Shown one piece after another: positions 1 to 35,178 of a stretch of 35,178 nucleotides of DNA. Both the position numbers and the translations under genes were made by a program. The notes beneath the pieces were generated by a model that saw nothing but the letters and a program-made list of their open reading frames with translations, was not told where the DNA came from and made no database searches. Source of the stretch: a virus; IMG/VR virus record IMGVR_UViG_3300034522_000100, positions 1-35,178 of that record; one strand, 5' to 3'. Position 1 is the stretch's first letter; each line of letters begins with the position of its first letter.

Positions 1-1053
1 TTATTGGGTGTCGCTGGTGAGCGCTGCCGCCACTTTGCCGCCATTTTTCATCGCGGTGATCGGGTTGAGTTTGACCGCATCTTCGAGGTGGTCCGGGGCG
101 AAGTGGGCATAGCGCATGGTCATCTTGATGTCGGTGTGGCCGAGGATGCGCTGCAGCACCAGGATGTTGCCACCGCCCATCATGAAGTGGCTGGCAAAGC
201 TGTGGCGCAGCACATGGGTGCGTTGGCCAGCCGGCAGGGTGATCCCCGCACGGCGCAGCGCCTTCTCGAACTCGGCGTAGCAGTCACCGAACAGGCGACC
301 GGTTCGCTTGGGCAGCAAGGCCAACAGCCACCCGGCCACCGGCACGGTGCGGTTCTTCTTGCCCTTGGTGCGGGTGAAGGTCAACCGACCGATGCCGACC
401 TGTGAGCGGGTCAGCTTTTCAATCTCGGACCAACGCGCCCCGGTCGAAAGGCACAGCATCACAATCAGCCACAAGTCGTTCAGCCCTACGCACGCTGCCA
501 GCAGCTGTTCGATTTCATCCTGGTTGAGGAACGCCAGCTCGGATTCTTGCACCTTGTACTGGCGCAGCACCTCGAGCGGGTTGCCGTGGGCCCACTCCCC
601 CAGGCGGCCGAGCTCGTTGAACACGGCCTGCAGGTAGAGCAGTTCGCGGTTGATGGTGGTCGGGGAGACCTGTTTGCGCTGACCGGGCACATAAAGTTCA
701 CCCGCCAGTCGCCGCTCGCGGTAGGCCGCAAACTGCTGGGCGGTGAACTCGGTCGCCAGCGGGTTGCCCAGCGCCTCTGCCAGCCAGACCAGTTTGTCAC
801 GACGGCGGTCGCCATCGGTCAGGGTCTGGCCGTGGCGACCATACCAGAGCGCCACCAGGTCACTCAGCCGCCGCTCATCCACATTCCCCGCCTCTGGCTG
901 TTGCCAGGGCTGGGCCAGCATGTGTTTTTCCCACGCCAACGCTTCGCCCTTGGTGGCGAAGCGCTTGCGCTTGCGGGGGCCGTCACGGCCTTGGGGGTAG
1001 ACCTCGGCAAGCCAGAGCTTAAGCTTGCCGTCATCGAGTTTACGGACGGTCAT
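1..1053 (-). CDS. int: Tyrosine-recombinase integrase (P2 Int-like)
   Basis: Site-specific recombinase that would integrate and excise the phage at attP/attB. The 350-residue protein has an N-terminal arm-binding and core-binding part (about 1-165) and a C-terminal catalytic domain. The catalytic set is visible: R207 in TGARWSE, K230 in the TKGKK turn, H280 and R283 in HVLRH, H306 in LGHTD, and the nucleophile Y315 in MRYAHF. Length and residues are normal for P2/HP1-type integrases, so it looks intact. Its start overlaps the stop of the upstream cargo gene by 4 bases (ATGA), so the two are probably cotranscribed with the repressor. The stop codon is at the window edge, so the attP expected just beyond it cannot be seen. 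Confidence 0.96.
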   Translation of the reverse strand: MTVRKLDDGKLKLWLAEVYPQGRDGPRKRKRFATKGEALAWEKHMLAQPWQQPEAGNVDERRLSDLVALWYGRHGQTLTDGDRRRDKLVWLAEALGNPLATEFTAQQFAAYRERRLAGELYVPGQRKQVSPTTINRELLYLQAVFNELGRLGEWAHGNPLEVLRQYKVQESELAFLNQDEIEQLLAACVGLNDLWLIVMLCLSTGARWSEIEKLTRSQVGIGRLTFTRTKGKKNRTVPVAGWLLALLPKRTGRLFGDCYAEFEKALRRAGITLPAGQRTHVLRHSFASHFMMGGGNILVLQRILGHTDIKMTMRYAHFAPDHLEDAVKLNPITAMKNGGKVAAALTSDTQ

Positions 1054-2297
1054 ACTGTTTCAAGTTGATGAGCCTGCTCATGTAAGCCATCTCGCTCAAA
1101 TGGGTTGTAAATCTCGATCGATGATGAGCCATCTGGTAGTGATATTGCTCGCGTGAAGCTTCCATTTTGGAGAAGCGCTACAAACTCAACTTGAGTAAGG
1201 GTTATGCGCTCAATCTCGACCAAGCGCTCACCATCTGGTTGAGAGACGGCGACCGTTACAGTCCCCTCATCATAGGTTTGAGAATTGATAGCCAAAGGGA
1301 TTCGGTCTTGTGCTCGTTCACCTTGAGCAGAGCTTGCATTATTCCTACGCAGAACCCCGGTAAATTCACCCTCTATGCGATCAACAGTGTCATACCCTGC
1401 TGGGGTTGAAAACTTAACCGACAGCACTCGCTCATTTGTCATTTTTACAAATTCAGACCATGGGCCTCGATGGCCTGAGATATGACTGCAAATCAGCTCA
1501 CCACCGATAAAGTTAAAAGCGTGGCCTTGAGTCCAAACACTCTTCGAGATCTTTTCTTTAGGCTTGTCTGAGTTAGAGGTCGATATAGCTGTCAACTTAA
1601 TATCTAAAGATGGTCGGTGAGCCTCATGGACACAAAAACGCCATCCAGCTGCATAGCCGTCAATGAAGCGAGCGATGAGGCATTGCCGCCTTGGCAAAGT
1701 GCGCCATGTTGTAAATGTGTCACGAATATAGTCTATGTCATTACTTGGCTCATTACCTGTAGAGCCCATAATGAGATCATATTCGCCTACCTCTGGAAGC
1801 TCGCCAGTAGTAATGAGGTCTATGAACTGTTGCTCGGTTAATGCGAGAGCGCCAGCATCCCGTGCTTTTGCTGTTTTAGACGGGCCTGCATTGGGACCAC
1901 AACAGAGGTAAGAGAGCCGTTTAGTCACGTCTTTCTTAATAGTTAGGCCAGCGCTTTCAGCTTGGGTTTCTAACCGATCTCTATCAGATTTTGAAAATCC
2001 AGTGAATGCAATTTCAGCTTTAGCAGTAGATTGTTTAGGGCGAGATTTTGAAGGCCTTGGCTGTGATGAATCGAGCAATGATGGAACATCTACAGAAAGC
2101 AATTCATTTTCGCTGTTGAACATAGCCAATATTCTGTCAATGCGGAAAGTTCTGAACTGTTTCTTGGGTAACGAAACGCCTTGCAAATGATGGTCACTGA
2201 CACTGATATTAACAACATGATAGCCTTCAGTGCTTCCATCTGATTTTTCGTAGATAAAGAATGCCTCTTTATCAATTATCTTGCTGTTGTCAAACAT
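1050..2297 (-). CDS. BRCT-domain cargo protein (moron candidate) in the lysogeny operon
   Basis: A 415-residue protein of unknown role. Residues 94-164 read as a BRCT domain of the bacterial DNA-ligase type (AFTGF start, two helices, a central KKDVTKRLSYL strand, then ARDAGALALTEQQFIDLI). Residues 14-58 (YEKSDGS ... FRTFRIDRI) resemble the RtFrldRI end of WYL-type ligand-sensing domains; this is weaker. The C-terminal 250 residues match nothing I know. The gene lies between integrase and repressor, where P2-like phages carry accessory genes, and is visibly AT-richer than its neighbours, which suggests separate acquisition. The start has an AGGGA site seven bases upstream. No nuclease or transmembrane motif is visible. 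A role in superinfection exclusion or host defence is inferred only from position. Confidence 0.8.
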   Translation of the reverse strand: MFDNSKIIDKEAFFIYEKSDGSTEGYHVVNISVSDHHLQGVSLPKKQFRTFRIDRILAMFNSENELLSVDVPSLLDSSQPRPSKSRPKQSTAKAEIAFTGFSKSDRDRLETQAESAGLTIKKDVTKRLSYLCCGPNAGPSKTAKARDAGALALTEQQFIDLITTGELPEVGEYDLIMGSTGNEPSNDIDYIRDTFTTWRTLPRRQCLIARFIDGYAAGWRFCVHEAHRPSLDIKLTAISTSNSDKPKEKISKSVWTQGHAFNFIGGELICSHISGHRGPWSEFVKMTNERVLSVKFSTPAGYDTVDRIEGEFTGVLRRNNASSAQGERAQDRIPLAINSQTYDEGTVTVAVSQPDGERLVEIERITLTQVEFVALLQNGSFTRAISLPDGSSSIEIYNPFERDGLHEQAHQLETV

Positions 2298-2311
2298 TAT
2301 AATTCCCTTTA

Positions 2312-2324
2312 AATGAAATTCATT
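2312..2324. promoter_or_regulatory. Short palindrome upstream of the cargo gene
   Basis: AATGAA-A-TTCATT is a perfect 6-bp inverted repeat with one central base, in AT-rich DNA just upstream of the cargo gene's AGGGA ribosome site (minus strand). It could be an operator for an own promoter of that gene. No convincing -35/-10 pair was identified. Confidence 0.3.
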
Positions 2325-2376
2325 GAATTAAAATGGCTGTAGACATAAGGCTGTTAACAAATTTCAATTAGCAAAT

Positions 2377-2394
2377 AGGGCGCATAGGCGCCCT
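2377..2394 (-). terminator. Hairpin after the repressor gene
   Basis: A perfect 7-bp stem (AGGGCGC/GCGCCCT) with an ATAG loop begins three bases after the repressor stop. On the minus strand it is followed by an interrupted T-rich stretch (ATTTGCTAATT), so it is a weak intrinsic terminator or attenuator between the repressor and the cargo-integrase pair. Confidence 0.5.
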
Positions 2395-2396
2395 TG

Positions 2397-3083
2397 TTAT
2401 CGTTTTCTAAAAATGCGGTGTTCGACCATCACGCCGATGATTTCGATGTGCTGCCGGTCGGAGTGCATGGGCGGGTAATCGTCATTAAGGGGAACCAGCT
2501 CAAACACCTCTTGCCCGTTCTCATCGATGCCGCGGGGCCGATACTTCTTGAAGGTGGCCTCTTCGCTGCCGTTCTTGGCCACCACGAAATCCCCCGGGCG
2601 TGGCTGTTCGTCAGGGTCCACGATCACCAAGTCACCCTCATTGAATTGCGGGGTCATCGAGTTGCCGCGCAGCCAGAGGCCAAAGCCGCGGGGCCCGATG
2701 TCCACACTGGCCGTCACATACTCCACGTTGCCATCAAAGCCCGTGGCCTGTTCGCACATTTCGCGCCAGTTGCCGGCCTGCACATAGCTAAGGATCGGCA
2801 CGCGGCCACCCTGTGGGATGACCGCTGGTTCTACGTTGCGGTAACCCGGGAAAGGAGACTCCGCCACGCCAGTGGTGCCTTCTTCTTTCCCCGTCAGCAG
2901 CCAATCGACAGACACGCCAAGCGCAGCCGCTAAGTCGTTGAGGTAGCGGCCTTTTGGCTGGTTCAGCCCTGATTCCCACTTATTAACAGACGCGTGAGTA
3001 ATCCCAACGCGCCTAGCTAACTCGTTTTTGCTGATCTTGAGTGCCTGGCGGCGCTCTGAAATGCGGTCATTGATCGTTTCCAT
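2397..3083 (-). CDS. CI-type lysogeny repressor with S24 self-cleavage domain
   Basis: A 228-residue repressor that would keep the prophage silent. Residues 1-65 form an XRE-type helix-turn-helix (ELARRVGITHASVNKWESG). Residues 93-225 form a LexA/S24 peptidase-like domain. The Ala-Gly cleavage pair is A103-G104 in SYVQAGNW, the catalytic serine S142 is in GNSMTPQF, and the lysine K179 is in ATFKKY. All are present, so SOS/RecA-triggered autocleavage and induction are expected from the family. P2's own C repressor lacks this domain, so control here is more lambda-like. It is divergent from the Cro-like gene across a 114-bp operator region. Confidence 0.93.
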   Translation of the reverse strand: METINDRISERRQALKISKNELARRVGITHASVNKWESGLNQPKGRYLNDLAAALGVSVDWLLTGKEEGTTGVAESPFPGYRNVEPAVIPQGGRVPILSYVQAGNWREMCEQATGFDGNVEYVTASVDIGPRGFGLWLRGNSMTPQFNEGDLVIVDPDEQPRPGDFVVAKNGSEEATFKKYRPRGIDENGQEVFELVPLNDDYPPMHSDRQHIEIIGVMVEHRIFRKR

Positions 3084-3197
3084 GAAACCTAAGTTACCAC
3101 CCGCAATTGATACTTTGGGATCAAAAATCGTTGACCACCTATAATACCTAGGTTACAGTTTTCGCATTGTTGATACTTAAGGACACGGTGAGGGGCA
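3084..3197. promoter_or_regulatory. Divergent repressor/cro control region with repeated operator-like words
   Basis: Non-coding DNA between the repressor start (3083) and the cro start (3198). Two words each occur twice: ACCTAAGTTAC at 3087-3097 and ACCTAGGTTAC at 3146-3156 (the latter holds the palindrome ACCTAGGT), and TTGATACTT at 3107-3115 and 3170-3178. A consensus TATAAT lies at 3140-3145 beside the second ACCTA word, but its -35 is poor. Layout and repeats fit binding sites for the repressor and the Cro-like protein; exact promoters are not resolved. Confidence 0.6.
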
Positions 3198-3494
3198 ATG
3201 CGAAAACATGACGCCATAACACACTTCGGTGGTGTGACTGCCACTGCAAAAGCGCTCGGCATATCACACGCCGCAGTAGTTAAGTGGGGCGACACCATCC
3301 CACAGGGCCGCGCCTACCAGATCGAGGTGTTGACCGGCGGTGCACTGAAAGCCGACCCCGCAGCCCCGTCTGGCCAACAGCGCCCCTATCAGCGCGTCGC
3401 GCCGGGCACCCCGCTGGAGGCGATCCCCAGCGTCCAGCGGGCGACTGCTGCCGCCAAGGCTGACCCCACCAACGCACAACCTGGTAAGGCGTAA
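3198..3494 (+). CDS. Cro-like helix-turn-helix repressor
   Basis: A 98-residue protein whose first 45 residues match the small Cro family: MRKHDAITHFGG, then the helix-turn-helix TATAKALGISHAAVVKWG and the usual IPQGRAYQIE tail of the domain. The remaining 50 residues are Pro/Ala/Gln-rich and probably disordered. It is the first gene of the rightward early operon, divergent from the CI-type repressor. By analogy it would bind the shared operators and favour lytic growth. The ATG follows GAGGGG at a suitable distance. Confidence 0.85.
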   Translation: MRKHDAITHFGGVTATAKALGISHAAVVKWGDTIPQGRAYQIEVLTGGALKADPAAPSGQQRPYQRVAPGTPLEAIPSVQRATAAAKADPTNAQPGKA

Positions 3495-3499
3495 CCACC

Positions 3500-3787
3500 A
3501 TGCCACCTCGTCATATCAACCCAGCAGCCAGGCCGACACCGGCCCCCGCCGTCAGCGCGATCACCCTGGTGCTATCGGCAGACATCCCACCACTGATGCC
3601 CATCGCCAGGTTTGCCGCGTGGATCGGGGTTTCTACCGATACCGCCCGTGGCTGGGTCAAAGCCGGCAAGCTCGAGATCATGGAGAAAGAACTCCCGAAT
3701 GAGCTGTCGATGGTCAAGGTGCATGTGTTTATCGCCAAGCAGATGGCGGGGTCGGTGTTGGCACCCCAGTTCAAACACGCGGGTTAA
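3500..3787 (+). CDS. Cox/Apl-like excisionase-regulator candidate
   Basis: A 95-residue protein. After a Pro/Ala-rich N-terminus (1-30) comes a winged-helix-like DNA-binding segment (PIARFAAWIGVSTDTARGWVKAGKL), as in P2 Cox and HP1 Cox, which direct excision and repress the lysogenic promoter. It lies five bases after the cro-like gene, the usual cox position. Ribosome-site strength at the first ATG is poor, so translation may be coupled to the gene before it or start at a later codon. The Cox role is inferred from motif and position. Confidence 0.7.
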   Translation: MPPRHINPAARPTPAPAVSAITLVLSADIPPLMPIARFAAWIGVSTDTARGWVKAGKLEIMEKELPNELSMVKVHVFIAKQMAGSVLAPQFKHAG

Positions 3788-3815
3788 CCATATCGTCCTT
3801 TGGAGGGAAATCAGA

Positions 3816-4331
3816 GTGTCAAACCAGTCCTGTATTTCACACAACCACTTTGCGGCGGCCTGCGACACCTTCAAGGGTATGCACAACATCAGCGAACTGG
3901 AACGCGAGCTCGGCATGCCGAGCCGTGTGCTGCACAACAAGTTCAATCCGGCCAGCGAGAAACACAAGCTCACCGCCCTCGACCTCATCGCCCTTTATCG
4001 CGCCACCGGGGACGACACCCTGTTTGACGGCCTGCTGTTTGACTGCGGTCTGACCGCCACCAAGCTGCCCGCCGCCGCCGCGCCAACCCCCGAGGCCCGC
4101 GCCCAGCAGGCGCTCAATGCAGGGGCCCAGATCCTGGGGGTCACCGCGCAAGCCACCACCCTGCTGAGCGGCCCTCGCGTTACCAAGGCCCATCGCAATG
4201 CGGTCATCAGCGGGATCTGGGCGGGCATCGAGCACCTGGTGCTGATTGCCACCGAGGTGGAAGACAAATTCCACGCCGTACCCAGCCTTGCCTGCGCCGC
4301 CGACATGGCCCGCGTGGCGATGGGCGCATAG
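3816..4331 (+). CDS. CII-type phage regulatory protein (CP76 family)
   Basis: A 171-residue protein with a GTG start at 3816. I chose it because TGGAGGG lies eight bases upstream; the open frame extends further left, overlapping the Cox-like gene, but has no ribosome site there. The protein has a helix-turn-helix-like segment (about 22-60: MHNISELERELGMPSRVLHNKFNP), then an Ala-rich helical part. This matches the Phage_CP76 regulatory family that holds the P2 B/cII position in P2-like phages such as the Vibrio kappa/K139 group. Its exact role, transcription or replication control, is not established by the sequence. Confidence 0.75.
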   Translation: MSNQSCISHNHFAAACDTFKGMHNISELERELGMPSRVLHNKFNPASEKHKLTALDLIALYRATGDDTLFDGLLFDCGLTATKLPAAAAPTPEARAQQALNAGAQILGVTAQATTLLSGPRVTKAHRNAVISGIWAGIEHLVLIATEVEDKFHAVPSLACAADMARVAMGA

Positions 4332-4339
4332 GAGACCCC

Positions 4340-4687
4340 ATGTCCAAGTTTTTCCCCTGCCCTCACTGTGGGTCTTACAGCAACGTCAGAACCTCACAGC
4401 GCATGAGCGATCTCACCGTGCAGGCGCGCTATCGCTGCAGCAACGATTTCTGTGGGTACGTCTTCCAGGTGTTGTCCACGGTGACCGGTTACTACGTGCC
4501 CAGCGCCCTGCCCAACCCCGCCGTTCTGGTGCCACGGCTCAAGGGGAGCCGCAGCCCACAAGAGGAGCCTACCAGCACCGCCACCCCGCCCCTGCCCACC
4601 AAGCCGCGCCCGTTCCGCGCCATTGAGGAACTCAAGCAGGCACAGGCCGGGGCCACCGAAACAACCGCAGAACAGGAAGGGGCCTAG
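4340..4687 (+). CDS. ogr: Ogr/Delta-type zinc-finger late transcription activator
   Basis: A 115-residue protein. The first 60 residues are a typical Ogr/Delta finger: C7 and C10 in CPHC, and C33 and C38 in CSNDFC, with the conserved RTSQ after the first pair. P2 Ogr and P4 Delta bind a dyad near -55 of late promoters and recruit host RNA polymerase. The C-terminal 50 residues are Pro/Thr-rich and probably flexible. In P2 the gene follows D; here it is in the early operon, eight bases after the CII-type gene, which links late activation directly to early transcription. Likely targets are the three dyads at 14545, 21362 and 28731. The ATG has an AGGAG site. Confidence 0.9.
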   Translation: MSKFFPCPHCGSYSNVRTSQRMSDLTVQARYRCSNDFCGYVFQVLSTVTGYYVPSALPNPAVLVPRLKGSRSPQEEPTSTATPPLPTKPRPFRAIEELKQAQAGATETTAEQEGA

Positions 4688-4711
4688 GCCCCCTACAGGA
4701 AGGAGAACCCC

Positions 4712-5170
4712 ATGCAAACGCAACGCATCGACCATGAACAGCGCAACCTGGCGGGGCTGACCCCCGATGAGCAGGTGGCCATGAACACCGCTGGCTGCCA
4801 GATCCTGCGGGAGTTGTTCGGCAAAACGCGCTCCAGTCTGGACACCGACTGGCTGGCCCTGAGTCAGGCCAAGAAAGCGGCCATCTGTGCCATCGCCCGC
4901 CAGCCAAGAGGCGAGCTGATGACGGCAACCTTGTCAGCCCTGCCCCACGCACAACGCGAGGCGGTAAGGATGGCAGTGATCGCGCTGGAGTATCAGGGGG
5001 AGTTTCGCGGCGGCTGTGACACCAAGGTGTGGCACCCGGCGCCAGTGACCAGACCCATCGGGGATATCGAGAGAGAGAAGAGAGAAAGGGCCGCCAAGCT
5101 GCGCATGAAACGCGCCGTGCTGGCGGGCAGTGAGATGTGCCAGTCAGGCCCCAGGGCCATCGGGCAATAA
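4712..5170 (+). CDS. Hypothetical early protein
   Basis: A 152-residue charged, helical protein that I do not recognise. The C-terminus (IEREKRERAAKLRMKRAV) is basic and could bind nucleic acid. It has a strong AAGGAG ribosome site. It lies between the ogr-type gene and a hairpin at 5175, so it may end the first early transcript. Confidence 0.7.
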   Translation: MQTQRIDHEQRNLAGLTPDEQVAMNTAGCQILRELFGKTRSSLDTDWLALSQAKKAAICAIARQPRGELMTATLSALPHAQREAVRMAVIALEYQGEFRGGCDTKVWHPAPVTRPIGDIEREKRERAAKLRMKRAVLAGSEMCQSGPRAIGQ

Positions 5171-5174
5171 AAAA

Positions 5175-5206
5175 CCCGCTATCGGTGCGCCAACACCAGC
5201 GGGCTT
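5175..5206 (+). terminator. Composite hairpin after the first early gene group
   Basis: CCCGCT (5175-5180) pairs with AGCGGG (5198-5203), and inside it GGTG (5184-5187) pairs with CACC (5194-5197). It is flanked by an A6 run on the left and CTTT on the right, so it could terminate in both directions or attenuate read-through into the small-gene string. Confidence 0.5.
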
Positions 5207-5232
5207 TCCATCGTCAACAAGGAAAAATCGAC

Positions 5233-5409
5233 ATGCCAACTTTAGCCATTCGTGACCAATTGCGCAACCTGCGCCTGCAAAACCGCAAGCTGGCCTGCCG
5301 TGGTCAGCGTTACCGCACCAGCCCAGACCTGATCCATGCAGTAGAGCGCCCGGCCGCCATGGCCTGGCGGGCGGTCTGGTCGTGCGTCAACCGCCGTGGG
5401 GGGATCTGA
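5233..5409 (+). CDS. Small basic hypothetical protein
   Basis: A 58-residue, Arg-rich protein (MPTLAIRDQLRNLRLQNRKLACRGQRY) of unknown function. The start at 5233 was chosen because AAGGAAA lies upstream and because the longer upstream reading runs through the hairpin at 5175. It begins a run of small genes that continues to the replication gene. Confidence 0.6.
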   Translation: MPTLAIRDQLRNLRLQNRKLACRGQRYRTSPDLIHAVERPAAMAWRAVWSCVNRRGGI

Positions 5410-5411
5410 TC

Positions 5412-5585
5412 ATGGCCGCCGTTATCACTCGTCACACCGAACCGACCATCAAGGCCGCCAGCGCCTATCTGGTCAGCCGCGGTTACATCAACTGCGGCAC
5501 CACCTGGCTGCGCGGCCAAAACGGGTACGCCCGCATGGAACGCCTGACCTCTGGCGCCATCCGCATCATCGAGGGGGTGGCATGA
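5412..5585 (+). CDS. Small hypothetical protein
   Basis: A 57-residue protein (MAAVITRHTEPTIKAASAYL) of unknown function. It starts two bases after the preceding gene and ends in an ATGA overlap with the next one. I chose this start over one 10 codons upstream because it avoids a long overlap and a G-rich run precedes it. Confidence 0.55.
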   Translation: MAAVITRHTEPTIKAASAYLVSRGYINCGTTWLRGQNGYARMERLTSGAIRIIEGVA

Positions 5586-5779
5586 ACAAGCTGTTACAGC
5601 CGGTCAACCGGCAAACCGCCATTGCCGCCGTGCACGCGCTGCCGGCGCGGCTTCGCGCCAGCACCGATTACTCCTACCTCTACCGTGGCTCGGAGGGCAA
5701 GTCCCTGATGGCCCAGGCCAGACAGAACCAGCGCTGGTACCAGCTGTTCCACACCATGAACCGGAGGGCTCAACCATGA
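5582..5779 (+). CDS. Small hypothetical protein
   Basis: A 65-residue protein (MNKLLQPVNRQTAIAAVHAL) with a Tyr/Arg-rich middle (TDYSYLYRGSEGKS), function unknown. ATGA overlaps at both ends indicate translational coupling with its neighbours. Confidence 0.55.
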   Translation: MNKLLQPVNRQTAIAAVHALPARLRASTDYSYLYRGSEGKSLMAQARQNQRWYQLFHTMNRRAQP

Positions 5780-5985
5780 GCATCGACGCCATTCATATCG
5801 CCAAGCGGGCAGAGCGGGCTGTGCTGCCGCTGCTGACCGAGCTGCTGGCCACTGGCGAGCAGGAAAACCGCATCGCCCTGGGCGAGCTCTACTCCGGTGA
5901 TGAGTACATCCAGGTGCAGCTGGTCGTGACCAGCCGCCCCGCGGATCTGCTCGATGACGACTCTGTGATGGGGGATGAGGCATGA
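5776..5985 (+). CDS. Small acidic hypothetical protein
   Basis: A 69-residue acidic protein (MSIDAIHIAKRAERAVLPLL ending DDDSVMGDEA), function unknown. It is coupled by ATGA overlaps to the genes on both sides. Confidence 0.6.
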   Translation: MSIDAIHIAKRAERAVLPLLTELLATGEQENRIALGELYSGDEYIQVQLVVTSRPADLLDDDSVMGDEA

Positions 5986-6410
5986 GCGACATCTATGTAA
6001 ACCCGATGGCAATGCGGGCCAGGCTGGCCGCCGAGCTGGCTGTGCTGGATTTGTATGGGGTGGTCAAAACCACCGCCGCCAGCCTGAGCGACTGGGTCGG
6101 TGTTAACGGCGATTCGCTCCCAGAGCCGCTTGTCGGTGAGGTAAACACCAGCATGGTCGCCATGTCGGCCGCCGCTCATTGCATTGGCTACAGGTCAGCC
6201 GACGAGCTGAGCAAGCGGCTGGCTGCCTTCGAGGACACCGGCGAGCTGGTCGTGCAACTGCTGGCAGAGCTGAACCAGGGTGATGGCCTGCGGCGTGAGG
6301 ATCTGGTTGTCACTCGCTCAGCAGTGCTGCTGCTGGCGATGTATGGGCTGCTGGCGCTGGCCTGCAGCGAGGCCAATGCAGACCGCGACGACAAGGAGAC
6401 GCTGGTATGA
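5982..6410 (+). CDS. Hypothetical early protein
   Basis: A 142-residue mostly helical protein of unknown function. A hydrophobic stretch near the C-terminus (SAVLLLAMYGLLALACS) could be an amphipathic helix or a single membrane segment. It is joined to both neighbours by ATGA overlaps. Confidence 0.65.
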   Translation: MSDIYVNPMAMRARLAAELAVLDLYGVVKTTAASLSDWVGVNGDSLPEPLVGEVNTSMVAMSAAAHCIGYRSADELSKRLAAFEDTGELVVQLLAELNQGDGLRREDLVVTRSAVLLLAMYGLLALACSEANADRDDKETLV

Positions 6411-6721
6411 CCGACCTGTTTGAACTGGAGGCCCCGCTGGATGACCAGGGCACCACAGAGGCGGGTCCCGCCCATATGCAGCCGCCCGCGCCTGTCAGCC
6501 CGCTGACCAAGCACTGGGAGGCCGCTGCCGATGAGTTCGCCACCTCGGGCTGCGACGCCAAGCGCAACCGCAATATCACCCAGGAGCTGCTGGCCCTTGG
6601 CGCCATCCGCGCCGTGTACTGGCTGGCGCTGGGTGGCGGTGAGGTGGCGCTGGCGAGAGAAATAGCAGAGTGGTGGGCAGACAGCGAACCGCTCCACGGG
6701 CTGGGGGAGACCATCAAATGA
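6407..6721 (+). CDS. Hypothetical early protein
   Basis: A 104-residue protein with an acidic, Pro-rich N-terminus and a helical second half (ITQELLALGAIRAVYWLALG). Function unknown. It overlaps the previous and next genes by 4 bases each, so the string is likely translated as one coupled unit. Confidence 0.6.
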   Translation: MTDLFELEAPLDDQGTTEAGPAHMQPPAPVSPLTKHWEAAADEFATSGCDAKRNRNITQELLALGAIRAVYWLALGGGEVALAREIAEWWADSEPLHGLGETIK

Positions 6722-6975
6722 GCCACCGCCTGATCACCGACCTGCAAACCCGTGTGGATAGATGGTTCGACACCCTGATGGGCGACGAGGCCCGCCTGCG
6801 CAGCTACCAGCGCGACCTGCTGGCCATGCGCCAGCTCTCCCCTCGCCCCCGCTGCACGGTCTCCCTCACCCTGCGCCAGTGTGTCGCAGCCAGAAAGATG
6901 GCGAGGCATGCCCGCCATGCGCTGGCCTCCTGCCGGAACAACATCAAAGCGCTGTCGGGTACCCATCACCAATGA
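6718..6975 (+). CDS. Small basic protein upstream of replication gene A
   Basis: An 85-residue Arg-rich protein (MSHRLITDLQTRVDRWFDTL) of unknown function. It ends in an ATGA overlap with the replication initiator, so it may set the translation level of that gene. The basic character would suit DNA binding, but no motif is clear. Confidence 0.6.
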   Translation: MSHRLITDLQTRVDRWFDTLMGDEARLRSYQRDLLAMRQLSPRPRCTVSLTLRQCVAARKMARHARHALASCRNNIKALSGTHHQ

Positions 6976-9311
6976 CCAACCAACAGAAAACAGGGCCAGC
7001 CGCCGAGGCTGGCCATCTTGGTTTTGCCATCAGCCGCCTGCCGTCGGCTGCTCATGGACAGCTGCCGCTGTCAAAGAAGGCCCTCAGGTCGCGCATTGAA
7101 TCGCTCTCCAACTCCATGCCAGGTATCAACCTGGCCGATTCGTTTATCGGTTCGGTCGGTGAATATGATCTGGTGTGGGCGGTGCAGCTGCTCGATGGTT
7201 TTTCCATGCCGCTGACCATGACCCTGTTCAAGCAGTACATGCGCCGCCGCAAGGGCGGCACCGCCAGGAAAGCCCGCGATGCCAACATCTGGCTGCGTGA
7301 TCGGGTGAAGTGGATTCGCGCCCTAGTACAGGCGATCCCAGTAGATGCCCAGCAGCTACGCGACGATGACGGGCGCAAGCGAGTGGCCCAACAGTTCGCC
7401 AATATGACAGCAGCCATCTGGAAAAACATTGAACAGAACAGCACCGCCGGTGAACTGGATCTGATGGCGACATGGGACGCCATCAAGCAGCCTGCCGACC
7501 AGTGGGGATTCATCGGCAAGATGCCGGACTTCAAAACCAAAGAGGCGAGGGATAACTGGATCCTGAGCGTCATGGTGCGCCTGCTCTCCGCCAAGTGGTG
7601 GGAGAGGCGCGTGAACCGCTGCTGGGATCGGCTGCAAGAGCACATCGCCATCCTGCTGGGCAAGGTGCGCAAGGGGGTATCAGCCTACGTCTCGAACGCC
7701 ACCATGAAGGTCGTGCGCGAACGCAAGCGGGCCATGATGCGCTGGCTGGCCGAGACAGAAGTGATGAACGGCCAGCATGACCTAGTGATCTCGATGAAGG
7801 ATTGCTGGGAGGCCAGCGTCTCCAACCCGGTCAACCGCCGTAACGAGATGATGACCCGCATGCGTGGCTTTGAAGACTACGCCGAGCAGCAGGGCCATGT
7901 GGGCGTGTTCTTCACCTGGACAGCACCGAGCCGCTTTCACGCCTGGAAGACCAGCGGCAACGGCAAGACTGTTGATAACGATAAGTACGACGGTACCACC
8001 CCACGCGAAACCTGCTCATACCTTGCCAAGCTGTGGAGCCTGACCCGCGCCGCACTGAAGCGAAACGGTACCCCAGTTTATGGTTTTCGGGTCTGCGAGC
8101 CGCACCATGACGGTACCCCGCACTGGCACATGCTGCTGTTTATGCGCCCAAGCGATCGCAACAAGGTGATCAGCACCTTGCAGCACTACGCCCTGCATGA
8201 CGACAAAGCTGAGCTGGAGCGTAAGCCTGTGGCGGCTCCGGCCTTTACCGATATCACGCCACGGTTCGACTGGAAGATGATCGACCCGACCAAGGGTGAT
8301 GCAACCGGCTATCTCGCCAAATACATCGCCAAGAACATCGACGGCGCCTATGTCGGTGACGACGAAGAAGCGAACACCCCAGCAGACCAGGGAGCACTGC
8401 ATGCCTGCGCGTGGGCCAGTTGGTGGGGGATCCGCACCTTCCAGCAGATCGGCGGCGCCCCGGTCGGGGTCTGGCGCGAGCTGCGCCGCATCAGCAACGC
8501 CAAGAAGAATGGCGATCTGGTGGGGCCACCCAAGCCGGTGTTGCAAGACCCGCGCTTTGAGGCCGCCCGTTATGCCGCCGATAACGCCATCTTTCGTTGC
8601 TACCTCGAAGCCATGGGCGGCGCTCTGGCGACCCGCTCCGAGCACCCAATCAAGCTGGCCCACCTCATCGAGGAGCAGGCCAACTGCTACGGCGAAGACA
8701 TCAAGCGCCTGATGGGATTACACACCGCCCGCTTGGGTATCAAGACCCGCCTGCAAGGGTGGGAAGTGGTACCAGCAGGCACCTATGAGGCCACCAAGGC
8801 CGCCAGAGTTTCGGCTGGGGGTGTTGGGGTTAAGACGGGCGACAGCCCGGCACCTTGGAGCTCTGACAATAACTGTACGCAGCCGGATCCTGAGGCGTTC
8901 GCGGATCAGTTGATGGCAGAGCAATGGGGTTTATCTCCCTTCTCCATCGGGCGTTTACGGGCAGGCGCCAGCGTCAGCGCGGACGGCTTCACCCTCTGGC
9001 TGGAGAACGGCCAGGTGCAGTCGAGCCGGGCGATCCCGAGCGAGCCGGATTGGCAGCCAGAAGGCCAGGCGCCAGCCGAACAGGGCCAGCCGGATGAGTA
9101 CGCGGTACCGGAAGGCGATCAGGACTGGCCGATGCTGGTTGAGCTGTGCGGCAAGGTCTACCAGGCGCAGGGCCATGCCGGGGCATTCCGCTGGATCGAG
9201 ATGCTGCCGGAGCCATACCAGTCACACATGTGGGCCGAGCTGGAGAAGCTGGACACCCCGGAGTGGCTGCAAGAACAGAACGACTACAGCGAACAGGTGT
9301 GGGAGGCATGA
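6972..9311 (+). CDS. A: Rolling-circle replication initiator (P2 gpA-like)
   Basis: A 779-residue endonuclease that would nick one strand at the phage origin, stay bound to the 5' end and start rolling-circle replication with the host Rep helicase. The metal-binding HxH motif is HWHMLLF from residue 384. The catalytic tyrosines are Y447 and Y451 in YLAKYIAKNID, the same 4-residue spacing and nearly the same position as Y450/Y454 of P2 A. Length is close to P2 A (761). The frame is open upstream to 6762, but the ATG at 6972 overlaps the previous stop (ATGA) and is preferred. In P2 the origin lies inside A; the nick site here was not located. Confidence 0.93.
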   Translation: MTNQQKTGPAAEAGHLGFAISRLPSAAHGQLPLSKKALRSRIESLSNSMPGINLADSFIGSVGEYDLVWAVQLLDGFSMPLTMTLFKQYMRRRKGGTARKARDANIWLRDRVKWIRALVQAIPVDAQQLRDDDGRKRVAQQFANMTAAIWKNIEQNSTAGELDLMATWDAIKQPADQWGFIGKMPDFKTKEARDNWILSVMVRLLSAKWWERRVNRCWDRLQEHIAILLGKVRKGVSAYVSNATMKVVRERKRAMMRWLAETEVMNGQHDLVISMKDCWEASVSNPVNRRNEMMTRMRGFEDYAEQQGHVGVFFTWTAPSRFHAWKTSGNGKTVDNDKYDGTTPRETCSYLAKLWSLTRAALKRNGTPVYGFRVCEPHHDGTPHWHMLLFMRPSDRNKVISTLQHYALHDDKAELERKPVAAPAFTDITPRFDWKMIDPTKGDATGYLAKYIAKNIDGAYVGDDEEANTPADQGALHACAWASWWGIRTFQQIGGAPVGVWRELRRISNAKKNGDLVGPPKPVLQDPRFEAARYAADNAIFRCYLEAMGGALATRSEHPIKLAHLIEEQANCYGEDIKRLMGLHTARLGIKTRLQGWEVVPAGTYEATKAARVSAGGVGVKTGDSPAPWSSDNNCTQPDPEAFADQLMAEQWGLSPFSIGRLRAGASVSADGFTLWLENGQVQSSRAIPSEPDWQPEGQAPAEQGQPDEYAVPEGDQDWPMLVELCGKVYQAQGHAGAFRWIEMLPEPYQSHMWAELEKLDTPEWLQEQNDYSEQVWEA

Positions 9312-9565
9312 CTATGGACATTGAAAAGTACCGTCACGAAGAAGATTGCAGCGTCGAGCGGGCAGAAAATATCGTGGGGCCGGTCGCCGAGCTGTACGAC
9401 AGCGAAGGGGATAAGGTCTGGACCTTCCCAGACAGCTTCACTGATGAACAGATCATGGCCGCCCTCGCTTTTGCCAATCACGCCTTCAAGGTGGGTATCA
9501 GCATCGGAAGTGACCGCAAAGCCGAAGAAATCCGCCGTGCCTTGGGTGTATCAGCTACGGCCTGA
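9308..9565 (+). CDS. Small acidic hypothetical protein
   Basis: An 85-residue protein (MTMDIEKYRHEEDCSVERAE) of unknown function, coupled to the A gene by an ATGA overlap; a second ATG two codons later is also possible. It holds a DEQIMAALAFANHAFKVGI helix. The family occurs as a small gene after A in related phages as far as I recall; no role can be read from it. Confidence 0.6.
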   Translation: MTMDIEKYRHEEDCSVERAENIVGPVAELYDSEGDKVWTFPDSFTDEQIMAALAFANHAFKVGISIGSDRKAEEIRRALGVSATA

Positions 9566-9579
9566 GTTAGAGGAAAAAT

Positions 9580-10089
9580 ATGAACAACCATCACCAAGGC
9601 GCCAGCGCAAAGACAGTCAGCCGCGAAGAGTACCGCCGCCTGGATAACCGGGTGACCTGCATTCTCCAGCAGCGCTGGCCAGCCAACGAGATCAGCCAGT
9701 GGGTGGGAATGCTCAAGGGCAAACAGCAGGCCGTGGCCTGCGCCATCCTGCGCCGTCGCCATCCACGCCCATCGCTGCTGGCCCTGCCGGCCATCGCCGC
9801 CGAGGTGCCGAACCCGTTTCAGGCCAAGTCCAGTCGCCCCACCGTGCCAGTGCTGACAGCTGATGGCCGCTCGGTTGGCCGCCGCCATATCGTGGACGGA
9901 CTGACCCCCGTGGCCATCGACCAGAGCGGAACTATCCGGTGCGCCGTCACCGGCCGCACCCTCTTTATCGCCCCGGGCAGCGCCATCGACCGCGCCAACC
10001 CGGGTGCCGCCGCACAGCTCAACAAAACATACCAGCCAGCCCTGCACCAGGTAGTGGCTGACCACCGTCAAATCGAAGCAGGAGAGTGA
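9580..10089 (+). CDS. Hypothetical early protein
   Basis: A 169-residue protein of unknown function. The N-terminal 65 residues are helical and basic (CAILRRRHPRP). The C-terminal half (residues 90-150) looks like small beta strands with CAVTGRTLFI. A GAGGAAAA ribosome site precedes the ATG. Confidence 0.65.
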   Translation: MNNHHQGASAKTVSREEYRRLDNRVTCILQQRWPANEISQWVGMLKGKQQAVACAILRRRHPRPSLLALPAIAAEVPNPFQAKSSRPTVPVLTADGRSVGRRHIVDGLTPVAIDQSGTIRCAVTGRTLFIAPGSAIDRANPGAAAQLNKTYQPALHQVVADHRQIEAGE

Positions 10090-10091
10090 AC

Positions 10092-10694
10092 ATGAACAAC
10101 GTGATGCTGGATCTGGAAACCATGGGCAAAGGCCCGAGCGCGGCAATCGTCACCATCGGGGCCGTGTTCTTTGACCCGATGACCGGTGAACTGGGCGCCG
10201 AGTTCGAGGCGCATATCGACCTACGAGATAGCGCACGGTTTGGGGAGATAGACCCTGACACCGTGCTGTGGTGGCTGGGGCAGAGTGATGAAGCACGCGC
10301 GGCCATTGCCTATAACGTAGATGGCGAAAAGCGGATGGCGCTTCTCCAGGCACTGCAAAAGTTTCAGGAGTGGCTGATGCAAGAAGGCAAGCGCCCCTGT
10401 GTATGGGGTAACGGGGCTGGGTTTGACTGCACCATCATGGCCAGCGCCTATGATGCGGTGAACAAAGTGCGTTTTATTGGCTACTGGAACGGATTTCAGG
10501 ATCGGGACGTGCGCACCGTTGTTGACATGGGCCGTAATTTGCTGGGCTTTGACCCGAAGAAAGACATGCCATTCGAAGGCGTGGCCCATCGCGCGCTGGA
10601 CGATGCCAAGCATCAGGCCCGTTACGTAAGCGCCATCTATCAGCGGATGCAGGCAGCGATTAACGGCTACGGCATGGTAGGGGGTGCAGCGTGA
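10092..10694 (+). CDS. DEDDh 3'-5' exonuclease
   Basis: A 200-residue exonuclease of the RNase T/DnaQ superfamily, closest in look to the short ExoVIII/Rv2179c-like phage group. The metal ligands are D7 and E9 (MLDLETMG), D112 (GAGFDCTIM), and H166 and D171 (HRALDDAKHQ). The likely substrate is single-stranded DNA or RNA ends, perhaps in processing replication intermediates. ATG 10092 was chosen because AGGAGAG lies six bases upstream; GTG at 10086 overlaps the previous stop but is too close to that site. Confidence 0.85.
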   Translation: MNNVMLDLETMGKGPSAAIVTIGAVFFDPMTGELGAEFEAHIDLRDSARFGEIDPDTVLWWLGQSDEARAAIAYNVDGEKRMALLQALQKFQEWLMQEGKRPCVWGNGAGFDCTIMASAYDAVNKVRFIGYWNGFQDRDVRTVVDMGRNLLGFDPKKDMPFEGVAHRALDDAKHQARYVSAIYQRMQAAINGYGMVGGAA

Positions 10695-10897
10695 AGCACA
10701 GTAACGACAACCTGAAATTCCCATCGGGTAACACTGTTGAATTTTGCCGCAAAAGAGCCAAAAAACTGGTGAAGGAACAGAAAGCGGCAGGTAAGGAGCT
10801 GAAGCTATCCAGAGCTCTCGACATGGTAGCTATCACCAACGGGATCCAGGACGGCTGGGCCGAGGCAATAAAACAGCTTGAAAAGGGGCAAGCATGA
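10691..10897 (+). CDS. Small basic protein, resembles short glyoxalase-superfamily-annotated family
   Basis: A 68-residue protein with a GTG start in a GTGA overlap with the exonuclease stop. The sequence (TVEFCRKRAKKLVKEQ, then LSRALDMVAITNG and W) resembles small plasmid/phage proteins that start KxxAKxLxxxxxxSxxxALDxIAxxxGFxxW and are annotated as glyoxalase-superfamily. That name says little about function; DNA or protein binding is as likely. Confidence 0.55.
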   Translation: MKHSNDNLKFPSGNTVEFCRKRAKKLVKEQKAAGKELKLSRALDMVAITNGIQDGWAEAIKQLEKGQA

Positions 10898-11226
10898 ACC
10901 AAGCCACCAAGCGCAAGCAGGCCCAGCGCCAACGGCAAGCGGCCATGGGCATCAAGCGAGTGGAGGTGGCGCTCTCAGAACGGGAGCGACAGCAGTTGGA
11001 AACCCTGCGCATCGCTCGGGCTGGCAGTGGTGAGCCCTACTCTGCCGACGAGTATATCAGCACACTGATCCGGCGAGACTGGGAGCGCTGGTTGGAGCAG
11101 GAAGCCGAGCTGAAACAGCAGACCTGCCCGAACTGCGACTGCGCATTGCCGGAAGGTTGCAGCGGCACCTTCAAGGGTCAGGCCGAGTGCTGGCACACCC
11201 AGGGCGACAAAGCGATCGCCCTGTAG
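10894..11226 (+). CDS. Small cysteine-motif protein ending the early operon
   Basis: A 110-residue protein. It has a basic N-terminus, a helical middle (VALSERERQQLETLR, which could be a ribbon-helix-helix-like segment) and a C-terminal cysteine cluster (CPNCDCALPEGC) that could bind zinc. Its start overlaps the previous stop by ATGA. It is the last early gene; a strong terminator starts 19 bases after its stop. Function unknown; a DNA-binding regulator is possible. Confidence 0.6.
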   Translation: MNQATKRKQAQRQRQAAMGIKRVEVALSERERQQLETLRIARAGSGEPYSADEYISTLIRRDWERWLEQEAELKQQTCPNCDCALPEGCSGTFKGQAECWHTQGDKAIAL

Positions 11227-11243
11227 CGGCCGAAATAGGAGAT

Positions 11244-11288
11244 TGTGTCCGGTCACGCTTACCGCATCGTGACCGGACACATTTTTTT
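11244..11288 (+). terminator. Strong intrinsic terminator of the early operon
   Basis: GTGTCCGGTCAC (11245-11256) and GTGACCGGACAC (11269-11280) form a perfect 12-bp stem, 13 with the flanking T-A, with a 12-base loop, followed by seven T (11282-11288). This separates early transcription from the cos region and the leftward QP operon. Confidence 0.9.
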
Positions 11289-11340
11289 CGCCTGGATTTT
11301 GTGACCGTGAGAGCAAGCTGATGTTGGATAACCCGAAAAT

Positions 11341-11560
11341 GAAAGGATCTGGCAGAAAGTGAAGGATCGCAAAAAGGATCTGTTATCACCCGCGCGGCCA
11401 GCGCTGGCGCGGGGAACCGTTTCCCGACCCCAGTCGTTCACCTGCATGATTTTCCACACATAAAGCGGGCAGGCGAGGCGGGGTCCCGATTGCGCGCCAG
11501 CGGTGCTGGCAGGGGTCTGCAGGCTGCGCCTGCCGCTCAGGATGCGCGTGAAAGGATCTG
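11341..11560 (+). repeat. Four short direct repeats of AAAGGATCTG beside the putative cos site
   Basis: AAAGGATCTG occurs at 11342-11351, 11373-11382 and 11551-11560, with a variant GAAGGATCGC at 11361-11370. They flank the cos-like sequence at 11472 in otherwise gene-free DNA. They could be terminase-binding sites; that is inference from position only. The rest of 11289-11636 shows no open frame with coding character. Confidence 0.5.
11472..11483 (+). other. Putative cos (cohesive-end) site
   Basis: GGCGAGGCGGGG matches the first 12 bases of the 19-base cohesive end of P2/P4 as I recall it (it continues AAAGCAC, not matched here). The location, gene-free DNA between the end of the early region and portal gene Q, is exactly where P2 has cos. 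This makes a packaging start here likely; the precise nick positions cannot be given. Confidence 0.65.
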
Positions 11561-11636
11561 CGAGGGTGCAAGGGTAGCCCGCATCGGTGATGCAGCAGCG
11601 GGCCGCTGATGCGGCCACGTGAGGGGCAAAAGAAAA

Positions 11637-11654
11637 CCCCGCCAGGTGGCGGGG
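11637..11654 (-). terminator. Terminator of the leftward Q-P operon
   Basis: CCCCGCC/GGCGGGG, a 7-bp GC stem with a 4-base loop, lies 22 bases past the portal stop codon. On the minus strand it is followed by TTTTCTTTT, so it is a good intrinsic terminator for the portal-terminase transcript. Confidence 0.8.
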
Positions 11655-11676
11655 TGGTCGGGATGCACAGGCCGGG

Positions 11677-12738
11677 TCAGCGCAGCATGTCGCCTTGGCT
11701 GGCCTGCTCGATGCCGGCGGCCAGCTTGTAGGGGTTGAACCGGATCACCTCCTCCCCTGCCCAGTCATTGAGCGCCAGCAGGCTGGCCTTGATGCTGTCG
11801 ATCTCGTTGATGTCGAACACCTGGGCGGCCTTGGTCACATCGCCGAACCCGCCGGTACTGTTCGGCATCACACCCATCAGCTGGGGCGGTACCCGGTGGG
11901 TGGCCAACTGGTCGTCGCGGCTGACGTTCTTGATGGAGAGAAAATCATCCTTGGCCGCCACCTCGGCCACCGGGATCAGCTTCACCCCGTCCTTGCTGCC
12001 GTTCGGGGTGTAGAGCAAGAGGTTGCGGAAGTTGCCGGGCCCCTTGCTCTGGCGCAGCGCCTCACGCAAAGCCGCAATGTCGCCCTCGTTCTGCACCGCG
12101 TCGGTGATGTGCATGATGAACCCTGCGTGGGAGCCGTTCTCGTAATACTTGCGGCGAAACAGGGTGGCCGACTCATTAAGCAGGGTGGAATTGAGCCCGC
12201 CGACATAGTCGGGGATGCCGTAAATCTCCTGGTTGATGTCGCTCTCCATCACATGGCCCACCCGCCCGGCCGGCAGCGCCTGCTCCTGCCCGGGCTGGGC
12301 AATCCACCAATAGGTGTCCAAGTCCAGAGCCCGCCGGGTGTATTTAGCCCGCAGGTGGTCATAGCGCAGCACCCCGCCGAGCCGGTTCTGCACCGCCTGC
12401 AGATAGCCGTTGCCGAAGATCAGATAGTCCAGCGCCAACCCGGTGAAGGCGGCCAAACTCAGTTTCGGATGCGGGATGAAACAGGAACGCAGGATGTTGC
12501 GCTTCACCTGGATGGCCGAGGCGTGATGCACCCCGGCCCGATAGACCCGAGACAGCCCATTGAGGGAGAGGGGCGGCTCGTACCAGCGGCCGTTGTGCAT
12601 GGCCTCCAGGTAGTCGAACACCTCCCGTTGCGATAAGACGGGCACCGGCTCGCCAAAGCTGAACGCCTCGATGGCCGCGCCGGGTTTCTGGGTCGCCGTC
12701 ATCGGCGAGGTATGGCGCTGTGGGCGGCGCTTTCTCAT
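11677..12738 (-). CDS. Q: Portal protein (P2 gpQ-like)
   Basis: A 353-residue portal of the PBSX/P2 family, which forms the ring at the capsid vertex through which DNA enters and to which the tail joins. Family features include the N-terminal FSFGEPVPVLS, NGRWYEPPLS, LALDYLIFGNGYLQ and the C-terminal NEIDSIKASLLALNDW. Length is close to P2 Q (344). It is transcribed leftward, start overlapping the terminase stop (ATGA), and ends before a strong terminator. Confidence 0.95.
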   Translation of the reverse strand: MRKRRPQRHTSPMTATQKPGAAIEAFSFGEPVPVLSQREVFDYLEAMHNGRWYEPPLSLNGLSRVYRAGVHHASAIQVKRNILRSCFIPHPKLSLAAFTGLALDYLIFGNGYLQAVQNRLGGVLRYDHLRAKYTRRALDLDTYWWIAQPGQEQALPAGRVGHVMESDINQEIYGIPDYVGGLNSTLLNESATLFRRKYYENGSHAGFIMHITDAVQNEGDIAALREALRQSKGPGNFRNLLLYTPNGSKDGVKLIPVAEVAAKDDFLSIKNVSRDDQLATHRVPPQLMGVMPNSTGGFGDVTKAAQVFDINEIDSIKASLLALNDWAGEEVIRFNPYKLAAGIEQASQGDMLR

Positions 12739-14501
12739 GCGAAAATCTCCATCATGCTGGTATTGGCACCGGTGGCACCTGCCAGCGGTTCGTGTAACAG
12801 GGCCTGCATCGTGGCCCAGGCAATATCGGCGTGGCTGGTTTCCTCTGACCGGCTGGCCTCAAAGGTCGGCAGCTTGCCGCCCGCGGTCACGGCGCGGCGG
12901 ATGCTCATGAACGCCTGGGCGAGGTCGGTCCAACCACTGTCAAACTCCAGCCGCCCCTTGTTCATCACATCCTGCGCCTTCATCACCATCTGGATTTTCA
13001 CGCTCGGGTTGTACTGGATAGGGGTCGCCGCCGGGTAGAACTGCTTCACCAACTGGTAGACCCCCTCCCCGATTCCGGTCGTATCGATGCCGATGTAGCA
13101 CACGTTGTAGCGCTCGCACATGGCCTTGATGGCTCGCGCCTGGGCGTCGAAGTCCATCCCGCTCCAGCGGTGGCGCTCCAGCACCCGGAACTTGCCGCCG
13201 GGCACCGCCGGCGGAGCCAGCACGGCGCAACCTGCGCTATCCCCCTGCCCACCCTTGGCCGGGTCATAGCCGATCCACACCGGCCGGCTACCCAGCGGAC
13301 GCAGGGCAAAGGGCTTGTAGTCGTCCCACAGTTCCCAGCTGTCGACCATGCAGCGCTGCAGGGTGACGAGCGGGAACACGCTCGAGGTGTCATCCATGAA
13401 GATGCACATCAGCAGGTTGAGGTATTCCTCCTCGGAGTACTCGCTGCGCAGCTGATCCAGGTCGAACAGGTCACAGCCACCGCGCACCGCATCTTCGACC
13501 GTGACAATCTGCCGCCACTGACCATCGGCGCACAGCTTACCGCTGGCAAGATTGGCGTGGCTCAGGTCAATCTCGACCCGGTCTGCCTTCGCCTTGCCGC
13601 GGTTGAAGTTGGCGCCGGACCAGAACGCATAGGCGGGATGGGAAAGGCTGGATGGGGTGGAAATGTAGGTCTGGCGCCACTTCTTGTGCATCGCCATGCC
13701 GGAAGCCACCTTGCGGAACTCCAGGAAGCCATGGATCCAGAAGTACTCATCCATGTAGATGTTGCCGTGGTAGCTCTGGGCGGTGCGGGCGTTGGTGCCG
13801 AGGAAGTAGAGGTGCGCTCCGTTCGGTAGCACCATGGGGTCGCCCTTGAGCTCCACCCCCTCCTCCTTGGCAAACTGGATGATGTACTGCTTGAACACAT
13901 GAGCCTGCGCCTTGCTGGCCGAAAGGAAAATCTGGTTGCGCCCGGTGACCAGGGCATCGATGAAGGCCTCGAAGGCAAAGAAGTAGGTCGCCCCAATCTG
14001 GCGAGACTTGAGCAGGTTGCGGATCCTGTGCTGGTTGCCAGCCTCGTACCAAGTGCGCTGGTAGCCAAACATGGTGGACTCGAAGCGCTCGATCAGCCGC
14101 TCCTGCTGTTCGGGCTCCACCACGTTGCGCTCGGGGGCCTTCTTCGGCCCCCTGTTACGGTTCGCCACCTTGGGGTTGAGGTCGGCCTCATTGCCTCCGT
14201 TGCTGTACTTGTTGACCCGGGCGATCCGCTCCAACTGCCTACCCAGCAGGTCAATCTCCTTGAAGTCGCCGCCGCTCTTCACCTCCTTGGCGATCAGCTG
14301 GCACATCCGCGCCTCGATGGCAAAGTCGACCCGGTCAATGGGTTTGATGTCATCCCAGCCGTCGCGCTTCTTCCAGGTCGAGACTGTCCCCTCCGGCGTC
14401 TGCAGCAATTCAGCAATGGCGCGGAGCGGATAGCCCTGGAAGAACAGGTGCATGGCCTGCCGTCTGGGTTCGATATGGGGGAAGAGTAAGGGTGCTGTCA
14501 T
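12735..14501 (-). CDS. P: Terminase large subunit, ATPase (P2 gpP-like)
   Basis: A 588-residue packaging motor, near P2 P (590). Residues 10-45 hold a helix-turn-helix-like segment (RAIAELLQTPEGTVSTWKKR). The ATPase has a deviant Walker A around 165-172 (KSRQIGAT) and Walker B at 248-253 (IYMDEY). The nuclease domain begins near GYDPAKGGQGDS, with a later conserved DTTGIGEGVYQLV. With gpM it would cut at cos and drive DNA into the prohead. No clear ribosome site precedes the ATG at 14501. It is divergent from the capsid operon, with a candidate late-activator dyad in between. Confidence 0.95.
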   Translation of the reverse strand: MTAPLLFPHIEPRRQAMHLFFQGYPLRAIAELLQTPEGTVSTWKKRDGWDDIKPIDRVDFAIEARMCQLIAKEVKSGGDFKEIDLLGRQLERIARVNKYSNGGNEADLNPKVANRNRGPKKAPERNVVEPEQQERLIERFESTMFGYQRTWYEAGNQHRIRNLLKSRQIGATYFFAFEAFIDALVTGRNQIFLSASKAQAHVFKQYIIQFAKEEGVELKGDPMVLPNGAHLYFLGTNARTAQSYHGNIYMDEYFWIHGFLEFRKVASGMAMHKKWRQTYISTPSSLSHPAYAFWSGANFNRGKAKADRVEIDLSHANLASGKLCADGQWRQIVTVEDAVRGGCDLFDLDQLRSEYSEEEYLNLLMCIFMDDTSSVFPLVTLQRCMVDSWELWDDYKPFALRPLGSRPVWIGYDPAKGGQGDSAGCAVLAPPAVPGGKFRVLERHRWSGMDFDAQARAIKAMCERYNVCYIGIDTTGIGEGVYQLVKQFYPAATPIQYNPSVKIQMVMKAQDVMNKGRLEFDSGWTDLAQAFMSIRRAVTAGGKLPTFEASRSEETSHADIAWATMQALLHEPLAGATGANTSMMEIFA

Positions 14502-14544
14502 GGCGCCAGTCTACCCAGTCGCTACCGCTCAAAACGCCCACGCG

Positions 14545-14571
14545 CCAGTGTGCCAGCGCCGTACACACTGG
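14545..14571. promoter_or_regulatory. Late-operon dyad, copy 1 (before O, and divergent P)
   Basis: CCAGTGTG and CACACTGG form a perfect 8-bp inverted repeat with an 11-base spacer. A 34-base block around it (14543-14576) is identical to the copy before gene V. P2 Ogr binds a TGT-N12-ACA dyad centred near -55; here the outer TGT and ACA are 13 apart. It lies 44 bases from the P start and 80 from the O start and could serve both directions. Confidence 0.7.
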
Positions 14572-14650
14572 CCGCCGATTGCACGATCCCGCCTGTCACC
14601 CAGACCATAACCGCGACATCACCACCCAATCACCAAAGGGATCCCAACCC

Positions 14651-15472
14651 ATGGCAAAGTCCAAATTTTTCCGTGTTGCCGTAGAAGGGGGCACGACCGA
14701 TGGCCGCGCCATCACCCGCGAATGGCTTGAGCAGATGGCCCAGCGCTACAACCAGTCCACCTACGGCGCCCGGGTCAATATGGAGCACATCCGGGGGATT
14801 GACCCCAACGGCCTGTTCAAGATGTACGGCGACATCACCGCCGCCAAGACAGAAGAGGTCACCATCGAGGGCGAGAAACGCCTGGCCCTGTTCGTGCAGA
14901 TTGACCCGACCCCGGAGTTGATCGAACTGAACAAGAAGCGCCAGAAGGTGTACACCTCGGTCGAGATCCACCCCAACCTGAACGAAAAGGGTGCCTACAT
15001 GATGGGGCTGGCCGTCACCGACAGCCCGGCCAGCCTCGGCACTGAAATGCTGCAGTTCTGCAGCAAGGCCACGGTCAATCCGCTGGCCTACCGCAAATAC
15101 CATCCGGAATGCCTGTTCACCGAAGCCTTGGAAACTGTCATCGAACTCGAGGAGGAAGGTGAAAAAGGCCCTGGTTTGCTGGAACGGGTCACCGCGCTGT
15201 TCTCCACCCACAAGAAGCAATCCACCGCCGATTTCAGCGATGTACACCAGGCCGTCGAGACCGTCGCGAAAGAGGTCACCACCCTCGATGCCGGCATGCA
15301 GAAGAAGTTCACCGAGCAGGCCCAGACCATCACCGAGCTGACCAATAAGCAGGACGCCACCGCCAAGGCGCTGGCCGACCTCACCGCCAAGCTGGAAGGC
15401 CAGGAAGATTTCAGCCACAAGCGCGATCCAGCCACCGGCTCCCAAGGCGCCACCATCGAAACCGACTGCTAA
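14651..15472 (+). CDS. O: Capsid scaffold/maturation protease (P2 gpO-like)
   Basis: A 273-residue scaffold whose N-terminal half is a serine protease that processes capsid proteins and itself, and whose C-terminal part is the internal scaffold. Candidate catalytic residues are D17 (TTDGR), H46 (NMEHIRG) and S103 (VYTSVEI), matching D19/H48/S107 of P2 O. Residues 195-265 are a coiled-coil scaffold segment. The ATG at 14651 was chosen because the protein from there aligns with P2 O; the longer frame upstream runs through the promoter dyad. Confidence 0.94.
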   Translation: MAKSKFFRVAVEGGTTDGRAITREWLEQMAQRYNQSTYGARVNMEHIRGIDPNGLFKMYGDITAAKTEEVTIEGEKRLALFVQIDPTPELIELNKKRQKVYTSVEIHPNLNEKGAYMMGLAVTDSPASLGTEMLQFCSKATVNPLAYRKYHPECLFTEALETVIELEEEGEKGPGLLERVTALFSTHKKQSTADFSDVHQAVETVAKEVTTLDAGMQKKFTEQAQTITELTNKQDATAKALADLTAKLEGQEDFSHKRDPATGSQGATIETDC

Positions 15473-15484
15473 GGACCATGCCCA

Positions 15485-16516
15485 ATGCGTAACGAAACCC
15501 GCCAGAAGTTCAACGAGTTCACCAGCCAGGTGGCCAAACTCAACGCCATCACCAGCGCCATGGTGCAATTCAACGTGCAGCCCAGCGTCCAGCAGACCCT
15601 GGAAACCAAAATGCAGGAGTCGGTCGCCTTCCTCGGCATGATCAACGTCACCCCTGTCGATGAGATGAAAGGCCAAAAGGTCGGTATCGGCATCACCAGC
15701 ACCATCGCCGGTCGCACCAACACCGACACCAAAGACCGCCAGCCCAACAGCCCGCACGGTCTCTACGACCAGAGCTACGAATGCGCCCAGACCGACTTCG
15801 ACACCCAGATCGGTTACGGCCAGATCGACGCCTGGGCCAAGTTCCCCGACTTCCAGACCCGTGTCCGTGACGCCATCCTCACCCGTCAGGGGCTGGACCG
15901 CATCATGATCGGCTGGCATGGCACCAGCGCCGCCGCCGACACCGACCGCAACGCCAACCCCCTGCTGCAAGACGTCAACATCGGCTGGCTGCAACACATC
16001 CGCACCGACGCCCCGGCCCAGGTCATGAGCGAAGGAACCGAGGGCAGCGGCAAGATTTACGTCGATGCCACCGACGGCGATTACAAAAACATCGACGCCC
16101 TGGTATACGACGTTGTGAACGAGCTGATCAAACCCTGGTATCAGGACGATACCGACCTGGTGGTCATCTGCGGCCGCAAGATGCTCTCCGACAAATACTT
16201 CCCCATCATCAACGATGCGGGCGACAACCAGAACAAACTGGCTGGTCAGGTGCTGGTGAGCCAGAAGCAGATCGGCGGCCTCAAGGCTGTGCGCGTCCCC
16301 TTCTTCCCCGAAGACAAGCTGCTCATCACCAAGCTCAGCAACCTCTCCATCTACTGGCAGACCGGCGCCCGCCGGCGTCACATCGACGACGAGCCCAAGC
16401 GCAACCGCATCGTCAACTACGAAAGCACCAACGACGCTTACGTGGTCGAGGACTACGACTGCGCCGCCTTGGTCGAAAACATCGTCATCGGGCCGAACCC
16501 GGCCCCCGGCGAGTAA
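15485..16516 (+). CDS. N: Major capsid protein (P2 gpN-like)
   Basis: A 343-residue HK97-fold coat protein of the P2 N family (357 in P2), recognisable from MRNETRQKFNEFTSQVAKLN, PSVQQTLETKMQES and the GRKMLSDKYFPIIN region. P2 N loses its first 31 residues to gpO cleavage; similar processing is likely here. It follows O closely with an AAGGA site, as part of the O-N-M-L-X operon. Confidence 0.95.
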   Translation: MRNETRQKFNEFTSQVAKLNAITSAMVQFNVQPSVQQTLETKMQESVAFLGMINVTPVDEMKGQKVGIGITSTIAGRTNTDTKDRQPNSPHGLYDQSYECAQTDFDTQIGYGQIDAWAKFPDFQTRVRDAILTRQGLDRIMIGWHGTSAAADTDRNANPLLQDVNIGWLQHIRTDAPAQVMSEGTEGSGKIYVDATDGDYKNIDALVYDVVNELIKPWYQDDTDLVVICGRKMLSDKYFPIINDAGDNQNKLAGQVLVSQKQIGGLKAVRVPFFPEDKLLITKLSNLSIYWQTGARRRHIDDEPKRNRIVNYESTNDAYVVEDYDCAALVENIVIGPNPAPGE

Positions 16517-16525
16517 GGGGGTGGC

Positions 16526-17206
16526 ATGACTCCCGCCCGCCGCCACCGCGAAAGAACACTGGCCGCCCTGCAAGGGGCGGCCAATCCCCAATTCGACCAG
16601 GCCCGCGCCAACGCTTACGAACTCCAGCTGATGCAGTTGGCCGAACACCGCCGCACCCTCAAGGGCATCCAGAGCATCGAGCGCAAGATCGACGCCAAGC
16701 GCACCATGCTGCCGGTCTACACGCCGTGGATTGATGGCCTGCTGGCCGCCGACCGGGGCGGACAAGATGACGTCCTCGTCACCGTCATGCTCTGGACCCT
16801 CGACACCGGCGATCTCGAAGGGGCCTTCAACATGGCTGATTACGTGATCCGCCACGGCCTCAGTACCCCGGATCGCTACGAGCGCACCGCCGCCACCCTG
16901 ATCGCCGAAGAGGTCGCCGACACCGGCATCAAGCTGCAAGAGGCAGGCGCGGGCCCCAGTTATGGCCTGCTGTGCGCTTACCTCGAGCTGCTGACCCACT
17001 GCGACATCTTCGACCAGGTGCGCGCCAAGCTGCACAAGGCCGTGGGCCGCGCCGCCCTGGCCGACGGGTTCAAGGAGCAGGCCGCCAAGCACTACCGCCG
17101 CGCCCTCGAACTGCACGACAAGGTGGGCATCAAGAAAGAGCTCGAAGTGCTCGAGCGCGAACTGAAAAAAGAACAGCAGCCCGACGCCACCGGCGGCGGC
17201 AGCTAA
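16526..17206 (+). CDS. M: Terminase small subunit/endonuclease (P2 gpM-like)
   Basis: A 226-residue protein of the P2 M family (247 in P2), which supplies cos recognition and the cohesive-end cut together with gpP. Its N-terminus (MTPARRHRERTLAAL) and the LPVYTPWIDGLLAADRGGQDDVLVTVMLW block are typical. The C-terminus is basic and coiled (KHYRRALELHDKVGIKKELE). An AAGGGGGT site precedes the ATG. Confidence 0.93.
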   Translation: MTPARRHRERTLAALQGAANPQFDQARANAYELQLMQLAEHRRTLKGIQSIERKIDAKRTMLPVYTPWIDGLLAADRGGQDDVLVTVMLWTLDTGDLEGAFNMADYVIRHGLSTPDRYERTAATLIAEEVADTGIKLQEAGAGPSYGLLCAYLELLTHCDIFDQVRAKLHKAVGRAALADGFKEQAAKHYRRALELHDKVGIKKELEVLERELKKEQQPDATGGGS

Positions 17207-17303
17207 CCGAGCGAACCCCGCACCCTGGGCGGCTCGGGCCTGACGAATGCGTTTCGCATACCAGACGGCCCGACCACCGCCCAACAAGCGGAAAAGGAGC
17301 ACC

Positions 17304-17774
17304 ATGAGCACCGGATTCATTGCCAATGCCCCCACGTCGCCAGCCGAAGGGGAGATAGACTCCAGCCCCTTCTGGCCGGCGATCTCGCTGCCTGACCTGC
17401 GTGACACCGTCCGGCTCGATGGCACCGTCACCACGGCCCGCCTCAAGCATGCCGTGATCGACGCCATCACCAGCGTCAACCGGGATCTGGCTGACTGGCG
17501 CCGCGCCCGCGAGGCAGAAGGAGTCACCACCCTGGCCGCCGTACCGGGCGAGGTCATCAATGGCGAATCGGCGCACCTGCACAGCTACCGACGCGCCATC
17601 TATGCCATGACCCGCGCCAACCTGCTGGAGCGTTACACCGACTACAGCGCCACCGGTGATGGCGTCAAAGGGGCCGATGCCAAAATCATCAGCTCTGACG
17701 ACCTCTACCGCGACGCCCGCTTTGCCATTCGCGACATCCTCGGTACCACCCACATCACCGTGGCGCTCATCTGA
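17304..17774 (+). CDS. L: Head completion protein (P2 gpL-like)
   Basis: A 156-residue head-tail connector component (169 in P2) that closes the filled head. Residues such as SSPFWPAISLPDLRDTVRLD and AIYAMTRANLLERYTDYSAT fit the family. The start at 17304 follows AAAAGGAGC; 19 upstream codons in frame cover a hairpin and were left out. Its stop overlaps the X start by one base. Confidence 0.92.
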   Translation: MSTGFIANAPTSPAEGEIDSSPFWPAISLPDLRDTVRLDGTVTTARLKHAVIDAITSVNRDLADWRRAREAEGVTTLAAVPGEVINGESAHLHSYRRAIYAMTRANLLERYTDYSATGDGVKGADAKIISSDDLYRDARFAIRDILGTTHITVALI

Positions 17775-17977
17775 TGGAGCTGCGCAGCCAACAGGGTGAC
17801 ACCCTCGACCTCATCCTGTTCCGGCACTACGGCTACACCGCAGGCATCACCGAGCAGGTGCTCGCACTCAACCCCGGTTTGGCCGCGCTCGGCCCCATCC
17901 TCCCGACCGGAACCCTCATCACAATGCCAGCGGCCCCCACCCAGGCCGAGCAGCCGCTGATCCAGCTATGGGAATGA
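17774..17977 (+). CDS. X: Tail protein X (LysM-like)
   Basis: A 67-residue tail protein, exactly the length of P2 X. The DTLDLILFRHYGYT...LNPGLAALGPILPTGTLITMP pattern is a LysM-like fold that is thought to act at the baseplate or tail hub. It overlaps L by one base and the next gene follows at once. Confidence 0.93.
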   Translation: MELRSQQGDTLDLILFRHYGYTAGITEQVLALNPGLAALGPILPTGTLITMPAAPTQAEQPLIQLWE

Positions 17978-17979
17978 CC

Positions 17980-18210
17980 ATGAGCCGCCTCGACGACGAA
18001 CTCGAACGACTGGCCGACATCAGCGAGCAGCAACTCGCTGCCCGCATCCACGCCGCCCGCATCAGTGGCACCGGCCCGCACTACTGCATCGACTGCGAAA
18101 ACACTATCCAGCAAGCGCGCCGTGAAGCGATCCGGGGCTGCGAACGCTGCGCCGAGTGCCAGACCATCCACGAATTTCAAACCGCTCGCCACTACGGCAG
18201 CAAACGATAA
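17980..18210 (+). CDS. TraR/DksA-type zinc-finger protein
   Basis: A 76-residue protein of the TraR/DksA C4-type family: YCIDCEN and CERCAEC supply four cysteines for zinc, and the N-terminus (MSRLDDELERLADISEQQLA) is the short coiled coil. TraR binds the RNA polymerase secondary channel and mimics DksA/ppGpp; small phage homologues are common in this operon position. The start was placed at 17980 because GGGA lies six bases upstream; ATG 17974 (ATGA overlap) is possible. Confidence 0.85.
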   Translation: MSRLDDELERLADISEQQLAARIHAARISGTGPHYCIDCENTIQQARREAIRGCERCAECQTIHEFQTARHYGSKR

Positions 18211-18225
18211 AAACAGGAGAGCACG

Positions 18226-18588
18226 ATGCCAGAACCCATTTCATCCAGTGCAGCAACCAGCACCCTGAGCGCCTTGGCGTTGCTGTCCCTCTTCCCGGGC
18301 GTAGACCCCGGCGTCCTGCTCGGTGCATTCGCCGGGGCGCTGGTGTTCATCGCCACCACCGCCGAGCTGGGCAACCTGCGCAAAGCGGGCCTGTTCGTTG
18401 CCGCCTTCGTGGCGGGGGCACTGGCGGCGCCGCTGGTTGCCGCCATGCTGGCCAGCGTGCTGCCGCTCAGCGTCGAGGTCCCCAGGGCTGTCGGCGCAAT
18501 GCTCGCCTCGGCGCTGGCCGTCCACCTGTTGCAGTGGATCCTGCGCAAAACGCCGGAAGACCTGCTCAAACTCCGCAAAGGGGGCTGA
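18226..18588 (+). CDS. Holin candidate
   Basis: A 120-residue membrane protein with about three hydrophobic segments (roughly 10-35, 38-75 and 85-105), short polar loops and a basic C-terminus (KTPEDLLKLRKGG). It lies just before a second small membrane protein and the endolysin, so a holin role is likely. It has a CAGGAGA site. Which of the two membrane proteins is holin and which antiholin or accessory cannot be decided here. Confidence 0.75.
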   Translation: MPEPISSSAATSTLSALALLSLFPGVDPGVLLGAFAGALVFIATTAELGNLRKAGLFVAAFVAGALAAPLVAAMLASVLPLSVEVPRAVGAMLASALAVHLLQWILRKTPEDLLKLRKGG

Positions 18589-18589
18589 C

Positions 18590-18898
18590 ATGCTAACCAT
18601 CCTCTACGCCATGATCTGCGCCGCCATCGCGCTGCGTATCGCCACCTTCAACCGCAACGGGGGCGACTATCGTCCCCTCCCTGCCGTGCTGGCCTGGCTG
18701 CTCACCTTCGCCGCCGGTTCCGTGCCCCTGCGAGCCATGATCGGGGCACTGCCCGCTCCTGACCCCGCCGCCGTCCTGCTGGCCTCTGTCGTACTCACCG
18801 CCCTGATCGGTTCCCGCGGATCCGTCATGCGCCTGCTGCCACGGCGGCGCCAGCAACCGACTACCGCCAGCCATCTGAACGGGAGGTTTCAACCATGA
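18590..18898 (+). CDS. Second phage holin-family membrane protein
   Basis: A 102-residue protein with three predicted membrane helices (about 2-18, 30-50, 58-77). The YRPLPAVLAWLLTFAAGSVP segment is typical of the three-TM phage holin family found next to lysis genes in P2-like phages. It starts one base after the previous stop and ends in an ATGA overlap with the endolysin. Confidence 0.8.
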   Translation: MLTILYAMICAAIALRIATFNRNGGDYRPLPAVLAWLLTFAAGSVPLRAMIGALPAPDPAAVLLASVVLTALIGSRGSVMRLLPRRRQQPTTASHLNGRFQP

Positions 18899-19719
18899 GC
18901 CTGAAAAAAGGGGATACCGGCGCCGCCGTCGCCGACCTGCAGCGTCGCCTGGCCAAAGCCGGTTATCCGCTCGATCCGGATGGCTGGTTTGGCGATGCCA
19001 CCGAGCGCGCCCTGCTCGCCTTTCAGCGGGACTACATGATCACCGCCATCGGCCAGGCAGGGCCGCGCACCCTGGCCGCCTTGCTCGGCAGCGAGCGCGG
19101 CAACCAGCTCACCATCAACCATATGCAGAGCGGGGCCGACCTGCTGGGCCTGCCGCTCGCCACCATGGCCACCGTTGCCCAGGTCGAAAGCATCGGCGAG
19201 GGCTTCACCGACGCCATGCGCCCAGTAGTGCTGTTCGAGCGGCATGTGTTCTACAAGCAGCTCACCAAGCACCTGAGCAAGGCCACCGCCGACCAGATGG
19301 CGGCCCGTTACCCCAACCTGGTCAACCCCAAGCGCGGCGGCTATGCCGGTGGGCCCGCCGAGTGGGAGAGGCTGCAACTCGCCATCAGCCTGCACCGGGA
19401 TGCCGCCATCGAGTCGGCCAGTTGGGGCATGTTCCAGATCATGGGCTTCCACTGGCAGGCGCTGGGCTTTACCTCGGCCAGCGACTGGCAGACCGCCATG
19501 CAGCGCAGCGAAGTGGACCACCTCACCGCCCTGTGCCGCTTCATCCAGCAAGATCCCTCCATGCACAAGGCCATGCAGGGTCGCAAGTGGGCAGACTTTG
19601 CCCGCCGCTACAACGGCCCGGCCTACAAGGACAATGACTACGACACCAAGCTGGCCAAGGCATATGACCACTTTGCCAAGGTCTATCCGGTGAAGGAGGT
19701 GGCAGATGCCTCGGCCTAA
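18895..19719 (+). CDS. Endolysin: peptidoglycan-binding domain plus N-acetylmuramidase
   Basis: A 274-residue lysin. Residues 1-65 are a PG_binding_1 domain (GDTGAAVADLQRRLAKAGYP ... DGWFGDATERALLAFQ). Residues 75-265 match the N-acetylmuramidase (DUF3380) domain, with a candidate catalytic glutamate E98 in AQVESIGEGF and the conserved ESASWGMFQIMGFHW and FARRYNGPAY. No signal sequence is present, so it should need the holin. The N-terminal cell-wall-binding domain is usual for this type. Confidence 0.93.
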   Translation: MSLKKGDTGAAVADLQRRLAKAGYPLDPDGWFGDATERALLAFQRDYMITAIGQAGPRTLAALLGSERGNQLTINHMQSGADLLGLPLATMATVAQVESIGEGFTDAMRPVVLFERHVFYKQLTKHLSKATADQMAARYPNLVNPKRGGYAGGPAEWERLQLAISLHRDAAIESASWGMFQIMGFHWQALGFTSASDWQTAMQRSEVDHLTALCRFIQQDPSMHKAMQGRKWADFARRYNGPAYKDNDYDTKLAKAYDHFAKVYPVKEVADASA

Positions 19720-19864
19720 GTGCGGTCACTTGGTAGGGAAAACCTGCACCAAGCTGGATGCGAAGTGTCTGGAATTGCGCTGGCTTGGTGGCTGCGTGGT
19801 CTGCCCGTTCAGAGGATGTAACCAGAATAATCCGCAGCCCACCCCACCACCGAGGAAACCGTAA
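19706..19864 (+). CDS. Cysteine-rich 52-residue microprotein in the lysis cassette
   Basis: A short gene nested between endolysin and spanin. Its ATG lies inside the last codons of the endolysin in another frame, five bases after AAGGAGGT, one of the strongest ribosome sites in the window. The product has six cysteines (C6, C14, C21, C30, C33, C38), with a CVVCPFRGC knot and a Pro-rich tail (PQPTPPPRKP). Its stop overlaps the spanin start (TAATG). The tight fit between two genes and the strong site argue that it is real. It has no signal peptide; zinc binding is possible. Function unknown. Confidence 0.72.
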   Translation: MPRPKCGHLVGKTCTKLDAKCLELRWLGGCVVCPFRGCNQNNPQPTPPPRKP

Positions 19865-20331
19865 TGGCATTAGTACGCTCCCCCCTCACCTGGTTGCTGC
19901 TGGCCCTGGCCGTTGCCTTGGCTGGCTGGGGCTGGTCGGCCACCTCGGCAGCGACCGCCAGGGGCAAAGTCTCCACCCTGCAAAGCGACCTCAAGGCCGC
20001 CAACGACAAGGCCGTCGAGGCCGAGCGGCGGGAGAAGACCAAAGACGGGGTCATCGATACCCTCACCGGCGAGCTGGACGCCCAGGCAAACGCCGCCGCC
20101 ACGCTGCAACGCCAGCTTGGCGATCTGACCATCACGGCCGCCACCCGGGCCGACACCATCAAGAGGCTCAAACGTGAAAATGCTGAACTCAAGGAGTGGG
20201 CTGATCGCCCTCTGCCTGATCCTGTTGTCAGGCTGCTCCAGCGCCCCACCCTCACCGGCGCCGCAGATTATCAGGCTCACCTGTCCAGCCCCGGCGCCCT
20301 GCCAACTGCCGGCAGCCAGCCCGGTCAATAA
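19864..20331 (+). CDS. lysB: Inner-membrane spanin (Rz / P2 LysB-like)
   Basis: A 155-residue i-spanin. A single N-terminal membrane anchor (about 8-26, TWLLLALAVALAGWGWSA) is followed by a long periplasmic coiled coil (30-120, KVSTLQSDLKAANDKAVE). The C-terminal segment ADRPLPDPVVRLLQRP is typical of Rz proteins. It would link to the outer-membrane lipoprotein encoded in the overlapping frame and disrupt the outer membrane. Confidence 0.88.
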   Translation: MALVRSPLTWLLLALAVALAGWGWSATSAATARGKVSTLQSDLKAANDKAVEAERREKTKDGVIDTLTGELDAQANAAATLQRQLGDLTITAATRADTIKRLKRENAELKEWADRPLPDPVVRLLQRPTLTGAADYQAHLSSPGALPTAGSQPGQ

Positions 20332-20467
20332 CGGCGACCTGCTCGACCAACTGACCCAGACCGAGGCGGCATGGGCCACCTGCGCCGCCCAAGTCGACAG
20401 CCTTATCGCCTGCCAGCAACGCCACCAGAACGGGAGGGAGCATGGAAAAACCAAAACAGATCCGTGA
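20174..20467 (+). CDS. lysC: Outer-membrane spanin lipoprotein (Rz1 / P2 LysC-like)
   Basis: A 97-residue o-spanin that starts inside the lysB-like gene in the +1 frame and runs past its end, the usual overlapping Rz/Rz1 layout. The signal peptide ends with the lipobox LLSGC (C21), followed by a Pro-rich stretch (SSAPPSPAP). The start is GTG 20174 or ATG 20180. The last 26 bases overlap the start of gene R. Confidence 0.88.
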   Translation: MKMLNSRSGLIALCLILLSGCSSAPPSPAPQIIRLTCPAPAPCQLPAASPVNNGDLLDQLTQTEAAWATCAAQVDSLIACQQRHQNGREHGKTKTDP

Positions 20468-20912
20468 GGTACTGACCCGCTGCGTGCCCCACCTCAAGAC
20501 AAACCCCGACAAGCTGCACATCTTCATCGCCCCGGGCAATGTCGAAAGCACCGGCGCCAGCTCGCTCTCGTTCGAGTGGCAATACCCCCTCACCATCGGC
20601 ATTGAGGACTTTGCCGGCCACCCGGATCAGATCATGGTGCCGCTGCTGGCCTGGCTGCGCCAACACCAGCCCGAGCTGATGACCAATGACGAGCGGCGCA
20701 AGGAGGGCATCACCTTCGAGGCGGAATACCTCGCCAACGACCTGATGGATCTCATCATCACCGTCAAGCTGACCGAGCGAGTCAGAGTGTGGCAAAACGA
20801 ACAGGGGATAGGCTGGGAGCACCTGCCAGAGCCGCCGGAAGACCCTTATGACGGCATCACCTGGGAATTGTTCATCAACGGGGAATATCAGCCATGGCCA
20901 CCGACGAACTGA
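20442..20912 (+). CDS. R: Tail completion protein (P2 gpR-like)
   Basis: A 156-residue protein of the P2 R family (155 in P2), acting at the head-proximal end of the tail. Diagnostic stretches are KPKQIREVLTRCVPHL at the start and EYLANDLMDLIITVKLTERV. It has a GGGAGGGAG ribosome site and overlaps both the spanin lipoprotein and gene S. Confidence 0.92.
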   Translation: MEKPKQIREVLTRCVPHLKTNPDKLHIFIAPGNVESTGASSLSFEWQYPLTIGIEDFAGHPDQIMVPLLAWLRQHQPELMTNDERRKEGITFEAEYLANDLMDLIITVKLTERVRVWQNEQGIGWEHLPEPPEDPYDGITWELFINGEYQPWPPTN

Positions 20913-21352
20913 GCCGCCTGACCAGTTGGGCCGATGGCTTACTGGCCAGCATGGAGCCCGCCGCCCGCCGTCAGTTGGCGGGCGAAATGGCCCGCACCTT
21001 GCGCGCCAGCCAGGCCCAGCGGATCCGCGCCAACCTCCAGCCAGATGGCAGCCCTATGGCCCCGCGCAAGCCTCAGCCCAAGCTGAAAAAAAACCGGGGG
21101 CGCCTGCGCCGCAAGATGTTCTTCAAGATAAGCAACCCAGCTTGGCTCAAGGCCCGCGCCAATGAACATCAAGCCGTGGTCGAGTTTGTCGGCACTGCCA
21201 ACCGCCTCGCCACCATTCACCAATATGGCCTCAAAGACCGCATCAAGGGCCGCGAGATCTCATACCCGGCGCGGGAACTGCTCGGCATCACAGAAAAAGA
21301 GCGTGACCAGCTAGAAACCACCCTGCTCGCCCACCTCACCAAAGGACTATAA
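20894..21352 (+). CDS. S: Tail completion protein (P2 gpS-like)
   Basis: A 152-residue protein of the P2 S/phage virion morphogenesis family (150 in P2), which finishes the tail so that it can join the head. The family pattern is seen in LRASQAQRIRANLQPDGSPM, RGRLRRKMFFKI and IHQYGLKDRI...YPARELLGI. It is the last gene of this operon and overlaps R by 19 bases. Confidence 0.93.
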   Translation: MATDELSRLTSWADGLLASMEPAARRQLAGEMARTLRASQAQRIRANLQPDGSPMAPRKPQPKLKKNRGRLRRKMFFKISNPAWLKARANEHQAVVEFVGTANRLATIHQYGLKDRIKGREISYPARELLGITEKERDQLETTLLAHLTKGL

Positions 21353-21361
21353 CCACCGCCG

Positions 21362-21388
21362 CCAGTGTGCCAGCGCCGTACACACTGG
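21362..21388 (+). promoter_or_regulatory. Late-operon dyad, copy 2 (before V)
   Basis: Same CCAGTGTG/CACACTGG inverted repeat and identical spacer as copy 1; the 34-base block 21360-21393 equals 14543-14576. It starts nine bases after the S stop and its centre is 56 bases before the V start codon, so the +1 would fall close to that codon if P2-like spacing holds. Confidence 0.72.
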
Positions 21389-21405
21389 CCGCCCCTCGCC
21401 TTCCC

Positions 21406-21428
21406 GGCCATTGCCCAAAACAATGGCC
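21406..21428 (+). promoter_or_regulatory. Hairpin directly before the V start codon
   Basis: GGCCATTG (21406-21413) and CAATGGCC (21421-21428) form a perfect 8-bp stem with the loop CCCAAAA. It ends two bases before ATG 21431. No ribosome site is visible, so the hairpin may control translation, or it may be part of the promoter region. Confidence 0.45.
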
Positions 21429-21430
21429 CC

Positions 21431-22003
21431 ATGCAACCGACCCCGACTGAACTCCAACGCCTGATCGACAACCTGATCCGCATCGGCACCGTGACCGCCG
21501 TGCGCTCAGGGGAATGTCGCGTCAAAACCGGCGACCTCATCACCAACTGGCGGCCCTACGCAACTGCGCGGGCCGGGAAGAATCGCACCCGCCATCGCCT
21601 CTCCATTGGCGAACAGGTGCTGATGCTCTCGGTCAGCGGCGATTTGCGCAATGCCTACATCGTCGGCCCCATCCACTGCGACGCCTTCCCCGAACCGCTG
21701 GCAGGCGATGACAACCCGGACCTCGACCGCACTGAATACAGCGACGGCGCCGTCATCGAGTACAACCCGGCCACCGGGGCGCTCAACGCCACCGGCATCA
21801 AGTCAGCCAACATCGAGGCATCAGTAACCGTCAGGCTGATCACCCCGCTGGTCGAATGCACCCAGGCGCTCAAGGTCGGTACCACCATCAGCGCAGGCGG
21901 CAAGATTACCGCCCCCACCGCAACCATCGGCGGCATAGAAGTCACTACCCATAAACACAAAGACACCATGCCGGGCAACGGCACCTCCGGGGGCCCGCAA
22001 TGA
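21431..22003 (+). CDS. V: Baseplate spike protein (P2 gpV-like)
   Basis: A 190-residue central spike (211 in P2). Residues 1-85 match the OB-like base of P2 V (IDNLIRIGTVTAVRSGECRV, NWRPYATARAGKNR, SIGEQVLML). The end is a beta-helical tip with repeated ISAGGKITAPTATIGG and the metal-binding HKHKDTMPG, equal to the HTHKHPGDSGG tip of P2 V. The start at 21431 follows P2 V; a frame upstream covers the dyad and hairpin and was not used. Confidence 0.93.
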   Translation: MQPTPTELQRLIDNLIRIGTVTAVRSGECRVKTGDLITNWRPYATARAGKNRTRHRLSIGEQVLMLSVSGDLRNAYIVGPIHCDAFPEPLAGDDNPDLDRTEYSDGAVIEYNPATGALNATGIKSANIEASVTVRLITPLVECTQALKVGTTISAGGKITAPTATIGGIEVTTHKHKDTMPGNGTSGGPQ

Positions 22004-22359
22004 ACTGGCTCGGCATGAATGCAGCCACCGGCCGCGCCATCAGCGCCACCGACCACATCATCCAGTCGGTGCGCGACATCCTCATCACCCCGGTGGGATC
22101 CCGCGTCATGCGCCGCGACTACGGCAGCGAGCTGTTTTACCTCATCGACCAGCCACAGCATCAGGCTACCCGCCTGCGCCTGATGGCCGCCACCGTGCAG
22201 GCCCTCATCAACTGGGAACCCCGCATCACCATCACCAACATCGATGTGCAGAGCGGCGGCATGGATGGCGCCCTCACCGTCGAGCTCACCTGGCAGCGCA
22301 AGGACGGCGGCGCCCCTGAATCAGCCAGCATCCCAATCACCACAGGCACCCCATCATGA
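22000..22359 (+). CDS. W: Baseplate protein (P2 gpW-like)
   Basis: A 119-residue T4 gp25-like lysozyme-fold baseplate protein without enzyme role (115 in P2). The family block SVRDILITPVGSRVMRRDYGSELFYLIDQP is clear. ATGA overlaps join it to V and J. Confidence 0.94.
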   Translation: MNWLGMNAATGRAISATDHIIQSVRDILITPVGSRVMRRDYGSELFYLIDQPQHQATRLRLMAATVQALINWEPRITITNIDVQSGGMDGALTVELTWQRKDGGAPESASIPITTGTPS

Positions 22360-23198
22360 CCATCAATATGTCAGCCCTGCCGGCGCCGCAAGCTGTGGAA
22401 GAACTCGACTTCGAAACCATCTTTGCCGAGCAAAAAGCGTGGGTGATTAACCAGTGGCCGCACCTCGCCCCTGCGCTCGAACTCGAATCCGAACCGCTGA
22501 CAGTACTGCTGCAAGCCTGGTCATATCGCGAACTGATATGGCGCGCCCGCCTCAACGACGCCCTGAAAGCCAGCATGCTGGCATGGGCACAAGGGGATGA
22601 TCTCCTTAACCTCGCCGCCTTCTTTGACCTTGAAAAAGCAGAAGGTGAAACGGATGACCAGTTGCGTGCACGTTGCACCCTCTCTCTGCGTGCACTATCC
22701 ACAGCAGGGCCTGAGGATTCATACCGCTATCACGCCATCGCCACCGATCCGGCTGCCATCAAAGATGCCGACGCCCACAACGGTGGGGCGGGTGTCGTGA
22801 ATGTCGCCGTGCTGGCCCGTGCCGGTAATGGCACCCCATCGGCAGCGCTGTTGGCCAACGTGCAGGCCAGGCTCAATCACAAAACAATCCGCCCGCTAAC
22901 CGACACCGTCAGCGTTATCCCGGCGCACATTGTGCCAGTGGTTATCGACTATCAAATCATCCTGCCGGGTCTACCTGACGACGAACACAGCCTGAACGTC
23001 GCCCGCCAGCGGCTGGCAGACTACTGCGCAACCGCCAATATCATTGGCGGCACCATCACCATCGCAGACATCTACGCCAGCCTGAAGAACGCCGGGATCA
23101 GCAACGTCATCCTGCGCAGCCCGACCTCAGACATCACCACCGACCGCGAATCGGCCCCCTATGTCAGCAACATCCGCGAAGAGGTGACCTATGCCTAA
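22356..23198 (+). CDS. J: Baseplate wedge protein (P2 gpJ-like)
   Basis: A 280-residue baseplate assembly protein (302 in P2). Conserved parts include QAWSYRELIWRARLNDALKA, LARAGNGTPSAALLANVQARL and the SVIPAHIVPVVIDYQIIL strand. It overlaps W by 4 bases and I by 8. Confidence 0.94.
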   Translation: MTINMSALPAPQAVEELDFETIFAEQKAWVINQWPHLAPALELESEPLTVLLQAWSYRELIWRARLNDALKASMLAWAQGDDLLNLAAFFDLEKAEGETDDQLRARCTLSLRALSTAGPEDSYRYHAIATDPAAIKDADAHNGGAGVVNVAVLARAGNGTPSAALLANVQARLNHKTIRPLTDTVSVIPAHIVPVVIDYQIILPGLPDDEHSLNVARQRLADYCATANIIGGTITIADIYASLKNAGISNVILRSPTSDITTDRESAPYVSNIREEVTYA

Positions 23199-24195
23199 CC
23201 TGCTGCCACCCTCTGCGACCGCGCTATCGCGCACCCTCGACCAACTGGCAGAACAGCGACTGGATCAGCCGCTGCCGCACCGCCATAGCTGGAACCCGTG
23301 GCACTGCCGTGCCGATCTGCTCGGCCCGCTGGCATGGGGATTGGGTGTCGATAACTGGGATAACCTGATGACCGAGCAGGCGCGCCGCCAAGCCTGCGCC
23401 GATGCCATCCAGATCCACCGCCTGCGCGGCACCGTCGACAGCGTCGAGCGCGCCATCCGCAGCGCCGGCCATGAAGACATCACACTCGAAGAGGGGTTGC
23501 CGCCGGTCACGCGCAACGGTCAGCAGTTGCGCAACGGCCACGAACTATATGGCTCTGGCGGCCGCTGGGCCATGTACCGCGCCAATGTCAACATCGGAGA
23601 CCACGGCACCATCAGCGCCGCCGCCAACCGCCGCCTGCGCCGCATTCTGGAAAAAACCGCCCCCGCCCGCTGCCAACTGGTCGGCCTGCGCTTTAGCGAT
23701 GACACCAGCGATCGTATCACCACCGTAGAACGGGTCACCGAACAGGCCGCCATCACCAGCGGCGAAGTGCTGCCGTGGGGTCGCCGCCGTGACGGCGCCA
23801 TCAATCGCGATCAAGCCATCATCTTGCGCCATCAGGGTTCTATCGCCCGCGCTGGCACCCAGCGCCGCAATGGTGGCCTCATCACCGGTGAGACCCGCGC
23901 CAACCAGTGGGATGCCCTCAGCCTGACCATGGGCGTCAGCCATCAAGACACTTGCCGGGTCTCCCCGCTGCGCACCGGCACCCATCACCGCTACGGCCTG
24001 CTCCGTGGCGCAGGGAGCCAAGTGGCTGATGATGGCCTGCTGTCGCTCACCTTCACTCGCACTCTGCGCCGCCATGGCCGGGCGCGCCACCGCTGCACCA
24101 CCCACAACGGCCAGCTGCTGCGCGCGGGTGCGCATCGCCACCACCCCGGCGTCACTCGCAGCGGGCCGACCACTCACAACGAGGTAACCCCGTGA
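23191..24195 (+). CDS. I: Tail protein I with a long C-terminal extension (P2 gpI-like)
   Basis: Residues 1-175 match P2 I (176 residues), a baseplate-peripheral protein to which fibres attach: LLPPSATALSRTLDQLAEQR, HRHSWNPWHCRADLLGPLAW, IQIHRLRGTVDSVERAIRS. Here the protein has 334 residues. The extra 160 are Arg/His/Gly-rich with loosely repeated RRxG...DALSLT/DDGLLSLT units (about 200-320), a composition unlike the first half. The extension may be a docking site for the downstream tail module. A GTGA overlap joins it to the next gene. Confidence 0.9.
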   Translation: MPNLLPPSATALSRTLDQLAEQRLDQPLPHRHSWNPWHCRADLLGPLAWGLGVDNWDNLMTEQARRQACADAIQIHRLRGTVDSVERAIRSAGHEDITLEEGLPPVTRNGQQLRNGHELYGSGGRWAMYRANVNIGDHGTISAAANRRLRRILEKTAPARCQLVGLRFSDDTSDRITTVERVTEQAAITSGEVLPWGRRRDGAINRDQAIILRHQGSIARAGTQRRNGGLITGETRANQWDALSLTMGVSHQDTCRVSPLRTGTHHRYGLLRGAGSQVADDGLLSLTFTRTLRRHGRARHRCTTHNGQLLRAGAHRHHPGVTRSGPTTHNEVTP

Positions 24196-24629
24196 TAATC
24201 AACGACCAAATCACCCTGCGCGGCCAGCTGAGCATCACCCTGCACCGCGCCGGGCAGCAGCCGCAGACCATCACCGAGCACAACATGATCATGACGTCAG
24301 CCAAAAGCGCGCTGGCGCGCCTGATTGCGGGCCAGGGCAGCGGCAAAAACATCAACCGCATCGCCTTTGGCACCAATGGCGTGGGCCCTACGCCCAACGA
24401 CCAAGCCATAAGCGAGGCATACACCAAGGCCGTCAGCGCCATCACCTTCCCCACAGAAGGGCAAGCGCGCTTTGCCTTCACCTTGAGCGAGAGCGAAGCC
24501 AACGGGCTCAACATCCGCGAACTGGGCCTGCTCTGCGCCGACGGCACGCTGTTTGCGCGCAAAGTTCGCGGGCTGATTGAAAAAACCAGCGACCTATCGA
24601 TCACCGGGTCATGGACCATCATTTTTTAA
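24192..24629 (+). CDS. Tail-associated protein
   Basis: A 145-residue protein with GTG start inside the stop of I. It contains HNMIMTSAKSALARLIAGQ and IREIGLL-like NIRELGLLCADGTLFARKV, a pattern seen in tail-fibre or fibre-adaptor proteins of kappa/VHML-like phages. P2 has gene H at this place. A baseplate-to-receptor adaptor is likely but not proven. Confidence 0.65.
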   Translation: MIINDQITLRGQLSITLHRAGQQPQTITEHNMIMTSAKSALARLIAGQGSGKNINRIAFGTNGVGPTPNDQAISEAYTKAVSAITFPTEGQARFAFTLSESEANGLNIRELGLLCADGTLFARKVRGLIEKTSDLSITGSWTIIF

Positions 24630-24638
24630 GGAGCCATC

Positions 24639-25532
24639 ATGGCAAACTTGCAAGAAACCGACGTGTGGGTTGATGGCATCTATCAACTCGAAACTACCGA
24701 CCCAGTGATGGGCGGCCCGGACGGCATTGACAACGTCCAGGCCAAGCAGCTGGGCAGCCGAACCAAGTACCTCAAGAAAGGGCAGGATGCGCTCAAGGTG
24801 CGCGTCGATGGGCTGGAGCAGACAACTGACCAGTCGCTGATGGCCGCGATGGGGCAAGAGATTGTGCGCGGCATGGAGCGCACTGAGCTCGCATTCAAAG
24901 AGCTGGATAAAATTGCGCGATACCGCAACCAGGCGGGGCAGCTGACGCTCATCAATCGCGGCACCCGCAAAGGCTGCGCCGCAAGCAAGTCAACCACCGC
25001 CACTCGCAACCTGAGCTTTGCCGCTGGCGAGCTGTTCGCCAACGGGCGAGTTTATGCCATGCCGGAGCGCCTCAACGCCGCCGCCGTCCCCAGCAACAAC
25101 GGGCTGACCCCGGCCAGCTGTGTCGCTTACGCCCGCATCACCGCGACCGCCATTGAGCTGGATGTATCCAGCCTAGGCGCAGACGCCCCGGCCGATGCCA
25201 TCCCGCTCTATCGCATCACAGTGCCGGCGGGCAACAACTCGGGGTCAGACCAATACCTGGCCGCCGTCACGCTGACCGACGTGCGCCGCGTCGAGCCTGA
25301 TTTCCCGATTGCCATGGGCAGCCCACCCGCAGCGCTCATCGCCTGGCCGTTTGCCTACCCGGTCGGCAACGTCAGCTGGCGTTTGCAGTTGGATCTGGTC
25401 TCATGCGTCGGCAGCGCCAGCGCAGCAGACGTCATCGTCACCGAGCGCGCCAGCAACGGCGCAAGACTGACATTAGCCACCGCCGCCGACGACGTCGTCA
25501 TTAACTATCAGCTAACCCACCACGGAGTGTAA
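24639..25532 (+). CDS. Tail-fibre-like protein
   Basis: A 297-residue protein. Its N-terminus (VYQLE-type: VDGIYQLETTDPVMGGPDGIDNVQAKQLGS, in parts, up to LKKGQ) resembles the start of tail-fibre proteins that bind the baseplate, followed by a short helix (70-100) and beta-rich C-terminal domains. It is the likely stalk of the fibre that carries the variable tip. A strong AAGGAG site precedes it. It lacks a chaperone-like G partner downstream. Confidence 0.65.
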   Translation: MANLQETDVWVDGIYQLETTDPVMGGPDGIDNVQAKQLGSRTKYLKKGQDALKVRVDGLEQTTDQSLMAAMGQEIVRGMERTELAFKELDKIARYRNQAGQLTLINRGTRKGCAASKSTTATRNLSFAAGELFANGRVYAMPERLNAAAVPSNNGLTPASCVAYARITATAIELDVSSLGADAPADAIPLYRITVPAGNNSGSDQYLAAVTLTDVRRVEPDFPIAMGSPPAALIAWPFAYPVGNVSWRLQLDLVSCVGSASAADVIVTERASNGARLTLATAADDVVINYQLTHHGV

Positions 25533-25534
25533 CC

Positions 25535-25855
25535 ATGCAAATCATCTTGCTGGGACAAGGGCCCCACCACGATTTCGCCATCAGCGGCCCAGTAGTAACG
25601 CTGGGGGATGTGCGCATCGACTGCGCCGCCGAACAGCTCGCCGAAACCGCCACCCTGAGCGTCTTCAGCACCGAGCAGGGCATGAGTCTGCAGGGGCCGG
25701 GCGCGTTCGCCGCGACCGTCGCCATTCCGCCGCGCAAATACCCGCAGCCAGAACTGACTGCCGAACAGCTGCCAGAAAGCGGCGAGCAACACACCGCGCC
25801 AGAACCACTGCCGCTCGACCCCGACACCATCACCCTCACCCTCTGGCCAAAATAA
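25535..25855 (+). CDS. Small hypothetical protein of the tail module
   Basis: A 106-residue protein (MQIILLGQGPHHDFAISGPV) with a beta-rich first half and an acidic Pro/Glu-rich C-terminus. Function unknown. It lies two bases after the fibre-like gene and just before the DGR target gene, so it may be a fibre-tip connector or chaperone. Confidence 0.6.
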   Translation: MQIILLGQGPHHDFAISGPVVTLGDVRIDCAAEQLAETATLSVFSTEQGMSLQGPGAFAATVAIPPRKYPQPELTAEQLPESGEQHTAPEPLPLDPDTITLTLWPK

Positions 25856-25866
25856 GGAGCCATCAC

Positions 25867-26970
25867 ATGATCTTCATCAAAGATAGCCTGCGCGCAGCTG
25901 TGGAAGCCGCATCCGGCGGCACCGTCACTGTGCTCTACACCGCCAAGGGCCAGCCGACCTACATGCATGTCATCCCGCGCTTTAATTTGCAAGACATTGA
26001 CCCGGCGCTGGGCAATGGCACCCACCCGGCATTCATTGTCAACGGCGTTGAAAAGTCAGAGCTGTTTATCGGCCAGCACACCGGCTGCCTGCGCGACGGA
26101 GAGCTGTTGTCGCTGCCGGGCGTCGAGCCACTGCATTCAGTGACCTTTGACGAGGCGCTGGCCTATGGCTCAGCCTGCGGCCTGGGCTTCCACGCCATGA
26201 CTCACGCCGAGCAGTCCGCCATCGCCCACTGGTGCAAAAAAAATGGCTTTATGCCACGCGGCAACACTGCCTACGGGCGCAGCTCAGACGCGCCATTTGA
26301 AACCGCCCGCCGCGCCGACGGCGGCGCGCCGGGCGCAACATCCGGTAACCCGCGCACCCTGACCGGATCGGGCCCGGTCAGCTGGCGTCACAACAACAAT
26401 CCCAACGGCATCGCCGACCTCTGCGGCAACGTCTGGGAGTGGCGCGGCGGCCTGCGCACTGTGGACGGCGAAATCCAGGTGCTGGCCAACAACAACGCCG
26501 CCGACAGCAAAAACAGCCAGACCAAAGCATCATCAGCATGGCGCGCCATCTCGGCCAGCACCGGCGAACTTGTAGCACCAGGCAGCGCCGGCACGCTGAA
26601 ATACGACGCATCAGCAGCCGGCACCACCACTGACCATGGCGCACCAGTGCTATCTGATGCGGTCAGCAATCGCAACGGCGACGCGGGCAGCGACGAACAC
26701 ACTCCAGGACACACCGCCGAGGCATTTGAAAAAATCACCAGCAAGGCGGGATTGATAGTGCCAAGCATTGCCAAAGCGCTGTCGCTGTTCCCGCTCGACG
26801 CCAGCCACGGCGGCGACGTGCTCTACGTGCGCAACTACGGCGAGCGCCTCGCCCTCTCCGGCGGCAACTGGGGCGACGGCGCCAGTGCTGGCGTGTTCGC
26901 GCTCTACCTGGCCGACGCTCGGTCGGCTCGGGGCACGCCCATTGGGGCTCGCCCGGCCTTTGTGCTGTAA
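25867..26970 (+). CDS. DGR target: C-type-lectin/FGE-like variable tail protein
   Basis: A 367-residue protein, probably the receptor-binding tip. The N-terminal 60 residues are strand-rich; from about 85 the protein reads as a formylglycine-generating-enzyme/C-type-lectin fold (VTFDEALAYGSACG, NPNGIADLCGNVWEWRGG, SGGNW), as in DGR targets such as TvpA and phage Mtd-like proteins. The last 40 residues (from 327) are the variable repeat ending in IGARPAFVL. Codons that vary from the template are 330, 336, 337, 340, 347, 349, 350, 354, 356, 358 and 364, while W335 and the GVFAL core are kept. An AAGGAG site precedes it. The FGE likeness reflects fold, not expected enzyme activity. Confidence 0.92.
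   Translation: MIFIKDSLRAAVEAASGGTVTVLYTAKGQPTYMHVIPRFNLQDIDPALGNGTHPAFIVNGVEKSELFIGQHTGCLRDGELLSLPGVEPLHSVTFDEALAYGSACGLGFHAMTHAEQSAIAHWCKKNGFMPRGNTAYGRSSDAPFETARRADGGAPGATSGNPRTLTGSGPVSWRHNNNPNGIADLCGNVWEWRGGLRTVDGEIQVLANNNAADSKNSQTKASSAWRAISASTGELVAPGSAGTLKYDASAAGTTTDHGAPVLSDAVSNRNGDAGSDEHTPGHTAEAFEKITSKAGLIVPSIAKALSLFPLDASHGGDVLYVRNYGERLALSGGNWGDGASAGVFALYLADARSARGTPIGARPAFVL
26847..26959 (+). repeat. DGR variable repeat (VR)
   Basis: 113 bp at the 3' end of the target gene, ungapped match to the TR 621 bases downstream. It differs at 16 positions: 26854, 26872, 26873, 26875, 26885, 26905, 26911, 26912, 26914, 26926, 26927, 26932, 26933, 26938, 26939 and 26956. In each the TR has A and the VR has G, C or T. 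The GC-rich end (26944-26955) is the expected start of mutagenic homology (IMH). Confidence 0.95.
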
Positions 26971-26988
26971 GCACCGTGACTTTGCAAC

Positions 26989-27006
26989 GCCCCGCGAGAG
27001 CGGGGC
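26989..27006. promoter_or_regulatory. DGR DNA hairpin/cruciform downstream of VR
   Basis: GCCCCGC-GAGA-GCGGGGC, a perfect 7-bp stem with a four-base loop, 29 bases after the VR end and 18 after the target stop. Hairpins of this size with a GNRA-like loop just behind the IMH are needed for efficient cDNA integration in the Bordetella phage DGR. It lies just before the Avd ribosome site (27011-27017), so it could also terminate or protect the mRNA. Confidence 0.8.
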
Positions 27007-27022
27007 ACATAAGGAGGCGCAA

Positions 27023-27430
27023 TTGGCGAACCCGCAAAAACCAGATCCATCAGGCGTGCTGTTGGTGCGCAAATACGTAGAGCTGGCGGCCAAGCTCAAC
27101 ACCTACCTCAACCACTGGCCGCATCACGAAAAGTACGGGCTAGCACAACAAGTGCGCACCACGCTTTATGACTGCTACAAGCTGATGGTTGAAGGGCACA
27201 AGCGCTACCACAAAAAGACCACTCTGACCCAGCTGGACGTGGGGCACGAGCAGTTGCGCATGCTGCTGTATCTGGCCTATGAGCTGGGCTATTTCGCCCA
27301 CCACAAAGGCAAGTCAGCCCCGCCGAATGTCGGCGAGCGCCGCTGGATGGTCATATCTAACGCCGTTGACGAAATCGGCAGAATGATAGGTGGCTGGATT
27401 AAAAAAGAGCAAGCATTAACAAAGCAGTAA
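27023..27430 (+). CDS. avd: Avd-like accessory variability determinant of the DGR
   Basis: A 135-residue basic helical protein between target and template. In Bordetella phage the Avd pentamer binds the reverse transcriptase and the template RNA and is needed for mutagenic cDNA synthesis. The family look (four-helix bundle; LVRKYVELAAKLNTYLNHWP, KYGLAQQVRTTLYDCYKLM, LAYELGYFAHHK, ERRWMVISNAVDEIGRMIGGW) and size (128 in BPP-1) fit well. The start is TTG 27023, chosen because AAGGAGG is five bases upstream; no ATG is near it. Confidence 0.9.
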   Translation: MANPQKPDPSGVLLVRKYVELAAKLNTYLNHWPHHEKYGLAQQVRTTLYDCYKLMVEGHKRYHKKTTLTQLDVGHEQLRMLLYLAYELGYFAHHKGKSAPPNVGERRWMVISNAVDEIGRMIGGWIKKEQALTKQ

Positions 27431-27718
27431 CAGGAACAGGGGTTGACCATCAATATGTTTTTTCGTTCCTCGCCATCTCCGGCGGCAACTGGAACAACGG
27501 CGCCAATGCTGGCGTGTTCGCGCTCAACCTGAACAACGCTCGGTCGAATCGGAACACGAACATTGGGGCTCGCCCGACCTCGGATCCTCCTCACAGTCAA
27601 ATGAGACAACGTGGAGCCAAAGGGGTGGTTAATCCCGCCAGACGGCGAAATCAGCAGCGCGCGGGTTTTCAGTAGCGGCCATCCGTCGACCATCACCCGC
27701 GCCACCATCGAGCAATAA
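27431..27718 (+). ncRNA. DGR template RNA region (TR plus spacer)
   Basis: 288 bases without a convincing gene between avd and the reverse transcriptase. They hold 37 bases of leader, the TR, and a 138-base spacer to the RT start. In BPP-1 the RNA from avd end through TR and this spacer primes its own cDNA synthesis, so the whole stretch is the likely template RNA. The antisense open frames across it are shadows. Confidence 0.75.
27468..27580 (+). repeat. DGR template repeat (TR)
   Basis: 113 bp, homologous to the VR. It holds 24 adenines, 20 of them in ten AAC/AAT codons when read in the VR frame. AAY codons cannot mutate to stop codons by adenine changes and reach many amino acids; this is the usual DGR template design. 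Homology ends sharply on both sides (TT versus GC before 27468, CGG versus TTG after 27580). Confidence 0.95.
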
Positions 27719-28795
27719 ATGAAAACACACAAAAACCTGATGGCGAAAATTCTAGCGCCAGACAACCTGATCGCAGCGTGGCAAACCGCCCGCAAGCGAA
27801 AAACGCGCACCCGCGCCGTGCTGGCATTCGACATTCGCGCCGGTGCCATCCTGGCCGAGCTAAGCAATCGCATCAAGCAAGGAACATACCGGCCGCGCGA
27901 ATACAGGCGATTCCAGGTCTGCGAGCCAAAACAGAGGGAAATATGCGCCCCATGGTTCGGCGATGTCGTCATTCAGCACGCCATATATCGCGTCATCATG
28001 CCGCTCTTTGAGCGCCGCTTTATCGATCAGAGTTACGCCTGCCGCCCAGGCAAAGGCACCCACAAGGCCGCCGACTACGCCCAGGCCGCCCTGCGCGCCA
28101 GCAAGCCAGACAGCTACACCCTCAAGCTGGACCTGCGAAAATTCTTCTACCGCATCGACCGCACCATTCTGGAGCGGCAAATCCGCACAGTGATAGGCGA
28201 CGAGGCGCTAGTCAGGCTGATGATGACATTTGCTAGCCTGCCAGAGCCGCTCGGGATCCCCATTGGCAACCTGCTGTCGCAGCTTTACGCGCTCATCTAT
28301 CTGAATCCGCTCGACCACTTCATCAAGCGCCAGCTAAAAGTTCGCCAATATTGCCGCTACGTGGATGACTTCATTCTGTTCGACCTGAGCCGTGAGCAAG
28401 CTGTAAGCCACAAAGCAGCCATCGAGGAGTTTATTGCCAGAGAGCTGGGCATGACCTATTCAAAGTGGACCATCGCGCCCGTTCGTCGTGGCGTGAACTT
28501 CGTTGGCTATCGCACTTGGCGTGGCAGGCGATTTATCCGCAAGCACTCAATGATCAAATTCAATCGCGCCATCCGCCGAGCCAACTGGCCTGCAGCAATA
28601 TCGATACTGGCCCACGCCCGCAGAACGTCTTCATGCGCAAGGATGCAGGGCGCTATAAAACAGCGCCGCCAGGAGAGGGAGGTGGCCATCGTGCCGAGCG
28701 TCGCGATTAGCGAGCCTTGTCACCGCTTCGCCAGTGTGTACGGCCCTCACACACTGGCCGCCGCTCGCCTGACATCCCCTGCCCCTGCATCCTGA
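27719..28795 (+). CDS. DGR reverse transcriptase
   Basis: A 358-residue group-II-intron-like reverse transcriptase that makes adenine-mutated cDNA from the TR. Motifs: LDLRKFFYRID (motif 3, D-x-R-K-F-F), IPIGNLLSQ at about 181-188 (the I/LGxxxSQ form typical of DGR enzymes in place of QGxxxSP), the catalytic YVDD at 214-217, and a GVNFVGYRTWRGRRFIR thumb-start. The palm is complete. There is no maturase or endonuclease domain. The last 25 residues are encoded by DNA that also carries the third late-operon dyad. The ribosome site before ATG 27719 is weak. Confidence 0.95.
   Translation: MKTHKNLMAKILAPDNLIAAWQTARKRKTRTRAVLAFDIRAGAILAELSNRIKQGTYRPREYRRFQVCEPKQREICAPWFGDVVIQHAIYRVIMPLFERRFIDQSYACRPGKGTHKAADYAQAALRASKPDSYTLKLDLRKFFYRIDRTILERQIRTVIGDEALVRLMMTFASLPEPLGIPIGNLLSQLYALIYLNPLDHFIKRQLKVRQYCRYVDDFILFDLSREQAVSHKAAIEEFIARELGMTYSKWTIAPVRRGVNFVGYRTWRGRRFIRKHSMIKFNRAIRRANWPAAISILAHARRTSSCARMQGAIKQRRQEREVAIVPSVAISEPCHRFASVYGPHTLAAARLTSPAPAS
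28731..28757 (+). promoter_or_regulatory. Late-operon dyad, copy 3 (before FI, inside the RT gene end)
   Basis: CCAGTGTGT and ACACACTGG form a perfect 9-bp inverted repeat with a 9-base spacer that differs from the other copies; flanking GCCGCC is kept. The dyad centre is 115 bases before the FI start. It overlaps the last codons of the reverse transcriptase (FASVYGPHTLAAA). Confidence 0.7.
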
Positions 28796-28858
28796 CCCTG
28801 CTCGCATCACAGGTATTACCTACGCACAGAATGCTCCGTCCGGACAACAGGAGAACCT

Positions 28859-30037
28859 ATGGCACTGGACCAATTTCACCACGGCGTGCGCGTCGTGGAA
28901 GCCAACGAGGGCACGCGCACCATCCGCACCGTCGCCACGGCGGTGATCGGCATCATCTGCACCGGCAGCGATGCGGATGCCGCTTACTTCCCCCTCAACA
29001 AACCCGTGCTGATTGCCAACCTGCCGGCGGCCATCGCCAAGGCGGGCAGCACCGGAAACCTCAAACGCTCGCTGCAAACCATCTATGACACCGTCAACAC
29101 CATCGTCATCGCCGTGCGCGTGGCCGATGGCGCCGACGCCGCCGAGCTGACCAGCAACATCATCGGCACCATCCTGCCGGATGGCAGCTATACCGGCCTC
29201 AAGGCACTGGAGCGGGCCGCCCCGGTCACGGGCGTCAAGCCGCGCATCCTCTGCGTGCCGGACAACTGCACCTTAGCCGTAGCAACCGCCCTGGCGGGCG
29301 CCGCCAAAAAGCTGCGCGCCTTCGCCTATGTGCCGACCATCGCCGACACCGTCGAAGCAGCGCTCGCCTACCGCGAGAACTTCTCCAGCCGCGAACTGAT
29401 GCCGATCCACGGCGACTGGACCGCCTGGGACACCGCCGCCAATGCCAGCATCAAGCTCGATGCCTGCCTCAAGGCGGCCGCCATGCGGGCATTCATCGAC
29501 AAGGAAATCGGCTGGCACAAGACCCTGTCGAACGTCGGCGTGACCGGGGTCGACGGCATGACCAAGGCCCTGTTCTGGGATCTGCAAGACCCCGATACCG
29601 AGGTCGGCCTGCTCAACGCCAACGAAATCACCGCTCTCATCCGGTCCGATGGTTTCCGGTACTGGGGTAACCGCACCTGTTCCGATGACCCGCTGTTCGC
29701 CTTCGAGAACTACACCCGCACCGCCCAGATACTGGCCGACACCATGGCCGAGGCGCACATGTGGGCCAACGACAAACCGCTTACCCCCACCCTGGTGAAA
29801 GACATCATCGAGGGCATCAAGGCCAAGGGCCGGGAACTGGTGGCGGGCGGTTACCTGCTCGGCTTTGACTGCTGGTACAACGAGGAGCTCAACGACAAAG
29901 ACACCCTCAAGGCCGGCAAGCTGCGCATCGATTACAACTACACCCCGGTGCCGCCGCTCGAAGACCTCGGCTTTATCCAGCGCATCACCGACACCTACCT
30001 CATCGACTTCGGCGCCCGCGTCGCAGCCGCAGCATAA
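28859..30037 (+). CDS. FI: Contractile tail sheath protein (P2 gpFI-like)
   Basis: A 392-residue sheath subunit (396 in P2). Family stretches: FHHGVRVVEANEGTRTIRTV, YTGLKALERAAPVTGVKPRI, GVDGMTKALFWDLQDPDTE, and the C-terminal GYLLGFDCWYNEELN...YTPVPPLEDLGFIQRITDTYL. It begins the third late operon with an ACAGGAGAA site. Confidence 0.96.
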   Translation: MALDQFHHGVRVVEANEGTRTIRTVATAVIGIICTGSDADAAYFPLNKPVLIANLPAAIAKAGSTGNLKRSLQTIYDTVNTIVIAVRVADGADAAELTSNIIGTILPDGSYTGLKALERAAPVTGVKPRILCVPDNCTLAVATALAGAAKKLRAFAYVPTIADTVEAALAYRENFSSRELMPIHGDWTAWDTAANASIKLDACLKAAAMRAFIDKEIGWHKTLSNVGVTGVDGMTKALFWDLQDPDTEVGLLNANEITALIRSDGFRYWGNRTCSDDPLFAFENYTRTAQILADTMAEAHMWANDKPLTPTLVKDIIEGIKAKGRELVAGGYLLGFDCWYNEELNDKDTLKAGKLRIDYNYTPVPPLEDLGFIQRITDTYLIDFGARVAAAA

Positions 30038-30046
30038 GGAGCCACC

Positions 30047-30565
30047 ATGGCACTGCCACGCAAACTCAAACGCCTGAACGTCTTCCTCAATGGCGATAAC
30101 TGGGTCGGTGAAGCGGAAGATTTCACCCCGGCCAAGCTGTCCCGCAAGTTTGAAGCCTATCGCGGCGGCGGCATGGGGGGTGCCGTCAACATCGACATGG
30201 GGCTGGATGACAGCGCCCTCGATGTCTCCTTCACCTTCGGTGGCTACGGCGAACCCCTGCTGAGTTGCATGGGTGAGCCCAAAGCCGATGGCACCAGCCT
30301 GCGCTTTGCTGGTTCAGTCCAGCGTGATGACACCGGCGAAGTGGTCGCCGTCGAAATCGTCTGTCGTGGCCGCTTCAAAGAGCTCGACCGCGGCACTCTC
30401 AAGGCAGGCGACAACACCCAGGCCAAAGTCAGCATGGTCAACACCTACTACAAAGAGACCATCAACGGCCGGGTGATGCACGAGATTGACCTGATCAACA
30501 TGGTCGAGATTGGCCCCGACGGCGTCGACCGCATGGCCGAACACCGCAAAGCCATCGGCCTCTAA
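30047..30565 (+). CDS. FII: Tail tube protein (P2 gpFII-like)
   Basis: A 172-residue tube subunit (172 in P2). Starts ALPRKLKRLNVFLNGDNWVG and ends EIDLINMVEIGPDGVDRMAE, both typical. It has an AAGGAG site nine bases after FI. Confidence 0.96.
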   Translation: MALPRKLKRLNVFLNGDNWVGEAEDFTPAKLSRKFEAYRGGGMGGAVNIDMGLDDSALDVSFTFGGYGEPLLSCMGEPKADGTSLRFAGSVQRDDTGEVVAVEIVCRGRFKELDRGTLKAGDNTQAKVSMVNTYYKETINGRVMHEIDLINMVEIGPDGVDRMAEHRKAIGL

Positions 30566-30645
30566 TCCATTCACTCATCCAACGGGCGGCCCTTATCCCA
30601 ACAGAAAGTGCCGCCCTCACCACATCCACAACAGGAACAAGCACC

Positions 30646-30930
30646 ATGGAACAGAAAGAAATCACCCTCGACACCCCGATCCAGCGCGGCGAGAACACCC
30701 TCAACAGCCTGATCATCCGCAGCCCCAAGAAGGCGGGCCACCTGCGCGGGCTCAACACCATGGACATCGTCCAGATGAACGTGGATACCCTCATCAAACT
30801 GCTGCCCCGCATCACCGACCTGACCGAAAAGGAAGTGAACGACATGGACCCGGCTGACCTGCTCAAAGCCGGGGTCGTGGTGGTCGGTTTTTTGATGGGC
30901 TCGCAGCAGGAGGCCTACCTCACTGCATAG
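30646..30930 (+). CDS. E: Tail assembly chaperone (P2 gpE-like)
   Basis: A 94-residue zero-frame product (91 in P2). IQRGENTLNSLIIRSPKKAG and DLLKAGVVVVGFL fit P2 E. It carries the slippery heptamer T-TTT-TTG at 30888-30894 near its end, from which a -1 shift makes the longer E+E' product. It acts with the tape measure in tail assembly. Confidence 0.92.
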   Translation: MEQKEITLDTPIQRGENTLNSLIIRSPKKAGHLRGLNTMDIVQMNVDTLIKLLPRITDLTEKEVNDMDPADLLKAGVVVVGFLMGSQQEAYLTA

Positions 30931-31070
30931 ACGATCTGATGGCCGAGATCGCCATCATCGCCCACTGGCCGCCGTCCGAGATGGCGGCCATGGAGATCAG
31001 CGAGCTGATGGGCTGGCACCAACGCCTCGTTGAGACTCACAACCGCATCAACGGGGCCGAAGAACAATGA
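30646..31070 (+). CDS. E': E+E' tail assembly fusion by -1 frameshift
   Basis: Slippage on TTTTTTG (30888-30894), the same heptamer as in P2, moves reading to the -1 frame at base 30894. That frame continues for 58 codons (GLAAGG... DDLMAEIAIIAHWPPSEM) to TGA 31068-31070, giving a 141-residue fusion. The E' part matches the P2 E' pattern DLMADIAxIFHWP. The stop overlaps the T start codon (ATGA). Confidence 0.9.
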
Positions 31071-33514
31071 ACCCTCTCAAACTGCAAATCCTGCTCGGGG
31101 CGGTCGACAAGCTCACCGCCCCCCTCAAAGCGGTCAGCGGCCAGAGCCGCCTGACAGCTAAAGACCTGGTCGACACCAAAAAGCGCATCAAAGATCTCGA
31201 AACCCAGAGTGGCCAGATTGACGGCTATCGCACCCTGGGCCAACAGATTGGCGCTACCCGCGCCCAGCTCACAGCAGCCCAGCGCGATGCCCAGCAGATG
31301 GCCCAGCAACTTGCCCGGGTCGAGCAACCGACCAAGGCCATGACCCGCGCCATGGAGCAGGCCAAACAGAAGGTACGCGACCTCTCCCAGCAAGAGCGGG
31401 AAATGGTCGCCCGTCACGGCAGCCTGAAACGGGCCCTGGGCGAGGCAGGTATCAACACCAAGCAGCTCGGCGAACACCAGCGCCGCCTCAAGACCGATCT
31501 GGCTTCCGCCAATACCCAGCTCGACCAGCAGCGCGCCAAGCTGGGCCAACTGGCCGACCAGCAAAAGCGCCTCAACCAGGTCAAGGCCAGCTATCGCCAG
31601 ACCCAAGAACTGCGCGGCCAGATTGCCGGCCACGGCGCCACAGCCCTGGCGACCGGCACTGCCATGGGCTTGACCACCCTCAAGCCGGTGATCGAGTTCG
31701 CCAGAGCTGAAACATCGGTCGTAGACCTCAAGGTCTCCATGATGGGCAAGGGCGGCCAGGTGCGGCAGGAGTTCCAAGCCATCAGCGATCTGGCCACCAA
31801 GCTCGGCAACAAACTGCCGGGCACCACGGCGGACTTCCAGAACATGATGAGCACGCTGATCCAGCAGGGGATGAGCGCAAAATCCATCCTGGGTGGCCTG
31901 GGGGAGGCGACTGCCTACCTCGGTGTGCAGCTGAAAATGCCGTTCGACCAAGCAGCGCTGTTTGCGGCCAAACTGCAGGATGCCACCGGCACCGCAGAGC
32001 AAGACATGATGGGGCTGATGGATACCATCCAGCGCTCGTTCTACCTCGGCGTTGACAGCGGCAACATGCTGGGCGCCTTCACCAAACTCACCCCGGCCAT
32101 GGGAATCTTGCGCAAGTCAGGGCTCGAGGCCGCCAAGGTACTGGCCCCGTTGGTCATCATGGCCGATCAGGCTGGCATGGCGGGCGAGTCATCAGGGAAC
32201 GCCTACCGCAAAGTTTTCCAGATGAGCATGAACACCGGCAAGATTGCCAAGGCCACGAAAGGCACCGGGTTGAAGCTGAATTTCACCGACGGCAAGGGTG
32301 AATTCGCAGGGATGGAGAACATGTTTGCCCAGCTCGCCAAGCTGAAGGGATTGAACACCGAGCGCCGCCTGCAAGTCCTGAAGGGCATCTACGGCGACGA
32401 TGCTGAAACCCTGCAGGTGCTGGAGCTGATCATCAGCAAAGGGATGGATGGCTATCGCGCAACCCAGAAGAAGATGGCCGACCAAGCCGCCCTGCAAGAG
32501 CGGGTCAACGCCCAGCTTGGCACCCTGGGCAGCCTGTGGGATGCCGCCACCGGCACCTTTACCAACGCCATGGTCAACTTTGGCGAAGCTATCGCCCCCG
32601 AGATCAAGGCCATCACAGAATGGATCGCCGAACTGTCCGAGCGCCTCGGTGACTGGGCGAAGAAAAACCCGGAACTCTCCAACACCCTGATGAAGGTCGG
32701 CGGCATTCTCTCCGCAGTGACCATCGCCTTCGGCGGTCTGTCGCTGGCCGTTGCTGCCCTGCTTGGCCCCATGGCTATCATGAAGTTGACCCTTGGGGTG
32801 CTGGGCGTCACCTTTGGCGGCATGCTGGGGGCCATCACCGCCATCTTGGCGCCACTGGCCGGGCTCGCAATCTTGGGCGTGGCCATCATCAAGTTTTGGC
32901 AACCCATCAGCGCATTTTTCAGCGGGCTATGGCAGGGCATCATGGCAGGGCTCGCCCCCGTCTTTGAAGCCTTCAAGCCGTTCGCCCCGCTGATTGATGG
33001 CATCGGTACCGGGGTTAAAGCGCTATCGGGCTGGTTTGGCGACCTGCTCGAACCACTCCAGTTCTCGAAAGAGACGCTGGAAGGGTTCGGCAGTGCCGGC
33101 CAGTTCGTCGGCCGCATCCTGGGCGAAGCCTTCAACCTGGCCCTCACCCCGCTCAAGGCTTTCCTGAAAGGGATCGAATGGCTGCTCGAATCGCTCGGCA
33201 TCCTCGAAACCAAGAAGATCCCGAAGTTCGAGATCCCAACAGCCAACACTCCAGGCTATCTGAATGGCAACTTTGGAACCCCGGCACTTTCCTCGGCTTA
33301 CACCTATGGGACTGGACCCCGCATTGTAGAAAAGCCACAAATAAAGCCCAGAGCCAGCACAACCATCAACAGTCAGCCGTTCTACAACCTCACCGTTAAC
33401 GCAGCTCCTGGGATGGATGAATCGCGAGTAGCCTCGATAGCCTTAGACAAGATCAGAGAGCAAGAGCGTGCGAACAAAACGCTTGGGCGTGCTGGTTACA
33501 GCGATCGCAACTAA
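31067..33514 (+). CDS. T: Tail tape measure protein (P2 gpT-like)
   Basis: An 815-residue length determinant (815 in P2). Coiled-coil N-terminal third (25-185), a family domain with ARAETSVVDLKVSMMGKGG and LGNKLPGTTADFQNMMS (about 220-420), and a hydrophobic helical stretch (about 545-615, LSAVTIAFGGLSLAVAALLG...) that would insert into the host membrane on DNA ejection. ATGA overlap with E'. Confidence 0.95.
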   Translation: MNPLKLQILLGAVDKLTAPLKAVSGQSRLTAKDLVDTKKRIKDLETQSGQIDGYRTLGQQIGATRAQLTAAQRDAQQMAQQLARVEQPTKAMTRAMEQAKQKVRDLSQQEREMVARHGSLKRALGEAGINTKQLGEHQRRLKTDLASANTQLDQQRAKLGQLADQQKRLNQVKASYRQTQELRGQIAGHGATALATGTAMGLTTLKPVIEFARAETSVVDLKVSMMGKGGQVRQEFQAISDLATKLGNKLPGTTADFQNMMSTLIQQGMSAKSILGGLGEATAYLGVQLKMPFDQAALFAAKLQDATGTAEQDMMGLMDTIQRSFYLGVDSGNMLGAFTKLTPAMGILRKSGLEAAKVLAPLVIMADQAGMAGESSGNAYRKVFQMSMNTGKIAKATKGTGLKLNFTDGKGEFAGMENMFAQLAKLKGLNTERRLQVLKGIYGDDAETLQVLELIISKGMDGYRATQKKMADQAALQERVNAQLGTLGSLWDAATGTFTNAMVNFGEAIAPEIKAITEWIAELSERLGDWAKKNPELSNTLMKVGGILSAVTIAFGGLSLAVAALLGPMAIMKLTLGVLGVTFGGMLGAITAILAPLAGLAILGVAIIKFWQPISAFFSGLWQGIMAGLAPVFEAFKPFAPLIDGIGTGVKALSGWFGDLLEPLQFSKETLEGFGSAGQFVGRILGEAFNLALTPLKAFLKGIEWLLESLGILETKKIPKFEIPTANTPGYLNGNFGTPALSSAYTYGTGPRIVEKPQIKPRASTTINSQPFYNLTVNAAPGMDESRVASIALDKIREQERANKTLGRAGYSDRN

Positions 33515-33526
33515 GGAGCAACAGCC

Positions 33527-34018
33527 ATGATGATGACCCTGGGCTGGTTCGTGTTTATGCGCTCGACCCTCGCCCCCCTCTCACAACAAGACGAACGGGC
33601 ATGGCGCCATCCGGGCAATAACCGGATCGGTGCTCGTCCTGCCTATCAGTTCCTCGGCCCAGATGATGAAACCACCACCCTGAGCGGGGTGCTGCTGCCC
33701 GAAGTGACCGGCGGCCCCGTCTCCCTCGACTTGCTCAACAATATGGCTGACAGCGGTCAGGCTTTCCCCCTGATCCAGGGCGATGGCGTCATGCGTGGGT
33801 CATTCGTGATCGAGGGCATCAGCACCACCCGCAGCGAGTTTTTCAGCGATGGCACCGCCCGTAAAATCGAGTTCACCATCAAGCTCAAGCGGGTCGATGA
33901 CAGCGACAGCTCCCTTGGCAACACCCTACTAGGTCGCACTGCGGGCAACCTGTTCGGTCGCCTGGGCCTGGGCAAGCTGGTCGGCAGTATCGGCAGCAAG
34001 CTCGGGGGGATCCTCTGA
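33527..34018 (+). CDS. U: Tail protein (P2 gpU-like)
   Basis: A 163-residue tail-tip or terminator protein (159 in P2). WFVFMRSTLAPLSQQDERAW is close to the P2 U start; later EGISTTRSEFFSDGTARKIEF is typical. A one-base overlap joins it to D. Start could be any of three adjacent ATG codons. Confidence 0.94.
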   Translation: MMMTLGWFVFMRSTLAPLSQQDERAWRHPGNNRIGARPAYQFLGPDDETTTLSGVLLPEVTGGPVSLDLLNNMADSGQAFPLIQGDGVMRGSFVIEGISTTRSEFFSDGTARKIEFTIKLKRVDDSDSSLGNTLLGRTAGNLFGRLGLGKLVGSIGSKLGGIL

Positions 34019-35178
34019 TGGGCGCATTCGACCAGTTCGGCACGCGATTGGCCGAGAATCTGGGCGTCACCAACCCACTCGACGCCTTGCGTCAGGGGCA
34101 CCCGGTACCGGCCTACCAGGTGCTGGTCGATGGCAGTGACATCTCGGCCGCCATCCGCCCTCGCCTGATGGCGATGACCATCACCGACAACCGGGGATTC
34201 AACGCTGACACCATCGAGATCACCCTCGATGACAGCGATGGCCAGCTCGATATGCCACGCCGTGGGGCCACCCTGCACGCCCTTATCGGCTGGCAAGGCA
34301 GCGCCCTGGTCGATAAGGGCACCTACAAAATCGACGAGGTAGAACACAACGGAGCCCCCGATGTGCTCACCATCCGGGGCAAGGCGGCCGACCTGCGCGG
34401 CGGCATGAACAAGCTACGCGAGCGCAGTTGGCACCAGACCACAGTTAACGGCATCGTCGAACAAGTCGCGGCACCCTACCAGCTCACCCCCTGCGTAGGT
34501 GACTCACTCAAGGGCCTGCTGATCGACCACATCGACCAGACCAACGAAAGCGATCTCGCTTTCCTTACCCGTTTAGCGGGTCAGTGTGATGCCATCGCCA
34601 CCGTCAAGTCTGGCCGCCTGATGTTTATCAAGGCGGGCCAGGGCACCACCGCGAGTGGCCAGCCCCTGCCCGCCATCACCATCACCCGTCGGGATGGCGA
34701 TCAACACCGCTTCTCGGTTGCCGACCGGGATGCGTACACCGGCGTGACCGCCTACTGGCAAGACAACAAGACCGCCGAGAAAATGAAAATCGAGGTAAAG
34801 CGCAAGAAGAAGGCCAAGCCGAAGCAGGAACGGCCATTGCCTCCGGGTGTCATGGTCAACAAGCAAGAGAACGAACTGCTGGTCGGTAGCAGCGAGAACG
34901 TCAAAGAGCTGCGGCATGTCTATGCCAGCCAGGCTAATGCCATGCGGGCAGCCCGGGCTGAATGGGAGAAGTTGCAACGCGGCGTGGCCGACTTCCAGAT
35001 CACCCTGGCGATGGGGCGCCCTGAACTCTACCCGGAGCAACCCACCACCGTCAGAGGGTTCAAGCCCCAGATTGACGAGGCCAACTGGCTGCTCACCCAG
35101 GTAGTGCACGACCTCACCAATCAGGGATACACCAACCGCCTGCAGCTCGAAGTGAAACTCGACGAGCTGCCAGAGTAA
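34018..35178 (+). CDS. D: Tail hub protein (P2 gpD-like)
   Basis: A 386-residue baseplate hub (387 in P2), the gp27-like trimer on which the V spike sits. Residues such as PVPAYQVLVDGSDISAAIRP, RGFNADTIEITLDDSDGQLD and the basic linker KRKKKAKPKQER near 260-272 fit the family. Its stop is the last base triplet of the window. P2 has ogr next, but here ogr is at 4340, so attR should follow soon. Confidence 0.95.
   Translation: MGAFDQFGTRLAENLGVTNPLDALRQGHPVPAYQVLVDGSDISAAIRPRLMAMTITDNRGFNADTIEITLDDSDGQLDMPRRGATLHALIGWQGSALVDKGTYKIDEVEHNGAPDVLTIRGKAADLRGGMNKLRERSWHQTTVNGIVEQVAAPYQLTPCVGDSLKGLLIDHIDQTNESDLAFLTRLAGQCDAIATVKSGRLMFIKAGQGTTASGQPLPAITITRRDGDQHRFSVADRDAYTGVTAYWQDNKTAEKMKIEVKRKKKAKPKQERPLPPGVMVNKQENELLVGSSENVKELRHVYASQANAMRAARAEWEKLQRGVADFQITLAMGRPELYPEQPTTVRGFKPQIDEANWLLTQVVHDLTNQGYTNRLQLEVKLDELPE

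Follow-up and report, generated by a model that had tools for sequence, protein, structure and literature searches.

The DGR locus and its hairpin

The window, that is, the whole stretch of 35,178 bases analysed here, is phage DNA from one IMG/VR record, carrying P2-like tail genes, as judged by profile matches to tail protein I and sheath. Between these two genes lies a complete diversity-generating retroelement (DGR), arranged in the order target, VR, hairpin, avd, TR and RT (Table 1). The target gene occupies the tail-fibre position of a P2-like phage and ends with the stop codon TAA at 26968-26970. Over the region that could be matched, the RT shares 38% identity with BPP-1 Brt. Besides RT and Avd, the locus contains a TR/VR pair with adenine-specific differences: the two repeats differ at 16 positions and all of them (16/16) fall on TR adenines, indicating that this DGR has mutated its own target.

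Table 1. Coordinates of the DGR features in the window
Feature	Position	Strand	Evidence
DGR target gene, 367 aa, FGE-sulfatase/C-type-lectin type	25867..26970	+	Pfam FGE-sulfatase 1.3e-05; translation
Variable repeat (VR)	26847..26959	+	TR/VR comparison
VR-to-hairpin spacer, 29 nt	26960..26988	+	sequence
Hairpin GCCCCGC[GAGA]GCGGGGC	26989..27006	+	sequence, folding
Shine-Dalgarno (SD) AAGGAGG of avd, outside stem	27011..27017	+	sequence
avd, 135 aa, likely TTG start at 27023	27023..27430	+	bAvd E 1e-14; translation
Template repeat (TR)	27468..27580	+	TR/VR comparison
Reverse transcriptase (RT), 358 aa, RVT_1	27719..28795	+	Pfam RVT_1 E 1.3e-16

The first-pass annotation had described a perfect 7-bp GC stem with a 4-base loop, placed just behind the VR and immediately upstream of the avd ribosome site, and all of this could be read directly from the sequence. 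Positions 26989-26995 pair with 27000-27006, exclusively by G-C pairs, and enclose the GAGA loop at 26996-26999. The hairpin begins 29 nt past the last TR-matching base of the VR, and gaps of 4 nt and 17 nt separate it from the SD and the avd start, respectively. No other GRNA-loop hairpin in the 35,178 bases has a stem that reaches 7 bp, and dinucleotide shuffles of the window predict 0.13; when the 100 nt following the VR were shuffled 20,000 times, a 7-bp tetraloop stem with any loop sequence appeared in 167 cases. The overall folding stability of the 101-nt stretch containing the hairpin is ordinary (z -0.6), so that what stands out is the local hairpin at this particular site.

Within the 29-nt spacer, a weak 5-bp mini-hairpin, GTGCT[GTA]AGCAC, spans the target stop codon at 26962-26974. 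Folding of this small stem would shorten the gap between VR and main hairpin to about 16 nt, which is typical of the clade, although a role for it in compensating for the long spacer is unproven.

Conservation of the hairpin and its link to the DGR

In BPP-1, the corresponding element consists of a 7-10 bp GC stem and a 4-nt GRNA loop in the sense strand, located 4-34 bp behind the VR, the stem acting by its structure and the loop by its sequence (Guo 2011, PMC3240598). The window hairpin falls within these limits for stem (7 bp, all G-C), loop (GAGA, sense strand) and distance (29 nt). It also shares with BPP-1 the location behind the VR and before avd, the perfect pairing and the gene order from target to RT. 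The BPP-1 hairpin has an 8-bp stem and a GAAA loop, and it lies 19 nt from the last TR-matching base by the same measure; an SD between stem and avd is found in the window, unlike in BPP-1. Closer to the window, the DGR of Pseudomonas phage Bise (OR683401, L093), whose RT is 61% identical, carries the hairpin GGGTGC[GGTA]GCACCC behind its VR, differing in stem and loop sequence and lying 118 nt from the avd start instead of 17 nt. Inverted repeats behind the VR were likewise described in nanoarchaeal DGRs, where they have GRA three-base loops and lie within the target gene (Paul et al. 2015, PMC4372165).

In order to compare the hairpin across relatives, DGR loci were gathered by RT, target and Avd similarity, named phages were added, and TR/VR pairs were identified by A-specific mismatch. 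The resulting set comprised 131 non-redundant DGR VR 3' flanks; the second "VR" of L281 was left out because of 5 non-A changes, and the VR end of L221 is probably misplaced. A GNNA-loop hairpin, nearly always GRNA, was found behind the VR in 124 of the 131 flanks. When bulges and G.A pairs were allowed, GRNA hairpins with at least 5 pairs were present in 41/41 members of the window's RT clade and in 32/35 of the BPP-1 clade, compared with about 3 in shuffled controls, and control regions upstream of the VR contained one in 4/40 and 2/33 cases. A perfect-stem search had suggested that most relatives are devoid of the hairpin, an artefact of disallowing bulges and tandem G.A. Perfect tetraloop stems numbered 87 in the 131 flanks (7.05 in shuffles); 83 of them, each 5 bp or longer, had a GRNA loop (0.35 in shuffles). 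The tetraloops of the longest stems were GRNA in 82 of 86 cases, where chance would give 1 in 32.

Compensatory stem changes, which the first-pass annotation had proposed to look for in related phages, were indeed observed. Watson-Crick pairs make up 77-81% of stem ranks 3-6, whereas shuffling the partners gives 30-39% and at best 52%; as many as four types of pair occur at one rank. The 118 loci compared contain 75 distinct 6-bp stems, so that, as for BPP-1, structure is conserved and sequence is free. Related active DGRs without any stem had been named as the observation that would speak against a functional element. None was found in the window's RT clade; among DGRs distant from the window's, no such hairpin was detected in L163, L286, L288, L294 and one of the two L287 VRs, which are nevertheless active, indicating that the element is common and not universal. 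In two other loci, L166 and L206, the stems are long and enclose loops of 7 and 8 nt.

Five of these phages (L163, L166 and L286-L288) contain two VRs each, and a period of 7-8 nt (z 6.8 at lag 8) runs through their VR 3' flanks, most of which have no GRNA hairpin; it could be a cis-element of its own at the VR end.

The presence of the hairpin follows that of the DGR. Among homologues of the target gene, an intact GRNA hairpin was found in 30 of 35 with a DGR and in 0 of 7 without (Fisher p 3e-5), and five of the latter seven have no comparable GC-rich stem. The closest target homologue, L167 (75% target identity, same downstream sheath gene), does not contain avd-TR-RT. Its aligned stem reads CACCCCGC[CCAGT]GCGGGGTG: the outer G-C pair of the window is replaced by A-T, and the loop, CCAGT, is no longer GRNA. 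A homologous stem can thus exist without a DGR, and it is the GRNA loop that goes with the DGR.

Strand asymmetry of the hairpin

Imperfect hairpins were used to compare the two strands. On the RT tree, a quick FastTree with weak inner support on which change counts are rough, single mismatches near the loop were G.T in 9 changes and A.C in 1 (p 0.02), bulges arose 12 times in the 3' arm and never in the 5' arm (p 0.0005), and tandem mismatches at ranks 3-4 were G.A in 20 loci through 15 changes, with no tip carrying tandem T.C at these ranks. By DNA parameters, the sense hairpin is more stable than its antisense counterpart in 118 of 124 cases, with means of -8.1 and -7.3 kcal/mol. Together with the GRNA loop, these strand-asymmetric imperfections speak for folding of the sense strand rather than for a symmetric cruciform. 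The sequence comparison suggests that the element works near the VR, in the form of a folded sense strand, and not as a switch for the next gene.

The loop also bears on the nature of the folded molecule. T is the commonest base at loop position 3 (46 of 82 GRNA loops), whereas the RNA GNRA rule demands a purine there, so that GAGA complies with this rule and the hairpin family does not. In DNA, GNNA loops closed by at least two G-C pairs are known to give mini-hairpins of extraordinary stability (PMC4686876); both points make DNA the more likely form.

A group of bipartite hairpins with tandem G.A (e.g. L022, L076 and L272) occupies the same place as the window hairpin and has a GRNA loop, mostly GATA, with 2 closing Watson-Crick pairs. 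Unlike the window hairpin, they contain tandem G.A in the stem, often a bulged base in the 3' arm, and they often overlap the avd start codon. Their layout is an outer stem, a bulged T, tandem G.A and GC[GATA or GGTA]GC; in L012, L017, L022, L043, L086, L088, L214 and L236 the avd ATG lies within the 3' arm.

Another feature was observed between the VR end and the hairpin, namely an AATCTGN-like array of period 7 in 2-5 copies (L229, L233, L203, L174, L211 and others). It occurs in 25 long-spacer DGRs, mostly behind the target stop codon, and the z-scores of their self-match are 11.9 at lag 7 and 6.1 at lag 14. Among 32 long spacers, TG-TG distances of 7 occur 65 times, compared with 17 in shuffles. 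The array is weak or absent in the window.

Taken over the whole family, we tentatively propose, at slightly less than even confidence, that the DGR target hairpin is a strand-specific ssDNA hairpin on the sense (cDNA-complementary) strand and not a symmetric cruciform. Its core would be the mini-hairpin d(GC-GNNA-GC), the tandem sheared G.A and the 3'-arm bulge of its imperfect forms would identify it as a shape that the DGR machinery reads, and in many DGRs it would be joined to the period-7 array. Neither the asymmetry between the strands nor the bipartite G.A hairpins nor this heptamer array was found described in the freely accessible papers searched. The tandem G.A and 3'-bulged forms provide natural variants ready for homing assays, as does a reversed hairpin, GTCGCGC[TATC]GCGCGAC, found 36 nt after the VR in L225 and L226, which places GATA on the antisense strand. 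These two are near-identical contigs whose DGR is apparently active, and they constitute a natural experiment on strand choice.

A probable retrohoming role and its alternatives

We consider with high confidence that the window hairpin is the target-recognition hairpin of a BPP-1-type DGR, i.e. a sense-strand fold that would aid the entry of cDNA into the VR, and a role in retrohoming is very likely. The first-pass annotation had proposed a dual role, in retrohoming and in mRNA control. The first half is strengthened by the match to the BPP-1 features, the covariation and presence in 124 of 131 flanks, the rarity upstream of the VR and the absent or damaged hairpins where the DGR is missing. 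That the hairpin raises retrohoming efficiency, and how it would do so, we infer from BPP-1 and E. coli experiments. BPP-1 stem mutants fail even when avd is supplied in trans (Guo 2011, PMC3240598). In E. coli, repair drops severely once the BPP-1 stem-loop is deleted, and targets that run in the direction of replication are preferred, from which the authors of this 2026 reconstitution infer cDNA annealing to the single-stranded lagging-strand template (PMC12875486).

These data are consistent with the following scheme. Phage DNA would be locally opened by replication, transcription or supercoiling, and the sense strand immediately 3' to the VR could then fold into the GC stem capped by the GRNA loop. 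This fold may keep the VR end open, or it may be recognised by Avd/RT or a host factor. The mutagenised cDNA made from the TR is antisense to the VR and thus pairs with the sense strand; its annealing to the sense-strand VR would lead to integration. The comparative data favour a folded sense strand over a symmetric cruciform, which matches the recent lagging-strand proposal.

Several observations count against the retrohoming reading. The spacer of 29 nt exceeds the 13-20 nt of the nearest VR-bearing relatives, and lengthening the BPP-1 spacer leads to a gradual drop in activity; the L225/L226 hairpin is reversed, and inversion of the entire target in phage BPP-1 made no difference (Guo 2011, PMC3240598). 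The distant active DGRs without the hairpin and the persisting stem of DGR-less L167 point the same way.

The second half of the dual-role proposal fared less well. A hairpin working as an mRNA element at the target-avd junction, tuning avd re-initiation or ribosome access with or without a retrohoming role, would explain its distance of only 4 nt from the SD, and an RNA fold would likewise fit the sense-strand bias. With avd starts assigned by similarity and some of them uncertain, 20 of 121 relatives begin avd within the hairpin, usually without an SD, several of them having the avd ATG in the 3' arm. However, neither the SD nor the TTG of the window is paired by the stem, and a switch that sequesters or occludes the SD was rejected on this ground. 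Moreover, the position of the hairpin tracks the VR and not avd: the distance from hairpin end to avd start has an sd of 47.7 nt (range -41 to +325), compared with 9.8 nt from VR end to loop, and in the nearest VR-bearing relatives (L006-L009, L093) avd is mostly 118-152 nt away. The preference for T at loop position 3 and the defect of BPP-1 stem mutants despite avd in trans also argue against it. We therefore regard this explanation as improbable; control of mRNA by the hairpin is not general and is unproven, and translation may be affected secondarily, most plausibly where the hairpin of a relative contains the avd ATG.

Even less probable is a general mRNA 3'-end stabiliser or terminator between the target and the next gene, unrelated to the DGR. 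The aligned stem in L167 speaks for such a role, but this sibling is missing precisely the GRNA loop that BPP-1 needs, and the other DGR-less homologues mostly have no such GC-rich stem. An intrinsic terminator was rejected since no T-run follows the stem, which is followed by ACATAAGG. Finally, that an inverted repeat arose here by chance, the genome being rich in GC (62%), has a negligible probability. This is refuted in practice by the covarying conservation in relatives, and the correct place and loop also count against it, even though tetraloop stems of at least 7 bp number seven in the window against 3.3 expected.

The window hairpin extends the known BPP-1 element to a P2-like phage DGR of which BPP-1 is only distant kin, and the roughly 130 natural variants bring evolutionary evidence on how cDNA finds and enters the VR.

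Two further structures were noticed downstream. In the window's clade, a GGTGGAACCAAGGGAGRYGYTTTCCGG-like conserved stretch lies between TR and RT (e.g. L022, L049 and window positions 27581-27660) and is probably a structured part of the DGR RNA; an excess of stems behind the TR in this clade (13/41) was found to be distinct from the VR hairpin and looks like conserved DGR RNA structure. At 28731-28757, within the final codons of the RT ORF, lies the inverted repeat CCAGTGTGT/ACACACTGG, which DGR-less L167 shares with a compensatory G-C to T-A change. This repeat seems to belong to the phage backbone, and the C-terminal end of the RT may thus be read into backbone DNA.
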